From positions 1-64,000 of the forward strand of contig CALDUT010000011.1 of NCBI GenBank assembly GCA_937924775.1: 64,000 bases of DNA, written 5' to 3'. Positions 1 to 64,000 of this stretch are shown one piece after another. Made by a program: the position numbers and the translations under genes. Positions within the stretch are counted from its first letter, which is position 1; each line of letters opens with the position of its first letter. The stretch is from an uncultured Gemmata sp. (GTDB taxonomy: Bacteria; Planctomycetota; Planctomycetia; Gemmatales; Gemmataceae). Below the pieces are notes generated by a model. That model did not search any database, was not told where the DNA came from, and saw only the letters and a list, made by a program, of their open reading frames with translations.

Positions 1-957
1 CAAGCCTTCTCGGAACTGGGTGTTTCGCTCGACGGGACGGCGGATGAGGTGCTCGCCGCCATCGATCATCCGCTGGCCGCTATGCTGCGGGAGTACCGCG
101 GCCTCGCTAAGAGAGCCGGAACCTACGGCACCGAGTGGCTCCGGTATGTCGAGAACGGCCGCGTGTATCCCCAATGGCGGCAATGCTCGACCGCGACTGG
201 CCGGATGAGCTGTTCGCATCCCAACATGCAGCAACTGCCACGGGATGCCCGCTACCGCCAATGCTTCGTGGCCTTCCCTGGCCACGTCCTCATCAAGGCC
301 GACTACTCGCAAATCGAACTGCGGTTGGCCGCCAAGATCGCCGGCGAAGAGCGGATGATCGCAGCCTATCGCAAGGGCGAAGACCTACACACGAAGACGG
401 CCCAAGCCATCCTTGGCAAGGCCGAGGTGGGCCGGTCCGAGCGGCAGTTGGCTAAGGCCATCAATTTTGGCCTTCTTTATGGCATGGGATACAAGACCTT
501 CGCCCAGTACGCCAAGCTCAACTACGGCGTTTCGCTTTCCGAGGCCGAGGCCAAGCAATACCGGGAGAAGTTCTTCCAGGCTTACCCCGGTTTAAAACGC
601 TGGCACCGCCGCCAAGCCGGAGCGACGAACGGCCGCCCGATTACGACCCGAACCTTGCTCGGCCGGCAACGGCTGGAAGTCTCGAAGTTCACCGAGAAGC
701 TGAATACCCCGGTTCAGGGTTCCGGTGCGGATGGATTGAAAACCACCCTCGCCCTGTTGTGGGAACGCCGCGCCGAGTGTCCCTCGGCCCGGGTGGTACT
801 GGCCGTGCACGATGAGCTGGTCATCGAGGTGCCCCGGGATGATGCCGAGCGGGCCCAGGAATGGCTGGTCCGCTGCATGGAGGACGGCATGCGGCCACTG
901 TTGGACCCGGTGCCTTGTGTGGTCGAAGCTACAATAGCCCCGACGTGGGGCGGATAA
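1..957 (+). CDS. DNA polymerase family A (Pol I-like), C-terminal part, 5' end outside the window
   Basis: The reading frame is open from base 1, so the gene begins upstream of the window; the first internal start-like codon is a GTG at 49. The visible 318 residues are the polymerase palm and fingers. Motif A is [11 protein letters not shown] (starting about codon 101), motif B is [14 protein letters not shown] (about codon 151) and motif C is VHDE (about codon 271). All catalytic carboxylates of family A polymerases are present. Next to an integrase at a tRNA gene, it is more likely an element- or phage-borne polymerase than the cellular polA. Whether 3'-5' exonuclease or helicase-like parts lie upstream cannot be seen. 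Confidence 0.93.
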
Positions 958-1072
958 CCCGCTGCCCCAACCGGCGAGGTGCCGGTTGGGTATACTTTCT
1001 CTCACCTTTGCTGGTGGGCGGGGTGAACTCAGAACCCCTTCGCTCACAGGTCCTTCTGAGAAAGGCCACCTC

Positions 1073-2704
1073 ATGCCGACCTTGTTTCGACCGACCCGTT
1101 CTTATCGACTGCCCGAGAACGCCGTGATCGTGACCCGCAACGGCAAGCCACACGTCCGCATTCACGAGCGGGGCCAGTGGAAGCAATACCCGCTGACGGC
1201 CTGCGGCACCAAGTACCTCAAGCCGGCTGGTAAGTGGTGCGCGGATATTACCGACCCGGACGGCCGACGTCGTCGGGTCTACCTCTCCACCGTCAAGGAT
1301 GCGGCCCAAGCGATGCTGACCGAGCTACTCAAAAAGGCCGAACTGCGGAAAGCGGGGGTTCTTGACCACTACGCCGACCATCGCAAGCGTTCCTTGACCG
1401 ACTTGTTGGCCGAGTACCGCCAGCACTTGAACGCTAAGGGGGCAACGGCACGGGAAACCGATCAAACGATTCGCCGCTGCGGGCGGGTCTTCGCCGACTG
1501 CGGCTTCGCGTTGCTGTCGGACCTCGACGCCGGGGCTGCGGAACGCTGGTTGGCCGAGCGGCGAACACTCCCCAAGGCCCGAGGGGGATTCGGGCCGGCT
1601 ACCAGCAACCACTACCGCAAAGTGCTGGTGGCCTTCGGCAACTGGCTGGTCAAGTCCCGCAAACTCGCCGAGAACCCGTTCCGTCATATCCCCCGAGTGA
1701 ATGCCCAGACGGACATTCGCCGGCAGCGACGGGCACTTTCCCCCGAGGAATTCGTCCGCTTGCTCGAAGCCGCCCGGACCGGCAAGACTTATCGCCACCT
1801 GACCGGCCCCGACCGCCGCATGCTGTACCTGGTTGCCGGCCTGACCGGGCTGCGGGCCAAGGAACTGGCTAGCTTGACGCCGGAATCGTTCCGGATGGAT
1901 AACGACCCGCCCGTGGTGGTTGTGGAAGCGGCCTACTCCAAGCACCGCCGGCGGGACGAAGTGCCGTTGCACCCGGACCTGGTGGCCGAGTTGCTCCACT
2001 GGCTGGCCGGCAAGCCCGAGGGGGTTCCCCTGTGGCCCGGCAACTGGGCGCGGCACAATGAGGCCGTGGACCTGATCCGGCATGACCTGGCTGTGGCCCG
2101 TTCTCGATGGCTCCAAGAAGCCAGTTCCCCATTGGTGCGGAGTGAGCGGGAAACCTCGGACTTCCTGGCTTATCAGGATCAGGACGGGCGCTACGCCGAC
2201 TTTCACAGCTTGCGGCATCGGTTCATCACCGAGTTGGCCCGGGCCGGAGTGTCGCCCAAGGATGCCAAGGAACTGGCCCGGCATTCAACGATCACACTCA
2301 CGATGGACCGTTACGCCCACGTCGGGGTGAAGGATACGGCCGCCGCTGTGGCCCGGTTGAGTGTGCCGACCGGGCCTAGCGGGCAGTCCCATCAGCAGGT
2401 TTTCTTGGCCACCGGAACCGATGATGCTGGGGCAAGTGTGTCGCATCCTGCGCAGCAGAATTTGCTGCGCGTAGCGTCTGGCGCAGCAGAAGGCGGTGAC
2501 GAACGAGTACGTTTGACCACTGTCGAGAAATTGGACAGTTACTCCGAAGTGCTGACTAGTAAGTGGGTTGGGGATAATCAAGGAGAAGTGAGGACGTTTG
2601 AGGAAGTATGCCCGACAGGAGTTGAACCTGTAACCTTCGGCTCCGGAGGCCGACGCTCTATCCAGTTGAGCTACGGGCACGCACCTATTCACCAAGAACT
2701 ATAG
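1073..2704 (+). CDS. Tyrosine recombinase / phage-type integrase running antisense through tRNA-Arg
   Basis: Protein of about 543 residues. The start at 1073 ([11 protein letters not shown]) is chosen because GAGAAAGG lies about 8 bases upstream; the frame is open further back to 986. An N-terminal region and a SAM-like core-binding domain (about residues 105-210) precede the catalytic domain. Catalytic signatures are TGLRAKEL (Arg about 260), HSLRHR (about 379-384), ARHS (about 401-404) and DRYAH with the nucleophile Tyr near 413. About 130 residues follow the Tyr, which is long for the family. The last 30 or so are encoded by the antisense strand of tRNA-Arg (2607-2680) and flanking host DNA. 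The gene sits at the 3' end of the tRNA, the usual place for an integrase next to its attachment site. Confidence 0.93.
2607..2650. other. Probable attachment site (att) in the 3' half of tRNA-Arg
   Basis: Inferred, not directly seen as a repeat. A tyrosine recombinase gene ends against the 3' end of this tRNA, and such elements normally integrate into the anticodon-to-3' part of the tRNA and restore it. The second copy of the core would lie left of the window, beyond the polymerase gene. The exact core cannot be set from one end. Confidence 0.5.
2607..2680 (-). tRNA. tRNA-Arg (anticodon CCG)
   Basis: The reverse complement folds into a standard cloverleaf of 74 nt. The acceptor stem is GTGCCCG with CGGGCAT (one G-U pair at the end), the D-stem GCTC/GAGC, the anticodon stem TCGGC/GCCGA around loop CTCCGGA, and the T-arm ACAGG-TTCAACT-CCTGT. 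The discriminator base is A and CCA is not encoded. The 3' end faces the integrase, as expected for a tRNA used as an integration target. The integrase frame crosses the whole gene on the opposite strand. Confidence 0.95.
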
Positions 2705-3068
2705 CCGCTGGCGGCTTTGCGGACAAGGTCTGCCGGCAGCTCCACAACTTCCAATAATCCCACCGATGCCTTCCAACAGTCTCACCAACAGCCGCGCTCC
2801 AACCTTCCAAGCCTCCACAAGTTCCCGTCATTTCACTAACAACTTCCACAGCGCGTCCAGCCCCTCGGCAGTTCAGCCGGCAGTGCTCTCCTTGCGTCAA
2901 GGAGGGACCGCGATCGATTTCTTGGCAACGCGCGATGTAAGCGGATCAAGTCCCGTGTAAAGTAGGCTTCACCGTCTTTGCCACAGGTGAGCTAACAGGT
3001 GGGTGGCGGGCCGCCGGCCACGAAACCCGGATGTAGTATGCTCCACCGTCTTTGCCGAGGACATGCGG
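2705..3068. other. Intergenic region with a short direct repeat, no gene recognised
   Basis: No convincing coding region was found on either strand; short frames here lack ribosome sites and recognisable motifs. The 13-mer CACCGTCTTTGCC occurs at 2970-2982 and again at 3044-3056, just before the uracil-DNA glycosylase start. This may be a small duplication of the promoter or leader. Confidence 0.6.
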
Positions 3069-3968
3069 ATGGCCAAAAAGAAGCCCCAATCGGAAACTCC
3101 CTCGCTATTTGATGAAGAAGCGACTTCGGCACCTGGTGCGGAAGAGCCGGCCCGTGAAGGTAAGACTTCCCAAAAGATTGGCCGTTCGGAGACAACAGCC
3201 GCGCCGCCGGCCAGCGCAAACGCTGAAGAACTGCCCTCCTTGCCCCCCGGCGTACCGGGATTGCCCGCGGACCTGGATCCGTCGTGGTTGGCCGCGTTGA
3301 ATCCCGAGACGCGGAAACCCTATTGGGCCGAATTGGCCAAATTCGTCGCGGAGGAGCGGAAGAAAGCCACGGTTTTCCCGCCGGCCGCCGAGGTCTTCAA
3401 TGCGTTTCGCTACACTCCACTCAACAAAGTCAAGGTGCTTCTTTTAGGCCAAGACCCATACCCGGGGGCGGGGCAAGCCCACGGCTTGTGCTTTTCGGTG
3501 CGGCCCGGGGTCCGGCTGCCGGGTTCACTTCGGAACATCTATCAGGAATTGGAAGAGGATCTGGGCATTAAACCGGTGAAACACGGTTATCTGGTCTGTT
3601 GGGCGAAGCAGGGGGTACTGCTTCTGAATGCTTGCCTGACGGTGCGTGAGGGGGCCCCGAATTCGCATGCGGGCAAGGGGTGGGAACAATTCACCGACGC
3701 GGCTATTCGCGCCGTCAATGCCCAACCGCGGACGATTGTTTTTCTGTTGTGGGGCGCGTATGCCCAGAAGAAAATTCCCCTGATAGATACGCGTCGGCAC
3801 GTCATTCTCAAGTCAGCCCATCCATCGCCGCTGTCGGCGGCCAATGGCTTTTTGGGCAGCAAACCCTTCTCGAAGGTCAATGCGGCTCTGATTGCCTCGG
3901 GGCAGGAGCCGATCGATTGGCGATTACCCGAGAACCCTGAGGAATGCCACCAGAGCCAGCAGAAGTAG
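3069..3968 (+). CDS. ung: Uracil-DNA glycosylase, family 1, with a low-complexity N-terminal extension
   Basis: Removes uracil from DNA as the first step of base excision repair. Family 1 motifs are clear: GQDPYP with the catalytic Asp (about residue 129) and HPSPLS with the catalytic His (about 250). The core is normal in length, but about 75 residues rich in Ala, Pro, Ser and Glu precede it, making the protein about 299 residues against roughly 220-230 for typical Ung. The start at 3069 is preferred over the ATG at 3063 because GAGG lies about 9 bases upstream; the frame is open to 3003. It appears to be a single-gene unit. Confidence 0.93.
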   Translation: MAKKKPQSETPSLFDEEATSAPGAEEPAREGKTSQKIGRSETTAAPPASANAEELPSLPPGVPGLPADLDPSWLAALNPETRKPYWAELAKFVAEERKKATVFPPAAEVFNAFRYTPLNKVKVLLLGQDPYPGAGQAHGLCFSVRPGVRLPGSLRNIYQELEEDLGIKPVKHGYLVCWAKQGVLLLNACLTVREGAPNSHAGKGWEQFTDAAIRAVNAQPRTIVFLLWGAYAQKKIPLIDTRRHVILKSAHPSPLSAANGFLGSKPFSKVNAALIASGQEPIDWRLPENPEECHQSQQK

Positions 3969-4006
3969 CCCGGGGGTGAAGCGGCGCGGATTGATTCGGG
4001 GCCCGC

Positions 4007-5737
4007 TCAATGGTCGGAGGCTTGGGGCGGGGACGCTGCGAGCGGAAAGCGGAGACGGAACGTCGTTCCATGCAGCGGGGCCGATTCAATTTCCAATGTG
4101 GCCCGGTGATGGTCGAGAACCATTGCGACAAACGATAGCCCCAAACCCATGCCCGCGCTGTAGCCTTCGTACAGGGCGTTGTCGCGTTTGGTGCTGAAAT
4201 GGGTTTTGAGGCAGTTGCGGCGGACTTCGTCGGTCATGCCGATGCCATTGTCGCGGACTTCCAAGAGGATGTGGTCGCCATCCTCACGGGTCCTGAGCCA
4301 AACTTCCCCGCGCCAAGCCGCGGCTTCGAGGAGTTTTTTCTTGCGAATGGCCGGATCAGTTTCGCGTTTGGCTTCGTCGCGGAGGTAATTGCGCATCTCG
4401 AAGGTCGCATCACGGGCGTTGAAGAGAAGATTTTCGATCGCTTGTTGCAGATGTGATAAATCGCCGGTGATGTAGGCCGGTTCACTGGGGACATCTGCCT
4501 GGAGCGTCAATTTCCATTTTTCTCGGCCCATATCCATCCATGTTTGTTGGGTTTCCCGGACCAAGGCGTTGAGATCGACGTGGGTGATTTCCGCGTTGGT
4601 GGGGTCGCGTCGGACCGTGCGGAGAATCTGCTGAAGCCGCTCGGTCACGGTGCCAAGGGTGTTTTTCACCTCTGCGAGCATCTGCTGTTGTTCGTGGTCG
4701 CGGGCCGCTTCCATGCACCGGGTCAGCAGATCGTTGGGCCGCACGAGCAGATTTTTGATGTTATGGGCGTAACTACCTGCCATAATTCCAATGCTGGCAT
4801 ACAGTTGTGACCGCATTTCCAAAGCCGACCGTTCCGCTTCCGCCGCCCGGTTGGCTAACTTGGCCGCTTCGAGTTCCTGTTCGAGCAATTTCCGAGTCAG
4901 TTCTTCGGTGGCTCGTTCGGCTTCCTGCTGTTTGACGCGGGTTTCCAGGAGGTGCCGTTCCATGAGTTCCCGTTCGACCTGGGCGGCCAGAAGTTCCCGC
5001 TGGCGGTGTTCGGCTTCCACCGCGGCCCGCCATTTTTCCAACTCCCGCAACCGTTCGCGACGCAAGAAACGCCCGACTAAATACACCGCGATGAGCATCG
5101 TGGGAACCAGGATGGCCGCTGCCAGCATCTGCCAGAAGCGGTATTCATCCTGCTGTTTTTGGATCCGGTTGAAGGAATGCAGTTGATAAATACACCGGAC
5201 AGTGGCGGTACCGGGGGTGCGGGGCAGCGGGGTTTGGTATTCGAGAGTACGGAGCTGTTCTTGAGCCGGGCCGCCGGGACGGGGCTTGGGCGAAGTCCAA
5301 CCGATGGGTGGAAGGGCTTCTCCGTCGCGATTGGTGACGCCCGAAAATTCGATCTCTATCGAATAGACATTAGGGAATAACGGGAGTTGGCTACCGTACA
5401 TGCGTGTGGGTTCGACCAAAGCCCGCAGATGCTCGTCGATTTCAGCCCGCTTGGTCGTTACCCGTTCGGCGTGGTCGATCCCGCGATTCTCGGCAGTGAG
5501 CAATTCGACATATTCACGCACCAGTTCTGCCAGGGTTTTGCGAAAAATCCGGGTATTGTCGAGCCATTCGCGGACGTTGGCCCGGTCCGATTCTTCACTC
5601 CAAAGGGCGCGGGTATACAGCAGCCAGCCGAGCAGACCCACCAACACGGCCCACAGCACCGCCAACGGGGCCAGCCGGCCCATGTAGCGGCCCACCGCCA
5701 GCGGAGGAGCCTCGGGAATGGGATTGGCCGCGGTCAT
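4007..5737 (-). CDS. Membrane sensor histidine kinase
   Basis: About 576 residues. Transmembrane segments near residues 22-41 and 198-222 flank an extracytoplasmic sensor region of about 155 residues with no domain I can name. A long Glu/Arg-rich coiled coil follows (about 225-310). The phospho-acceptor box is SYAHNIKNLL (His about 323), with Asn in place of the usual Glu after His. The ATPase has an N-box (ENLLFNARDA, about 436), DNGIGM (about 499) and GMGLGLSF (about 531). The start is the ATG at 5737, overlapping the TGA of the upstream gene (ATGA), so the two are translationally coupled. No response regulator gene is adjacent. An inter-helix segment rich in Lys and Arg between the N-box and G1 box is longer than usual. 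Confidence 0.88.
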   Translation of the reverse strand: MTAANPIPEAPPLAVGRYMGRLAPLAVLWAVLVGLLGWLLYTRALWSEESDRANVREWLDNTRIFRKTLAELVREYVELLTAENRGIDHAERVTTKRAEIDEHLRALVEPTRMYGSQLPLFPNVYSIEIEFSGVTNRDGEALPPIGWTSPKPRPGGPAQEQLRTLEYQTPLPRTPGTATVRCIYQLHSFNRIQKQQDEYRFWQMLAAAILVPTMLIAVYLVGRFLRRERLRELEKWRAAVEAEHRQRELLAAQVERELMERHLLETRVKQQEAERATEELTRKLLEQELEAAKLANRAAEAERSALEMRSQLYASIGIMAGSYAHNIKNLLVRPNDLLTRCMEAARDHEQQQMLAEVKNTLGTVTERLQQILRTVRRDPTNAEITHVDLNALVRETQQTWMDMGREKWKLTLQADVPSEPAYITGDLSHLQQAIENLLFNARDATFEMRNYLRDEAKRETDPAIRKKKLLEAAAWRGEVWLRTREDGDHILLEVRDNGIGMTDEVRRNCLKTHFSTKRDNALYEGYSAGMGLGLSFVAMVLDHHRATLEIESAPLHGTTFRLRFPLAASPPQASDH

Positions 5738-7398
5738 TCGCCCATTCCTCCCGTGCCCAGGCGGTTCGTTTGAATGATCGGCCGCGTGTGGATGCGACCC
5801 CAGGCCATGTTCTCCTGCCGTGTCCAAACTTCAATTGTGGCATCGGGATACGTTACAACTCCTTCAGCCCGTGGGGCCGGACGCAGAACAACAACGTGTT
5901 CTCCAGAACCAGCCAGCCGATTGCCCGATTCACAATCGAAAAACGGTGGATCGAGGCTCTCGAACCGTTGCCGTAGCGTGTCGGCCCCGTCGATGAGTCG
6001 GTCGGTTCCTTCCGGAAACGCCGCACGAACGAGAACGCCACACATCAGGGTGAAAAGCTGAATGTCTTCGGTGCTGTTTTTCACCGCGCCCGGTTGCGCC
6101 GGCGGCGGCAGTTCGTAACCCGGCGGCGCGACGGCACCACCGGGTTCATCCCAATCGAACGGGTTAGCGTGGGTGAAGAGGACCAGAGGAATGGGGATGG
6201 ACCGAACCGGCCACATCACGTCGCCATCGCGAAACAGGGCATTGATCGGAATCCCATCCCCGGTGACAGCGACCAAGCGTCGGGCCGCGCCGGGAGTTCC
6301 CAACGCCAGCGCCCCCAGCACCCGCCGCGCGGGGGCGGTGACCGTCGGAATCACCAGAATGGTTCGTTCCCCTCGGCGGGGTAAATTCGCCAGGATATGA
6401 TCGACCACGTGGGCTTCAAAGGGATTAGGCCGCGTCAGCCGCCCGGTGCTGAAAGGAATCAAACTCGATTCCACGAAAAGCCGTGGGCGTCCGGGTCGTT
6501 CCCCTTGCTCGGCGAGGGCCGCGCGGAACTGCTGGGCCAAATCGAGCGAGTAAGGATCGTCTTTCCAAATCATAGCGAAGGCCTGCCAGCCGGGCCGTTC
6601 GACAGTCTGGCTAGCGAAGGCCGGCACGCCAGGAACTGTCGCGAGCATCTCGGCCAACCCCGGCAGTACGGCCCAGGGCCCCGCGGCCGCCCCCGGGATC
6701 AATCGAAGCCCCGGTAAGACAACTGGGCCGGGCCGCAACTCCGGATCATTCATCACAAAATCCGTGACCGCGTCGGCCATTTGCCGGTTGGTGAAGCAAA
6801 ACCGGTAGGATCTTTCATAAAGACTTAATAATTTGGGCGGTTGATAGTCGGGTCGGTAACTATCTTCTTCCAAGTACACCGATTCCGCGGTGGCCGTGGC
6901 TAGCAGCAACAGGGGCTTCTGCCCCGGCCAGGTGGTCGCGGCCATGGATTCTGCCAGTTCGCGTGCCCGATCGCTGGACCAGCCACCGATGATCGCTAGC
7001 GGGGCGGGGTCGCGTGCGGCCAGCGCGTGGATCCACGCCGCGGTCGGGGCGTCGTCGGTGATCTTGTACCAACGCACGCGAATGCGGCCGGCGAAGCCTT
7101 CCCGTGCAATCACCACTTCCGGCACGGCGGTGGTGCGATCAGGGAAGGCCGCGGAATCGTCCACGCGCAAGCCGCGGGGACCATCGGCGGTGGCCATTTC
7201 CGCACGCTTGAGGCCCCACACAAAATGTTCCCACGTTTCGCCACTGGTGGGAATGTGCATCCACGCGATTTCATGGTCGCCGCTGGGTACCGGTCGTGGT
7301 TTGGCCACTTCCAGCCCCCGCCACCAACTGCTGATCCGCCAGACCACCCCGCCAGTTCCGGCCACGATCAGCACCAACGCCACAAGCCACCCACGCAT
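5734..7398 (-). CDS. Membrane-anchored periplasmic protein resembling a periplasmic-binding fold, partner of the kinase
   Basis: 554 residues with an N-terminal hydrophobic segment (about 3-23) that may be a signal anchor. The rest alternates hydrophobic strands and helices, with segments such as LAIIGGW and LLLLAT, in the style of type 1 periplasmic-binding proteins. The assignment is tentative because no diagnostic motif was found. The stop overlaps the start of the histidine kinase by 4 bases. Co-translation suggests it senses a ligand or physical state and passes it to the kinase. Function unknown otherwise. Confidence 0.6.
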   Translation of the reverse strand: MRGWLVALVLIVAGTGGVVWRISSWWRGLEVAKPRPVPSGDHEIAWMHIPTSGETWEHFVWGLKRAEMATADGPRGLRVDDSAAFPDRTTAVPEVVIAREGFAGRIRVRWYKITDDAPTAAWIHALAARDPAPLAIIGGWSSDRARELAESMAATTWPGQKPLLLLATATAESVYLEEDSYRPDYQPPKLLSLYERSYRFCFTNRQMADAVTDFVMNDPELRPGPVVLPGLRLIPGAAAGPWAVLPGLAEMLATVPGVPAFASQTVERPGWQAFAMIWKDDPYSLDLAQQFRAALAEQGERPGRPRLFVESSLIPFSTGRLTRPNPFEAHVVDHILANLPRRGERTILVIPTVTAPARRVLGALALGTPGAARRLVAVTGDGIPINALFRDGDVMWPVRSIPIPLVLFTHANPFDWDEPGGAVAPPGYELPPPAQPGAVKNSTEDIQLFTLMCGVLVRAAFPEGTDRLIDGADTLRQRFESLDPPFFDCESGNRLAGSGEHVVVLRPAPRAEGVVTYPDATIEVWTRQENMAWGRIHTRPIIQTNRLGTGGMGE

Positions 7399-7616
7399 AA
7401 CGCAACCTCAGCCATCCCGGTGAGCTGTTCCTCACTTTAGCAAAAGGGTGGACTGTCAGCCGAGGGCAACTGCCCAGCTTGGCAGTCGCGAAACGCTCGG
7501 TAACACGCCAGTTCCCTTTTCCGGGGCACTCTTGCTTCCCGCCCCGGCACAGGTAAAACAATCGGAACGCACTACCGCGGGAGCCAAAACACCTGGACTT
7601 TATGGGAGGTTTGACT

Positions 7617-8639
7617 GTGGTCCGCACCCGTTATGTTGTCGCCGCATTGCTGGGCATCGGTCTGGCGGCCGTTGCTGGCGGCCAAGAACCCCGGGCGTTT
7701 ACCCTGAAATTCAAAAATGAGAAGGGCGAATTTGTCCCGTTTTATCAAGAAATGACGACCGAAGTCACCCAACAAATCAAAGTGCAAGGGCAAGACCTCG
7801 CGCAACAGCAAAAAAGCCAATTCTTCTACCAATGGACACCCATCAAAGAAGAGCCGGTGGAAGAAGGGATGGAGAAATTCTCCCGCGTCACGCTCAAGCA
7901 GCGGATCGAAGGGTTGAAGATGAATATCGACATTTCCGGCAACCCCATCAACTACGACTCCACCCAACCCGCGCAACCTGGTAGTGCCGGCAACCCCGGT
8001 TTGGTCGATTTCTTCAAAAACCTCAAGGATCTGGAACTGACTGTCGTTTTGGGCAAAAACTACAAGGTTGAAAAGGTGGACGGCAAAAACGAGTTCATTG
8101 CCAAGCTCGGCGCTGGCAGCGGGCAGATGGATCAGTTGCTCAAGAAGGTAATGACGGAAGATGCCCTCAAAGAAATGGCCGATCCTACCTACAAGCTGCT
8201 GCCCGACGGCCCCAAGAAAAAAGATGACAAGTGGGAACGCAAAACCACCCTCAACCTCGGCCCCATCGGTTCCTACGAACTGACCTATAAATTCACCCAC
8301 ATGGGAACGGAAACCCAAGGGGAATACAAGGATATGGACAAAATCCAGGTGGAAGCGGTGATCCAATACACCGCACCGAAGGACACCACTGACCCGCTCC
8401 TGTTCCGCATCAAAGAAGGCAGCACTCTGAAAACCGAACCCAAGAGTGAAGGCGTGGTTTACTACGATCCCAAGAATCAACGGATTGCCTTTGCCCGCTT
8501 GGAGTTGAAGCTCAAAGGCGATCTGACAGTGGTCATCGGTGGGGCGGATACCAAAGTGGAACTGACGCAGCAGCAACTGACCACGATCCGCACCAGCGAC
8601 AAGAGCTTCCTCGCCCCGGCGGAAACGAAACAACCCTGA
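7617..8639 (+). CDS. Secreted protein, DUF6263-like
   Basis: About 340 residues with a signal peptide (hydrophobic about 7-20, then AVAGGQ). The mature part is rich in Lys, Glu, Gln and Thr, predicted mostly beta, with no catalytic motif. The general pattern matches planctomycete secreted proteins of the DUF6263 type; I recognise the style rather than a defined function. The start is a GTG at 7617, chosen because GGAGG sits at 7605-7609; an in-frame ATG at 7602 overlaps that ribosome site and is unlikely. Confidence 0.65.
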   Translation: MVRTRYVVAALLGIGLAAVAGGQEPRAFTLKFKNEKGEFVPFYQEMTTEVTQQIKVQGQDLAQQQKSQFFYQWTPIKEEPVEEGMEKFSRVTLKQRIEGLKMNIDISGNPINYDSTQPAQPGSAGNPGLVDFFKNLKDLELTVVLGKNYKVEKVDGKNEFIAKLGAGSGQMDQLLKKVMTEDALKEMADPTYKLLPDGPKKKDDKWERKTTLNLGPIGSYELTYKFTHMGTETQGEYKDMDKIQVEAVIQYTAPKDTTDPLLFRIKEGSTLKTEPKSEGVVYYDPKNQRIAFARLELKLKGDLTVVIGGADTKVELTQQQLTTIRTSDKSFLAPAETKQP

Positions 8640-8719
8640 TCCGCGATCGCGTTCTATTGCGACCTGGCTGCCCGGTGCCTACCTGCCGGGCGGTTGTTGT
8701 TTCGTGGGGGTGCTCCGTC

Positions 8720-9601
8720 ATGACTGTGGCGATTTTCGGGGCGGCCGGCCAACTCGGGCGTGATCTGGTGCCGCGGATGGCCGCTCTCGACGAGGACGTG
8801 ATCGCTCTGACTCGCACTGACGGAGACTTCACTCAGCCACTGTCCATTCGAACCTTCTTGGCCACACAGCGGCCGCGGTGGGTTATCAATTGCGCGGCGT
8901 ACAACTTCGTAGACCGAGCTGAAACGGAACCCGAGGCGGCGTTCGCCGTCAACGCGGTAGCGGTCCAAGTTCTCGCGGAAGCCTGCCGCGCGATGGGCAC
9001 CAAGTTGGTTCATTTCAGCACCGATTACGTTTTCGGCCGCGACGAATCCCGCCAGACACCCTACCGCGAAGACGACCCACCGGGCCCGGTCAATGTCTAT
9101 GGGCAAAGCAAGTGGCGCGGGGAACAAGCCGTTCTGGCTGCGTCTGTGGGGCATCTGGTGATCCGGACCTGCGGCTTGTATGGGGTGTGGGGAAGTGGTG
9201 GCAAAGGAAGGAATTTTGTTGAGACGATGTTGCGATTAGCTGCCGCCGGGCAACCGCTCCGCGTGGTCAACGATCAACGCTGCTCCCCCAGCTATACGGT
9301 GGATGTGGCGGAAACCACAGTGGAACTGCTGCGTCGCGACGCGGAAGGGGTGTTCCATGTCACCAATACAGGCGACTGCACCTGGTACGAGTTCGCGGTC
9401 GAGATTTTCCGCCAAGCCGGGCTGGAACCCGAGCTGACCCCGATCACCAGCCGCGACTACGGGGCCACGGCGCGTCGGCCGGCCTACAGCGTGCTGTCAA
9501 CCCAAAAGCTGACGTCCATAGGACTTCCGTCGCCACGCCCTTGGCCCAAAGCCCTCGCAGCCTATCTCAAAGAGCGGGGAATGAAATCCACACTGACGTG
9601 A
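8720..9601 (+). CDS. RmlD-like dTDP-4-dehydrorhamnose reductase / NAD-dependent epimerase family
   Basis: About 293 residues. The Rossmann motif GAAGQLG is at residues 8-14, FSTDYVF follows near 100-106, and the catalytic YGQSK (YxxxK) is about 127-131. This is the extended SDR family that makes dTDP-L-rhamnose by reducing dTDP-4-dehydrorhamnose. No other rml gene is nearby, so the substrate may differ. The start is the ATG at 8720 (MTVAIFG); the frame is open to 8657, but those residues are not conserved-looking. Confidence 0.85.
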   Translation: MTVAIFGAAGQLGRDLVPRMAALDEDVIALTRTDGDFTQPLSIRTFLATQRPRWVINCAAYNFVDRAETEPEAAFAVNAVAVQVLAEACRAMGTKLVHFSTDYVFGRDESRQTPYREDDPPGPVNVYGQSKWRGEQAVLAASVGHLVIRTCGLYGVWGSGGKGRNFVETMLRLAAAGQPLRVVNDQRCSPSYTVDVAETTVELLRRDAEGVFHVTNTGDCTWYEFAVEIFRQAGLEPELTPITSRDYGATARRPAYSVLSTQKLTSIGLPSPRPWPKALAAYLKERGMKSTLT

Positions 9602-9750
9602 CTGGCAACCACGACTCGGGGGTGTTCCTTCCTATCCCAGCAAATTTTCGGAAATCAAGCATCGAGGCCTTGACTGAAGTTGCGAGAGTCACAAAACTAA
9701 ATGAGACAGAATCTCAATAAGTGCGTTTCGACTTCTTGCTGGTTGAAGTC

Positions 9751-9978
9751 ATGCTCGTGCCGCTGGATATGTTGCGGGCCGGAGAATGGGCCGAAGTTGA
9801 AGAAGTCAGCGGCCAACCCAGTTGGGTGGGTCGGTTGGCGGAATTGGGGATTCGCCAGGGCTGCCGCGTACAGGTGCTGCAACCTGGGGCCACATGCTTG
9901 CTCAACGTCGCCGGTTGTAAGCTCTGCCTCCGTGGGGGCGAATGTTCCCAAATCCTTGTTCGCCCGGTATCCCTCTGA
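9751..9978 (+). CDS. feoA: FeoA domain protein (first copy)
   Basis: About 75 residues forming a small SH3-like FeoA domain: an LxxLxxGxxAxVxxV pattern and later RLAELGIRQGCRVQVL. FeoA binds or modulates FeoB in ferrous iron uptake. The start is set at the ATG at 9751; a GTG at 9721 would add ten residues. The stop overlaps the start of the second feoA (TGATG), so the two are coupled. It contains two Cys (CLLNVAGCKLC region) that could be metal or redox sensitive. Confidence 0.85.
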   Translation: MLVPLDMLRAGEWAEVEEVSGQPSWVGRLAELGIRQGCRVQVLQPGATCLLNVAGCKLCLRGGECSQILVRPVSL

Positions 9979-10214
9979 TGCCTACCCTCGCCGATCTCTC
10001 CTGCGGTCAGCAGGCGGAAGTGCTTGCCATCTCCGGTCACCCGGCGTTTGTCCAGCGGATTTATGAGTTGGGTTTGCTGGAAGGCGAACGGGTTGAATTG
10101 GTCGCCGTGGCTCCATTGGGCGACCCGATTGAGATTCGCCTAGGAAATTCCCGCCTCAGCCTGCGTCGGTCCGAAGCCGCTGATATTGAAGTCCGGATCA
10201 TCCCCGCCCCCTGA
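9978..10214 (+). CDS. feoA: FeoA domain protein (second copy)
   Basis: About 78 residues (MPTLADLS...). The core IYELGLLEGERVELVAVAPLGDPIEIRL is a typical FeoA SH3-like fold. The start overlaps the stop of the first copy by one base. It precedes feoB by about 50 bases in the same direction. Two tandem FeoA proteins ahead of FeoB are known in several phyla and may form a hetero-complex with the FeoB cytoplasmic domain. Confidence 0.9.
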   Translation: MPTLADLSCGQQAEVLAISGHPAFVQRIYELGLLEGERVELVAVAPLGDPIEIRLGNSRLSLRRSEAADIEVRIIPAP

Positions 10215-10264
10215 GTCGCGATTGGCGCCGCCTGGATGGCCAAGGCGGCATTTGGTGTATCCCC

Positions 10265-12529
10265 ATGCCTACCGCCACGATCACGGTCGCTCTCGTTGGC
10301 AATCCCAACACCGGGAAGTCCACCCTGTTTAATGCCCTGTCCGGGTTACGCCAGCGGGTCGGTAACTACCCCGGTGTGACGGTGGAAATGAAAAAGGGGC
10401 AGTTGACAGCGGATGGGGTCAACTTCGAACTGATTGACTTACCGGGAACGTACAGCCTCGCGGCTCGCAGTCCGGATGAGATGGTCGCTGTCGATCTGCT
10501 GTTGGGGCGGCGACCTGAAGAACCCCGGCCGGATGTGATTGTCTCAATTGTCGATGCGACCAATCTCGATCGGCATCTGTACCTGACCAGCCAATTGCTC
10601 GATTTGGGGGTTCCGGTCGTGGTCGCCGTCAACATGATCGACGCGGCCGCTGCCCAAGGGTTGACGATCGATTATGAGAAACTCAGCACAGCGCTTGGTG
10701 TCCCCGTGGTGCCGATTCAGGCCAACAACGGCACCGGCTTACCCCAACTCGTCCGAACCATCCGACAAGCGGCGCACGAGCGAAAAATTCCTCAACCGGT
10801 CGAATTTCCATTTGCTTTTGATGAAATTATTGCGCATATAACTAAAGAGCTATCCGATCAAGTCCCGCCGGTCTTAGTCCGCCGACTTCTTTGGGATGTT
10901 GGCGGATACGTGGAGCAGTGGTTGCTGGCCGAACACGGCGAACGCCTCCATCATCTTCTGGCCAAAGCACGCGATCAACTTGCTGCGGCGAATTGTCCGG
11001 TTCCGGCTATCGAAGCTCGTACACGCTTTGCGTGGGTTCGCCAAGCCGTTGCCGCGGCGGTAACGAAGCCGGCCGGCCGGCCGATTACCTGGACCGATCG
11101 TATCGACGCGGTGCTGACCCATCGGTGGTGGGGCACTTTGGTGTTTGTGGCCGTGATGTTTGTGATGTTTCAGTCGATCTTTCTGTGGGCGCAACCCCTC
11201 ATGGATCAGATCGACGCGGTGCGGGAATGGCTGGCTCAAAGTGTCGCCGAAGCCCTGCCGTCAGGACCTCTCCGGGCACTTTTAGTAGAGGGTGTGATAG
11301 GCGGCATTGGTAGCGTGTTGGTCTTTTTACCGCAGATTCTGATCCTTTTTGCGTTCATCGCCGTTCTGGAAGACTGCGGCTACATGGCTCGGGCAGCGTT
11401 TCTGATGGACCGCATCATGAGCCGGTGCGGTCTGAGCGGGAAATCGTTCATTCCGCTGCTTTCGAGTGTCGCGTGTGCTGTTCCGGGGATTATGGCCACA
11501 CGGGTTATCGAGAATCGCCGCGACCGGTTGGCGACCATTGTGGTTGCTCCCCTGATGAGTTGCTCGGCACGCCTGCCGGTCTATGTGCTGTTGATTGGGG
11601 CATTTGTGGCCAGGCCAGGTTCGCCGGCGTGGCTGCCGGGGCTGGTTCTTTTTGCGATGTACATGATCGGCTTCACCGTCGCCCCACTGGTGGCGTTGGC
11701 CTTGAAACGAACTTTGCTCCGCGGAGCCCCCCCGGTCTTCGTTATGGAGTTGCCCAGCTACCGACGCCCGAAACTGACCGCGGTCTTGCGGCGAATGTTC
11801 GACGCCGGGAAAGCCTTCGTCGTTCGCGCAGGCACGATCATTCTGGCAGCGATGATCATTGTTTGGGCGTTGCTGTACTTCCCCTACATCGACAGCAACG
11901 GGGACTCCTACCCCGCCCGCATTGAGCAAGCAGAAGAAGCCGCCGCCGCCACTGCCGAGCGACTGAAAGAACTGCAAGCGATCAAGAACCCCACACCGGA
12001 ACAACAAGCGGAACTGGCGGAACTCGAAGACGTGGCCGCCTTGCCCGACAAACTCAACGGCCAGTGGAAACGGCAAAGCCTGTTGGGCCGCGTGGGGCTG
12101 TGGATGGAACCGGTGTTCGAACCGCTGGGGTGGGATTGGAAAATCGGGGTTGCGGCCATGGCCAGCTTCCCGGCACGGGAAGTGATTGTCGGCACGTTTG
12201 GCCTGCTTTACGATGTCGGCGATGTTGACCCGGGCCTGGTCCTCGATCCTTCCACCGACGAAGAAGGGCAAGCGAAAGTGGCCAGCCTCACACGCGCGGT
12301 GCAAGAGGAATGGGCGAAAGACCCCATCCGCGGCCCCTACGGTGTGCCTGTGGCCCTGTCGATCATGGTTTTCTTCGCGCTGTGCTGTCAATGCGGGGCG
12401 ACATTGGCCGTCATTCAGCGCGAAACCAAAAACTGGCTGTGGCCAGCATTTACCTTCATCTACATGACCACCCTCGCCTATGGTGGAGCTATGCTCACTT
12501 TCCAACTGGGGCGGCTGATCGTCGGTTGA
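10265..12529 (+). CDS. feoB: Ferrous iron transporter FeoB
   Basis: 754 residues. The N-terminal G-protein domain has G1 GNPNTGKST (12-20), G3 DLPGTYSL and G4 NMID. A helical GDI region follows, then the polytopic membrane part with two Gate domains. The first Gate motif region is CGLSGKSFIPLLSSVACAVPGI; the second lies near CCQCGATLAVI. Between transmembrane segments in the C-terminal half there is a charged Ala/Glu-rich insertion (about residues 557-600). It imports Fe2+ across the inner membrane and works with the two FeoA proteins just upstream and the small Cys-rich protein downstream. Confidence 0.97.
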   Translation: MPTATITVALVGNPNTGKSTLFNALSGLRQRVGNYPGVTVEMKKGQLTADGVNFELIDLPGTYSLAARSPDEMVAVDLLLGRRPEEPRPDVIVSIVDATNLDRHLYLTSQLLDLGVPVVVAVNMIDAAAAQGLTIDYEKLSTALGVPVVPIQANNGTGLPQLVRTIRQAAHERKIPQPVEFPFAFDEIIAHITKELSDQVPPVLVRRLLWDVGGYVEQWLLAEHGERLHHLLAKARDQLAAANCPVPAIEARTRFAWVRQAVAAAVTKPAGRPITWTDRIDAVLTHRWWGTLVFVAVMFVMFQSIFLWAQPLMDQIDAVREWLAQSVAEALPSGPLRALLVEGVIGGIGSVLVFLPQILILFAFIAVLEDCGYMARAAFLMDRIMSRCGLSGKSFIPLLSSVACAVPGIMATRVIENRRDRLATIVVAPLMSCSARLPVYVLLIGAFVARPGSPAWLPGLVLFAMYMIGFTVAPLVALALKRTLLRGAPPVFVMELPSYRRPKLTAVLRRMFDAGKAFVVRAGTIILAAMIIVWALLYFPYIDSNGDSYPARIEQAEEAAAATAERLKELQAIKNPTPEQQAELAELEDVAALPDKLNGQWKRQSLLGRVGLWMEPVFEPLGWDWKIGVAAMASFPAREVIVGTFGLLYDVGDVDPGLVLDPSTDEEGQAKVASLTRAVQEEWAKDPIRGPYGVPVALSIMVFFALCCQCGATLAVIQRETKNWLWPAFTFIYMTTLAYGGAMLTFQLGRLIVG

Positions 12530-12592
12530 AAACGCAAGACCGCTGTGGCGAACCCCTCCCTGCATGAGGGCAAGGCCAGCGAGGAGTAAGCC

Positions 12593-12784
12593 ATGCCAAT
12601 GACACTACAGTGGATCGCAGTGGGCTGTATCGTCGCGGTGGCGGTAGGGTATGTCGTGTATGGGAGCTACCGAAGCTGGTTGGCGCACGCCTCAAGTGCT
12701 TGCGGTTCTAGCTGCGGAAAATGCCACGAACCCCCCCCAGATTCACCGACTGCCAACGGACGCCGCCCCCTCCCGATGGCATAA
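12593..12784 (+). CDS. FeoB-associated small Cys-rich membrane protein
   Basis: 63 residues: one N-terminal transmembrane helix (about 6-24), then a cytoplasmic tail with CGSSCGKCHE, and a short Pro-rich end. This is the layout of the FeoB-associated Cys-rich membrane protein family. It follows feoB by about 60 bases in the same direction; GAGGAG lies about 6-10 bases before the ATG. Likely an iron-binding or stabilising partner of FeoB. Confidence 0.85.
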   Translation: MPMTLQWIAVGCIVAVAVGYVVYGSYRSWLAHASSACGSSCGKCHEPPPDSPTANGRRPLPMA

Positions 12785-12825
12785 TGACGGCAATCGACAT
12801 CAGCCGTTGCTAGGTAGACGTTCCC

Positions 12826-14259
12826 ATGCCCCAGGTCGTTGTCGTCGGTGCCGGGCTGACTGGCCTGACTGTGGCCTTTCGCGTGAAGCGATGGGCCGCT
12901 AACGTTTCCATTGTGGTTCTGGAACCGCGGGAACGCCCCGGCGGGAACATCGGCACGGAATGGCACAACGGTTTTCGCGTCGAACGCGGCCCCAATGGGT
13001 TTCTCGATCGCACACCCGCTGTGCCCGACTTGGTGCGGGATTTGGGGCTGAGCGAACGGCTCATCGCGGCCAGCGAGGGCAGCCGGAAGAACCGCTATGT
13101 CTTTGTCCGCGGTCGGCTCCACAAATTGCCCAGCGGGCCTTGGACCTTGCTGACAACGCCACTTTTGTCGCTTCACGGCAAATGGCAACTATTCACCGAA
13201 CCTTGGCGGAAGAGTCAACCCACGCGTGCCGACGAATCGGTTCACGAGTTTGTCACACGCCGAGCCGGACGAGAAGCCGCGGATATCTTCGCCGATGCTC
13301 TGGTCACTGGAATCCATGGTGGTGATCCGCAGCAATTGAGCGTCGCCGCGACCTTCCCACGACTGCCAATTATGGAGCGCGAAGCGGGCAGCATCATCCG
13401 CGGTTTTTTGCAAGCGGCCCGGCAGCGAAAAAACGAAGCGAAAGCGCAAGGGGTGCCTCCCCCCGGCCCCATGCGGATGTGGTCGTTCCGCGAAGGGCTG
13501 CAAGTGTTGATCGACGCTTTGGCGCAGCAACTGGGTGAGGCGGTGCAATATGGTGTAGCGGTTCGGTCGATCACCCCAGCAGCCGATGGTTCGGGTTGGC
13601 TTATTCACACCGACCGCACTCACTACACGGCGGACGCGGTGGTGCTGACCTGCCCGGCCTACGAGCAAGCCGCGATTCTGCAGGATTGCGACCGAGTACT
13701 GGCCGATGAAATCGCCGGCATTCCCTACAACCGCATTGCGGTGGTGGCCCTCGGTTACCACCACGAGCATTGCCCCACAGCCCTCGATGGTTTCGGCTAC
13801 ATCGCACCGCAGAACACCCGCCGTGATCTGCTGGGTGTGCAATGGTGTTCGTCGATCTTTCCCGATCGGGCCCCCCCGGGTTTTGTGCTGTGGCGGGCGT
13901 TGTGCGGTGGAGTTCACCGTGGGGACCAAGTCGATTGGGACGACGACCGCTTGGTGAACGCCGTCCACAGGGAAATTCAACAGGCGATGGGGGTTACTGG
14001 TGAGCCGGTCTTCCATCGCATCATCCGCTGGCCACGGGCGATCCCGCAATATGTCTGCGGTCATTTGGAGCGAATCGCCCGCATTGATGAGTTGGTCGCG
14101 CGTCATCGCGGCTTATTCCTCACGGGCAATGCCTACCGCGGCGTCGCGATGGCCGATTGTGTGGAGCAGGCCGGGCTTGTCGCAGCGCAAGTTGCGTCAA
14201 CGGTCGTTGCCGCTTCCAAAACGCGAACGCCAAGCGGTGACCACCACGCACCAGCGTGA
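12826..14259 (+). CDS. hemY: Protoporphyrinogen / coproporphyrinogen oxidase, HemY type
   Basis: 477 residues. The FAD-binding GAGLTGL is near the N-terminus, followed by EPRERPGGNI and the conserved RGPNGFLD. The C-terminal FAD motif region is LFLTGNAYRGVAMADCVEQA. It oxidises protoporphyrinogen IX or coproporphyrinogen III to the porphyrin in heme synthesis using oxygen. It follows the feo cluster by about 40 bases and may be cotranscribed, linking iron uptake to heme making. Which of the two substrates it uses cannot be told from the sequence alone. Confidence 0.9.
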   Translation: MPQVVVVGAGLTGLTVAFRVKRWAANVSIVVLEPRERPGGNIGTEWHNGFRVERGPNGFLDRTPAVPDLVRDLGLSERLIAASEGSRKNRYVFVRGRLHKLPSGPWTLLTTPLLSLHGKWQLFTEPWRKSQPTRADESVHEFVTRRAGREAADIFADALVTGIHGGDPQQLSVAATFPRLPIMEREAGSIIRGFLQAARQRKNEAKAQGVPPPGPMRMWSFREGLQVLIDALAQQLGEAVQYGVAVRSITPAADGSGWLIHTDRTHYTADAVVLTCPAYEQAAILQDCDRVLADEIAGIPYNRIAVVALGYHHEHCPTALDGFGYIAPQNTRRDLLGVQWCSSIFPDRAPPGFVLWRALCGGVHRGDQVDWDDDRLVNAVHREIQQAMGVTGEPVFHRIIRWPRAIPQYVCGHLERIARIDELVARHRGLFLTGNAYRGVAMADCVEQAGLVAAQVASTVVAASKTRTPSGDHHAPA

Positions 14260-14521
14260 AACTGCCGCAGGGACGTGAAACCCCTTGGGAGTGAGCGTTT
14301 CCATCGCGAACCGATGCGAACGGGGAATCGTTGGCCCTCTGCGAGTTTTCACAAGCGAGACGGGCTGACGAGGAATCGTTGGCCCTCTGCGAGTTTTCAC
14401 TTGCGAGAATTGGTCCCGGAGCGTAACCTAGAATGTACATGGGGTAATCCCTCAGCCGATAAGAGAATGGTTGGAATTCCCGCCAAAACCGTCCCTTCCT
14501 CGTTAGGGAGCCTGCCGAGCT
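14260..14521. other. Intergenic region with a two-copy direct repeat
   Basis: No gene was recognised. It holds the direct repeat described separately and the leader of the DUF1501 gene. Confidence 0.6.
14324..14400. repeat. Direct repeat of 29 bp, two copies
   Basis: A perfect 29-bp repeat occurs at 14324-14352 and 14372-14400, beginning GGAATCGTTGGCC and ending GAGTTTTCAC. The period is 48 bp, and GCGAGA follows both copies after a 2-base difference. It resembles an intergenic dispersed repeat unit rather than coding sequence. Confidence 0.9.
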
Positions 14522-15880
14522 ATGCTCAACATTCCTTTCGGATCGGTTCGATTCTGCGATGGCGTCAGCCGCCGGAATTTCCTCAAAGTGGGGGCCCTGT
14601 CGTTCGGTGCCTTCAACCTGACGCTGGCCGATATTTTCCGCGCCGAAGCCGCAGCGAAAAAACAGGGCGAACTGCCACGCACCCGGCACAAAGCGGTTAT
14701 CAATATCTTCCTGGCCGGCGGACCGCCGCATCAGGATATGTGGGACCTCAAACCTGATGCCCCTAAAGAAATCCGCGGTGAGTTCAACCCGATTCCGACG
14801 AACGTCACAGGCATTCAAATTGGTGAAACGTTCCCCCGTATTGCCCGCATGGCTGATCGTTTCGCCTTTATCCGCTCGATTGTCGGGGCCCGCGGCGGCC
14901 ACGATGCCTATCAATGCACCACCGGTTGGGATCAACAATCGCTCGCGGCCATGGGCGGGCGGCCGAGTATCGGCAGCGCGGTGTGGAAATTGCAAGGCCC
15001 TGTCGATCCCAGCGTGCCGCCGTTCATTGGCCTAGCCGAACGGACGCAGCATGTGCCGTGGAGCGATCCGGGCCGCAGCGGCTTCCTTGGCAGCACCTTC
15101 GCCGCGTTCACTCCCAGCGGGCCCGACATGCACAACATGGTGTTGAACGCCACCAACAAAGATTGCCTGCCTGAGCGCAAAAAATTGCTCGCCGCCTTCG
15201 ACGACATGAAACGCGAACTGGATCATCAAGGCACCCTGTTGGCCGCCGACGCTGCCACCGAACGGGCCTTCGATGTGCTGACCTCCAGCAAGTTGGTGGA
15301 AGCCTTGGACTTGTCCAAAGAAAGCCCGAAAGTGCGCGAACGCTATGGCACGGGCAAGCCCTACCAGTACCAATACGATGGCGCACCGACGGTGAATGAA
15401 CATTTGCTTATCGCTCGGCGATTGGTCGAAGCGGGGGCGCGGGTCGTGACCCTCAGCTACGGCCGCTGGGATAGCCACGGCCGCAACTTCGATCTGGTCC
15501 GCGATCACGGGGCCAAACTCGATCAATGCCTCAGTGCACTGGTGGAAGATCTCGAAGTGCGCGGAATGCTCGACGATGTCACCGTGATCGCGTGGGGCGA
15601 ATTTGGCCGCACCCCGAAGATCAACAAAGATGCCGGCCGCGATCACTGGCCGCAAGTGAGCTGCGCCATTCTCGCCGGCGGCGGTATGAAGACGGGTCAG
15701 GTCATCGGCAGCACCGATAAGGACGCCGCCTTGGCCAAAGACCGCCCGGTCACTTTCGGCGAAATCTTCGCCACGCTCTATCACAATCTCGGCATCAACC
15801 CGGAAACAACCACGATCACCGATCCGACCGGCCGCCCACAGCACCTTGTCGAAGGGAAGCCGTTGCCGGAGTTGGTGTAA
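14522..15880 (+). CDS. DUF1501 protein, Tat-type exported sulfatase-like protein
   Basis: 452 residues. The N-terminus carries SRRNFLKVGALS, a twin-arginine signal followed by a hydrophobic stretch. The rest matches the DUF1501 pattern typical of planctomycetes: FLAGGPPHQDMWDLKP, the WGEFGRTP region near the C-terminal third, and a late GRDHWP motif. The fold is related to alkaline phosphatase/sulfatase. Such genes are usually paired with a DUF1549/DUF1553 gene; here the DUF1549 gene is 34 kb away. Probably periplasmic; substrate unknown. The start is the ATG at 14522. Confidence 0.92.
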   Translation: MLNIPFGSVRFCDGVSRRNFLKVGALSFGAFNLTLADIFRAEAAAKKQGELPRTRHKAVINIFLAGGPPHQDMWDLKPDAPKEIRGEFNPIPTNVTGIQIGETFPRIARMADRFAFIRSIVGARGGHDAYQCTTGWDQQSLAAMGGRPSIGSAVWKLQGPVDPSVPPFIGLAERTQHVPWSDPGRSGFLGSTFAAFTPSGPDMHNMVLNATNKDCLPERKKLLAAFDDMKRELDHQGTLLAADAATERAFDVLTSSKLVEALDLSKESPKVRERYGTGKPYQYQYDGAPTVNEHLLIARRLVEAGARVVTLSYGRWDSHGRNFDLVRDHGAKLDQCLSALVEDLEVRGMLDDVTVIAWGEFGRTPKINKDAGRDHWPQVSCAILAGGGMKTGQVIGSTDKDAALAKDRPVTFGEIFATLYHNLGINPETTTITDPTGRPQHLVEGKPLPELV

Positions 15881-15916
15881 GCCGCATTCGCTGGCGACTG
15901 TGACGACTGACCGAGT

Positions 15917-15952
15917 CGGGGGCCTGCATGCCCCCGGCTTGGCATTTTCCTT
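15917..15952 (+). terminator. Probable terminator after the DUF1501 gene
   Basis: Stem CGGGGGC (15917-15923), loop CTGCAT, stem GCCCCCG (15930-15936), followed by GCTTGGCATTTTCC with a short T run. It sits 37 bases after the stop. The T run is weak and offset. Confidence 0.5.
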
Positions 15953-16020
15953 CGGACGTTGTGCCGGGGGGGAGCACTCACCAGGGGCGTGGCGGTATTC
16001 CTCTTAGGAGCTAGGTCGCC

Positions 16021-16863
16021 ATGCTGGCTTGGGTCTGGCGGTATTGGGAAAAGTGGATCGGAGAGCCGCTGCGCAAGGTGGAAGCCGACGCGCTGGCCTA
16101 CCGCCTTTCGGATACCGGCCGGCGCATGGATTTCAAAACCCCACTGGTGCTGACCACGGCGGCCATTTGCTTGCTCATCCAGAACTACAGCGCGCACCCG
16201 ACCGATTCTGTGGCGGTGGCCACCTGGGCCATTCAGCTGCTGTGGGGTTCCGAAGCGGCCACCGAAGTGGAAACGCTTCTGCGCCGTTGGGGCAGCGATC
16301 AACTCGCGACACTGTTGTGGTGGGGAATTCACGCGGCACTGTGTTACACCGTGTTGCCGATTTTGCTTTTGAAGATCGTTCTGCGCGAGCGGTTGGCCGA
16401 TCACGGCTTGAAATTGCACGGTGTTTTGAAGGCGTGGCCGCTGTATGTCCTCTTTGCAGTCATCATGGTGCCGTTGGTGGGCATTTTCTCTGGCTCGGAG
16501 CATTTTCAACGGACCTATCCGTTTTTCAAAATCACTTCCCCGGAGCAAGTCCGAGGGAATTTGTGGAAATGGGAATTGGCTTACGCTGTGCAATTCGTGG
16601 GGCTGGAGTTTTTCTTTCGCGGCTTCCTTGTCCACGGGACGAAGCATCGTTTAGGGGTGTATTCGGTCTTCGTCGCGATGGTGCCGTATGTCCAGATTCA
16701 CTTTGGCAAACCGCTGGCCGAAGCGACCGCGTCGATCATCGCGGGCATTGCTTTGGGGTTTATGAGCTTGATCACGCGTTCGGTGTGGCTGGGCGCGGCG
16801 TTGCACATCGGGGTGGCGTGGGGGATGGATGGGGCGTGCTTGTACCGCCGTGGGCTGTTGTGA
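16021..16863 (+). CDS. CPBP family intramembrane protease-like protein
   Basis: 280 residues with several transmembrane segments. The CPBP (Abi/CAAX protease) motifs are in the C-terminal half: LEFFFRGFL (about 199-207) in place of the usual EExxxR, then YVQIHFGKP and LGAALHIGVAW with the conserved His residues. The first motif has one Glu rather than two, which occurs in some members but may affect activity. Convergent with the beta-helix gene downstream. Substrate unknown. Confidence 0.85.
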   Translation: MLAWVWRYWEKWIGEPLRKVEADALAYRLSDTGRRMDFKTPLVLTTAAICLLIQNYSAHPTDSVAVATWAIQLLWGSEAATEVETLLRRWGSDQLATLLWWGIHAALCYTVLPILLLKIVLRERLADHGLKLHGVLKAWPLYVLFAVIMVPLVGIFSGSEHFQRTYPFFKITSPEQVRGNLWKWELAYAVQFVGLEFFFRGFLVHGTKHRLGVYSVFVAMVPYVQIHFGKPLAEATASIIAGIALGFMSLITRSVWLGAALHIGVAWGMDGACLYRRGLL

Positions 16864-16872
16864 GCCACGTCA

Positions 16873-18459
16873 TCAACGTTTCTCCACGTCAAAGCCGCTA
16901 TTGTCCGCGACTTCGGCGTGGGCTTTGAGGATGATCTTAGCTTTACCCATGCCAAGATGTTTGTTGCCGCGAATTTCGTTTTTCTCCGAGGGATCGCCAC
17001 TGAGAAGAATTCCCCCCCCGCGGACGGTATTCTTGACAATCCGCACGCGCTTGGCTGGAAAGCGGCCGCTGTTGCGGTCGGCGTTGACGTAAATCGCCGC
17101 ACCGCCGGCAATGGTTTGCGGGTCGTCGCCGAGCTGGATTTCGTTGCCTTCAATGAGAAGGCCGTCGATACCGGCACACTTATAAAGCGAAAGATAGGTG
17201 TTCCCGCGATTGTTGGTCAGAACACTATCACGGATCGTGCTATTGACGTGATCTTCGTGCATCAGTCCTTCGCCATCGTTGATTTTGTACTTTTTGTCGA
17301 GGGCCCAGTTACGATAAACAGTGTACTCGTTGCCATCGACCGCCCAGCGCCAGCCGCGCATTTCGATGGCGCGGTTGTCGTTGGTGGAACTGCCAGTGGT
17401 GGCGGCAATGCCGGTCGTGGTCGGCCGCCAGATGTTATTCGCCATGCGAATGATGTTGTTGAGACAACGGACACCATCACCACAGAAGCCAATCCCCATC
17501 CGCCCGGTGTTGAAGATAAAATTGTCGGCGATGACGATGCCGGGGCGAAAGCCATGCGGGTGCGACTCGGGCGTACCGTCCGGTCCCATCCCGCCTGCGC
17601 CACCGATGCTATAGTGATTGACATATAATCCCGGTCGGTTGTCGTAATCGAACACCACCCCGTCGATAGTGAGGGTTTCCCGGCCTTTGGTCAGCACATA
17701 GCCGTTCATGGTGAAATTGTCGTCGCCCGAGGGTGGCAAGCGATTGTTGGCGACCAGCAAGTTTTCGGCACTTTTGATGTCGATGGCGGCATGATGCCGG
17801 GCGGTGAAGCGCTGCCAGGCTTTCTGACCCACTTTGAGGTTGGGCACATTCGGATCGGCCACCGCGGCATTGCGGAATACGCACCCGACGACGAAGCGAT
17901 TGACCCCGGCGGCAAATTTTGCTGCGGCCCCGCCATCGGCGAAGTGTATGTGGCCGCGGTTGAACGCGATGTTCAACACCCCCACGTTCGACGCTTGGGC
18001 GGGTTCGGCCAGATACACACCCTTGAACGCCTTGCGGATATCGGTTCCCTCGCCTTCCAACTGCGGTTCGTATTTGGGGAATTCGAAAACGGTCGGTGGG
18101 GCGTACTTGTCGTTGTGAGCTCGGGTGATTCCATGCGGATCCGCCCCGCGGAGGACGACCCCGTCCGCCAGAGTGATGGAATCGGTGAATCGGAACGTTC
18201 CTGCGGGGAACTGCACCACGCCGCCGCCTTTCATCGCGGCCAGGGCGATCGCGTTTCTGAGTTTCTCATCATTCGTGGCACCGGGGACCTGCGCGAATGC
18301 CACGATCGTGCCCCAGCGAATTGTTCCCGTCCAGGCGAGCTTGTAGGCTGCGAGGGGGTCGGTGGCCTGCGGCTCGGTACAAAGCGCCCTCAAAGCCCAC
18401 GGCCCCGCCATGGCCCCGGACGCGGCCAGAAAATGGCGCCGCGAGAATTCCATTGGCAT
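16873..18459 (-). CDS. Exported right-handed beta-helix protein (pectate lyase-like fold)
   Basis: About 528 residues. The start at 18459 (MPMEFSRRHFLAAS) is preceded by AGGAGA; the frame is open to 18621, but the Tat-like signal with RR begins here. After the signal, a segment similar to pectate-lyase-like proteins (GGGVVQFPAGTFRF... then VVLRGAD) leads into a long parallel beta-helix with repeats of short strands and many Asn and Gly turns. Likely a periplasmic or secreted polysaccharide-binding or -cleaving protein; no catalytic site can be assigned by eye. Convergent with the CPBP gene with a 9-base gap. Confidence 0.85.
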   Translation of the reverse strand: MPMEFSRRHFLAASGAMAGPWALRALCTEPQATDPLAAYKLAWTGTIRWGTIVAFAQVPGATNDEKLRNAIALAAMKGGGVVQFPAGTFRFTDSITLADGVVLRGADPHGITRAHNDKYAPPTVFEFPKYEPQLEGEGTDIRKAFKGVYLAEPAQASNVGVLNIAFNRGHIHFADGGAAAKFAAGVNRFVVGCVFRNAAVADPNVPNLKVGQKAWQRFTARHHAAIDIKSAENLLVANNRLPPSGDDNFTMNGYVLTKGRETLTIDGVVFDYDNRPGLYVNHYSIGGAGGMGPDGTPESHPHGFRPGIVIADNFIFNTGRMGIGFCGDGVRCLNNIIRMANNIWRPTTTGIAATTGSSTNDNRAIEMRGWRWAVDGNEYTVYRNWALDKKYKINDGEGLMHEDHVNSTIRDSVLTNNRGNTYLSLYKCAGIDGLLIEGNEIQLGDDPQTIAGGAAIYVNADRNSGRFPAKRVRIVKNTVRGGGILLSGDPSEKNEIRGNKHLGMGKAKIILKAHAEVADNSGFDVEKR

Positions 18460-18538
18460 AAACGGTTCTCCTGATACCGGCGGTGGGAATAAGGCTTCAG
18501 CCGGTCTGCGGTGGCCGGGTCTTTCAACCGTTCGTTGC

Positions 18539-19090
18539 TCAGCCTTCTCCTTGGCCGCCTTCGGGTTTCTCGTTGATAACGAGCGGTACAGTGGTTTTGC
18601 GGGCGACGATTTCCCGAACATACGATAGTTCTGTCAGCGTGCCGCGAACGGCCAAGCGGGATTCGCGAATGAGCATCACCGCGGCCACCAGAAGCGCTGC
18701 GGCTCCCAAGAGGCCAAAGCCCACCGGCACGCAACCCAACGCCCATTGGGTCGTGACCGACAAACCGACCGTCAAGCTGGCTCCGACGAGTAAACCAATC
18801 GCCGTATACAGAGTGACGATCGTTCGTTGCAGCAAAATCAGCCGCTGCGAGTGCCAGCGGATCTGGTCGGCGATCAGCGCACGCTTTTCCACCACCGAGG
18901 TGGTGGCGACTCCATCTGGCAATTCTTCGGCCATTTCGGCCAATCGGCGTACACGATCGACCACGCGGCCCAAGCGGTTCGTGGTGGACAGAGCGAGAGT
19001 TCCGCTGGCGCTGATGAGAAGCGCAGGAGTAATCATGGCGCTGAGAATTTCGCTGGCACTGAGGAGATCAATCAGCGGGGGCAGCGTCAT
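18539..19090 (-). CDS. DUF2721-like membrane protein
   Basis: 183 residues. The start at 19090 (MTLPPLIDLL) is preceded by GGAGGG; a longer frame upstream is an out-of-frame shadow of the neighbouring gene. An N-terminal hydrophobic segment is followed by STTNRLGRVVDRVRRL, a helical region, and two adjacent transmembrane helices (about 105-150). This is the DUF2721 layout: a small inner membrane protein of unknown role. It starts 26 bases after the YyaL-like gene and is probably in its operon. Confidence 0.8.
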   Translation of the reverse strand: MTLPPLIDLLSASEILSAMITPALLISASGTLALSTTNRLGRVVDRVRRLAEMAEELPDGVATTSVVEKRALIADQIRWHSQRLILLQRTIVTLYTAIGLLVGASLTVGLSVTTQWALGCVPVGFGLLGAAALLVAAVMLIRESRLAVRGTLTELSYVREIVARKTTVPLVINEKPEGGQGEG

Positions 19091-19116
19091 CCGGTTCCCT
19101 CCAGCGCCATCATATC

Positions 19117-21198
19117 TTATTTCTGGAAATGCTTCTCGACTGCATCCCAGCCCACCACCGGGGCCTGGCAGGCGAAATTCTCGCAAATGTACACGGTACA
19201 CTCGTTGTTGACCATCATCTTGCCTTCGAACAAACTGGCCAGTTCCTTCGGCACAGCTCCAGTGGCCGGGTCGTGAAAAGCCAGCACCCGATGGGGATGA
19301 AACCGCTGCCACAGAAGGGTGAAAATCCGCTCGGTGGCTGGCTGCGTGCGTGGGCCGACGATCGCGACCTGCTGTACTGGGCCCAGGAAGAAGTCGAGAG
19401 CGATCAGCATCTGCCCGCTGGCCGCGGGATGCTCGGCCATTGTGTCGCGGTAGGCCCGCAGGGTCCGTTCCGCCGGTTCGGCCAGATCGCGTCGGCCTGT
19501 GAGAGCCGCCAGTCGTAAGAGAGCCGTGACGGCCATGGCGTTGCCGCTGGGGGTGGAGCCGTCGTGCAAGTCTTTGGTTCGGGCGATGAGAGGTTCGTGA
19601 TCGTCGGCGGTGAAGAAGAAACCCGCGCCGTGCGGGTCGGCGAAGTGCCGGAGCAGGCTTTCGGCCAGTTCCATCGCGGCCTGGAGCCACTGGGGCTCGA
19701 AGGTGGCTTCGTAGAGAGTGACCAGCGCATCGGCGAGGTAGGCATAATCTTCGAGATAACCGTTGAGTTTGGGGGGTTGGCCCACACCGGCAGTGCGGTA
19801 GAGCCGGCCCGCGGGTGTTCGCATGGTTTCGAGCAAGAAATGGGCCGCGGCTGAGGCCGCCTGGAGGTAGCGGGGTTCGTGGAAGACCGTGCCGGCTTGT
19901 GCGCAGGCAGCGATCATGAGTGCATTCCACGCGGTGAGAATCTTTTCATCGCGCTCGGGCCAGACCCGCTGCGAGCGAGCCGCATAGAGCTTCTGCTTCA
20001 CCTGCTGCAACCGGGTCTGAAAATCCGCCAACGTCATCCCGTGGGCTTTGGCTTCGTCGGCGTCGGACAATTGACGATAGAGAATGTTGCGGCCCTCAAA
20101 GTTCCCCTGGGGCGTGACTCGCCACACCTTGCAGGCGAATTCGCCATCGTCAGGCCCGAGGACGGCGTACAGTTCTTGTTGGGTCCAGATGTAGAATTTG
20201 CCTTCTTCACCGTCGCTATCGGCATCGTGGGTAGAATAGAAGGCCCCGGTGGGGGCGGTCATTTCGCGGAGAACATAATCGAGCGTTTCGCGGGCGATGG
20301 TCTGGAACAACGGGTCACAAGTGACTTGCCACGCTTCGAGATAGGCGATGGTCAGTAACGCGTTGTCGTAGAGCATTTTCTCGAAATGCGGCACGAGCCA
20401 ACGTTCGTCGGTGCTGTAACGGGCAAAGCCGCCCCCGATCTGATCGTAAATTCCGCCGCGCGCCATCATGGTGAGGGTGTGTTGCACCATGTCGAGCGCG
20501 AGGGGGTCGCGGAAACGGGCATGGAGCCGCAACAGCAGCCGCAATTCCAACGCATGGGGGAACTTGGGAGCGGTACCAAAGCCGCCAAAACGCGGATCGT
20601 AGCTGCGTCGCAAGGCATTCAAGGCCCCGGCGAGCAATTCCGCGGTGGGCATCGAATCGCTGGCTGTGACGTTCCCCATCTGTTGCAGGTGGTGCGTGAC
20701 GTTCCGAGCCACTTCCTCAATGCGGCCACGTTGATTCATCCACGCATCGCGAATAGCCGCCAGAAGGGTTTTGAAGCTGGGGCGGTGTGGGACGTAGCGG
20801 TCGTCCGGGGGGTAGTAGGTGCCCGCGTAAAATGGTGTCAGGTCGGGTGTCAGAAAAACCGACAGTGGCCATCCCCCGCCTTCGCGGGTCATCAGTTGCA
20901 AGGCGTTCATGTAAATCGTATCGAGATCGGGGCGTTCTTCGCGGTCCACTTTGATGCACACAAAATGGTCATTGAGAAAGGCCGCGGTCGCTTCATCTTC
21001 AAAGCTCTCGTGCTCCATCACATGGCACCAATGACACGCGGAGTAACCGATTGACAGGAAAATGGGCCGGTTGAGTTCTTTCGCCTTGGCCAAGGCCTCC
21101 GGTCCCCACGGATACCAATCGACGGGGTTATAGGCGTGCTGCCGCAGGTAGAGGCTGGATTCGTTGGCCAGCCGGTTGGGTTGGCGTGTTACAGTCAT
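19117..21198 (-). CDS. Thioredoxin-fold/glycosidase-like protein of the YyaL/SPATA20 (DUF255) family
   Basis: 693 residues. The N-terminal thioredoxin-like domain starts with [17 protein letters not shown] and has [18 protein letters not shown] with the CxxC motif at about 55-58. The rest is an alpha/alpha toroid like that of N-acylglucosamine epimerases (repeated helices, [22 protein letters not shown]). Highly conserved family, full length here. Proposed roles are in redox or carbohydrate metabolism; the true function is unsettled. Upstream of the DUF2721 gene. Confidence 0.93.
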
Positions 21199-21266
21199 GG
21201 ATGCCTCGGGGTTGAAAGGGCAATAGGATTGTACGGAATCGGTCCGGTTCTCTCGGTGAGTTTCTC

Positions 21267-22067
21267 ATGCTCCGCTCTCAGTTGGCAGTGTGGTTAGTTC
21301 TGGTGGTGTTTCTTCCGGCGTGGGTCGCGGCCGCAGAACCGCAACCGCTGCCGCGGGCGCACGCCCACAACGACTACGAACACCCGCGGCCGCTTCACGA
21401 CGCGTTGGTGTGTGGCTTTTGCAGTGTGGAAGCGGATATTTGGCGACCCAAAGAAGGTTTACTGGTCGCCCACATGCCCCGGGAGCTGAAACCGGAACGC
21501 ACGCTTGAGAAACTCTATCTGGAACCACTTCGGCAACGGGCCCGTGCCAACGGCGGAACAATCTACCCCAACGGCCCCGAATTTTATCTGCTGATCGACA
21601 TAAAGTCTGATGCAAAAGAGACTTACGCTGCGTTAGCGAAGGTTTTGGAACAATACGCCGACATTCTGACCGTCGTTTGCGATGGCCGAACCGCGACGAA
21701 CGCCGTGACGGTCATCATCAGCGGCAACCGCGACGTCGCCACGATCCGCCAGCAAGCCGTTCGCTACGCCATGATCGACGGTCGCCCCAGCGATTTGGAC
21801 GGCGGTGCTCCTTGCCATCTGATTCCATGGATCAGCCAATCGTGGCGAGTGTTATTCCAATGGGATGGCACCGGGGAAATGCCCGCTCACCAGCGCACTA
21901 AACTCCGTGATTTGGTCGCTACCGCGCACCAACAAGGCCGCAAAGTGCGTTTGTGGGGCACACCCGAAAACGAGGCGGCGTGGAAGGAACTGCTTGCCGC
22001 CGGCGTCGATTTCCTCAACACCGACCGGCTTGCGGAACTGGAAAAATTCCTGCGAAGTCAGCGGTAA
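21267..22067 (+). CDS. Secreted PI-PLC-like / AIM6-like phosphodiesterase
   Basis: 266 residues with a signal peptide (about 1-22). The mature protein begins with PRAHAHNDYEHPRPLHDAL, followed by the VEADIW and VAHMP segments. These are the active-site regions of PI-specific phospholipase C-like and glycerophosphodiester phosphodiesterase TIM barrels (two catalytic His, a Glu/Asp pair for metal). The C-terminus has RLWGTPENEAAWKELLAAGVDFLNTD, typical of the fold. Probably acts on a phosphodiester in the periplasm. Substrate unknown. Confidence 0.82.
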   Translation: MLRSQLAVWLVLVVFLPAWVAAAEPQPLPRAHAHNDYEHPRPLHDALVCGFCSVEADIWRPKEGLLVAHMPRELKPERTLEKLYLEPLRQRARANGGTIYPNGPEFYLLIDIKSDAKETYAALAKVLEQYADILTVVCDGRTATNAVTVIISGNRDVATIRQQAVRYAMIDGRPSDLDGGAPCHLIPWISQSWRVLFQWDGTGEMPAHQRTKLRDLVATAHQQGRKVRLWGTPENEAAWKELLAAGVDFLNTDRLAELEKFLRSQR

Positions 22068-22105
22068 CCGCCACGCTGAATCGTCGCTGGCTGAGGCGCC
22101 AAACC

Positions 22106-22126
22106 CGTGGCCCAGGCAGGGCCACG
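22106..22126. terminator. Hairpin between two convergent genes
   Basis: CGTGGCCC (22106-22113), loop AGGCA, GGGCCACG (22119-22126); an outer CGTCGC/GCGACG pair may extend it. It fills the 66-bp gap between convergent stops and may work as a bidirectional terminator. No clear T run on either side. Confidence 0.45.
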
Positions 22127-22133
22127 GCGACGA

Positions 22134-23912
22134 CTATCCAGCCGTCGTCGGCTTGTCGCGCTTCGGGCGGGCTTTGATGTCGAACAGGCCGAAGATTTCC
22201 TCCTCCGTCAGCCCGCGCGACTCGGGCTTATCTGCCTGAGCGATCAGTTCATTGAAAAGTTGGCGTTTGGCTTCCAGAATTTCGGCGATGCGTTGTTCGA
22301 TGGTGTTGCTGCTGAGAAATCGCGTCACGGTGACCGGGTGCTTTTGCCCCAGCCGGTGGGCGCGGTTGATGGCCTGATCCTCGACGGCGGGGTTCCACCA
22401 GCGATCGAACAGGAACACATAGTTGGCAAATTGCAGATTCAATCCCACACTGCCGGTACCGTAGCTCATCAGTAATACATGGCAGTTAGGATCGTCGCGG
22501 AATCGGTCGAGAATGGACGTGCGTTGCTGATGGGGAATTTTCCCGTGGAATTGTAACGCTCCGTAACGGGACAGGGCCTGCGCCAGCACTTGCAGCGGTT
22601 CCACCCATTGCGAAAAGACAATCGCCTTGTGGCCGCTCTCTGCGACTTCCTCCATATCGGTGAGCAACTGCTCGAGTTTGGCGCTATCGCCGGTGACCGG
22701 ATCGAAGTTGCAAATCTGTTTGAGCCGCATGACGAGCTGAAAAACGTGCTGAATGGTGATAGTGTCGCCGAGTTGATTGAGATGAACGACGCCCTCATTT
22801 TCGGCACGGTCGTAGGCGGCTCGTTGGGCGGGTGTCAGTTCGATTTCAATATCGCGAATGGTCTTCGCGGGCATGTCGGATTGGACGAGGTCTTTGGTTC
22901 GCCGCAAAATCGAGTCGGAGGTGTAGTGGGGTAACCGTCGCGGGGGTGTTCCAGGGGGGATGCGCCCGCTATCGAGGAAGCTGAAAATGTTCACGAGGTC
23001 GTCGGGGTGGTTTTCGATCGGCGTGCCGGTGAGGGCCCAACTGCGGCTGCGGTGAATCGCCCGCACCACTTGCGACGTTTTGCTGTCTTTGTTCTTGATC
23101 CGTTGGGCTTCGTCCAACACTACCACATCGAAATGTACCCGTGGATCGGTGGCCAATTCGCAATCGCGGCCAAGAGTTTCGTAGTTGATGAGTTTGAGCG
23201 GGCAGTTGGATACCAACCACATGCGGCGGCGTTCTTCCGGGTCGCCGTCGAAGGTTTCGAAGGGGATATCAGGGGCCCACATTTTCAGCTCGCGGGCCCA
23301 ATTGTGCATCAGCGGTTTGGGGCACACCACCAAAGCCCGGTGAATGTAGCCGTGATGAAACAGCACCCGCAGGGCGAGAATGGCCTGCGCGGTTTTCCCC
23401 AAGCCCATTTCATCGGCTAATAGGGCGCTGTGGCGCGGTACCAGAAACGCGATTCCTTCGAGTTGATACTTATACGGCTCAAACGGCACTTCCAACTGCC
23501 GGCTACCGAATAAGCCATCAAGTGGCGGTTGCAGCAGATAGAGTAAACGATCTTTGAAAAGGACCGTGTCGGTGGTAGGCTTGGGGCGGATGCGGGGACG
23601 GACGGGTTCACTGTGGTCGGGAAGCGCTGGGTTGAACACTGGCGGCGAGCCACCCGACATACCCGGAGTGCGGCTCGGGGGGTGAGGCCGAGCCGGTGGG
23701 GTGTAGTCCACCGGGGGGGCCGGGAACTTCCAGCCTTCAGTCGAGACACTCATTTCCAGCCGGCCGAGGGAACGAACCCACGGGGCCTCATTCAGCAGCC
23801 GGGCCTCGCGGACGTTTGGGTCTAACGGATAATCCAGTTTGGCCAGTTCAAACGTCGGCGAACCCAGCTCGACAGCGACTTCTACCGCTTCGGTCAACTC
23901 GTCAAGCGGCAC
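22134..23912 (-). CDS. SNF2-family DEAD-like ATPase
   Basis: About 592 residues. Helicase motifs: I DEMGLGKT (about 167), II DEAQ (about 266), III ALTGTPIEN, V and VI DRWWNPAVEDQAINRAHRLGQ (about 505-525). This is a Swi2/Snf2 DNA translocase without an evident nuclease domain; the N-terminal 120 residues are Pro-rich and unlike others. The start is set at the GTG at 23912, which overlaps the upstream stop (GTGCCGCTTGA) and has GGGAG 9 bases before it. A GTG at 23954 would add 14 residues but has no ribosome site. Confidence 0.92.
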   Translation of the reverse strand: MPLDELTEAVEVAVELGSPTFELAKLDYPLDPNVREARLLNEAPWVRSLGRLEMSVSTEGWKFPAPPVDYTPPARPHPPSRTPGMSGGSPPVFNPALPDHSEPVRPRIRPKPTTDTVLFKDRLLYLLQPPLDGLFGSRQLEVPFEPYKYQLEGIAFLVPRHSALLADEMGLGKTAQAILALRVLFHHGYIHRALVVCPKPLMHNWARELKMWAPDIPFETFDGDPEERRRMWLVSNCPLKLINYETLGRDCELATDPRVHFDVVVLDEAQRIKNKDSKTSQVVRAIHRSRSWALTGTPIENHPDDLVNIFSFLDSGRIPPGTPPRRLPHYTSDSILRRTKDLVQSDMPAKTIRDIEIELTPAQRAAYDRAENEGVVHLNQLGDTITIQHVFQLVMRLKQICNFDPVTGDSAKLEQLLTDMEEVAESGHKAIVFSQWVEPLQVLAQALSRYGALQFHGKIPHQQRTSILDRFRDDPNCHVLLMSYGTGSVGLNLQFANYVFLFDRWWNPAVEDQAINRAHRLGQKHPVTVTRFLSSNTIEQRIAEILEAKRQLFNELIAQADKPESRGLTEEEIFGLFDIKARPKRDKPTTAG

Positions 23913-24447
23913 GGTTGGTGACTCCCATTTTGCGGGCCTCGGCCACGGCTTCACGCACGCGGCTGAACGGCTCGGCCAAATCTACCGCAGAATCCACTTG
24001 GTCCAAAAGTACGATGATCCGGTCACGATCGGCCTCAAATTTTCGCGCTAGCACTAAGGGGGCCGACGACCGACTGTGGGGAAAGGCCACCAGTTCCGTC
24101 AGGGGTTCCGGGGGCGAGCCAACGCCAATCACCGGAATTTCGATCCGCGCTCGCAAGGCCAGTGCCGGTAGGCTATCCGTTACGATCAGATCCGGTTTGG
24201 TGGTTGTTTTCTCTACAAGGGTTTTGCCAATAACGTCGGCGTGGATGTATTCCGTGAGGGTGGGGCCGTAAAGTACTGCTTGGACGCGGTTGGGCTGAAC
24301 AGCGGTTGTCAGGCGGAATTCTAAGGGGCGGCCCCAACCGTTGGTCACCAGATACCCTCCGAGCCACCCGTTGGCTTCTTGCAGCACAGAAAGAAACCCC
24401 AAAGTCAGCAGTCCGTGCGGCTTGGCAGACGCGGTCGCTAGTGTCAC
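23902..24447 (-). CDS. Unknown protein translationally coupled to the SNF2 ATPase
   Basis: 181 residues from a GTG at 24447. No known motif was recognised. Predicted alpha/beta, with segments GFLSVLQEANGWLGGYLVTN and KPDLIVTDSLPALALR; no signal peptide or membrane segment. Its stop lies 11 bases inside the start of the SNF2 gene, so the two are co-translated. It may be an accessory subunit or adaptor of the ATPase, but nothing in the sequence proves this. Confidence 0.75.
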   Translation of the reverse strand: MTLATASAKPHGLLTLGFLSVLQEANGWLGGYLVTNGWGRPLEFRLTTAVQPNRVQAVLYGPTLTEYIHADVIGKTLVEKTTTKPDLIVTDSLPALALRARIEIPVIGVGSPPEPLTELVAFPHSRSSAPLVLARKFEADRDRIIVLLDQVDSAVDLAEPFSRVREAVAEARKMGVTNRAA

Positions 24448-24736
24448 GGCAAGCAGTCCTATCCGGGGAAGGGGACTCCACGCGGCACATCCTGAAATCG
24501 GCCATCCTCGGCGAAGGCTTCAGCCCCTTCGGCCAAGAAGCGGGTTCCCCGATGTTCCGCGGCGCGGCAGCCGGAAGTCTTTGCGCCCCTTCTCTGGATT
24601 GCCCCGATGACGATGACCAACGGAATCCGCTGAATTATCACTTTGTTGATTACCATTTGCCAGAAACTGATCTTTCGGAATTCTCCCAACCCGGTAAAAC
24701 AAACCCAAGGCCCCCTGTTTTAAGACGAGTTGTGCG

Positions 24737-26452
24737 ATGAGTGAATCGAACGAGTTGAAACTATCCCCGGTGGAAGCTCATAAAGCCGAAAGCCGCTACC
24801 TGCGGGGAACCTTGGCTGAGGAGTTTGCGGATACCGCGCTCGATCATTTGAGCGAAGCGAATAAAAGCCTCATCAAGTTCCACGGCAGTTATCAGCAAGA
24901 AGATCGCGACGCCCGGAAAAACCGCAGCAAAGCAGGTGTTGGGAAAGTGTACATGTTCATGATTCGCCTCAAGCTCCCCGGCGGGAAGCTAACGGCCGAC
25001 CAATATCTGGCTATGGACGACATCGCCCAGCAATACGCCAACGGGACTCTCCGCATCACCACCCGGCAGAGCTTTCAATTCCACGGCGTGTTGAAAAACA
25101 ACATGAAGGCGACAATGGCCGCGATCAATGCGACTCTTGTCACCACATTGGGGGCCTGTGGCGATATCAACCGTAATGTGATCAGTTGCCCAGCTCCGCT
25201 TCCAGACCCTACCCGGCGGCAGATGATGGCCGATTGTGAAGCGGTGGCTGCGCATCTCACGCCCCGGGCCGGAAAACAGAGTTATCACGAAATTTGGCTC
25301 AACGGCCAACCACAACCGGTGGAGAATGTTTTGCCGGAGGTGGCCGAACCGATCTACGGCAAAACCTACCTGCCCCGCAAGTTCAAGGTGGCTTTCGCCT
25401 TACCACACGACAACTGCACCGATATTCTGGCGAATTGCCTGGGCTTTCTGGCGATCACGGAAAACGGCCAACCGGTCGGCTACAACCTCTACGCCGGCGG
25501 GGGCCAAGGGCAGACCAATAGCAAGCCAGATACCTACCCGCTTCTGGCCCAGCCGATTGGCTTTATCGAACTGGACGAAGTTCTCCCCGCGGCCGAAGGG
25601 ATCATCAAACTTTTCCGCGATCATGGCAACCGGGTGGACCGGAAACGCGCCCGGCTCAAGTACGTTCTCAAAGATTGGGGTCTGGAGAAGTTCCGCGAAG
25701 TCTTCTATCGGGACTATTTTCCTCATCCGCGGCGTGAACCCCGCCCGGCGGCCATCACCGGGCTCGATTTGCACCACGGCTGGCACAGCATGGGCGGCGA
25801 CCGCTATTTCCTCGGCTTGTCGGTGGAAAATGGCCGCATCAAAGACGAAGGCACGCTCCGGCTGCGTAGCGGCCTGCGAGCTATTGTGGCCAAGTACAAG
25901 TGCGACGTTCGCCTCACGCCGCAGCAAGATATTCTGCTGTGCGGGTTCACGGCCGCCGAGCGTCCGGGCGTGGAAGCTCTCCTGCAAGACTACGGGATTC
26001 CGCGGCCGGAAACCCTATCCCAAGTGCAGCGGTGGAGTATGGCCTGCCCGGCCATTCCCACATGTCCTTTGGCCATCACCGAAAGCGAACGGGCCTTACC
26101 GGCGATAATCGATCAACTGGAAATGGTTCTCCGCGACCTGGGATTGTCCGACGAATGCCTTAGCGTGCGAATGACCGGCTGCCCCAACGGCTGTGCCCGG
26201 CCATATCAGAGTGAAATCGGCTTGGTGGGCCGCGGGGGCACCAAGTACACCCTTTATCTGGGCGGCGATTCCTTTGGTCGGCGACTGAATGCGGAAGTTC
26301 TCGACGGCGTCCCGATCGAGCAGATCGTGCCGCGCTTGGCCCGGGTATTCGCGGCGTATAAGGCGGAACGGACCCCCGGTGAACCGTTTGGGTATTACTG
26401 CGCCCGCGTCGGAGTGGAGAGGTTGAAGGAGTTGGTCGCCGCACCGGTTTGA
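24737..26452 (+). CDS. cysI: Assimilatory sulfite reductase, siroheme/4Fe-4S subunit
   Basis: 571 residues. The two-repeat nitrite/sulfite reductase ferredoxin-like architecture is clear. The siroheme-4Fe4S ligands are in CPAIPTCPLAITESER (Cys about 436 and 442) and MTGCPNGCARP (Cys about 481 and 485). The N-terminal RITTRQSFQFHGV is also conserved. It reduces sulfite to sulfide with six electrons. No flavoprotein cysJ is adjacent, so the donor may be ferredoxin or a distant reductase. Sat and cysH, the earlier steps, are 30 kb downstream. It could use ferredoxin (Sir type); this cannot be settled here. Confidence 0.93.
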   Translation: MSESNELKLSPVEAHKAESRYLRGTLAEEFADTALDHLSEANKSLIKFHGSYQQEDRDARKNRSKAGVGKVYMFMIRLKLPGGKLTADQYLAMDDIAQQYANGTLRITTRQSFQFHGVLKNNMKATMAAINATLVTTLGACGDINRNVISCPAPLPDPTRRQMMADCEAVAAHLTPRAGKQSYHEIWLNGQPQPVENVLPEVAEPIYGKTYLPRKFKVAFALPHDNCTDILANCLGFLAITENGQPVGYNLYAGGGQGQTNSKPDTYPLLAQPIGFIELDEVLPAAEGIIKLFRDHGNRVDRKRARLKYVLKDWGLEKFREVFYRDYFPHPRREPRPAAITGLDLHHGWHSMGGDRYFLGLSVENGRIKDEGTLRLRSGLRAIVAKYKCDVRLTPQQDILLCGFTAAERPGVEALLQDYGIPRPETLSQVQRWSMACPAIPTCPLAITESERALPAIIDQLEMVLRDLGLSDECLSVRMTGCPNGCARPYQSEIGLVGRGGTKYTLYLGGDSFGRRLNAEVLDGVPIEQIVPRLARVFAAYKAERTPGEPFGYYCARVGVERLKELVAAPV

Positions 26453-26481
26453 CGGCTTGGAGAATCCGAGCGCGATTGGCT

Positions 26482-26521
26482 CCGTGGCCGTAGCGGTGGT
26501 GTTACGGCCACGGCTGTTTTT
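26482..26521 (+). terminator. Rho-independent terminator of the sulfite reductase gene
   Basis: Perfect 11-bp stem CCGTGGCCGTA (26482-26492) with TACGGCCACGG (26503-26513), a 10-base loop, then CTGTTTTT. It begins 30 bases after the stop. The clearest intrinsic terminator in the window. Confidence 0.88.
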
Positions 26522-26546
26522 CCTACGATGCTGGCCCGATGTCTAT

Positions 26547-26736
26547 TTTTGTCTAGTTTAGTATACTTTTGTCTGCTAATAATGGCTATTTTCAAAGCGG
26601 TGAAAACGAGATGCCAAAGCCGATATTATTCGTAAGTTCAATATTGGCAAGCTCTTCGGAATGACATTCTAACCATCGCCGACGTTCCACGTGGAACATT
26701 TTTCAACAAAACTAGACACACCCCAAAACTAGACAC
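26547..26736. repeat. Iteron-like short repeats around a palindrome
   Basis: TTTTGTCT occurs at 26547-26554 and 26567-26574 (period 20). AAAACTAGACAC occurs at 26708-26719 and 26725-26736 (period 17). The GTCTAGTTT at 26551-26559 is the inverse complement of the core of the second pair. Direct and inverted copies thus bracket the parS-like site. Confidence 0.7.
26683..26698. promoter_or_regulatory. parS-like 16-bp palindrome (candidate ParB site)
   Basis: CGTTCCACGTGGAACA, of which 14 bp are a perfect palindrome. Known chromosomal parS sites follow TGTTNCACGTGNAACA closely; this one differs only in the first base. It lies in a gene-free AT-rich block. parA/parB genes are not in the window. 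Confidence 0.6.
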
Positions 26737-27002
26737 GGGCCCCGGGTGGGCAGGCCACGGCGGGGAATGACTTACCAGGCCATGAGCTAGCGCCAGGGAT
26801 GCTCCGCGATGGCCCGCGAACCCAGCCGACGGGCCCACAAAGCGATCTTCTGGCTACTTAGGCCTTATCCACTTATCGCCGAGCCATGGCACTCGGCGGC
26901 CCACTCCAGTTTCTGCGTCGCTCAACGGCACCAAAATAGGTTAGTGGGTGTAGCATCCAGTCTATTCACACCCTGCCGCGGCAAGTTCCGCCAACGGCTG
27001 GC

Positions 27003-27715
27003 TCACGGCATGGCGAAAGTTTTCTCATCGACGGACACGGTTACTTTCACCTCCGTGATTTCGACATCCATGACTATCTGGCCATTCCTTTTGACCAACA
27101 GGCGCATGGGTTGTCGCGTGTTTGGAATTTCTGTGTCTTGGCTGAGAATGGTTTCTTCGGTCAGCTCCTTTGGGTACGTTTCGTCGCGGACACGGGTTTC
27201 GACTTTCACCAACAGGCCGGTTGGTTTGTTGAAGTACAAGTTGATGGGGCGATAACCGGCCCGGGTCACTTGTATCCCCCAAGCCGGTTTATCGTCCACG
27301 AGGGTGCCTTCCAGCGCTGTGAGGGGTGTACTGGGGGTTTTTGAGGGCGAATAGCCGGCATGACCCATGCGGCGTGGGCTTGCTCCTTGGCTTCGGCACG
27401 CTCATTGGGTGTCATCTCGCGTGTTTGTTTGTCGTCGCGAACCCATCCTTGCTCGCCGGCAAATACTGTGTGTGGTGCTTGTTTTTTCCCTAATACCTCC
27501 AGCTGGCCCGTGGTCTTGTTTTTCTCGGCCCCCATGGCCACCGAGGTATCTGTCAGTGGGCTATCCAGCCCGTTGGTGGAGTGAGTTTCTTGGAATTGAA
27601 CGGTTATCGCGGGGAACTGGGAGAGTACCTCGTGGCCCCCGTGAGCCGCGAGGGCATTGTCGAGAATCGTTTGCAGGTCACGCTTGTTGTAGCACATCAT
27701 CACCACTAGCAACAT
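27003..27715 (-). pseudogene. Frameshifted gene for an exported lipoprotein-sorting-like protein
   Basis: Two overlapping frames together make one protein. The first (27266-27715) starts MLLVVMMCYNKRDLQ, has the ribosome site AAGGGGAA, and contains DNALAAHGGHEVLSQFPAITVQF. The second (27003-27368) continues with VDDKPAWGIQVTRAGYRPINLYFNKPTGLLVKVE to the end. The same order (N-terminal AHGG segment, then GxxxxxxYFDxxTGLL) is found in a planctomycete family of about 240 residues. The break is at or near the G5T5 run at 27333-27342 (A5C5 on the coding strand). It could be a true pseudogene or a base-calling slip in the homopolymer. Confidence 0.75.
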
Positions 27716-27819
27716 TAGGAATTCCCCTTTCAGTTTGACCGGGAATGTTTAAGGTGAAATGAGTGGCACAGGGCTTGGGTCAACGCTGACATCATTCCAC
27801 TCCGGGAGGGCCGGACGAC

Positions 27820-28746
27820 ATGACCGACGACTTTCTCGACCGGTTCTCTGGTAAGGGGGTTCCGCGTTTGGGCAGTCCGCCGGTGGCCAATCCCCGGCTG
27901 CGCGATCCGGTGGGTTTGCAATGCCTATTTGAAGGGCCGTTGGCTTTTGATGCTGGGGCAGTGCAGAAAGCCTTGCGTGATTACCACCCGGAAATGGCCG
28001 AGGCCACCGCGGAATTGCTCGCAGTTCCGCCTCCGGAACAGCCATCACCCTACGGCATCGAACCCACACTGTTAGGGCTTCTGGCGTGGGATCGGCATGT
28101 GGTCAAGCTCGTGGGCTTCAACGCGCCCATGCCGACCGACGCGGTCGAAGCCTGTGTTCGCCCCGCCCACTTCGCGGCGGAATACAAAGCCCGGGCTTAC
28201 GAGCATCAATCCCATGTGATGCTTTATTATGTGGGCTACGATCAGGATCCGCTCGAACAGTATGTGGCCGTTGCGGCCTGTGCCGGGGCGATTGCCTATT
28301 TCGGGGCCAGCTTTGTATTGAATGAAACCGGTCACACCGCAGTTCCGGCGGCGGTCTTGCATCCGCACGAGGAAGATGCTGGCGACATTCTCCGCTCGCT
28401 GCGTCATTTCCCTCTGCCATTTCTGTATTGCGGGTTTGTTAAGCTGGAAGTGGAAGGAACCCCCGGCGTGTGGATGCGGACCTACGGTTGCCACCGCTTC
28501 GGCCTGCCCGATTTCGCCTTCCATGCCCCGGGGCACGAATACGGGGCCACCACCTTTGAACTGTTTGGCAACCTGTTAGCTTACCTGCGGCGCAGTGGCA
28601 ATACTCTGGCTCCTGATCATACGTTCCAGACCGACGATACAACCTTCTACCGCGTCCGCGCCCGCACTTTGGAGGAATGGTACCTGGCTAGCGAAGGCAG
28701 CATGCTGATTGTCGAGCGGATCCGCCCGGAGGAGGCCAACCGATGA
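27820..28746 (+). CDS. DUF4261-like protein
   Basis: 308 residues, no signal peptide or membrane segment. The pattern in the middle (HQSHVMLYYVGYDQDPLEQYVAVAACAGAI, then a late YGCHRFGLPDFAFHAPG) suggests the DUF4261 group; this is from memory of the style and needs a profile search. No enzyme motif seen. The stop overlaps the start of the next gene (ATGA at 28743-28746), so they are coupled. Confidence 0.6.
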   Translation: MTDDFLDRFSGKGVPRLGSPPVANPRLRDPVGLQCLFEGPLAFDAGAVQKALRDYHPEMAEATAELLAVPPPEQPSPYGIEPTLLGLLAWDRHVVKLVGFNAPMPTDAVEACVRPAHFAAEYKARAYEHQSHVMLYYVGYDQDPLEQYVAVAACAGAIAYFGASFVLNETGHTAVPAAVLHPHEEDAGDILRSLRHFPLPFLYCGFVKLEVEGTPGVWMRTYGCHRFGLPDFAFHAPGHEYGATTFELFGNLLAYLRRSGNTLAPDHTFQTDDTTFYRVRARTLEEWYLASEGSMLIVERIRPEEANR

Positions 28747-30077
28747 CGATCACTTTTGCTCGAACTGTGACGCCAAGCTGCCACCTGTGGCTGGTGGCCT
28801 TGGCGGGGCTAATCGGGCTTCCAGGCGGCGGATCAGCGGGTGTGTACTATTCTGGGGAGCAATTCGCGGAGTTACCGAGTCGACCGGCGGGGTTTTTGGT
28901 CGATCACCGTGCCCTGCGAGCCGCCGGGTACGAACGCCCCGATGGGCTTCCTTCACCACTGCGTGAACATTACCTCGCCGCAGTGGAACGCCTGGAACAG
29001 TTAAGCCGAGCTCGCCCACTCAACGCCGATGAAATCGCCGATCGCGGTGCGCTGTATCTCCGCCTGGGACGACCGGACAAAGCCCTCAATGTGCTGGCAC
29101 CGGCTGTGCGTCAATTCCCGGAACATTTCGCCATCGCGGCCAACCTCGGCACGGCTTTTCAGCTCACCGGCGATCTCGACCGGGCCGCGATCCAATTGGA
29201 GGAAGCAGTGCGTTTGGCCCCGGCCAAGCTCCAACGCTTCGAACAAGCCCATCTCCAACTCGTCCAACTGCGCCGCAAAGAAGGGAAAGCCGCCCACGCC
29301 CTCACGACCGTAGACGATCTGTTCGGTGTGAAGTATATCGGCGAATCGGGAAAGCCGGAAGTCGGGACGATCGCCGCGGCGGAACGCCGGAAACTGCCCG
29401 AGGATGCGATGAGCATCGTGCAGCAGCTCGCTTTGTGGCTGCCCGGGGATGGTCGGCTTCTGTGGCAATTCGGGGAGCTGTGCAACGCCTACGGGGATGT
29501 TCGTTCCGCGGCAGCGGCTCTCGATGGCTGCGTGTCGGAATTCGCGTTGGCCGCTCCGGAGTTGCGGCAACGCCGCCGGCTGTATCGCGCAGCGGCTGAT
29601 GCATGGGCCCAAAAACCCGATCACGCCCAACACCGCCTCACCCTCAAAGTGAAGTCGTCGCGGCCGTTGATCAGGGCCTTCGACGAATCGCTTCTGCCGG
29701 CGATCAGCGACGACAAACCCAATCCGCTGCCGTGGCCGCTGCTTGCGGCTACCGTGTTCGACACGCGCGGGCGGCCCACCTTCGCCCAATACCTCGACCA
29801 ACTTGATGGGAAAACCGTCACCCTCACCGGCTTTATGCAATCGACGCAGGATGGCTTGCTTGTCGCGTCGTTTTTCCTGCTGGAATATCCCATCGGCTGT
29901 TGGTTTTGTGAGGTGCCTGATCCGACAGGATTGATGCACGTCGAACTTCCCGAGGGAAAAACCACTGAGCTACGTCGCGGATTGGTCAAAGTGACCGGGG
30001 TCTTGGAGCTGAATCGCGATAATCCCGAAAGCTATCTGTTTTCGCTGCGTCAGGCTCGCGTGGGTGAAGTCGATTGA
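28743..30077 (+). CDS. TPR protein with a C-terminal DUF3299-like domain
   Basis: 444 residues. The N-terminal hydrophobic segment (about 16-32) looks like a signal peptide. TPR-type helix pairs follow: ADRGALYLRLGRPDKALNVL, IAANLGTAFQLTGDLDRAAIQLEEAV and later QFGELCNAYGDVRSAAAAL. The last 120 residues (QYLDQLDGKTVTLTGFMQ... YPIGCWFCEVPDPTG) resemble DUF3299, a small beta domain found in exported proteins. Coupled to the DUF4261-like gene upstream. Probably a periplasmic scaffold; partner unknown. Confidence 0.78.
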   Translation: MTITFARTVTPSCHLWLVALAGLIGLPGGGSAGVYYSGEQFAELPSRPAGFLVDHRALRAAGYERPDGLPSPLREHYLAAVERLEQLSRARPLNADEIADRGALYLRLGRPDKALNVLAPAVRQFPEHFAIAANLGTAFQLTGDLDRAAIQLEEAVRLAPAKLQRFEQAHLQLVQLRRKEGKAAHALTTVDDLFGVKYIGESGKPEVGTIAAAERRKLPEDAMSIVQQLALWLPGDGRLLWQFGELCNAYGDVRSAAAALDGCVSEFALAAPELRQRRRLYRAAADAWAQKPDHAQHRLTLKVKSSRPLIRAFDESLLPAISDDKPNPLPWPLLAATVFDTRGRPTFAQYLDQLDGKTVTLTGFMQSTQDGLLVASFFLLEYPIGCWFCEVPDPTGLMHVELPEGKTTELRRGLVKVTGVLELNRDNPESYLFSLRQARVGEVD

Positions 30078-30185
30078 ACTCACCGGCTCTAGGAATGGTC
30101 GCGTGGGTCGATTGTGCGGTCGCCGCCATCCACTCAGAGAACACGCCTGTTCGCACCGGTGGCAGCGGCTTTGGCCCTTCCGTTG

Positions 30186-30206
30186 GGATTTTCTAGGGGA
30201 AAATCC
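30186..30206. terminator. Hairpin downstream of the small basic gene
   Basis: GGATTTTC (30186-30193), loop TAGGG, GAAAATCC (30199-30206). It lies about 100 bases after the stop of the minus-strand small gene and after the stop of the TPR gene on the plus strand. It could end either transcript; no T run follows directly. Confidence 0.4.
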
Positions 30207-30302
30207 TAACAGGAGAGTTGATTTCGCCAGAGTTTCGCCCTCGCGGCGGGAAAGCTCGCTGGGCACATCGCGGGCCTTCCCTGTCGTCCGAGGTTGGGGA
30301 CG

Positions 30303-30404
30303 TTACCGTTTGTATTTTTTCACGCTACGCAATTTGTATTTGCGAGCTTTGCGGCGACGTTTGGCTCGAGTCCGCTGGCTTTTCGGTGCATGCAGAATGC
30401 CCAT
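30303..30404 (-). CDS. Small highly basic protein of 33 residues, candidate RNA/ribosome-associated
   Basis: ATG at 30404 with GAGGG 8 bases upstream (complement of 30413-30417), stop TAA at 30303-30305. The protein begins MGILHAPKSQRTRAKRRR and ends KYKR. More than half of the residues are Lys or Arg, and there is no acidic residue. The size and composition resemble the small basic ribosomal proteins (L34, L36, Thx, bS22 types), but it is not one of those I can name. It is too short for common gene finders. The codon choice and a good ribosome site argue that it is real. Confidence 0.7.
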   Translation of the reverse strand: MGILHAPKSQRTRAKRRRKARKYKLRSVKKYKR

Positions 30405-30699
30405 GGAGCGTACCCTCTTCAAAGTGGCTTCAGGCAGTGTCATTTTAGCCAGCACCATCCCCACCGCCTACCGTTGGTCCTTGCTTGGGATGTTTCTCGG
30501 ATCTGTCGGCCGTTTATGAACCAGTGGAGCCAAAGTATGTATCAGAGGGGTAACTTGATGAAGAAAGAAAAGCCTTGCGAAGTGCTTGCATGCGAAACCG
30601 GGCATGTTCTATGCTAAAGGAGCGAGCGATCTGGCGAGTTTTGGTCGCTGGGTCGTGGCGTGCGCCGGCCGGTCTCGCTGTCGCCACACCTTTCATCCT

Positions 30700-30798
30700 C
30701 GAAAGGGCAAACCTATCGTGAGGTAGGGGCGCAAAGCTACGGGCCTGCGGGGTTAACCCCTCAGTTTCATGAACCGCAGGTCGCCGGGTTGCCGAAGG
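30700..30798 (+). ncRNA. Cyclic di-GMP-I riboswitch (GEMM motif)
   Basis: The conserved GEMM parts occur in order: AGGGCAAACC (about 30704), a hairpin CCTATC-GTGA-GGTAGG with a GNRA tetraloop (30712-30727), then GGCGCAAAGCTACGGGCCT (about 30728-30746), a variable hairpin, and GGTCGCCGGGTTGCCG (about 30779-30794). These match the c-di-GMP-binding aptamer of class I closely, including the tetraloop and its receptor region. The nearest plus-strand gene is the zinc-finger protein at 31106, about 300 bases on. The expression platform is not clear. Confidence 0.9.
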
Positions 30799-30827
30799 GT
30801 TGGACGGTGAATACCTGTCCATCCCTG

Positions 30828-30859
30828 GAGTGCCATCAGCCTCCACTGATGTCGCACTC
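30828..30859 (+). other. Strong hairpin downstream of the riboswitch aptamer
   Basis: GAGTGC-CATCAG paired with CTGATG-TC-GCACTC, 12 pairs with a 2-base bulge and a 6-base loop. It lies 30 bases after the aptamer and could be part of the expression platform. No T run follows, so it is not a simple terminator. A second small hairpin GCCCC-GCTTTT-GGGGC is at 30906-30921. Confidence 0.5.
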
Positions 30860-31105
30860 TCTGTGACGCGGAACCACCGATCACGTATCGCTGACGCCGG
30901 CGCACGCCCCGCTTTTGGGGCTCCCATGTCCCCAACAGCCTTAGCTAACGGGACCACCTCCGTTTGCACACTGATCCAATAGCACCTCCGGACTGTTGTT
31001 AGTCCGCGAAATGCCCAACGCTTCCTATCCCGGTTGTGACCCATTTCACTATTCTAAAAATCGATCGCCCGCATTGGATCTCAACACTCCTGGGACCGAG
31101 GCCGC

Positions 31106-31378
31106 ATGGCCGAGCAAGTTCGCTGCCCTTGTGGTGGTCAGCCGGAATGTCAGTTATGCTTGGGAGCCGGGGTGTACCGCTACCAGCCCGGACCTCGCGG
31201 ATGGATGCCGTTCCTTTGCCCGACCTGCCAAGGACGCGGGCGACGGTCCATCGACGGGGCCAGCGAACCCTGTTTCACCTGCCGGGGCAATGGTAGTATC
31301 GACCCGGCCAACCCTCCGCGGAACCCGACCATCGGCGGCTTTCTCCGCGACCTGTGGCGGATGCTGTTCGGAGGGTGA
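31106..31378 (+). CDS. DnaJ-type zinc-finger small protein
   Basis: 90 residues. Cys pairs in the CxxCxGxG style of the DnaJ central domain: CPCGG, CQLCLGAG, CPTCQGRG and CFTCRGNG. That gives two zinc sites. There is no J domain, so it is not a full DnaJ. The C-terminus is short and hydrophobic/basic (GGFLRDLWRMLFGG). It lies between the riboswitch and sdhB, in the same direction, and is the first good gene after the riboswitch. Role unknown; may be an RNA or protein chaperone accessory. Confidence 0.8.
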   Translation: MAEQVRCPCGGQPECQLCLGAGVYRYQPGPRGWMPFLCPTCQGRGRRSIDGASEPCFTCRGNGSIDPANPPRNPTIGGFLRDLWRMLFGG

Positions 31379-31540
31379 ACCGACCACAAAGCCGGGGGAG
31401 GACCGCCCAGCGAGGTTATTTCTGTGGCCCCGACGCGGTTAATGGCCTGAACACACTCGCCCTGGCTTTGCGGGCGAATCAATATCCCAGAGACTTCCAT
31501 GAACGGATAGAGCTTACGAATCCCAACGAATGAGACCATC

Positions 31541-32293
31541 ATGAAGCTAACACTGCACATTTGGCGGCAAAAGTCGCGGACCGATCCGGGGCGGATGGTG
31601 ACTTACCGGGTCGACGGTATCAGCCCGGATATGTCGTTTCTGGAGATGCTCGACACCCTCAACGAACAACTGATTCGCCAGGGGGAAGAACCGGTCGCGT
31701 TCGATCACGATTGCCGGGAAGGCATCTGCGGCAGCTGTGCGATGATGATCAATGGCATGGCCCATGGTCCTGAACGGGCGACTACCACTTGCCAGCTGCA
31801 CATGCGCAGCTTCCCCGATGGCGCCGAGATCACGATTGAACCGTGGCGAGCGAAGGCTTTCCCCATCATCAAAGACTTGGTGTGCGACCGCTCGGCCTTC
31901 GACCGCATTATCCAAGCCGGGGGCTTCATCAGTGTCAACACGGGGGGGGCGCCCGACGGCAACACCCTGCCCATCCCCAAAACCGCCCAAGACCGGGCGA
32001 TGGACGCCGCGGCATGTATCGGCTGTGGCGCCTGTGTTGCGGCTTGCCCCAACGCCAGTGCCATGCTCTTTCTCTCGGCCAAGGTCAGCCATCTGGCGCA
32101 ATTGCCGCAAGGCCAGCCAGAACGCAAAGAACGCGTTCGCAAAATGATCGCCCAACACGATCGCGAAGGGTTTGGCCACTGCACCAACATCAATGAATGC
32201 GAAGCCGCCTGCCCCAAAGAGATCAGCGTCGAACACATCGCCCAACTCAACCGCGATTATATCGCCAGTACCGTCAGCAGTGCGATCAAGTAA
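31541..32293 (+). CDS. sdhB: Succinate dehydrogenase / fumarate reductase iron-sulfur subunit
   Basis: 250 residues. The N-terminal 2Fe-2S domain has [10 protein letters not shown] and a fourth ligand in TTCQL. The C-terminal dicluster domain has [14 protein letters not shown] and [14 protein letters not shown]. The sequence is of the shorter type common in Bacteroidetes and related bacteria ([32 protein letters not shown]). It passes electrons from the flavoprotein SdhA to the membrane anchor. No sdhA or sdhC is adjacent, which is unusual; they must be elsewhere, or the gene has separated. Confidence 0.93.
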
Positions 32294-32455
32294 CCCATGC
32301 GTGGTGAATGCGTGGCGGATCCACCGGCTGGCTCAGGTTGAAAGGTTCACTGGGTCAGTCTGAAGAAGAACCTCAACGATCGCAACAACCGGGCCGCATC
32401 CAGCCCGGTTGCTGCGAATATCACATACTCGCCGTGACGCGGGCCACCGCCCCAA

Positions 32456-33001
32456 TCACTTCAGCGTCTTCACAAATTGTAAAACTTCCTGGGGGTGCTT
32501 GTTGACATCGACCTTCTCATAAATTTTGGCGATTTTCCCGTCTTTATCGATCACAAACGTAATCCTCTTGGGGGTTCTCCCGGTCGCCGACCCGCGAATG
32601 CCCAATTCATTAATGAGCTTCAACTCGGTGTCGCACAGTAGCGGCATGGGGAGCGAGTGGGTGTCGATAAATTTCTGTTGGAGCGCCAGATCGTCGGCAC
32701 TGGCCCCCAACAGAACCACATTCTCGGGAAATTCCTTGGCCAGGTCGCGGAAGCCACACGATTCGATGGTACACCCCTTGGTCAGAGCCTTCGGGTAGAA
32801 GAACACCACCACCACTTTGCCTTTGAGATCAGCAACCGACAGGGTTTTGGCGTCCTTTTTGACTTTGTCGATTTGCGCCGCCTGCAGAGGGACGTTGGGG
32901 AACGGATCGCCGACTTTGACCTTCAACACGGTATCGTCGGCCAGAATCGGCGAGACCCCAAGACCAACCGCGATGGCGGCCATGGCAGTGAAGCGGACCA
33001 T
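32456..33001 (-). CDS. Exported peroxiredoxin, BCP/PrxQ type
   Basis: 181 residues with a signal peptide (about 1-20, cleavage near ILA-DD). The peroxidatic Cys is in ALTKGCTIESCGF, with a second Cys five residues later, as in BCP/PrxQ proteins. FFYPKA and the thioredoxin-like strands are present. Reduces peroxides in the periplasm using a thiol donor. Most BCPs are cytoplasmic, so the signal peptide is notable. A single-gene unit, convergent with sdhB. Confidence 0.9.
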   Translation of the reverse strand: MVRFTAMAAIAVGLGVSPILADDTVLKVKVGDPFPNVPLQAAQIDKVKKDAKTLSVADLKGKVVVVFFYPKALTKGCTIESCGFRDLAKEFPENVVLLGASADDLALQQKFIDTHSLPMPLLCDTELKLINELGIRGSATGRTPKRITFVIDKDGKIAKIYEKVDVNKHPQEVLQFVKTLK

Positions 33002-33343
33002 GATGTCACTCCGGGAGACAGGAAGGGACCATTGGGGGGAATCCCGGCATCCAACGGTTCGGTGCCGGTGAGAACCATTGTCGAAACTTCGGGGCGGGTT
33101 TCAAGTTCTCGCGATGGCCGGACGTGACAGCCGGGATAGCGACCAACCCGGGGGCAGAGGATTTGTGATAGCATGAACTTGCTCTGAGGAGGCCAAAACC
33201 CGTTGACGATCGGTGAACAACGGGTTAAGAGTTATTTGTTGAGGATGTGGCGCGCGAAATCCGGGTGTGCGGGTTTCGCCGGCATTGGCTCAGCATAGGG
33301 CTGAGCCAATGCCCTCATCTGAACCTATAAAGGAGTCCCGGAC
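33002..33343. other. infC upstream region: candidate promoter, inverted repeat and long leader hairpin
   Basis: No gene was recognised here. TTGACG (33203-33208) and TAAGAG (33226-33231) are separated by 17 bases and may be a weak sigma-70-type promoter. The same site carries an inverted repeat AACCCGTT (33197-33204)/AACGGGTT (33219-33226). Further down is the leader hairpin at 33281-33313. Confidence 0.5.
33281..33313 (+). promoter_or_regulatory. Perfect 14-bp hairpin in the infC leader
   Basis: Stem GGCATTGGCTCAGC (33281-33294), loop ATAGG, stem GCTGAGCCAATGCC (33300-33313). It ends 16 bases before the AAGGAG ribosome site of infC and has no following T run. It could shape the leader or bind a protein, as leaders in infC operons are known to do in other bacteria. 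Specific function inferred only. Confidence 0.65.
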
Positions 33344-34003
33344 ATCCCACCGTTAGACCGCAGCAATGCCCCGCGTGGTCCGTCAGGTCCGCGTATCAAC
33401 GAGGCGATTCGCATTTCCCCCATTCGTTTGATTGGTGCCGAGGGAGAACCCCTGGGAATTGTTCCCACCGCGCAAGCGTTGGAGATGGCGCGGGAGGCGG
33501 GCTTGGATCTTGTCGAGGTGGCCGACAAGGAACGGCCTCCGGTGTGCAAAATCATGGACTATGGCAAATACAAGTACGCGCAGTCCAAAAAAGCCCACCA
33601 AAAGACGCACCAACCGAAGTTGAAAGAAATTCGCGTCCGTCCCAAAACGGGTGAACACGACATCGAAACCAAGATCAATCAAGCCCGGAAATTCCTCGAA
33701 CACAACGATAAGGTGCAAATCAACGTGCTGTTCCGCGGCCGAGAAATGCAGCACATCGAGGAAGGACAACGGGTCATGAACCAGTTGCTCGAGGCCTTGG
33801 CCAACGACTGCCGCATCGAGCAGCCGGCCCGCATGGAAGGCAAGCGGATGGTCGCCCTGTTGGCCCCCAAACCCAGCCACGAGAAGTCGGGGGGCAAGGC
33901 CAAAAGCGCGGAAGCGAAAGCCAAACCGCCAGCCAACCACACCGCGACCGGGCAGCCCTCCGCCGCGCCAACTGGTTCTTCCCCCCCGCCGCCCAAAGCC
34001 TGA
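33344..34003 (+). CDS. infC: Translation initiation factor IF-3, with an AUC start codon
   Basis: 219 residues. The IF-3 N-domain begins with RINEAIRISPIRLIGAEGEPLGIV and the C-domain has KEIRVRPKTGEHD. IF-3 binds the 30S subunit and checks the start codon. A conserved N-terminus requires a start upstream of the TTG at 33428. In that frame there is no ATG, GTG or TTG after the ribosome site AAGGAG (33331-33336), but an ATC at 33344 lies 8 bases on (IPPLDRSNAP...). A non-AUG start is the well-known autoregulation device of infC (AUU in E. coli). The C-terminus has a Ala/Pro/Lys-rich tail. rpmI and rplT, the usual partners, do not follow. Confidence 0.88.
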   Translation: MPPLDRSNAPRGPSGPRINEAIRISPIRLIGAEGEPLGIVPTAQALEMAREAGLDLVEVADKERPPVCKIMDYGKYKYAQSKKAHQKTHQPKLKEIRVRPKTGEHDIETKINQARKFLEHNDKVQINVLFRGREMQHIEEGQRVMNQLLEALANDCRIEQPARMEGKRMVALLAPKPSHEKSGGKAKSAEAKAKPPANHTATGQPSAAPTGSSPPPPKA

Positions 34004-34061
34004 CCACCCCTACGCATCAACAGCCCGGCGTGAGCGGTCGCTGGCTCATCAGCCCCCGAGA

Positions 34062-34169
34062 AACCCTCGCGCCGTGACCAGGCATAGCCTGGCGTCGTCC
34101 CCGATCCCGACGATGACGCCGGCGACCGGATGAGCAACCCTCGCGCTGTGACCAGACATAGCCTGGGGT
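34062..34169. repeat. 34-bp direct repeat with an inner palindrome, two copies
   Basis: Copies at 34062-34095 and 34136-34169, period 74, 31 of 34 bases identical. Each starts AACCCTCGCG and carries CCAG[G/A]C-ATA-GCCTGG, a small hairpin perfect in the first copy. The style is that of REP-type intergenic repeats. Confidence 0.85.
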
Positions 34170-34334
34170 GCGCTCTCAGGGCTTGGGTCAGCCCGTGGAT
34201 TCACGAACCGCGGCTGTTGAATCATTGTCAAATCTTGATGGGTGTACTCTGGGGGCTTGGGGTGGCCGGTGGATTCCCCGGGGGAAGAACGGATTGGAAA
34301 CGGAAGGGATTCCCAGACTGTTTGTGAAGAAGAG

Positions 34335-34404
34335 AAACGCTGGTGTGAGTCGAACCCACAAATCGGTGCTTTGCAGGCCACCTACCGGCCCGCCGGGCAG
34401 CGTC
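34335..34404 (-). tRNA. Divergent tRNA-Cys (GCA), possibly a pseudogene
   Basis: The reverse complement has a 7-bp acceptor stem GACGCTG/CAGCGTT with a U discriminator, a known tRNA-Cys identity base, and a loop CTGCAAA with anticodon GCA. The D-arm is very short (CCGG-CGGG-CCGG). The anticodon stem pairs only with a bulged G (GGTG-G-C with G-CACC), and the T-stem has a mismatch (GTGGG/CACAC). It may be a decayed copy or an unusual functional tRNA. Confidence 0.55.
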
Positions 34405-34452
34405 GTTAGGCACCAACCACCGGTGCGAGCGAACAAGTTCGGTTTGTTACAG

Positions 34453-34523
34453 TGTCCTCGCGAGGAATTGAACCTCGTCCGCGACCTTCGCAGGGTCGCA
34501 TGCCTCCATCACAACCCGAGGAC
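34453..34523 (-). tRNA. tRNA-like gene with anticodon GCG (tRNA-Arg-like), odd D-arm
   Basis: The reverse complement gives acceptor GTCCTCG/CGAGGAC, a perfect T-arm CGAGG-TTCAATT-CCTCG, a perfect anticodon stem CGACC/GGTCG and loop CTGCGAA (anticodon GCG). The discriminator is A and the D-loop holds GGA, in line with arginine identity. Only 3 pairs (TGT/GCA) are possible in the D-stem. GCG anticodons are rare in bacteria, which normally read CGY with ACG. Total 71 nt. Confidence 0.65.
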
Positions 34524-34636
34524 GGGATCAGCCTCTCAGAGGTGATAACAACCTGCCAGGTTCGCGAAAAAATCAAAAAGTAGATATTGTTGACCGCGTT
34601 TTCCGCCCACTCAGTTCAAACTTCGGTTCTCTCAGA

Positions 34637-34734
34637 CCGATGGTCTGCGTGTAGGGAAAACGCTGTTTTTTACCACCAGTTGCTTTGGCCTCAGAGTGGG
34701 GCCGCTGGCCGATGGTCTGCGCGTTGGGAAAACG
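34637..34734. repeat. 26-bp direct repeat, two copies
   Basis: Copies at 34637-34662 and 34709-34734 (period 72), 24 of 26 bases identical, starting CCGATGGTCTGCG and ending GGGAAAACG. It shares TCTGCGxGTT with the repeat at 14324-14400, so both may belong to one dispersed family. Confidence 0.8.
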
Positions 34735-34747
34735 TCGTTCGCTAACC

Positions 34748-35878
34748 TCACGCAAAACGGCGGGCCGAGAACAGCCGGATGTCGTACCGGGAACGGCCTC
34801 GCTCCACCCCATCGGCCAAAATTTCTCCCACTGTTGGGGCGAACTTGAATCCGTGCCCACTGAAACCACAAGCGACCCACACCGGTGGATACGCCGGGTG
34901 CTGGTCGATCACAAAGTGATGATCGGGTGTGAGGGTATACATGCACACCTGTGCTTGCGTCAGTGGACCGACACCGGGCAGAAAGCGATCGAGGAATTCC
35001 CGGATCGGTCGCTCATCCTCGGCCGTGGGGGTCCAATTCACCGCATCAGGGCTGTCGAGTTCAGGAGCGTTGTAGTGCCGGGCCACTTTCAGACCGGTCT
35101 GGTCGATCGCCGGTAAACCATAAAACGGCCCGTCGGCCACATCCGCTATGAAGATGGGAAAGCGGTCGCGGCGGAACCGAGCCGCTTGCGAGCGTACGCC
35201 GAACCATGCCAGCACTTGTCGCATCACCCGCAGGGGTACACCCAGATCAGCTAACAACCGGGTCGCCCAGGCCCCCGCGGTGACCACCAGTTGTGCCGCC
35301 TGGTAGCTACCACGATGTGTCGTCACCTCGACACCATGGCCGACCACTTTCCACTGGTGGACCGGTTCGTTGGGGTGAATTTCGGCTCCAAGTTCTTCAG
35401 CTGCTAGTATTTGCGCTCGTACACACTCTTCCACCAGCAAGAAGCCCGCGGCCTGTTCGAGAATCCCCACCCACTCTGCGGGAAAGCGGAAGGCGGGGAA
35501 ACGCGTGGTGATAGCGGTTCCGTGGAGTTCTTCTGCCACCAGTTGATGTTGTAACACAGAGTTACGAACGCCCCGAATGTGGGCGCTCTCCGGCGGGCCG
35601 ACGTTGAGGCAGGCACATTCGGTCAGCAAATGCCGCCCGGTGAATTGTTCCAGATCGTACCACTTCTCAAAGGCTCGTTGGACCAAGGGCACATATTCCG
35701 GGCCTTCGGCGTAGGCGGTGCGGATGATCCGCGTTTGCCCGTGGGAGCTGCCACGGTTGTGGACCAGTTCGTATTGCTCCAACCCCAGCACCCGCAGCCC
35801 GCGGCGGGCCAGTTCCCAGCAGGCGGCGGAACCCATCCCGCCCACACCCACCACGATGGCATCAAACAAGGCCGTCAT
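34748..35878 (-). CDS. FAD-dependent amine oxidase, monomeric sarcosine oxidase / N-methyltryptophan oxidase type
   Basis: 376 residues. The FAD-binding GVGGMGSAACWELARRG is at the N-terminus, followed by GSSHGQTRIIR, typical of this group. The C-terminal part has QVCMYTLTPDHHFVIDQHP, where Cys is the usual covalent FAD attachment site, and CGFSGHGFKFAP. Oxidises a secondary N-methyl amino acid to the amino acid, formaldehyde and H2O2. Exact substrate uncertain. A kynurenine-type pair lies 3 kb downstream in the same orientation, beyond the oppositely oriented kinase gene. Confidence 0.88.
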   Translation of the reverse strand: MTALFDAIVVGVGGMGSAACWELARRGLRVLGLEQYELVHNRGSSHGQTRIIRTAYAEGPEYVPLVQRAFEKWYDLEQFTGRHLLTECACLNVGPPESAHIRGVRNSVLQHQLVAEELHGTAITTRFPAFRFPAEWVGILEQAAGFLLVEECVRAQILAAEELGAEIHPNEPVHQWKVVGHGVEVTTHRGSYQAAQLVVTAGAWATRLLADLGVPLRVMRQVLAWFGVRSQAARFRRDRFPIFIADVADGPFYGLPAIDQTGLKVARHYNAPELDSPDAVNWTPTAEDERPIREFLDRFLPGVGPLTQAQVCMYTLTPDHHFVIDQHPAYPPVWVACGFSGHGFKFAPTVGEILADGVERGRSRYDIRLFSARRFA

Positions 35879-36057
35879 TGCAGTAAGTCCTTACTTTAAA
35901 AGAGTTTTTGTTAAGATGGGATCGTGAAGGAGGACAGCATACGATCGTTTGGAGGCGAAAGTTTCGTGGGTTCGCCCGGTTCTTTTTATACCCTCGGGAG
36001 TGTATCTATTGTCAACAAGGGGCTGCGCAAGTTCAGGGCGCCTGGCGGTTTGAGGTT

Positions 36058-38298
36058 ATGGGAGCGATTACCACCGTGAATGACATCGGGTCCACGCCCG
36101 TGATGACAGAAGCCGATTGCGACGCCGCACGCCGTTTGAGCCTGCGTGGGGTTCGGCCGCCGGTCAAGGTCCCCGGTTACGAGAACGAGCAGTTCCTTGG
36201 GTATGGGGCTTATGGCGAAGTGTGGACCGCGACGAATCGCAACAGTGGTCGGCGGGTAGCGATCAAGTATTTCACCCGGCGTGGGGGGGTGGATTGGGCA
36301 TCGCTGGCGCGGGAGGTGGAGAAGTTACGGTATCTCTTCTCCGATCGCTACGTCGTCCAATTGTTAGAAGTCGGTTGGGAGGCCGACCCACCATTTTATG
36401 TGATGGAGTATATGGAGAACGGCTCGCTGGAAGACCGGCTCCAGAAGGCCCCGATGTCGGTCGACGAAGCGGTCGCCATTTTCCGCGAAGTCGCCATTGC
36501 CCTGGTTCATGCCCACGATAAAGGCATTCTGCACTGCGACCTCAAACCGGCCAATATCCTGCTGGATCATCACCACAAGCCACGGCTGGCGGATTTCGGC
36601 CAATCCCGCCTGACCAACGAAATGTCCCCGGCGCTGGGAACTCTGTTCTACATGGCCCCAGAACAGGCTGATCTCCGCGCCACACCCGATGCGCGGTGGG
36701 ATGTTTACGCATTAGGGGCCGTGATGTACCGGATGCTGACCGGCACACCGCCACATCGGGACGAGCCCGGGGCCAACCAGCTGACGGCGGCCGGTTCTCT
36801 GGAAGCGCAATTGGCGGCCTACCGCCAATTCCTCCTCAATGCTCCCAAACCTCAGGCCCACCGGGCTGTACCCGGTGTCGATGCCGGTCTGGCGGCTATT
36901 ATCGACCGCTGCCTGGAAACGAATCCGAATAAGCGTTTTCCCAACCCGCAGGCGGTTTTGGTCGCTCTTGATGCCTGGAGCCTGCAGCGTGTGCGCAAGC
37001 CCCTGTTGTGGGTGACTGGGCTAACATTCGCCGGGGTTTTCGTTGCCTTGGCATTATTGGGGCAATATTTGTTCCGCACCACCGTGAATACAGCGAAACA
37101 AGGGGTGGTCCACGGTACCCGGGAGGGGAACCGCTTTGCGGCGCTATCGGAGGCCAAGCAGATCGCCGCCCAAATCCAACTCCGCTGGCTGCAACTGGAG
37201 GCCGCAGCCCGCAGTGCCCAGCTGCGTGAGCTGCTGGCCCAGGGGGGGGCTTTTGCGACCGATGAGAAGTTGGGTCGCCAACTCGATCAATTCCTCGCCC
37301 AGCGGAAAGAGCATGGCGATACGCAATTTCCCGAGGGGGAGAAATCGGCTCTCTGGTTTGCGCATACCGCGGATGGTTACCAGCGTGGCAGTGCGCCGAC
37401 GTCCGAATTCGGGCGCAACGTCTACCGGGGGTACCGCGACTACTTCCATGGTTGGGGCGAACAGCGCCCCACCGAGCCGCCACCACCGGGAATTATCCAG
37501 AGGCCGCATCGCTCTGTGCCGTATCGCCGCGATCGGCCCGACGACAAAGGCATTTGGTCGGTGGCCTTCACCGTGCCGGTGTTCAGCGACGACCGCATGC
37601 CCCAACCGCTGGGGATTGTCGGCATGACGATTACGTTAGCCAACCTTCCCACCGACCATACCGATCGCTATACTGTACTTGTGGATACACGACCGGATGC
37701 CAAGCATGGTCGCCGTGGCTTGATTTTGCGGCATCCGTATTGGGCGACGATGCGGGACGAGCCCAATCCGCCGTTGTACTACGCCGAGGAGGTGGTGAAA
37801 TGGGCTGACCAAGCCCGCGAACACAATAACGACGATCTCGCCTTCGAGGCCGGCGAGCATTATATCGATCCGGTTTCGGTCAGCACCGACAGCGTGCCCG
37901 GACAGAGCGAGTATGCCGGGGAGTGGCTGGCCTCGGTGCATCGGGTGTTGGTCGGACCAGACCAGATCGATACCGGTTGGGTCGTCTTGGTGCAAGAACG
38001 ACGCGACGTGGCCCTGCAGCCGGTGCGCGACTTGCAGTGGCGCTTGGGGTACGTCGGCCTGGGGGCCACGGTGATTGTCGCGGTGCTGATGGTTCTCATG
38101 TGGGCGGGGATGATCGTGGTGATGGATTCCACGCCACGCTCTCCCGTGACACGTTGGCTGCGTCGCTGGGCGGGTCTTTCGACCAGCAATAGTAGTCACA
38201 CGCTGACAGCCAGCCTCACGCCCCGCGGCAGTTCCCTCGCGGGGGCGAAAACCCCCCGGGACAATACCGCCCCCACCAGCACAACTCCTGCGCATTGA
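36058..38298 (+). CDS. Transmembrane Ser/Thr protein kinase with an extracytoplasmic Cache-like sensor
   Basis: About 746 residues from the ATG at 36058 (the frame is open to 35908; a start at 36103 is also possible). Kinase motifs: GYGAYGEV (about 48), AIKYF, HCDLKPANIL (about 158), DFG and MAPEQ. The catalytic loop is HCD rather than HRD, so this is a non-RD kinase. Transmembrane helices near 316-339 and 664-690 enclose about 320 extracytoplasmic residues with a Cache-like look (EAKQIAAQIQLRWLQLEAAAR... YRGYRDYFHGWG). The short C-terminal tail is Ser/Thr-rich. A one-component outside-to-inside kinase sensor. Confidence 0.88.
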   Translation: MGAITTVNDIGSTPVMTEADCDAARRLSLRGVRPPVKVPGYENEQFLGYGAYGEVWTATNRNSGRRVAIKYFTRRGGVDWASLAREVEKLRYLFSDRYVVQLLEVGWEADPPFYVMEYMENGSLEDRLQKAPMSVDEAVAIFREVAIALVHAHDKGILHCDLKPANILLDHHHKPRLADFGQSRLTNEMSPALGTLFYMAPEQADLRATPDARWDVYALGAVMYRMLTGTPPHRDEPGANQLTAAGSLEAQLAAYRQFLLNAPKPQAHRAVPGVDAGLAAIIDRCLETNPNKRFPNPQAVLVALDAWSLQRVRKPLLWVTGLTFAGVFVALALLGQYLFRTTVNTAKQGVVHGTREGNRFAALSEAKQIAAQIQLRWLQLEAAARSAQLRELLAQGGAFATDEKLGRQLDQFLAQRKEHGDTQFPEGEKSALWFAHTADGYQRGSAPTSEFGRNVYRGYRDYFHGWGEQRPTEPPPPGIIQRPHRSVPYRRDRPDDKGIWSVAFTVPVFSDDRMPQPLGIVGMTITLANLPTDHTDRYTVLVDTRPDAKHGRRGLILRHPYWATMRDEPNPPLYYAEEVVKWADQAREHNNDDLAFEAGEHYIDPVSVSTDSVPGQSEYAGEWLASVHRVLVGPDQIDTGWVVLVQERRDVALQPVRDLQWRLGYVGLGATVIVAVLMVLMWAGMIVVMDSTPRSPVTRWLRRWAGLSTSNSSHTLTASLTPRGSSLAGAKTPRDNTAPTSTTPAH

Positions 38299-38432
38299 CG
38301 CGGGTCGGACCGGTGATTCGCGGAAGGAGCCCGTCTCCCGGCCGAGTTCTTCCCTGGGGGCAGAGAGAGTGGGAGGTGACTGCAATGCTCGGACAGGATG
38401 GAACATGAGAATCCCCTGAGGCCGAAGTGGCG

Positions 38433-39152
38433 TTACTCCGACCACCCGTACAACAGTGGGCGGGAAGGAACAGCATCTGAGAGAATGTGTGGGGTTTCGA
38501 TCGTCAGCCAATAGTGGCCATCGGCTACCTCGTCGGGTACGAAGATCAATTCAGTGATAGTGCGCTGGCAGGCTTCGGGAGGCGGCAGGGCCGTGGAACC
38601 CGGCGGCATGTCCCAAAATACCCGATGGGTCTGCAACAAACCGTTGTCGTAGAGCGGATCGACCGAAGGCACATCCACCAGCAGATGCTTCACGCCGCGG
38701 GTGCGAATCATTTGCATCGCCTCAACGGTGAAGTACGGGGTGGTGTCGTTCGCCCACTGCCGCGTGCGTTTGGTGGCGTCGTTGGGCCATGTCCGCACCA
38801 CGAGGGCCTCGACGGGTTCGCCTGCGAGGGATTCGGGCCGAATTTCCCGGCCTCGGGGCTGCACTGTGACAACCGCACACACTGTCCAATGCGGCAATGC
38901 CACCGCGCTGACCGGGAAGCGTTCGCGGGTCAGGTGCCCGACACTCTCGGTGTGGGTGGTCTGGCCATGGGGAATCAGTCGCCAAACCTCGCAGTTGACG
39001 GCTCCGCCCTGCGCGACAGCGAGCGTAAAGCCTTCGCCACAATAGGGTTGGGCTACCGCCGGTGGAACCCCGTAGGCGTTGGGTTGAGGGCCGTAGAAGT
39101 CGAGGGGGATCGACAAATCAACGCAGCGTGGCGGCACAGACAGCGGTTTCAT
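38433..39152 (-). CDS. Cyclase family protein (kynurenine formamidase-like)
   Basis: 239 residues. The metal-binding motif is in HGQTTHTESVGHL, a variant of the HxGTHxDxxxH cyclase pattern. LLVDVPSVDPLYDNG and HRVFWD follow. Such enzymes hydrolyse formylkynurenine or cyclic amides. The usual Gly before Thr is changed to Gln-Thr and the following Asp is Glu, so the substrate may differ. It lies 52 bases downstream of the ACMSD-like gene on the same strand and is probably in its operon. Confidence 0.8.
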   Translation of the reverse strand: MKPLSVPPRCVDLSIPLDFYGPQPNAYGVPPAVAQPYCGEGFTLAVAQGGAVNCEVWRLIPHGQTTHTESVGHLTRERFPVSAVALPHWTVCAVVTVQPRGREIRPESLAGEPVEALVVRTWPNDATKRTRQWANDTTPYFTVEAMQMIRTRGVKHLLVDVPSVDPLYDNGLLQTHRVFWDMPPGSTALPPPEACQRTITELIFVPDEVADGHYWLTIETPHILSDAVPSRPLLYGWSE

Positions 39153-39204
39153 GGTGTGATCCGGCGAACTCTAAGGGAAACGCTCTCTCACTAGGGTATG
39201 AGAG

Positions 39205-40215
39205 CTACTCGAAGTCTTCAGGCGACACGTTCAACCACCGACAGGCCGTGCGGAAGAATAGATCCTCCTGAACCGGACGGGGCAAGTTCATCGAGCGGAT
39301 CAGCGCGCCGGGTTCGGTTTCCCCCAAGGGAAATGGGTAATCGGTACCTAATGCGATGCGATCCGAACCCATGACGTCGAGAAGATACTGCAAGGCCCGC
39401 GGATCGTGGACAAGGGCATCGACATAGATTCGCCGCAAATATTCCCGGGGATTGACCGGGTTGTGGATGGCGCAAAGGTCGGGCCGGCATTTGAAGCCCT
39501 GCTCGATACGGCCGATCGTGGCCGGGAATGAGCCGCCGCCGTGGGCGAAGGCGATTCGCAACCCCGGTACTTGCTCCAGGACACCGCCAAAAATCAACGA
39601 AACAATCGCCCGTGCCGTTTCCGCGGGCATGCCGACCAGCCACGGCATCCAATACTGATTCAGTTCGTTCTGACCGAACATCTCCCACGGGTGGACAAAC
39701 ACTGCGGCCCCGAGCTCTTCCGCCCGCTGGAAAATCGGCAGAAACTCCGCAGCATTCAGGTTACGCTGATTGACGTTGGAACCGATCTGCACCCCGTGCA
39801 AGCCGAGTTGTGTGAGGCAACGTTCCAGTTCGCGGATGGCCAAATCCGGGGCCTGCATCGGCAAGGTTCCCAGCCCGACGAAGCGTTGCGGATACTTCCG
39901 CACCACAGTGGCGATGTGATCATTGAGGAATTGAGCCACCTGATAACCGTGTTCCGGTTTTGTCCAATAATGGAACATCACCGGCACAGTGCTGAGAACT
40001 TGGACCCGCAGGCCGTGGGCTTCACATTCTGCGATCCGCCTCTCGGCACTCCAACAGTTGGCTTTGATTTCGCGAAACAGTTGCCCGTGGATCAACATCT
40101 GGGCACAACCCGGGCGGTGATGCGCCAGTTCCACAAAACCACCGTAGCCAAACTGCTCGGCCCACCGGGGCAGGCATTCCGGCAAAATGTGGGTGTGAAT
40201 ATCCACAATCAGCAT
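39205..40215 (-). CDS. Amidohydrolase-fold decarboxylase, ACMSD-like
   Basis: About 336 residues from the ATG at 40215 (MLIVDIHTHILPE); the frame is open to 40320, and an ATG at 40248 is possible. Features of 2-amino-3-carboxymuconate-6-semialdehyde decarboxylase: N-terminal DIHTHILP with the metal His pair, RFVGLGTLPMQ, GVQIGSNVN, VHPWEMFG, and the C-terminal GTDYPFPLG with the conserved Asp. It removes a carboxyl group from an ortho-cleavage-type intermediate of 3-hydroxyanthranilate degradation. Operon partner is the cyclase gene just downstream. This pair fits tryptophan/kynurenine or related aromatic breakdown. Confidence 0.85.
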   Translation of the reverse strand: MLIVDIHTHILPECLPRWAEQFGYGGFVELAHHRPGCAQMLIHGQLFREIKANCWSAERRIAECEAHGLRVQVLSTVPVMFHYWTKPEHGYQVAQFLNDHIATVVRKYPQRFVGLGTLPMQAPDLAIRELERCLTQLGLHGVQIGSNVNQRNLNAAEFLPIFQRAEELGAAVFVHPWEMFGQNELNQYWMPWLVGMPAETARAIVSLIFGGVLEQVPGLRIAFAHGGGSFPATIGRIEQGFKCRPDLCAIHNPVNPREYLRRIYVDALVHDPRALQYLLDVMGSDRIALGTDYPFPLGETEPGALIRSMNLPRPVQEDLFFRTACRWLNVSPEDFE

Positions 40216-40316
40216 CGCGGCGACCGTTGGGGAGAGGATTGGGACCATCCGCCCGCCCCCTTGCGCGGTGGGTTGCACTTCGGGCGGCTTCTGGGCATTG
40301 TACCGTGGTCGACGGT

Positions 40317-40709
40317 TCAACGGCGTCTGAGAACGAACCGCCCATAATCCTGGGGACTGGTGAATGTGGCATCAAAGTGCGTATTCGAAACCACCGCGGT
40401 GGTTCGGAACGTTCCGCGGAAGCCCACACGCCGCTCGGTCGCCAAAAAAAGGACATCCTCACCTCGACCAATCACTTGCATTGTCGCGGTGTAGCGAAAT
40501 GGTATCACTTTCGCAAAGCGGCCGCTGAAGGTCACCCGGTAGGTGTCGCGATCCTGCGGCCTGACAACGGCTCGCAGGGGGCCGTGGTGACCGTTGACGT
40601 CGCTGACCCAGTAGCCGGACCACCGACCGTTCAACAGCGGCTCTTGCCCCTGTGCGATCGCCGGACCCACCAACAGCCATCCCACACAGACCCAAAGACG
40701 TTTCATCAT
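40317..40709 (-). CDS. Small secreted protein of unknown function
   Basis: About 130 residues. The start at 40709 (MMKRLWVCVGWLL) is preceded by GGGAGAG. A signal peptide (about 1-21, then GQEPLLNG) precedes a small beta-rich domain, with segments GRWSGYWVSDVNGHHGPLRA and RYTATMQVI that look like a lipocalin-type or beta-barrel fold. It ends 102 bases before the ACMSD-like start. No function can be given. Confidence 0.75.
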   Translation of the reverse strand: MMKRLWVCVGWLLVGPAIAQGQEPLLNGRWSGYWVSDVNGHHGPLRAVVRPQDRDTYRVTFSGRFAKVIPFRYTATMQVIGRGEDVLFLATERRVGFRGTFRTTAVVSNTHFDATFTSPQDYGRFVLRRR

Positions 40710-40853
40710 TTGGCACTCTCCCACGATGGGTTCCTAAATCCCGATTTCACCGTCGGTAAGGTTCTTGGTCGAGAGGTTTTTTGTGTGCTTTCGCGGTCGC
40801 GTGTCGGTTAAACTGCGTTTTATAGCGGTTTTGTGCCATTCGGAGGAACTCCG

Positions 40854-42035
40854 ATGAAGCATGTTCTCATCGTGGCGACTTGCCTCTGCGGTATTTCCTC
40901 CGTGGGTGGGGCAGAGCCCGAGAAAATCGACCTCTGGGAAGCGGACACCCACGATTATGTTCTTTACCGGATCCCGGGTATCGTAGTGACCAAGGCCAAT
41001 ACCATCCTGGCGTACTGCGAAGCCCGTAAGTCGGTCAGCGATTGGGCCACCATCGACATTCTGATGCGCCGCAGTACCGATGGCGGGAAAACTTGGAGCC
41101 AACCGGCCAAGATTGCGGACGTGCCCGGCCCGATACAACGCAACCCGGTGGCGATTGCCAAGAAACGCGAAAACCACAATGGTGTCACTTACAACAACCC
41201 GGTGATGATCACCGATTCGTCCGGCGCGGTTCACTTCCTGTTTTGTGTCGAATATATGCGCTGCTTCTATAGCCGCAGTGACGACGACGGCCAAAGCTGG
41301 ACAAAACCAACGGAAATCACCGCCTCGGCGTTCGAACCGTTCAGAAAACACCACGATTGGAAAGTGATCGCGACCGGTCCTGGCCACGGTATTCAACTGA
41401 AATCGGGACGATTGTTGGTGCCTGTTTGGCTGTCACTGGGTACTGGGGCCGGTGGCCACGGGGATAGTGTCAGTGCCACCATTTATAGTGATGATGGCGG
41501 CAAAACCTGGAAAGCGGGCGAAATTGCCATTGCTTATACCAAGGATTGGGATAACCCCAATGAATGTTGCGTCGCGGAACTGTCGGATGGCCGGGTTCTG
41601 CTCAATGCCCGCAACCGGTCGAAATCGCATCGCCGCTTGATCACCATTAGCCCCGACGGGGCCAGCCAATGGAGCCGTCCGCGTTTCGATGAGGCCTTGC
41701 TCGAACCGATTTGCATGGGCAGTTTACTGGCGATTCCCAGCCAGAAAGTGTTGCTCTTCAGTAATCCCGACAATCTCTCAAAGGCCAATACGAAAGACCC
41801 GGCTCCCGGTACCGGCCGCGATCGCAAGAACCTGACCGTTCGCCTCAGCACTGACGACGGTCAAACGTGGACGGCCCAACGCTCGATCGAAAGTGGCTTC
41901 AGCGCCTACTCCGATCTGGCGGTACTGAAGGATGGTACAGTGCTGATCATTTACGAACGCGGCAGTGACAAAAGGCCCGCCTACGGGCGGTTGACGATCG
42001 CTCGCTTCAGCCTCGATTGGCTGAAGATGAAGTGA
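40854..42035 (+). CDS. Exported sialidase-like exo-glycosidase with Asp-box repeats
   Basis: About 393 residues. GGAGGA precedes the ATG at 40854. A signal peptide (about 1-19) is followed by the YRIPGI motif, the FRIP-like start of the sialidase beta-propeller. Four Asp boxes are seen: STDGGKTW, SDDDGQSW, SDDGGKTW and STDDGQTW. Such six-bladed propellers cleave terminal sialic acids or act on other sugars in planctomycetes; the substrate is not known. The Arg triad residues cannot be assigned with certainty by eye. Confidence 0.9.
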   Translation: MKHVLIVATCLCGISSVGGAEPEKIDLWEADTHDYVLYRIPGIVVTKANTILAYCEARKSVSDWATIDILMRRSTDGGKTWSQPAKIADVPGPIQRNPVAIAKKRENHNGVTYNNPVMITDSSGAVHFLFCVEYMRCFYSRSDDDGQSWTKPTEITASAFEPFRKHHDWKVIATGPGHGIQLKSGRLLVPVWLSLGTGAGGHGDSVSATIYSDDGGKTWKAGEIAIAYTKDWDNPNECCVAELSDGRVLLNARNRSKSHRRLITISPDGASQWSRPRFDEALLEPICMGSLLAIPSQKVLLFSNPDNLSKANTKDPAPGTGRDRKNLTVRLSTDDGQTWTAQRSIESGFSAYSDLAVLKDGTVLIIYERGSDKRPAYGRLTIARFSLDWLKMK

Positions 42036-42123
42036 ATTCAGGACTTGCGCACTGGCAAGGCCTCTGCTGCGGGCTTTGGGAACCAGTGCGCCAGCTTGTG
42101 GGATTGTTCCCGTGATCGGGGGC

Positions 42124-44196
42124 TCAGGCCCCGCCGAAGGCCAAGCCGGGTTGCGGGGGCGGCTCGGGCAGCGGCTCGGGCGTGGTCGCGGGGGTCGGTT
42201 TGGCCGCCACGGCTTTCGCGGGTTCTTTCCGCAGTTCCGAGACCGGCACCCCCGACATGATCAATTCCACTTCCGAACGATCAATTTCCTCATGCAGAAG
42301 CAGAGCGTCCTTGATCGCTTCGAGTTTATCGCGATGGGAGCGGACCAATTCGATAGCCCGGGCTTCAGCTTCCATGAGGATCCGCTGAATTTCTTCGTCG
42401 ATCAGCCGGGCCGTGCCCTCGCTGAACGTCCGCGACTCAATGATTTCCTTGCCGAGGAACACGTGTTCTTCCCCGATTTGGTGATAAACGGGCCCCACCC
42501 GTTCGCTCATGCCGAATTGCGTCACCATGATCCGGGCTAGGCGCGTGGCGTGCTTCAGATCGCTGACGGCCCCGGAGAGAGGTTCGCCCAACACGATCTT
42601 ATCCGCCGCCCGGCCGCCCATGGTCATCACCAGCATGGCAAAGAGTTCGCTTTGGGAATGATCGACGCGTTCTTCCGATTGTTGGAAGAGCGTTACCCCG
42701 CCGGCGCGGCCCCGGGGTATGATCGACACCCGATCCAGTGATTGCGTCGAGGGCATCAGGTAGGCACACAGGGCGTGCCCGGCTTCGTGGTAGGCGGTGC
42801 GTTTCTTTTCGGGTTCGGAGAAGGGTTCCTCCCGCATGGCTCCCAGACGAACCCGATCGGCGGCACGGTCGAAATCGATCTGCTCGATCTTGTTGCGTCC
42901 GGCCCGCACGGCCAGAAGGGCCGCTTCGTTGCACAGATTTTTCAATTCCGCCCCACTCATCCCGACCATGCTGCGAGCGATCCGTTCCAAATCGACCTGA
43001 TCGGACAGCGGTTTATTACGGGTGTGGACTTTGAGGATTTCCAGTCGGCCTTTCCAGGTCGGACGATCGACCGTGATATGCCGGTCGAAGCGTCCCGGCC
43101 GTAACAAGGCCGCGTCGAGTACATCGGGCCGGTTCGTGGCGGCCATTACGATCACCGTTTCGCTCGGCTGGAAGCCGTCCATTTCCGAGAGGATTTGGTT
43201 GAGCGTCTGTTCGCGTTCGTCCGAACCACCGCCGTAACCAGCCCCGCGCATCCGGCCCACGGCATCGATTTCATCGATGAAGATGACACAGGGGGAGTTT
43301 TCCTTGGCGGTACGGAACATGTCGCGCACGCGGCTGGCACCCACGCCGACAAACATCTGAATGAACTCGCTGCCACTGATGGCGAAAAATGGCACGTTGG
43401 CCTCTCCGGCCACGGCTTTGGCGAGTAGCGTTTTGCCCGTGCCCGGTGGTCCTACCAATAACACCCCTTTGGGCACTTGGGCCCCCATACGCGTAAACTT
43501 GCCCGGGTCTTTGAGATATTCGACCATCTCCGACAGTTCGCGTTTGGCGTTCTCCATACCGGCGACGTCATCGAAGGTGATGCGGCCTTTGCTTTTCTCG
43601 TAGCGTTTGGCCGGGCTGCGGATGTAGTTGTTGATGAAGCCGCCGCCCATCGGATCACGCAACCGCGGCAAGAAGAAGACGACAAACAGCGTGATCAGGC
43701 CAAAGACGATCAACAGTTGCAACAGCAACGGGCCCAGCCATGGGGTGGGTTCGTCACGGCGGCTGACTTTGGTCAGTTCAAACGGCGGTGGCGGTTCGCC
43801 CTTGGCTTGGGCCTGTTGCTGGAGTTTTTCCAGGTAGCGCCGGTCGGCTTCCTGAATGTCTTTGACCAACTGTTCTTGGTCTTTGGAAGCGGGGAGATTG
43901 ACCGAGAAGCGGCCGCTTTTGCCCAAATCGAACTTCTTGGCGAGTTCGGAATCGGGGTTGCGGACTTCCCCCTCGGCCCGGTCGGTACCGATCAGGGTGA
44001 CGCTTTTCAGTTCGCCCGCGTCCATCAATTGTTTGAACGGTGGGTAGTAGTCGATTTCCTTGTAGTTATTCCGCATCGTCAGGAAGGCGAAGGTCATCAC
44101 CCCGGCGACGATGAGAATGATCCAACTGGTCGGCAATAGCGCGGTGGCCTTCTTGGGAGGTGTTGAACCGGGAGGCAATCCGTCGTGCTGCGGCAT
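42124..44196 (-). CDS. ftsH: ATP-dependent zinc metalloprotease FtsH
   Basis: 690 residues. Two transmembrane helices (about 25-42 and 148-172) flank a periplasmic domain. The AAA domain has GPPGTGKT (about 249), DEIDAVG and the [21 protein letters not shown]. The protease has HEAGH (about 469) and a third zinc ligand in SDLKHAT. A Pro/Ala-rich tail ends the protein. Inner-membrane quality control protease. Starts about 200 bases from the Tex gene stop, same strand. Confidence 0.97.
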
Positions 44197-44396
44197 TCCG
44201 TCTCCTCAACGCGGGCCGTGACCCGCGTAGATGGGGTCGCGTGGTTTGAGACCCCAACCCACGGAAGGTTAGGGTTTCGACATTCATTCCCATTTTACGG
44301 CACCGGAGCGTGCCAAGAGAACCCGGAGTGGGTGGGGGAATGACGACCGCGCCGAGGCGATCGCCACCCGTCCGGTCGGGACGGGCGGTTTGTAGT
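44197..44396. other. Tex-ftsH intergenic region with a GC-rich hairpin
   Basis: No gene. A hairpin CCCGTCC-GGTCG-GGACGGG at 44367-44385 lies just after the Tex stop (on the minus strand) and may end that transcript; no T run is seen. The rest holds the ftsH leader. Confidence 0.5.
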
Positions 44397-47300
44397 TTAG
44401 GGTGTGGCCTCCGGTTGGCCCCCCGGGGCAGGCGATGTCGGTGGCGGGGGGGCGGCGTCAGCGTTCCCGGTTGGCGTTGGCGGCGGAACCTCTGGATTAG
44501 CCGAGGTTTGTGGCGTTTGCGCCGCCGGGGCGGGGGGGGGCGCGGGAGATTCTGGGGGCGCTTCGGATTCCGCGGCTTTGAAGAAGGCGGCCAACTCCGC
44601 AAAGGTGTTGAGGGCCGCTTTGCCGGAGCGCTTTTCGGCACTTAGATGAGGCAGGGGCTTGGCTTTGGCCGGTCGGCGGGGCGGCGGAGGCGGTGGAGGC
44701 GTCGGCGGGCTGGCCGCAGCGCTGCTCGTAGCTGAACCGGTGGCCGCCGGGTCGGCGGAGGAAGCGGTCGGGCGTGGACCGGTGGCGGGGCGGGGGCTCG
44801 CCGGAGCCCTGGGCCGCGGCGGGCCCCCGGCGGATCGCGGACGAAATGGCGGACGCTCGGGCCGCGGCGGGCGGGGCGGGCGTTCTGTCGGCGGGGCGGT
44901 GACCCCCGGACCGGCAGCACCGCGTTCGCCCCGCGGGGGGCCGCCGGGCCGCCGTTCTTGACCCGGCGGAATCATCGACAGCGAAATCTTCTTTTCACCC
45001 GCTTTGACGTCGATGACCCATACCGTCACTACATCACCGACGGAAACGACATCGTAGGGGCTTTTGATGTAGCGGTTGGCCATTTGGCTGATGTGAACCA
45101 ACCCACTTTCTTTGAGGCCAATATCGACGAACGCTCCAAACGGCACCACGTTGAGTACGGTCCCTTTGAGTTCCATACCCGGAGTAATGTCTTCGAGCTT
45201 GAGAACCCCGGTTTTGAAGATGGGCGGGGGCAAGTCGTCGCGGGGGTCGCGGCCGGGCCGTGCCAGCGAGCGGAAAATGTCGTCGAGGGTCGGCTCACCG
45301 ACGCTAAATTGCGCGGCCAATTCCGGCAGGCGATGGGCGTTGGCGTTGAGCTGAGCCCGCAGCGCCTCGATTTTGGCTTTGTCGCGAAGATCCTCCGGAG
45401 TGAAGCCGAACTCCGCCAGAACTTGGCGGGCGACCGGGTAACTCTCCGGGTGGATCCAGGTTGCGTCGAGGGGGTCGGCACTTTCAGGCACTTTGAGGAA
45501 ACCCGCCGCCTGAATGAAGCGTTTTTCGCCCATGCCGGGCACTTCTAACAGTTGTGTGCGGCTGGTGAAAGGCCCGTGTTTTTCGCGATAGTTGACGATT
45601 TCCCGGGCCACCAATTGGTTCAAGCCCGACACATGCCGCAACAGTGGCACACTGGCGGTGTTGAGATTGACCCCCACTTGGTTGACGCTCGATTCGATGA
45701 CCGCTTCCAGCGATTCTTTCAGTTGTTTGGGCTTCACATCGTGCTGGTAAAGCCCCACGCCGATGTGTTGCGGATCGATCTTGACCAACTCGGCTAAGGG
45801 ATCCTGCAGGCGGCGGCCAATACTGATGGTGCCGCGGGTGGTCGCGTCGAGATCGGGGAATTCTTCGCGAGCCAGGGAGCTGGCGGAGTAATCGCTGGCC
45901 CCGGCTTCTATGACGATGACATACGCCAGGTCTTCCGGAGCCGGCGGCAGTCCTTCGAGAGAAATCGGCGGTTCGGGCTCTGGCGCAGGGGGGGCTGCGG
46001 CCGTAGCCACGGGCACGGCGGCATCCGGGGCTACCGGCGGTAGCGATTCGGCCGACGCCGGAGCGGCCGCTTCCGTTGGGGTGGCCGGGGCCAGTGTCAC
46101 CCCCGCCGGTAGTTCGGTGGAGAGGGTGACCGATTCTGTCGGTAACGGGGGCGTTTCGATGGCCAGGGTGACAGCACTGGGCACCGTCGGGGCTGTTTCG
46201 GGGGGGGGCGTCAGGGGTGGCGAAGCAGGCGGTTCGCTGGGAATCGTCGCGGCTGCGTGTTGCATTTCCAAGGCCGGATTGAGCCGCCGCTCGGCCAATT
46301 CCGCGATCAGTTCCGCGACCAATTGTTCGGTTTCCCGGCAACCGGTGCCGTTACCAATGGCGATCACGGAAATCTGATATTTGCGAATGAGTTGTTCTAA
46401 TTTCCGTTTAGCCGCGGTGGCGTTCTTCTTGGGGCCGTGGGGATAGATAACGGCATCTTCAAGGAATTTGCCGGTTTCATCGAGGGCGGCCAGTTTGCAA
46501 CCGGTGCGAATGCCTGGGTCGATGGCGAGAACCTTCTTGCCGCGCAGCGGGGGTTGCAACAGCAGGCTTTTGAGATTCTTGGCGAAGACCATGATCGCGT
46601 GTTCTTGGGCACGCTCGGTGAGGTCGCGGCGAACCTCACGTTCCAAACTGGGGCGGATGAGCCGATCGAGAGCATCGAGCATCACTTCGTGCATCAACTC
46701 GCGGTGCGGGTGATCGGCGATGCGGAGGTGGTACGCGGCAATTTCCTTGCTCTTTTCCGCGTCGGTATCGATCCGCACACGCAGCACGTTGGCCTTTTCG
46801 CCCCGATTGATCGCCAAAACCCGGTGTGGCGGGATTTCCTTGACTGGTTCGCGGAAGTTGAAATAGGGTTCATACTCACGGCCTTTGCCTTCTGGCAAGG
46901 TTTCAATGCGCGTGGAAACCAGGATCCCGGTATCCCAGGTGAAGGCCCGCAGCGGTCCACGGACTTCGGCATTGTCCGCGATCATCTCAGCCAGGATGTG
47001 CTTGATCCCGGCCAGAACATCGTCCGTATTGAGCAGCCATTTGTCGGGATCGACCAAGCCGGGCAGCACTGCGTTGAGATCGGCCACGGCTGGGTCGCGG
47101 TGGTAAATCGCTTCGGCGACTGGCCCCAAGCCTTTTTCACGCGCTTCGGTGGCCGCGGATTTCTTTTTGGGCTTATAAGGCAGGTAAAGGTCTTCCAGCC
47201 GTTTGGGGCTATCCGCGGCGAGGATAGCCTGCGTCAGCTCATCGGTCAGTTTGTTTTGAAAGGCAATGCTGCGCAGGATGGTGCGTTTGCGATCAACCAA

Positions 47301-48014
47301 AGCCCGCAGGGCTTTGACCCGCTCCTGGATGCGGCGGATGATGTCTTCGTTAAGGCCGCCGGTTCGCTCCTTCCGATAACGGGTGATGAACGGGACAGTG
47401 TTTTCTTCGTCCAACAATTGCACCACCGCTTCGACCTGGGCTTTGCGAATTTGCAGGTCTTGGGCGATGCGGGACAGATCGTGCGGTTGCGGCGCGGGGG
47501 GCACGTCGGGGACCGGCTGCGGCGGGACCGCCGGTTCGCGACGCGGGGGCGGCGCGGCGGCCGGGGCAGTGGCCGCGGAGGTGGCTTCCGCTCCGCTCGC
47601 TTCGGCCGCAGTCGGGCTCCTGTCAACTTCACTGGCCGTGGCTGAACCCGGGGCGCTGTCTTCACCGCCGCTGGCAGGGGTGGACGGGGGAACGGCGCCA
47701 TCGGGTGATGCCGGCGAAGCCGGAAGAGTTTCGGAGGCGACCGCGGCTATTGCGGTGGCTGGTTCCGCCGGGGGCGTTTCTGGGGCGGTCCCGCTGCCGT
47801 CGGCCGGCGATTCCGGAGCAGCCGGGGTGATGGCCGCCGTGGAAGCCGGGGGCATTTCGGGGTGGACCGCCCCTGTCGCGGTGGCCATTGGTTCGGGGGC
47901 TGGTGTCCCGTTGGTGGGAACCTCCGGGGGAGAAGGGGGGGGCGTTTCCGGCGCGGATTCCGCGGCAGGATTCGGCGGCGAAGTGGTTGTGGGTGTGGGG
48001 TCGGACGGAATCAT
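44397..48014 (-). CDS. tex: Tex-type transcription accessory protein with large low-complexity insertion and tails
   Basis: 1205 residues against roughly 720-780 for typical Tex. Core order: Tex N-terminal helices (about 190-380; QLLDEENTVPFITRYRKERTGGL), YqgF RNase-H-like domain (about 515-730; VLAIDPGIRTGCKLAALD), helix-hairpin-helix domain (NLNTASVPLLRHVSGL), and an S1 RNA-binding domain (about 945-1010; GTVLNVVPFGAFVDIGL). Extra parts: an N-terminal Ala/Pro/Ser-rich arm of about 185 residues, a Pro/Ala/Thr-rich insertion (about 585-692) inside the YqgF domain, and a C-terminal Pro/Arg/Ala-rich tail of about 190. Probably a nucleic-acid-binding factor in transcription. Start ATG at 48014. 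Confidence 0.93.
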   Translation of the reverse strand: MIPSDPTPTTTSPPNPAAESAPETPPPSPPEVPTNGTPAPEPMATATGAVHPEMPPASTAAITPAAPESPADGSGTAPETPPAEPATAIAAVASETLPASPASPDGAVPPSTPASGGEDSAPGSATASEVDRSPTAAEASGAEATSAATAPAAAPPPRREPAVPPQPVPDVPPAPQPHDLSRIAQDLQIRKAQVEAVVQLLDEENTVPFITRYRKERTGGLNEDIIRRIQERVKALRALVDRKRTILRSIAFQNKLTDELTQAILAADSPKRLEDLYLPYKPKKKSAATEAREKGLGPVAEAIYHRDPAVADLNAVLPGLVDPDKWLLNTDDVLAGIKHILAEMIADNAEVRGPLRAFTWDTGILVSTRIETLPEGKGREYEPYFNFREPVKEIPPHRVLAINRGEKANVLRVRIDTDAEKSKEIAAYHLRIADHPHRELMHEVMLDALDRLIRPSLEREVRRDLTERAQEHAIMVFAKNLKSLLLQPPLRGKKVLAIDPGIRTGCKLAALDETGKFLEDAVIYPHGPKKNATAAKRKLEQLIRKYQISVIAIGNGTGCRETEQLVAELIAELAERRLNPALEMQHAAATIPSEPPASPPLTPPPETAPTVPSAVTLAIETPPLPTESVTLSTELPAGVTLAPATPTEAAAPASAESLPPVAPDAAVPVATAAAPPAPEPEPPISLEGLPPAPEDLAYVIVIEAGASDYSASSLAREEFPDLDATTRGTISIGRRLQDPLAELVKIDPQHIGVGLYQHDVKPKQLKESLEAVIESSVNQVGVNLNTASVPLLRHVSGLNQLVAREIVNYREKHGPFTSRTQLLEVPGMGEKRFIQAAGFLKVPESADPLDATWIHPESYPVARQVLAEFGFTPEDLRDKAKIEALRAQLNANAHRLPELAAQFSVGEPTLDDIFRSLARPGRDPRDDLPPPIFKTGVLKLEDITPGMELKGTVLNVVPFGAFVDIGLKESGLVHISQMANRYIKSPYDVVSVGDVVTVWVIDVKAGEKKISLSMIPPGQERRPGGPPRGERGAAGPGVTAPPTERPPRPPRPERPPFRPRSAGGPPRPRAPASPRPATGPRPTASSADPAATGSATSSAAASPPTPPPPPPPRRPAKAKPLPHLSAEKRSGKAALNTFAELAAFFKAAESEAPPESPAPPPAPAAQTPQTSANPEVPPPTPTGNADAAPPPPTSPAPGGQPEATP

Positions 48015-48240
48015 AATGCACGCGTCCTACTGACAGCGGGGGTGGCTCCGAAGGCCGGAGTCGAGACCAACGAGCGACCCAACAGGGTCGGCCCGGTCGG
48101 TACGCCTCGAGACGATAATCACTTAGTCATGGTTACGAGAGACTTTGTGGGGAGTCAAGGAACAAGCCACTGCCGGGAAGCCGAAGGGGCGACCTTCGGC
48201 TTCGTCGCTCGTCGCCACTTCCCATAATATCCCTGCGGCA
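48015..48240. other. Intergenic region with a perfect 11-bp hairpin
   Basis: No gene. GAAGCCGAAGG (48177-48187), loop GGCGA, CCTTCGGCTTC (48193-48203). It lies about 40 bases after the stop of the minus-strand gene that ends at 48241, so it may act as its terminator; no T run follows. Confidence 0.55.
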
Positions 48241-49812
48241 TTACTTCTTCTTCAAGCTGGGTTGCGGGATTTGGACGCGAAGATCATCGCCGGGCGGATC
48301 GTCGGCGAAGCTTTGGCCCCCGTCGTCCTGGCCATTCGGGCCGACGCTGTACAGCAGATAACCCTGCGCGGTCCGCCGATAAATCAGCGGTTGGTCGCTG
48401 AAGAGGTCCTTAGGCACCTGAGGCAGATACGTCGGTGCCAAATCGGTCAGTCGTTCGGGGTATTTTCCGTGATCTTTCTGATAAGCCGCCAAGGCGAAGG
48501 CGATGAGGACGTTGTCAGCGACTTGCAGCGCCCGTTCTTGGGCCGCAGAAAGTTTGCGGATCGCCGGGGCTAACAGGCTCATGAGCGTGTTGGCGATCGA
48601 CTTGGCCACAACTGGCCCCGCCTCGGGTCCGTCGAGCCGCTGTTTGATCTTTTCTTCGTTGGCGAGTTCTTTTTTGATAGTCTGGAAATCGTCTTCAATC
48701 TTCTGGAATTCCTTTTCCCGGGCCGCCCGGTCCTTCTGCCGCAGGGCCGCGGCCAGCCGATCGTACCACTTGTTGACCGTTTGCATCGTCACGGCCCAAT
48801 CCAGCGACTCCAAAGCCTTCATGGCATCGGGCATTGGCTGTTCGATTTCCCCCACGACCCCCTTCAACGCCCCGGGACCGCCGCGGCGGATCATTTGTAG
48901 GGAATCCAGCCCGATCATGCGTTCGCTGAGGTCGATTTTTTCGGCCAGAGATGGGAACGGGGGGAGTTGTTGCAACTCCCGCAGGTGGGCGAGGGCTTGT
49001 TGCGCCTCCAAATTCGCATGTTCGATGAAGGTGATGGTGGCATTGGCGGCTGTCAGGCAGATCCCGTAGCCCACAAGCGATTCGAGAAGCGTGGCTCCGC
49101 GGCTGATCAGACGGCCCAACCGGTAGCTAGTAAGAATGTCGTCCCAGGCGCGATCGAACTTCTGGGCCTGGAGGTTCAACATGGCTCGCATGGTCAAAGC
49201 CAGCGACAATTCCCGGCACTTCTGCACGCTGGGCAGTAGTGCCCCGATCAGGTTGCTGGATTCCCCTTCCAAGCGGTGGGTGACCAAGGGGTTGAAATAC
49301 TCGGGGCGTCGGACAGCCTGAGCGACTTTCGCCAAGTGTTTTTCGTTGGCTTTCAGCCATTCCGCAAGGGGGGGGCAGTCGTCGGCTTTCCAGGGCCGTT
49401 GGCTGAGTTGATATCTCACCTCGTAGAGGGCTTCGAGTTTGTCGCCGGTGATGCCCAGTTGATCGTGAACGTACTTGTGTTGGCTGATGAAATAGTCGCC
49501 CTGCGGGGGCAGGGGGGGAATGTCGAGCCATTTGAAGTAGGCCGGGGGTAAGCCGTCGCCACCTTCGGGAGCCGGACCGAGGACTTCCATCAGAAGCACC
49601 ATTGCGTTGTTGTCGCGGCTGACGTTTTTGCTCAATTCGGCATTGAGGGCTGCTTCGTAGTCGATGTAGCCGTGCTTATCGAGCGGCCCGGTGACGAATG
49701 TGGTGTCCTTGCCGAGAGGAAGTTTGGGTTTGGGCGGGGCCGGTTGTTTGTCGTCGGCCGCAAGGCCAAGAACGCAACCGAACAAGAGCATGAGAACGAC
49801 AAGCGGTTTCAT
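48241..49812 (-). CDS. Exported planctomycete protein of unknown function
   Basis: 523 residues with a signal peptide (about 1-19; MKPLVVLMLLFGCVLGLA). Mostly alpha-helical with a long charged Lys/Glu region (about 340-405). The last 70 residues (QVPKDLFSDQPLIYRRTAQGYLLYSVGPNGQDDGG) resemble a C-terminal segment common in planctomycete exported proteins, ending in Lys-rich KKK. No catalytic motif. Periplasmic or membrane-associated; role unknown. Confidence 0.75.
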   Translation of the reverse strand: MKPLVVLMLLFGCVLGLAADDKQPAPPKPKLPLGKDTTFVTGPLDKHGYIDYEAALNAELSKNVSRDNNAMVLLMEVLGPAPEGGDGLPPAYFKWLDIPPLPPQGDYFISQHKYVHDQLGITGDKLEALYEVRYQLSQRPWKADDCPPLAEWLKANEKHLAKVAQAVRRPEYFNPLVTHRLEGESSNLIGALLPSVQKCRELSLALTMRAMLNLQAQKFDRAWDDILTSYRLGRLISRGATLLESLVGYGICLTAANATITFIEHANLEAQQALAHLRELQQLPPFPSLAEKIDLSERMIGLDSLQMIRRGGPGALKGVVGEIEQPMPDAMKALESLDWAVTMQTVNKWYDRLAAALRQKDRAAREKEFQKIEDDFQTIKKELANEEKIKQRLDGPEAGPVVAKSIANTLMSLLAPAIRKLSAAQERALQVADNVLIAFALAAYQKDHGKYPERLTDLAPTYLPQVPKDLFSDQPLIYRRTAQGYLLYSVGPNGQDDGGQSFADDPPGDDLRVQIPQPSLKKK

Positions 49813-49989
49813 AAGACACCGTGGGGTGAGAGACAGAACCGACCGATACTATCACCATAACGCCGTCATGGTTGTCCCAATTCACGTTCCGGCCAATTCC
49901 TGCTTGACAGAATACCGCGGATGGGCGAAGATTCTTATACCCGCCAGAGTGATTCTCCCGCCTGAGTTCTCCCCGTGTGGGATTCTGCC

Positions 49990-52452
49990 ATGGCTTTACC
50001 CCTTGACCGTATGCTATTCGTTCTCGCGGCGTTGATATTGGTGACATCCGCAAGCGATGCGGCTCCGCCGCCCAGCGGCCCGCCGAAGGAATTGATCGTC
50101 TACCCCTCGGCGGTGACGCTGAGCGGTCCGCGCGATGAGCAGCGGGTCATTGTGGTGGGGATGTGGAACGGTGGGCGGTCGTTTGACTTAACATCATCTG
50201 CAACAATCACTTGCGACAATACGCAGATTGCAACAGTTGAGCAGGGTCGGATTCTTCCGCGGGCTGATGGTCGGGCCACTCTGACCATCGCGGCTCAGGG
50301 AGCGACGGTGAAGGTGCCGGTGGTGGTCGAGAAGGCCACCGCGGACATTCCGGTGAGTTTCTCCCGTGAAGTGGAGCCGATTCTCACCAAAGCCGGATGC
50401 AATTCCGGCGGCTGCCACGGGGCGCAGCATGGTCGCGGCGGCTTCCGGCTGTCACTGTTTGCCTTCGACCCGGCCTTCGACTACTTCCAAATTGTGCAAA
50501 GTAATGAAGGCCGCCGGGTGGTGTTGAGCGAACCGGAACGTAGCATTTTATTGGCCAAACCGGCGTTGGTCATGGAACACGGCGGTGGGGAGAAGCTGAA
50601 ACTCAATGGCCGCGATTACCTCCGTCTTCGGCAATGGCTCGAAGATGGCGCTCCGCCGCCGGCCGCCAACGACCCGGTGGTGACGAAACTCGAAGTTTTC
50701 CCGCCCAAGCGGCTGATGACACGCGGGGAGTCGCAACAACTGGCTGTGACGGCTGTTTGGTCGGATGGCCGCCGTGAGGATGTCACCGTGGTGGCCCAAT
50801 TCGATGCCCTCAACGAGGCCGTGGCTACTGTCACGCCGACGGGGCTGGTCACCGCCCAGGACGCGGGCGAAACCCACATTATGGTGCGCTTTGGCGGGCA
50901 AGCCGAAGTGGCCCAAGTGACGCTCCCTTTCGCCCGCGTGGAGAATTACCCCTCCCTGCCGGCTCATAACTTCATCGATAGCTGGCTCATTGCCAAGTGG
51001 AAGGATCTGGGCCTGACCCCATCGCCGCTGTGTACGGACGAAGAATTCCTGCGCCGCTTGTATCTGGATGCCATCGGAACCTTGCCCACCCCCGACGAAG
51101 TCCGCCGGTTCCTGGCCGACCCCGACCCGGCCAAACGGGAACGGATTATTGCCCAAGTGCTTCAACGGCCAGAATTTGTGGATTGGTGGACCTTGAAATG
51201 GGGGGATTTGCTCCGCATCAACCGCTCCGCACTCCAAGAGAAGGGCATGTGGAGTTTCCACAATTGGGTGCGAGCGCAACTCCGCGACCATGTGCCCATC
51301 GATCAATTTGTTCGTGAAATCATTACGGCGGAAGGTAGTACCTTCACCGAAGGTCCAGCCAACTTCTTCCGCATTGGTCGGACTCTCGAGGATTGGTCGG
51401 AAACCGCCACCCAACTGTTTTTGGGCGTTCGGATTGGCTGTGCCAAATGCCACCATCACCCTTTCGAGAAGTGGAGCCAAGACGATTACTACGGGATGGC
51501 CGCGTTTTTTGCCCGCATCGGTACGAAAAACAGCCAGGAATTCGGCATCTTTGGCCGGGAAACGGTCATCTTTGTTCGCGATACGGGTGAGGTGACCCAC
51601 CCCCGGAAGCGAACGGTGGTCAAACCCCGGCCCCTCGATGGCGACCCCGCCATCAACTGGGACGATCCCTTCGATCGGCGGAAAAAGCTGGCCGATTGGC
51701 TCACCGCGCCCACCAATCGCCTGTTTGCCCGCAATATCGCCAACCGGTTATGGGGTTACACGATGGGCCGCGGCCTGGTGGAACCCCTCGACGACATGCG
51801 CGCCACCAATCCGCCCAGCAATCCGGAACTCCTAGACGCACTGGCCGAGGAATTGGTGAAGTGCCGGTTCGACCTCAAACACATGCTCCAGACGATTTTC
51901 CGCAGCCGGGCCTATCAGTTGTCGCACCAAAGCGAACCGGGCAACCAAGCGGATGCCACGAACATCCACTTCACCCGCTACACCGTCAAACGGCTGACAG
52001 CGGAGCAATTGGCCGACGCGATCGACGCGGTCACCGGGACTCGCGAGAAGTACACCGGCTTGCCGCTGGGTACCCGGGCCATTCAGTTGCCCGATAGTGA
52101 AGTTCGCTCCTACTTCATGGACACGTTTGGTCGCCCGCCCCGGCAAGTGCTGTGTGAATGCGAACGGACCACCACACCCAACCTCGCCCAGGCGATGCAC
52201 CTGCTCAATGGCGACTACCTCAACAAGAAGATCGCCGACCCCAACGGCCGCGTGGAACGCCTGATCGCCGCCAAAACCCCGGTTCCGCAAGCCGTGGAGG
52301 AGCTGTACCTGGCGGCATGGGGCCGCCGACCGAGTGCGGACGAACAGAAGAAAGCCGAGGGTTGGGTCCGCTCAGCCCCCAGTGTTCGCGAAGGGCTTCA
52401 GGATCTGCTGTGGGTTCTCGTCAATAGCCGGGAATTTCTGTTCAACCGTTAG
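49990..52452 (+). CDS. DUF1549/DUF1553 protein with Big_2 domains and a cytochrome-like motif
   Basis: About 820 residues from the ATG at 49990 (a GTG at 49975 would add five). A signal peptide precedes two bacterial Ig-like Big_2 segments (about 35-110 and 230-310). Between them is CNSGGCHG, a degenerate heme-type motif used in planctomycete PSCyt1-like domains. The DUF1549 (DRRLYLDAIGTLPTPDEV-like) and DUF1553 (LVEPLDDMRATNPPSNPELLDALA) regions follow. Common in planctomycetes in large numbers, usually with a DUF1501 partner, which is not adjacent here. Function unknown; periplasmic. Confidence 0.92.
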   Translation: MALPLDRMLFVLAALILVTSASDAAPPPSGPPKELIVYPSAVTLSGPRDEQRVIVVGMWNGGRSFDLTSSATITCDNTQIATVEQGRILPRADGRATLTIAAQGATVKVPVVVEKATADIPVSFSREVEPILTKAGCNSGGCHGAQHGRGGFRLSLFAFDPAFDYFQIVQSNEGRRVVLSEPERSILLAKPALVMEHGGGEKLKLNGRDYLRLRQWLEDGAPPPAANDPVVTKLEVFPPKRLMTRGESQQLAVTAVWSDGRREDVTVVAQFDALNEAVATVTPTGLVTAQDAGETHIMVRFGGQAEVAQVTLPFARVENYPSLPAHNFIDSWLIAKWKDLGLTPSPLCTDEEFLRRLYLDAIGTLPTPDEVRRFLADPDPAKRERIIAQVLQRPEFVDWWTLKWGDLLRINRSALQEKGMWSFHNWVRAQLRDHVPIDQFVREIITAEGSTFTEGPANFFRIGRTLEDWSETATQLFLGVRIGCAKCHHHPFEKWSQDDYYGMAAFFARIGTKNSQEFGIFGRETVIFVRDTGEVTHPRKRTVVKPRPLDGDPAINWDDPFDRRKKLADWLTAPTNRLFARNIANRLWGYTMGRGLVEPLDDMRATNPPSNPELLDALAEELVKCRFDLKHMLQTIFRSRAYQLSHQSEPGNQADATNIHFTRYTVKRLTAEQLADAIDAVTGTREKYTGLPLGTRAIQLPDSEVRSYFMDTFGRPPRQVLCECERTTTPNLAQAMHLLNGDYLNKKIADPNGRVERLIAAKTPVPQAVEELYLAAWGRRPSADEQKKAEGWVRSAPSVREGLQDLLWVLVNSREFLFNR

Positions 52453-52628
52453 AATTGGTGTGGTCAGCCCGCCTTGCCCCACATCGGCCGGCAAGCCTGG
52501 GTTCCGCTCGACGGACCTAGGCTTCGGTCGGAGCAATCCCGCCTGATCCGAATTGCCACCTAGCATTCGTTTCTGGCTGGAAGATTCCTTAAAATAAGGA
52601 CTTACGGCGAAATCGAGCTAGCTAAGGC

Positions 52629-53207
52629 TCAGGGCTGGCCGCGGTTGGCTCCGGGCACCCACAGCACATCCGCGGTGCCACCGTGATTCGCAACACGGGC
52701 CAAAACGAAAAGAAAATCACTGAGCCGGTTCAGATAAATCAGTGCGTGGGGGTTCACTTTCTGGCTATGCATCAACGTCACGACTGCCCGTTCCGCCCGC
52801 CGGCAAACAGTCCGGGCCAAGTGTAACCAGGCCGACGTGGGCGTGCCCCCGGGGAGAATGAAGCTCCCGAGCGGTTCGAGCTTCTCATTGAGCCGGTCAA
52901 TGGCTTTCTCTAACCGCTCGTATTGAGCCGCCACAACGCGAAGAGTGGTGCCTGGGCCCTCATTCTCGGTGGGCGGAACGCATAAATCCGCCCCGACATC
53001 AAATAGATCATTCTGAATCACCCGAAGCAAGGCGGCTTCCGGGCAATCCGGGCAATAGGCCAACAGTAAACCCAAGGTGGAGTTCAGTTCGTCCACTTCG
53101 CCATACGCGGTGACGCGGGGGGAATCCTTGCGGACCCGAGTCCCATCGCCCAAGCCGGTTTCACCACTGTCGCCGGATTTTGTGTAGATGCGGGAAAGAA
53201 AGACCAT
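52629..53207 (-). CDS. Cob(I)alamin adenosyltransferase, PduO/MMAB type
   Basis: 192 residues. The N-terminal phosphate-binding YTKSGDSGETGLGDGTRV and the segment GEVDELNSTLG match the PduO-type family. RVICRRAERAVV-like and YLNRLSDFLFVLAR segments follow near the end. Transfers the adenosyl group from ATP to cobalamin, giving coenzyme B12. Its signature is clear; no other cobalamin gene is near, so it probably serves salvage or a B12 enzyme elsewhere. Confidence 0.94.
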   Translation of the reverse strand: MVFLSRIYTKSGDSGETGLGDGTRVRKDSPRVTAYGEVDELNSTLGLLLAYCPDCPEAALLRVIQNDLFDVGADLCVPPTENEGPGTTLRVVAAQYERLEKAIDRLNEKLEPLGSFILPGGTPTSAWLHLARTVCRRAERAVVTLMHSQKVNPHALIYLNRLSDFLFVLARVANHGGTADVLWVPGANRGQP

Positions 53208-53459
53208 GACTATACGTTCCTCACCTCAGGGGCTACCGGACAGGGTCGTTCGTGGGCGGTCCTCACCGGTGCTTTTAACCGCGAGGTGGCGATGTCCGCA
53301 ACCTGACTTGACCCTGCCACTGGCCAATCGTGGACCCCATTCGTGGGTCAGAATGAGCCCAAGATAGCGGCAAGTTCCCATTTTCTGTTAAACCCGTTGC
53401 ATCCGGGATTCCGATACATCCGATACTCAGGGTCGAACCGTCAGGCACGGAGGGATGGT
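53208..53459. other. Intergenic region between divergent genes
   Basis: No coding sequence recognised. It must hold the promoters of the adenosyltransferase (minus) and the lipoprotein (plus). No riboswitch consensus for cobalamin was seen here. Confidence 0.5.
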
Positions 53460-54026
53460 ATGTCGTGGATTCGTCGAAAACTGTGGCTGGTGGCACTGGC
53501 CCTCGTGCCGGTGGTCAACTTGGGTTGTAATCCGTTCACGCTTGGTTTGCTGACCCCGATTCCGGTTCAGCCGTGGGTCGCAGAGCGGATGGAAGAAAAG
53601 TACAATCATCATAAAGATGGTAAAGTTCCTATCATGCCGCCCATTCGCGATGGCTTCCCGCCGCCGATCTGCGAAGATCCCCCCAGTGATGCCGAAGTGC
53701 TGCGTGCCATGCCGCGGGTTCCTCGGGGGGTGCCCTACGTTTATGAGGTCTTCCGCGACGACATTGTGATCGTCAAGAACCGTTTGGTGGACAAAATCGA
53801 CCCGCCGCGTTTCTTCCCGCTCGTCGGCCCCGCGCAATTGCACCACTGCCACTGGGAATGCGTGGTGTACTACACCGAATTGATTCAATCGGATTACCCA
53901 TTCCCAGTATATATCAAACGTCCGCGGGTTCAGGTGATCTACATCGACAAGGACCACCTCCACCTGTATGTCGGCGACAACCCCGACATGCAGCGGCAAG
54001 TGACTCAAGACCTCACCCGCTACTAA
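53460..54026 (+). CDS. Planctomycete lipoprotein of unknown function
   Basis: About 188 residues. GGAGGGA precedes the ATG at 53460. The signal ends in VNLGC, a lipobox-like site (LGC). The mature part is rich in Pro and beta strands, with the late segment HCHWECVVYYTELIQ and two Cys that may pair. No enzyme motif. Likely anchored in the outer or inner membrane. Confidence 0.75.
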   Translation: MSWIRRKLWLVALALVPVVNLGCNPFTLGLLTPIPVQPWVAERMEEKYNHHKDGKVPIMPPIRDGFPPPICEDPPSDAEVLRAMPRVPRGVPYVYEVFRDDIVIVKNRLVDKIDPPRFFPLVGPAQLHHCHWECVVYYTELIQSDYPFPVYIKRPRVQVIYIDKDHLHLYVGDNPDMQRQVTQDLTRY

Positions 54027-54402
54027 CCGGTGTGGCTTGGCCCGGATCGTGACGGATAGTGGAAACGATCTAAAGTGGGCTTGGCACAAACGCTCCCATA
54101 ACGGTGAACTCAGGAAACCCCTCCGTCGCCCAAAGGCGACCGCCGCACCCGGTTCCGTCAGGAACCCGGGTGTGTGCGTTTTCTGGCCAATCACCGCTGA
54201 CTGTATAAATTTTGAACAGCCATGGACAGCTTCTACTCGAAACCCAATCGGTGAAGATTGGCGAAGACGTACAAACTTTGAACAGCTTGAGGTTACCATG
54301 AAACCAAACTTGGGACTTTTCGGAGTTTCCACTGCTCCGAGAGAATTCCTACAATGTCGATGAGTAATATCATAATAGTCACGGCATGGTGAGGATTGCC
54401 TT
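54027..54402. promoter_or_regulatory. cysH upstream region with hairpins and a 10-bp direct repeat
   Basis: No gene recognised. Hairpins GTCGCC-CAAA-GGCGAC (about 54125-54140) and ACCCGG-TTCC-GTCA-GGAA(C)CCGGGT (about 54149-54171, one bulge). TTTGAACAGC occurs at 54211-54220 and 54277-54286. It may be a structured leader or operator region for the sulfur genes; the Rrf2 regulator gene is 800 bases downstream. Confidence 0.5.
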
Positions 54403-55128
54403 GTGAAACCCGCTTCGGATGAAGAAATTCGCGAGGCCAATGAACGCTTCCAAGAGGCCCCACCGCAAGAAGTGTTGCGATGGGGTGTGGAACGCTTCTT
54501 CCCCCGGTTGCTGATGGCGACGGCATTCGGGGCCGAGGGCTGTTGTATCATCCACATGCTCGCGGAGATTCAACCGGCCACTAAGATCATCAATCTGGAA
54601 ACGGGCTATCAGTTTCCCGAAACGCTCGAACTCCGCGAGCGCATCAAAGTCCGCTACGGGATCGAAGTGGAGTACATCTATCCTGAAACCACGGTGGCCG
54701 AATACGAAGCCGAACACGGCGGCCCGTTGCATGTGCTACGCCCCGACCAATGCTGCTACGACCGCAAAGTGTTGCCGCTTCGCCGAGCCTTGCAACGACT
54801 CCAACCGCTGGCCTGGATTTCCGCGATCCGGAAAGATCAAACCGCCCAGCGGCAAAAAGCCGAGGTGGTTCAATGGGATCAGAAATTCCAACTGGTCAAA
54901 CTCAACCCGCTTTTGAATTGGACCAAGAAAGACGTTTGGACCTTCATCCACCGCCACAACATTCCTTACAACCCGCTGCACGATCAGAACTACCCGAGCA
55001 TTGGTTGCTGGCCCTGCACTCGCCCGGTGGCCCCCGGGGAAGACGACCGAGCAGGTCGTTGGGCCGGAAAAGTGAAGAAAGAGTGTGGTCTTCATGTGGT
55101 TGAAGTGAAAGACGGGGAAGGTATCTAA
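54403..55128 (+). CDS. cysH: Adenylylsulfate (APS) reductase, CysH family with 4Fe-4S motifs
   Basis: 241 residues from the GTG at 54403. PP-loop-like ATAFGAEG... starts the fold. CCYDRK and GCWPCTRP provide the CC...CxxC iron-sulfur ligands that mark APS-type reductases rather than PAPS-type ones. The active Cys is in KKECGLH near the C-terminus. Reduces adenylylsulfate to sulfite with thioredoxin or glutathione. Followed by an Rrf2 regulator and sat, in the same direction. Confidence 0.94.
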   Translation: MKPASDEEIREANERFQEAPPQEVLRWGVERFFPRLLMATAFGAEGCCIIHMLAEIQPATKIINLETGYQFPETLELRERIKVRYGIEVEYIYPETTVAEYEAEHGGPLHVLRPDQCCYDRKVLPLRRALQRLQPLAWISAIRKDQTAQRQKAEVVQWDQKFQLVKLNPLLNWTKKDVWTFIHRHNIPYNPLHDQNYPSIGCWPCTRPVAPGEDDRAGRWAGKVKKECGLHVVEVKDGEGI

Positions 55129-55219
55129 CCGTTGATTCCCAGCGTACTGGCCGGGGCGCACATGCGCTTGCTTTGGACCCGCCCGCGGACCAACGTTCAC
55201 CCCCGGAAATGGATGTACC

Positions 55220-55669
55220 ATGCTATTCTCCGCACGCGCTGAATATGCCTGTCTGGCCATGCTGGAACTGGCCGCTCAGTATGGGAATCCCCATCCGGTG
55301 CGGCTAACCGAAATTGCCAACAAGCATGGAATCACCTCGCCGCGGTTTTTGGTGCAGATTCTCATTCAGTTGAACAAAGCCGGCTTGGTGACCAGCACCC
55401 GGGGGGCCGCCGGCGGCTACCACATCGCCAAAAAACCAAGCGATATTACCTTGGCTGAGGTCGTGGCCGCGGTGGAGGGACTTGAACCGGCCAGTGGCCG
55501 CACCAAAAAACGCCAACCCGCCTCGGCCTTAGCCGGTGCTTTGCAAGACGTTTGGGATCGGATTGAGGAAGCCTACGAGGAGTTTCTCCGTACCCAAAAC
55601 ACCATCTTGCAAGAAACCACGCTAGCGCAACTCGTTGAAGCGGGCCAACCGCCACAGTACGTCATCTGA
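55220..55669 (+). CDS. Rrf2 family transcription regulator, CymR-like
   Basis: 149 residues. The N-terminal winged helix (SARAEYACLAMLELAAQYG, GITSPRFLVQILIQLNKAGLV, STRGAAGGY) is typical Rrf2. The C-terminal helix region lacks the three Cys of IscR/NsrR, so it does not hold an iron-sulfur cluster. This matches CymR, which controls sulfur genes with the CysK partner in Gram-positives. It lies between cysH and sat and probably regulates them. Translation starts at the ATG at 55220. Confidence 0.9.
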   Translation: MLFSARAEYACLAMLELAAQYGNPHPVRLTEIANKHGITSPRFLVQILIQLNKAGLVTSTRGAAGGYHIAKKPSDITLAEVVAAVEGLEPASGRTKKRQPASALAGALQDVWDRIEEAYEEFLRTQNTILQETTLAQLVEAGQPPQYVI

Positions 55670-55743
55670 TTCACGTGGTGGAAATCCCGAATACCTGCGA
55701 TCGACACGATATACCCGAAGTTTGAGTTTCTCTTGTTCCTTGG

Positions 55744-56997
55744 ATGCAGGATTTTATGCCAGACTTGATTCCCCCCCACGGTGGCGTTGCGGAACCGATC
55801 AACCGCACGGTGGCGATGCTCGAGCCGCTGTCGAGCGATCAAATCCCGATCTCGGAGGCGGATTTGTCCACGCTGTACCGGATCGCCGACGGTGGGCTTT
55901 CCCCTCTCACCGGCCCGATGGTGAAAGAGGAGTACGATCGGGTTTTAGATGAGGAAGTTATCATCCGCAATGGGAAAAAGTACGCCTGGACAATCCCCCT
56001 GGCCTTCCCGGTGGACGAAGTGAAAGCCCGGCACTTGCACATCGGCACCAAACACCCCCTGACCAACGAACGCGGGGAGGTGGTGGGGGTCATTGAAGTT
56101 CAGGATGTGTACCCGTGGGATAAAAAGAAGTATAACGCGCGTGTGTATGGCACCCCACGCGCGGATCACCCGGGGGCCCGGATCGCCAACAACGATCCGC
56201 GAACGTGGTTGGTGGGGGGCGAAGTGTGGGCTTTGCCACAGCCCAAGCATCCCGAATATGGGGCTTTGGTCCTCACACCCCGCGAAACCCGAACCTTGTT
56301 TGCCCAGAAGGGTTTTGAGCGGGTGGTGGCGTTCCAAACCCGCAACGCCTTGCACCGGGCCCACGAATACGCCTTGGTCGTGGGGCTGGAACGACTAACG
56401 CGAGCAGGTTACTACGCTGGGGCGGTTCTTAACCCGCTGGTCGGCGAAACCAAAAGCGACGACGTCGACGCGGCTACACGGATGAAAACCTACCAGGCCC
56501 TCATCGAGAGTGGGGCTTTGGGGCAAGGTGACATCGATGAGGAACTTTGGAAAAAAGTGGGCCGCCGCTTCATCGATCATGTGCTGCTGATCGCCCTCGA
56601 CATCAAAATGTTCTACGCCGGGCCCAAAGAAGCCATCATGCATGCCATCTACCGGCAGAACTTCGGCTTCACCGACATCATCATTGGCCGCAAACACGCC
56701 GACGCCCCCTACGACGACAAAACGGACATCTGGGATGCTCTCGCCGCGCAACGCAAATTCGACGAATTGCGCGGAGAATTGCTCATCCAACCGCTCAAAG
56801 TCGGTTTTGCCGCGTATTACGCCGAGTTGGGCCGCGTTGGTTTGGTCGAAGAATATGCCTCAAAAGGTTGGAAGCCGGTCAACATCAGCGGTACGGAATT
56901 GCGGGAGAAACTCCGCCGCGGAGAACTGCCCGACCCCGGCATCATGCGGCCGGAAACGGCCCGGATACTCATCGAGAAGTACAAAGCCACCGGCTGA
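55744..56997 (+). CDS. sat: ATP sulfurylase (sulfate adenylyltransferase), Sat type
   Basis: 417 residues (or 413 from the ATG at 55756; neither start has a strong ribosome site). The active-site [11 protein letters not shown] is the QxRNPxHxxHE motif with an Ala in the Pro place. The second loop [14 protein letters not shown] corresponds to the usual GRDHAG with Lys for Asp. It makes adenylylsulfate from ATP and sulfate, the substrate of the CysH just upstream. Single-domain form without a kinase domain. Confidence 0.94.
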
Positions 56998-57150
56998 GGG
57001 AACAACGGGGGCTACCAAGCCCCTTCCAGGATGTCCCCTGGCCGCTGAGCCGGCCGGGGGCGAAAAATTCAATCAAGTTTCGCACGCCAAAAGACGATGA
57101 GCCCGCACCGGTGGAATATTCGTGACTCTCCTGGAGGCGGGTGGCACATC

Positions 57151-58431
57151 ATGCGACGAATTGCTCCTATCGCTGGCCCTTCACGCCGCTGGGGGATTCT
57201 GGCCGTAGTTGGGCTGGTGGCATGGATGGGTGTGGATTTGACCGGGCGGGCTTTCTTCGGCTCGGTCCCGTGGCCACACTCGGTGGTGGATTATCGCATC
57301 ATTTACGAAGCCAGCCGTCACGTTCACCAGACTCATGAATTCCCCGCGCATTCGCCATATCCTTATCCGCCGCCGGCGATTGTGTGGCATGTGGCTTCCG
57401 CCGCTTTCCCATTCCCCGTATCGGCCGCGATCTGGCTGGCCCTCACCGGCTGTGCCGCGGTGGCCATTTACGCTGTCCTGGCCATTCTGTTGCAATTGCA
57501 CCGGCGACCGGGCGGGCTGTGGGTACTACCGGTGGCCCATCTGGGGGTGGCGTATTACTTCCAGTGGGACCTCCGCTCGATCAACTGCAATTTGTTGGTT
57601 CTCGCGGCGGTGGTTCTCGGTTGCGCAGCGCTGCGGGCCCAACGGCCGGTCGCGGCCGGGTTGTGCTGGGCGTTGGCCATTGCCTGGAAACTCATTCCGG
57701 TGCTGCTGGTGCACTACTTGGCCTGGACCGGTCGCTGGCGAGCCCTGACTTCCGCCCTCGGATTCTCCGTACTCTTCTGGCTAATCCTTCCTCTGATCGC
57801 CTTCGGGAGCGACGGATTGGTTCCTGTGTATCAGGGTTGGTATACGGAACTGGCCCGCGCCACCGCTGCCGCGACGAAGGAAACCCACCCGATTCTCATT
57901 TCGCTTCCGAAAGCCGCGCAGGCTGTTTTTCCCGAGGAACCATTGGCCGCGTCGGCGCTGGTGGGTGGGGTTGTCGCGGCGTGGGTGCTGGTAGGGTTGG
58001 CCGGTGCGTGGACCAGTTGGCAATGGAAAACCAGCCGCGGTGAAGCCATTCTGGTGCATACCGCTCTGCTGGTGATCGGTCCCGCCGCGGTGAATCCGTA
58101 TTTGGAACCCTATCACTTGGTGGCGTTGGCGTTACCGTGCGTGTTCCTGGCGGCCACAGCGACCAATTCGCGGAAACCGATCCAGGTTCGGGCGGTCGCA
58201 GCGGCGGGGTTCCTTAGCGCTTTGGTGATTGTGAAACTCTCCAGCCCCTGGCCCCTGCGTGGGTTGGTGGTTAATCTGCAGGCCCTGATCCTGTGCTATA
58301 CAGCCTTATACGTTGTGTGGGCGGATGCGCAGCCGAGTGCCCACGGCCCACGGGATGCCCAAGGGTCGCTGTTTGGTGGCCGGCCACGTCGTCTGGGCCT
58401 GCCCCGGCTCACGATCGGCCCACGCGGGTGA
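57151..58431 (+). CDS. GT87-like integral membrane mannosyltransferase
   Basis: About 426 residues from the ATG at 57151 (the frame is open to 57097). About nine or ten transmembrane helices. DYRIIYEASRHVHQ in the first loop and the YPPP/NPYLEPYH region near the C-terminal end fit the GT87/DUF2029 polyprenyl-phosphate-mannose-dependent transferase group. The first extracytoplasmic Asp (VVDYRIIYEA) is the expected catalytic place. Likely builds a cell-envelope glycan. Substrate unknown. Confidence 0.8.
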   Translation: MRRIAPIAGPSRRWGILAVVGLVAWMGVDLTGRAFFGSVPWPHSVVDYRIIYEASRHVHQTHEFPAHSPYPYPPPAIVWHVASAAFPFPVSAAIWLALTGCAAVAIYAVLAILLQLHRRPGGLWVLPVAHLGVAYYFQWDLRSINCNLLVLAAVVLGCAALRAQRPVAAGLCWALAIAWKLIPVLLVHYLAWTGRWRALTSALGFSVLFWLILPLIAFGSDGLVPVYQGWYTELARATAAATKETHPILISLPKAAQAVFPEEPLAASALVGGVVAAWVLVGLAGAWTSWQWKTSRGEAILVHTALLVIGPAAVNPYLEPYHLVALALPCVFLAATATNSRKPIQVRAVAAAGFLSALVIVKLSSPWPLRGLVVNLQALILCYTALYVVWADAQPSAHGPRDAQGSLFGGRPRRLGLPRLTIGPRG

Positions 58432-58468
58432 GTCCGGATACCCCGCGGCCCACAGGGCCGATTGCTTG

Positions 58469-59746
58469 TCAGGCCGAAACACAACTGGTTGCGAACACGA
58501 CCGCGGGGCCGTACTTTCGCGTCAACAGGCGGCGGTTGTCGCTCCCGATCCACTCACCGTCGAGAATGAGGGCCGTTAATGCCGGCGGCGGTGGGGCATC
58601 GAGGAGATGCCGCAGGCCTGCGGCCGATAGGTTGTTCTGCCGCAGGTCCAGTTCGACCAGATTCGGCCAAAACGCGGCCTGGGTCAGATGGCGAACTCCC
58701 TTATCGCCCACATGGCACTCGCACAGATGCAGTGAACGGAGATTCCGCAACGACCAGGATGATGCGAGAATTTTCATAGCTCGCGGGCTGAGGGCATTCC
58801 GGCTCAAGTCGAGCCGCTGCAAATGGGTGATGCGATCCGACCCCGCCCACCGCTCTAACCCCTCCGGATGAATGCCGACGTTGACGAGCGTCAAATCCGC
58901 AAGCCCCACCGGAGCATGTGCGGCCAGAACCCGCAACCCGTCGCTCCCGGTCCGTTCGTTGCGGAGTACCAGTTGTTCGAGGTGGGCCACCGGTGACCCT
59001 TCCAACAACTGTCGGAGATAGTCGCCGGTAATTCCCATATTTGAGAACGACAACCGCTCAAGAGGGCCAGCGGTATTGATCGCATCGATCAGTTCCCAGA
59101 GGGATTCATACCCCGTGTGAAAATGCAAGCCGCGGAGGTTTTGGCCGAGCAACGATTGGAACAATTCCTCGATCACCACGGGCATTCCAGCTCCGCTGGC
59201 CCGGTAAAAGCGCAAATCGCGGATGCCCGTGACGGTGGGTTGGTCACGCAAGGCCCACAGCGGCTCGATGGGGTTACTGTGGAAGGCCAGATCGCGAAAG
59301 TGTTTGACGACCGGCGAGGCCGCGAGTGTCCGCCAATCGTCGAGCAGCCCGCCCCAGAAGTCGATTTTGCCGATCGGTTCGTGGCGGAAAAGCGGTTCGG
59401 CAAAGTCGGTCCACAAGCCAACGGAGCGTACTTCGAGGGCCCAGCCAAACCCTCGACGAAAGGGTTCCTCGGCCCACGCGATGGTATTGGCATGTGTGGA
59501 GGGAAGCTCGTCGCGGAAGAGCCTGCCCGACAACTGCTCCGGCTGGTGCCAGCGGCTGTGAACGACACGCGGTTCCCACGGAAGTGCTTGTGCCAGTTCG
59601 ACTTGTGCGCGAATGAAGGCGGCCCGGGCTGGATCCCCGCGGTCTTCCAAATAATCGGCGTAGATCAGACGCGGGGCGTCCTCATCCGGATACTCACAGA
59701 CGCTCGCCCGCAAGGCCTCATGCTCGTCCATGGTTCGATTTGACAC
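58469..59746 (-). CDS. TIGR02996 repeat-companion protein with leucine-rich-like repeats (copy 3)
   Basis: 425 residues. The N-terminus DEHEALRASVCEYPDEDAPRLIYADYLEDRGDPARAAFIRAQVELA is the TIGR02996 repeat-companion domain known from Gemmata. The rest shows repeats of a leucine-rich kind (LRVLAAHAPVGLADLTLVNVG, LQRLDLSRNALSPRAMKILA, LRSLHLCECHV). Start GTG at 59746 (GGAG ten bases before) or ATG at 59731. Cytoplasmic by absence of a signal. No function known; a protein-binding platform is likely. Last of three tandem paralogs. Confidence 0.85.
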   Translation of the reverse strand: MSNRTMDEHEALRASVCEYPDEDAPRLIYADYLEDRGDPARAAFIRAQVELAQALPWEPRVVHSRWHQPEQLSGRLFRDELPSTHANTIAWAEEPFRRGFGWALEVRSVGLWTDFAEPLFRHEPIGKIDFWGGLLDDWRTLAASPVVKHFRDLAFHSNPIEPLWALRDQPTVTGIRDLRFYRASGAGMPVVIEELFQSLLGQNLRGLHFHTGYESLWELIDAINTAGPLERLSFSNMGITGDYLRQLLEGSPVAHLEQLVLRNERTGSDGLRVLAAHAPVGLADLTLVNVGIHPEGLERWAGSDRITHLQRLDLSRNALSPRAMKILASSWSLRNLRSLHLCECHVGDKGVRHLTQAAFWPNLVELDLRQNNLSAAGLRHLLDAPPPPALTALILDGEWIGSDNRRLLTRKYGPAVVFATSCVSA

Positions 59747-59808
59747 CCCCTTATCACTCCAGGCGGCGGATTAAGTGTCTGCCAGCCCCTCGGGTCGCCA
59801 AGCTTCGG

Positions 59809-61041
59809 TTACAACGGCCATCGCTCCGTGAGTTTGGCCTTCAAGCGTTCGTGGAACGATTCAGAAACCGCAGTACCGGTCAGATCCAGATTCAGGAGCC
59901 GGCCCACCGCGGCGAGGACGGCCACCAGTCCGTCGTCGTCGATCCGGCCGTTGGCCAAGTTCAGCACCAGGAGATTCTCACGTTGGGGCGAATGAACCAA
60001 CGCGGCCAGCCCCCGGTTGCCGATGCGGTTGTCGCTCAGATCGAGAACGTGCAGATGCTCGGCCGGGGCTTTCGCCACGGCGACGGCCGCACTGGAACCC
60101 AGATTGTTTCCACTGAGCGACAAATACCGAAGGTTCCGAAAGAACTTCGCCTGCGTGAGCGTGGAGATGCCGGCTTCTTGGGGCCAGGTGCGGGCCAAGT
60201 GGAGAGTTCGCAACGCGGGCCAACTGCCCTGCGTCAGCGCGGCCATGCCACTGGCCCCGAGATTGTTATCACTGAGGTTGAGTTCTTCCACGTTTTGGAT
60301 GGCCGGCGAAACCGCCAGCCGGGCCAAGACCTCAGGCGAGAGCCGATTTCCCGACAGATCCAGCCGTGTTAGCCGCGTCGGATGGGTCAGTCGGCTCAGT
60401 TCGCCGGCCAGCGGTCCGCCCATGCGGGTATCGTTGCGAATCGCGAGCGTGGTGAGTTGTGGGAAGATGCGACTTTTCAGGACCGCGGCCACGGTGGCTG
60501 GTGTCGTGAATTGCGAGCCGAGCCGCAATTCCTTCAATTGCGTCAAGTACGGCGAGGCCAACATCGGGCCGATCACTTGGCCGCTGGTACCTTCGGGGAA
60601 GGCCAGGGCGGTGATAGGTTGCAAGAGGGGGCATTCCGCCAATTCCCGGGCTTCGCCCACGCGAACAACCCGAAATTCCAGGGATTCGATGGGATAGCGG
60701 GCGAAAACCTCCTCGGCGTAACGCAGAAACGTGGCCCCATCGCAAACTTCGATGGCGCTGGGAAGACCGCGGCGATAGGGTTCCGGCGTCCAGTGTATGC
60801 CCGTGGGCAGTTCCCATGGGAGGAGCCAAGCTGAGTCGGGGTGGGCACTGGGTTCTGTGTAGCGGAGACGGAGGGCGTTGGGATCGTAGTCGGGGAGACG
60901 ATGCAAGGCCAGTTGCGTGCGGATGAATGCTGCTTGGTCGCAGGCTCCGCTTTCTTCGAGGGCGTCGGCGTAGATCAGCCGGAGAGTCTCATCGGCCGGG
61001 TGCGCGAGAATCGCCCGGTAAAGTCCATCGACATCATTCAT
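59809..61041 (-). CDS. TIGR02996 repeat-companion protein with leucine-rich-like repeats (copy 2)
   Basis: 410 residues. N-terminal domain: DVDGLYRAILAHPADETLRLIYADALEESGACDQAAFIRTQLALH. Clear leucine-rich repeats follow, with about 27-residue spacing: LTRLDLSGNRLSPEVLARLA, VEELNLSDNNLGASGMAAL, LRYLSLSGNNLGSSAAVAVA and LHVLDLSDNRIGNRGLAALV. It starts 6 bases after the stop of copy 1 and belongs to the same transcript. The ATG at 61041 starts directly with MNDVDG. Function unknown. Confidence 0.9.
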   Translation of the reverse strand: MNDVDGLYRAILAHPADETLRLIYADALEESGACDQAAFIRTQLALHRLPDYDPNALRLRYTEPSAHPDSAWLLPWELPTGIHWTPEPYRRGLPSAIEVCDGATFLRYAEEVFARYPIESLEFRVVRVGEARELAECPLLQPITALAFPEGTSGQVIGPMLASPYLTQLKELRLGSQFTTPATVAAVLKSRIFPQLTTLAIRNDTRMGGPLAGELSRLTHPTRLTRLDLSGNRLSPEVLARLAVSPAIQNVEELNLSDNNLGASGMAALTQGSWPALRTLHLARTWPQEAGISTLTQAKFFRNLRYLSLSGNNLGSSAAVAVAKAPAEHLHVLDLSDNRIGNRGLAALVHSPQRENLLVLNLANGRIDDDGLVAVLAAVGRLLNLDLTGTAVSESFHERLKAKLTERWPL

Positions 61042-61047
61042 ACCGTA

Positions 61048-62322
61048 TTATAGCCAAACGCGGGGACCGAAGCGTTCGGTCAGTGCGGCTCGGGCTTTTG
61101 CACTCCACATGGGTTGGTCGCAACTGCGTAAGTTCAAAAACTGCAGGTTCTCGAGAAACGGTGATTCGGCGAGGGCGATCGCCCCTTTCTCATGAAGGTT
61201 CACGTTTCGCAAGTCCAGCTCCAGTAAGCCTTTGAGACAAGCCGAGCGTGCCAACGCGATCACCCCGGTGTCGCCGAGGGGATTGTTGGCCAAATTCAGC
61301 ACGCGCAGCGAGGTCTCGGCCTCGGCGGCGATCAAGGGTTGGAGGGTGGCTGGCCCCAGTGCATTGTGGCTGAGATCGAGCATCCGCAGGGTGCGGAATC
61401 GCTCACTGTCGCCGAGAGCCTGGATGCCGCGCCGACCAGGGCGGGTGTTCCTGAGGTTCAAAATCCGCAGTCGCGGCAGATTCGGACTATTGGCGAGGGC
61501 ACAAAACCCATCGGGCCCCAGGGGTTGATCGGTGAGTTCCAAATGTTCGACTGTTGGCAACCACGGCATCTGTACGAATCGCGTGATGTCAGCACCCTGC
61601 AGATGGCAGAGCGCGAAAGCGACGTGACGCAGGTGTCCGGGTTCCCGGGCGGCCGCCAGCGCCTCGACCAACAGTGCGCCCGGATAGTGGCTGTGGGAGA
61701 TTTCGAAGCGTGTCAGTTGGCTGAAGAAAGCGGATCCCGCGAGCGTCTGCAAGCCATTGGGAGACAGGCCATCTTCGTCTATCTGCAATTCGCGGATCTG
61801 CTGTCCGCCCGGGGCTTCCAGCAGTTGCACTACCGCCTGCGCGCAAGTCCATCCACCAGAGAGCCCGAGGCGGCGGATCCACGGCAGACCCGGCCATTGG
61901 GTCAATAACGGTAACGGACCATCCCACGGGGACTGGAGTTGCAACGCTTGGATGGGCGCGTGGTCGAAAATGGCCATGCCCGAGGCCGACAGCCGAGTTA
62001 AAGAGTCGACCCCCACGGCATAAGGGAAACCGCGACGGAATTCGAAATGCCGCCAACTGAAGCCAGGGGGCAGTGGTTTGGGCAGCGTGTCCGCGAATAA
62101 CCAACCGGTGGTGATATCGGGAAAGCTGCAGCGGGCGTGGAGCCATTGGGGGCTATCGAGCGGCTGAGTGGCCAGAGCAATCTGGGTGCGAATGAACTGC
62201 GACCGGAGTTGGTCGCGGGCGTTGCCGGTTTCGTCGAGCAGGTCGGCGAAAACCAACCGTGGCGTGTCATCCTCGGGGTTGGCGCAGATGACGTCATAGA
62301 GGGCTTTATACAAAGGGTTCAT
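61048..62322 (-). CDS. TIGR02996 repeat-companion protein with leucine-rich-like repeats (copy 1)
   Basis: About 424 residues. The start at 62322 (MNPLYKALYDVICANPEDDTPR) is chosen because the family domain begins here; the frame is open to 62439, but the extra residues are unlike the family. The N-terminal domain is YDVICANPEDDTPRLVFADLLDETGNARDQLRSQFIRTQIALA. Repeats: LRILNLRNTRPGRRGIQALG, LRMLDLSHNALGPATLQPLI and LRVLNLANNPLGDTGVIALA. First gene of a three-gene array on the minus strand, divergent from the CNNM/CBS gene. Confidence 0.9.
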   Translation of the reverse strand: MNPLYKALYDVICANPEDDTPRLVFADLLDETGNARDQLRSQFIRTQIALATQPLDSPQWLHARCSFPDITTGWLFADTLPKPLPPGFSWRHFEFRRGFPYAVGVDSLTRLSASGMAIFDHAPIQALQLQSPWDGPLPLLTQWPGLPWIRRLGLSGGWTCAQAVVQLLEAPGGQQIRELQIDEDGLSPNGLQTLAGSAFFSQLTRFEISHSHYPGALLVEALAAAREPGHLRHVAFALCHLQGADITRFVQMPWLPTVEHLELTDQPLGPDGFCALANSPNLPRLRILNLRNTRPGRRGIQALGDSERFRTLRMLDLSHNALGPATLQPLIAAEAETSLRVLNLANNPLGDTGVIALARSACLKGLLELDLRNVNLHEKGAIALAESPFLENLQFLNLRSCDQPMWSAKARAALTERFGPRVWL

Positions 62323-62595
62323 GCGTCCGTCGTCGATTCGAGAACGAGCCAGCCGGAACCTGTTGTTCCACTGTACGTCGAAGTTCCCTCCAGCGCCTAT
62401 GCCAGTGGCGCAAGAAATTCGGACCCGGGGACGGAACAACTACCCAACGGGCCCTGTGCGGAAACCATGGTGGAGAAATCGGGGGGCTCGTGGCCGTGGT
62501 CGTTTTGGCAGTACAATAGGCTATGGTCTCGCGGTGGCATCGGGCAACTGCGGCCAAGCTCCGGCGGAGGTGGTGGGAAACGACTTCCGTCATTG

Positions 62596-63822
62596 ATGAG
62601 TGTGACAACGATTTTATCCTTCGCATCGGCAGTTTCCGTTGTTTCGCCCCTCGTTCTCTTCGCCGATTCCGGCGGGACATGGGATGTAACCCGACTGATC
62701 GTGGGCGTGGTTGCGATCCCCATCTTGGTGGCTATCAACGGCTATTTTGTGGCCGCGGAGTTCGCGTTGGTCGCCATGCGACGAACGCGGGTGGAGGAAT
62801 TGGTCAATCAGGGGAAACCTGGGGCTTCTGCGCTCTTGCAAGCGATCACCGATTTGGACCGGAGCGTGGCCGCGTGCCAGTTGGGTATCACCATGGCCAG
62901 CCTCGCGTTGGGCTTTGTCAGCGAACCGGCTATTCATCACTTATTACAACCGTTATTTGCGGATTGGCCCGCGCCGTGGGCCCGGTTGGCGTCCATTCTT
63001 CTGACTCTGACCATCATTACTTACATGCATGTCGTGTTTGGCGAGCAGATGCCGAAACTGGCGGCCTTGCAGGAAAGCGAACGGGTGGGTTTGTGGGTGG
63101 CCCGCCCAGTCACGCTGCTGGCACGTTTGACCGGGCCGCTCATTCGGCTCATGAATGGCTCGAGTGCATGGTTTCTCCGCCGTTTGGGTTACCAGGCTCA
63201 CGGGGAAGCGGGGGAAATTCACACCGTCGATGAACTGCGGCTGCTGGTGGAAGACACCCAGGAAGCCGGCTTGCTCGATCCCGATCAGGCCGATATGGTT
63301 TTGAACGTTTTCGCACTCACCAACAAAACCGTACGCGATTGCATGGTGCCGCGCGAGAAAATGTCGATTTTGGATGTCGCCACCCCGCCGGACAAAGTAC
63401 TGGAGACGGTGCGGCTCGGGGCTCACACACGCCTGCCCGTTTACGAAGGAAGCCCCGACAACATCATTGGCATCGTCAACACCAAAGACCTGTTCTTCCT
63501 CTTTAGCACCTCTGGGGCCGTAGTTCTGGAAGATGCCCTTTATCCCGCAACGTTTCTCGATCCGTACGAACCAGTGGCCAACGCGTTCCGTCTGTTCCGT
63601 AAGTCGCACCGGCCGATGGCCATAGTTCGCGACAACACTGGCCAGGTACTGGGGCTTTTAACACTCGAGGACGTTCTGGAAGAGATCGTGGGCGACATCG
63701 AGGATGAACATGATGTCCCGGTGCCGAAGCTGAAGATCGCCCGCCGGTTGGCCGCCATCAACAAATCGGGACCGCAAGCGCTGCCCAAGTCGCGTGCGTC
63801 GGATGTTCACAGTGGCCGTTGA
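62596..63822 (+). CDS. CNNM/CorC-type membrane protein with CBS domain pair
   Basis: About 408 residues from the ATG at 62596 (no good ribosome site; the frame is open upstream to 62137). A DUF21/CNNM transmembrane domain with AINGYFVAAEFALVAMRRTRVEEL begins near residue 40, followed by a CBS pair (VRDCMVPREKMSIL, VYEGSPDNIIGIVNTKDL, LLTLEDVLEEIVGDI). Related proteins are Mg2+ or other ion transporters or hemolysin-like factors. The usual C-terminal CorC/HlyC domain seems to be missing; the protein ends about 35 residues after the CBS domain. Confidence 0.88.
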   Translation: MSVTTILSFASAVSVVSPLVLFADSGGTWDVTRLIVGVVAIPILVAINGYFVAAEFALVAMRRTRVEELVNQGKPGASALLQAITDLDRSVAACQLGITMASLALGFVSEPAIHHLLQPLFADWPAPWARLASILLTLTIITYMHVVFGEQMPKLAALQESERVGLWVARPVTLLARLTGPLIRLMNGSSAWFLRRLGYQAHGEAGEIHTVDELRLLVEDTQEAGLLDPDQADMVLNVFALTNKTVRDCMVPREKMSILDVATPPDKVLETVRLGAHTRLPVYEGSPDNIIGIVNTKDLFFLFSTSGAVVLEDALYPATFLDPYEPVANAFRLFRKSHRPMAIVRDNTGQVLGLLTLEDVLEEIVGDIEDEHDVPVPKLKIARRLAAINKSGPQALPKSRASDVHSGR

Positions 63823-63947
63823 TAACTCAGGCCGTGTGGAATGAACCTCTTCGTCCGAGGGAAAACTCGGCCGTGACGCCTACCAACTGGCCCCATGACC
63901 CATAAGCTGCGCTGGGGATTTATTTCTGTGTGGGAGAACGTCTTGTT

Positions 63948-64000
63948 ATGGCCGACATTCGGGCATTTCGCGGCTTTCGCTACGACCTGGGGCGTGTGGG
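63948..64000 (+). CDS. DUF1015 family protein, N-terminal start only (3' end outside the window)
   Basis: The ATG at 63948 is followed by GACATTCGGGCATTTCGC, encoding MADIRAFRGFRYDLGRVG. This opening is typical of DUF1015 family proteins, a conserved group of unknown function near phosphoserine or serine metabolism genes in some bacteria. Only 17 full codons are in the window. Confidence 0.7.
   Translation, partial: MADIRAFRGFRYDLGRV

Follow-up and report, generated by a model that had tools for sequence, protein, structure and literature searches.

As sensors of c-di-GMP nearly always regulate a neighbouring gene, a free-standing RNA that senses this second messenger is unusual, and riboswitch aptamers tend to be labelled gene leaders almost automatically. 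The merRNA of Bdellovibrio bacteriovorus is a massively expressed RNA of 445 nt that contains a c-di-GMP riboswitch, is followed by no conserved ORF and has been proposed to act as a store of c-di-GMP; according to the accessible passages of the paper that named it (PMC3627812), its authors could not find it conserved beyond the Bdellovibrio lineage, and riboswitches lodged within noncoding RNAs without a cis function have rarely been described. The raiA RNA, or ModT, is a structured, conserved standalone RNA which, in the available passages of PMC11706538, affects the level of c-di-GMP.

Here we describe, from the window (a stretch of 64,000 nt at the start of contig CALDUT010000011.1 of an uncultured Gemmata sp., assembly GCA_937924775.1), a c-di-GMP-I aptamer that is probably built into a free-standing noncoding RNA gene of about 296 nt, at positions 30621-30916 of the forward strand, which we term the type B RNA. 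In outline it appears nearest to merRNA, with which it shares the presence of a c-di-GMP aptamer in a noncoding RNA without a conserved downstream ORF. However, it differs from merRNA, as portrayed in the passages of PMC3627812, in its length (~300 against 445 nt) and in possessing a covarying closed architecture, which recurs across 49 genomes from another group; merRNA is known by its massive expression, the type B RNA from its sequence. The type B RNA shares its aptamer domain with the c-di-GMP-I (RF01051) and c-di-GMP-I-GGC (RF03167) families, scoring above the cut-offs of both; unlike in the ordinary riboswitches of these families, its aptamer forms a single domain within a larger RNA, and no conserved cis target accompanies it. 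With the raiA RNA it shares conservation, structure, a standalone character and a connection to c-di-GMP physiology, but the passages of PMC11706538 describe effects on the c-di-GMP level rather than an aptamer within the RNA, and an Rfam scan of the window recovered no match to raiA RNA.

What appears to be new here, resting on the comparative evidence given below, is an aptamer built into an autonomous RNA gene that is conserved across an order. No type B RNA is described in the accessible text of PMC3627812, PMC9481103, PMC9943018, PMC2864571, PMC11706538 and PMC11109978, and none was found in the passages returned by a non-exhaustive search of the literature on c-di-GMP riboswitches, merRNA and the riboswitches of Planctomycetes and Gemmata. 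An aptamer RNA of such breadth would allow one to test if a second messenger is able to act through a free RNA directly, and would provide merRNA, a single-lineage RNA in the accessible part of the paper naming it, with a well-conserved counterpart having predicted boundaries.

The aptamer and its ligand

The aptamer of the window occupies positions 30697-30797 of the forward strand, where the Rfam scan gave 64.6 bits with RF03167 (cut-off 59) and 64.5 bits with RF01051 (cut-off 35), and nothing else in the 4.79-Mb genome matches either family. These scores bear out an earlier reading of the DNA from its letters alone (hereafter the sequence-only reading), which had recognized a c-di-GMP riboswitch with an intact aptamer. 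A search of 59 genomes with RF03167 recovered matches in 40 of them, at 73 sites, of which 72 were analysed together with their flanks, the weakest (G015:C30) being left out.

The ligand contacts in the window are G 30706, A 30733 and C 30792, which we take to correspond, in position and in role, to G20, A47 and C92 of the Vc2 aptamer from Vibrio. All three residues are invariant in 49/49 type B sites. The consensus of RF03167 in this region, ACGCGAA, has a G where A47 stands, and it is presumably this G to which the "GGC" of the family name refers; every one of the 49 type B sites has an A. Given the retention of the G, A and C contacts and the different consensus of RF03167, the ligand of the type B RNA is most likely c-di-GMP, and that the RNA binds this molecule may be predicted with high confidence. 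A GGC-specific variant was considered and rejected, as RF01051 and RF03167 score practically alike and the contact positions have the residues of the c-di-GMP-I type; the GGC label would thus be no sign of a different ligand specificity. Taken by itself, the aptamer is unexceptional within its known family.

Type B RNAs from the Gemmata group, and from certain other genera, carry CCCC in the loop of the large aptamer arm; in further genera this loop has CUGGG. The idea that a C-rich loop serves as a seed against ribosome-binding sites was discarded, CCCC being present in 14/14 sites of the genus and other loops elsewhere; no pairing partner for the CCCC loop was identified.

Architecture, boundaries and distribution of the type B RNA

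An alignment of the 14 sites from the genus revealed an unbroken block of conservation which begins about 75 nt before the aptamer and extends to about 120 nt beyond it, ending at GCCCCGCUAUU or its equivalent. In the window this block corresponds to 30621-30916; beyond a short U run, which lies 190 nt upstream of the next gene, encoding a zinc-finger protein, conservation is lost. The sequence-only reading had assigned 30700-31105 to the element, an extent that has to be revised at both ends, since the start lies approximately 75 nt further upstream and the end near 30916. Its mention of several strong hairpins downstream of the aptamer was well founded: the segment 30621-30916 folds with -144.2 kcal/mol (z -4.97), and 0/200 shuffled versions fold as well. 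A covariance model, R1, recovers the RNA with 243.1 bits at 30621-30917, the window sequence being itself part of the model.

In the minimum free energy (MFE) structure the two ends of the RNA pair with each other in a short terminal helix, P0, formed by AGCG (30621-30624) and CGCU (30910-30913), the latter being followed by UUU up to the predicted end of the RNA at 30916. Inside P0 a 5' hairpin of 10 bp with a GUUUUGG loop branches off at 30628-30654 (30628-30637 pairing with 30645-30654). It is followed by the 5' strand of a long-range helix (30657-30669), whose partner strand (30896-30908) lies at the far end of the RNA. Between these strands are placed the aptamer, a GGG...CCC hairpin (30797-30825) with a lower stem that overlaps bases of the aptamer helix P1, and a weakly conserved, variable hairpin with a CCUCCA loop (30827-30859), the last drawn from the MFE structure. 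All of these features lie on the forward strand.

This architecture was evaluated by means of covariation and strand-swap tests. The initial alignment, A1, comprised 23 sequences, namely the 14 genus sites and 9 similarly laid-out sites from outside the genus that were added by eye; RNAalifold predicted 61 pairs on it, 39 of which show at least one compensated double change, and R1 was built from this alignment. When the set was extended to 49 distinct sites (L061 is identical to L060 and was counted once), 94.7% of the cells were paired, as against 75.8% in shuffled and at most 48.1% in slid versions, and double-sided changes were seen in 44/61 pairs. These include 13/14 model pairs of the long-range helix (93.2% of cells paired) and 10/10 pairs of the 5' hairpin (95.1%). 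As the 49-site alignment was fitted to R1, and 22/49 of its rows were already in the model, a swap test on held-out sites constitutes the cleaner evidence. Across the 27 sites not in A1, cognate strands of the long-range helix pair with -43.1 kcal/mol, compared to -30.2 kcal/mol for swapped strands, with 0/20,000 permutations as low, and the cognate partner ranks first in 19/27. The 9 outside-genus sites of A1 gave a similar result (-35.3 vs -25.5 kcal/mol, 0/20,000 permutations as low), whereas for the 14 genus sites, owing to their similar sequences, the difference is slight (-47.5 vs -42.9 kcal/mol). The poor performers were L055, which ranked 9/9 in the outside-genus set, and two held-out sites ranking 9 and 17 of 27. 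The sites share descent, and hence the permutation counts in all these tests overstate independence and are not true probabilities.

The terminal helix behaves in the same manner, with cognate strands at -4.62 against -3.73 kcal/mol in the 49 sites and at -4.57 against -3.62 kcal/mol in the 36 sites from outside the genus (0/20,000 permutations in either case). It occurs in several compensated versions across genera, such as AGC/GCU, GGC/GCC, GGGCA/UGCCC (L013), AACC/GGUU (L122) and AUCC or ACCC/GGGU (L124, L125); AGACAU/AUGUCU (L069) and AACG/CGUU (L068) were recognized by eye, the start given by the model being a few bases off in these two. The predicted architecture and boundaries of the type B RNA are in this way shown by comparison of the sites.

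A simple scan of 30300-31600 recovered neither a promoter of the sigma-70 consensus nor a classical terminator, the latter in agreement with the sequence-only reading. A promoter-like motif, TTGCAT and TATGCT separated by an 18-nt spacer, is nevertheless present at 30586-30615 on the forward strand, and belongs to a pattern recurrent upstream of type B RNAs: TTGC-N18-22-TANNNT stands at most 12 nt from the start of the RNA in 42/49 distinct sites, as opposed to 43/9,800 shuffled upstream stretches and 23/13,100 random windows. At the other end, a run of at least four Ts is found in 26/49 sites, compared to 32/490 windows taken 40-240 nt further on and 362/13,100 random windows; the RNA ends used in this count were set by us for the 23 sequences of A1 and by the model for the rest. 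Many other genera end the RNA with GCTTTTT, while the genus of the window mostly has GCTATT, GCTACC or the like, so that the U run is absent or weak at most genus sites, with runs of four confined to L001 and L025. Together with the following Us, the 3' strand of the closing helix resembles the stem of a terminator having the whole RNA as its loop, and transcription may well end at this U run. For a standalone RNA of this kind the transcript is predicted to end before 31000. On the minus strand, immediately upstream of the RNA, is a very basic ORF of 51 residues (30303-30458, its extent read by eye), for which no Pfam match was found.

Searches of 102 Gemmatales genomes with R1 yielded 50 matches of at least 144.9 bits in 49 genomes, the next match having 103.6 bits; there is one copy per genome, with G018, which has two, as the sole exception. 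The borderline matches in G063 (103.6 bits), G001 and G080, and all lower ones, were left out of the 50. When 47 further aptamer loci were compared with R1, L052, L068 and L069 proved to be of type B (144.9-194.3 bits) and the others scored at most 90.1 bits. In a sample of 397 genomes from the class, matches of at least 144 bits were confined to the family of the window and to G037 of the same order, with no type B RNA recovered outside Gemmatales. In the genus a full copy is present in 13/19 genomes, and among these 19 genomes G003, G005, G009 and G014 gave no R1 match. One of the copies, L030 (G018), has its 5' domain replaced by a different hairpin, and L127 (G001), retaining the 3' part only, and L129 (G011), retaining the 5' part only, are apparently decayed remnants.

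Proposed mode of action and gene neighbourhoods

Taken as a whole, these observations are probably best explained by a standalone RNA that senses c-di-GMP and has no role as a leader of the zinc-finger and sdhB genes downstream. Transcription would begin at 30621 from the RNA's own promoter-like motif and would terminate at the U run that adjoins the closing helix. The product is predicted to be a closed rod, in which the ends pair, the 5' hairpin branches off and the 5' and 3' domains are held together by the long-range helix, with the c-di-GMP-I aptamer and its canonical contact residues located at the tip. Binding of c-di-GMP might then convert the tip from an anti-aptamer fold, in which a CCUUUC/GAAAGG hairpin accompanies the GGG...CCC hairpin, into the aptamer fold without opening the rod. 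This change at the tip could alter the meeting of the RNA with a partner in trans, which may be a protein or an RNA, or else the amount of c-di-GMP that is retained.

The anti-aptamer hairpin is near-invariant. In the window (30689-30706, forward strand) CCUUUC at 30689-30694 is able to pair with GAAAGG at 30701-30706, an arrangement that removes the core of the aptamer and excludes its formation. It is part of the MFE structure in 37/39 of the sequences tested, which are those of the 49 that have the exact motifs used. Forcing the aptamer fold upon these 39 sequences costs 9.5-22.5 kcal/mol (mean 14.5), a considerable penalty, in energies that omit tertiary contacts and the ligand; the long-range helix is mostly kept under these conditions, being reduced in L025 and L057 and lost in L028. 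As the sequence is almost invariant, covariation can hardly support the hairpin: 469/2,000 permutations were as good or better for type B (10 distinct piece pairs), 508/2,000 for the type A sites described in the last section (10 pairs) and 273/2,000 for other sites (35 pairs). With these permutation tests not significant, the hairpin was rejected as a proven switch, but the folding models make an anti-aptamer switch in the type B RNA plausible.

Whether the type B RNA would act in trans or be no more than a reservoir appears evenly poised. A bolder formulation, in which it typifies a new class of ligand-gated trans-acting RNAs, whose tip aptamer switches their action on a distant partner without any cis target, can be offered tentatively, the balance lying slightly against it. 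The variant in which the RNA is a reservoir or sponge that stores c-di-GMP is compatible with the standalone reading, and the type B RNA, standing alone with its aptamer intact and lacking a conserved target gene, would fit the description of merRNA; however, the 61 modelled pairs, the conserved 5' hairpin and the paired ends exceed what a sponge needs, and we regard this variant as rather unlikely.

The remaining alternatives tie the RNA to an adjacent gene. In the 50 sites, the nearest downstream gene scored by a simple codon-based caller is co-directional in 33, convergent in 16 and absent in 1. Among the 16 convergent neighbours 13 have a gene score of at least 35, those of L054, L060 and L061 being weak: a run with a genus-trained gene model placed a weak co-directional gene at L054 instead, and gave a convergent one for both L060 and L061, the former having been scored in the context of the latter, whose RNA is identical. 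The caller misses short genes, for instance the zinc finger of the window. Downstream families common to several of the 50 sites are small and unrelated, namely the zinc finger (7), an exported protein (5) and a metallo-hydrolase-like protein named from a reading of its sequence (4). A cis regulator is expected to share its transcript with a conserved target gene, and what was found is no downstream family in more than 7/50 sites and a convergent neighbour in 16/50.

The most elaborate form of cis action would be one in which the whole RNA is a terminator and c-di-GMP alters read-through into the next gene, originally that of the exported protein. This protein, of ~380-450 residues, is present in 51/102 genomes. 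By eye, it was located within ~11 kb of the type B RNA on the same contig in 11/26 of the genomes that have both, where roughly 0.1 of 26 would be expected by chance, taking 22 kb of ~6 Mb per genome and leaving common ancestry out of account. In five of these genomes (G026, G033, G024, G030, G060) its gene is directly downstream of the RNA, and this arrangement, together with the T run past the closing helix in 26/49 sites and the predominance of co-directional neighbours, is what such a mechanism would predict. On the other hand, the gene follows only after 6-11 kb in G008 and G010, is oriented convergently 7 kb away in G015, and is upstream and divergent in G076, G062 and G066, and 38/49 RNA-bearing genomes keep the RNA without an exported-protein gene nearby. 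Convergent genes face 16/50 copies, and the survival of most of the long-range pairing in the forced aptamer fold would leave the ligand little hold on the terminator. Regulated read-through is hence improbable. Because the orientation of the exported-protein gene varies, the link suggests an ancestral gene neighbourhood or participation in a common process, and not a leader in all cases. The protein itself gave no match in Pfam, NCBIfam or PDB sequences, and its structural model (pLDDT 79.6) no Foldseek match in the PDB at E 0.001 or better, and for want of any such match it was set aside as a clue to the function of the RNA. The secondary structure in the model of one member can be read as four similar repeats.

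A convergent gene in 16/50 copies also raises the idea that the RNA is an antisense-acting riboswitch for such a neighbour, in the way that riboswitches facing a gene at most 500 nt away are interpreted in the accessible part of PMC9943018, where 152 antisense against 2,554 sense c-di-GMP riboswitches are counted and the class is the one most often antisense to a gene. Against this, a convergent neighbour is absent from the window and from 33/50 sites, the predicted RNA stops before the convergent gene or at its edge wherever this was measured, and no convergent family is common to more than a few sites. An antisense role could fit some of the convergent copies, but not the RNA of the window, and as a general account is highly improbable.

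The sequence-only reading had proposed that the riboswitch controls either the zinc-finger/sdhB unit or a short RNA, and of these it is the latter that the present results favour. It had placed the two ORFs correctly: both are adjacent and co-directional in the window, a DnaJ CXXCXGXG-like zinc finger scoring below the Pfam cut-off at 31106-31378 and sdhB, the iron-sulfur subunit of succinate dehydrogenase/fumarate reductase, at 31541-32293 (both on the forward strand and outside the RNA unit). The zinc finger follows 7/50 type B copies, which, with the adjacency in the window, speaks for a leader. However, the zinc-finger protein, which is present in 16/19 genomes of the genus, is encoded away from the RNA in five of them (distant on the same contig in G002, G013 and G017, on another contig in G006 and G007) and occurs in the four genomes without an R1 match listed above. 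Where it does follow the aptamer, the distance ranges from 187 to 1,820 nt; one of the seven copies concerned is L030, without the usual 5' domain, and in G004 the zinc-finger match contains a stop codon. Within flanks of up to 3,000 nt, sdhB is downstream of only 2/72 aptamer sites, in two genomes, and conservation within the genus ends where the RNA ends. With both genes unlinked from the RNA across genomes, a leader role for either was rejected and appears very unlikely indeed. That the RNA is a vestigial riboswitch, stranded when its gene moved, as the remnants in G001 and G011 might suggest, can scarcely be credited when the contacts are invariant in 49/49 sites and pairing is maintained by compensatory change across genera.

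Type A RNAs and other aptamer sites

A second standalone-looking c-di-GMP RNA, which we term type A, was observed at L012, L019, L021, L033, L034, L036 and L066, and also at L005, L006 and L023. It consists of the aptamer, a conserved stretch resembling GGAUGGACGGGACC and then a strong intrinsic terminator. A strong intrinsic terminator 57-67 nt after the aptamer is found at 9/10 type A sites, whereas the same test recovered one at 6/26 type B and 4/36 other sites. In the 7/7 type A sites from the family of the window the nearest scored gene is convergent. Like type B, type A is an aptamer RNA without an evident target, but no long-range rod was seen in it and its terminator is of the ordinary intrinsic kind. 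If both readings are true, the occurrence of type A and type B in some of the same genomes would imply two free c-di-GMP-sensing RNAs per bacterium.

In other genera several aptamers are situated upstream of genes for Flp-type pilins, peptidases or large surface proteins, as identified by reading their sequences. At L039 (G051) and L044 (G055) the aptamers occur as pairs ~870-900 bp apart, with at least one aptamer of each pair upstream of an Flp-pilin-like ORF, and the two aptamers of the G051 pair are identical.
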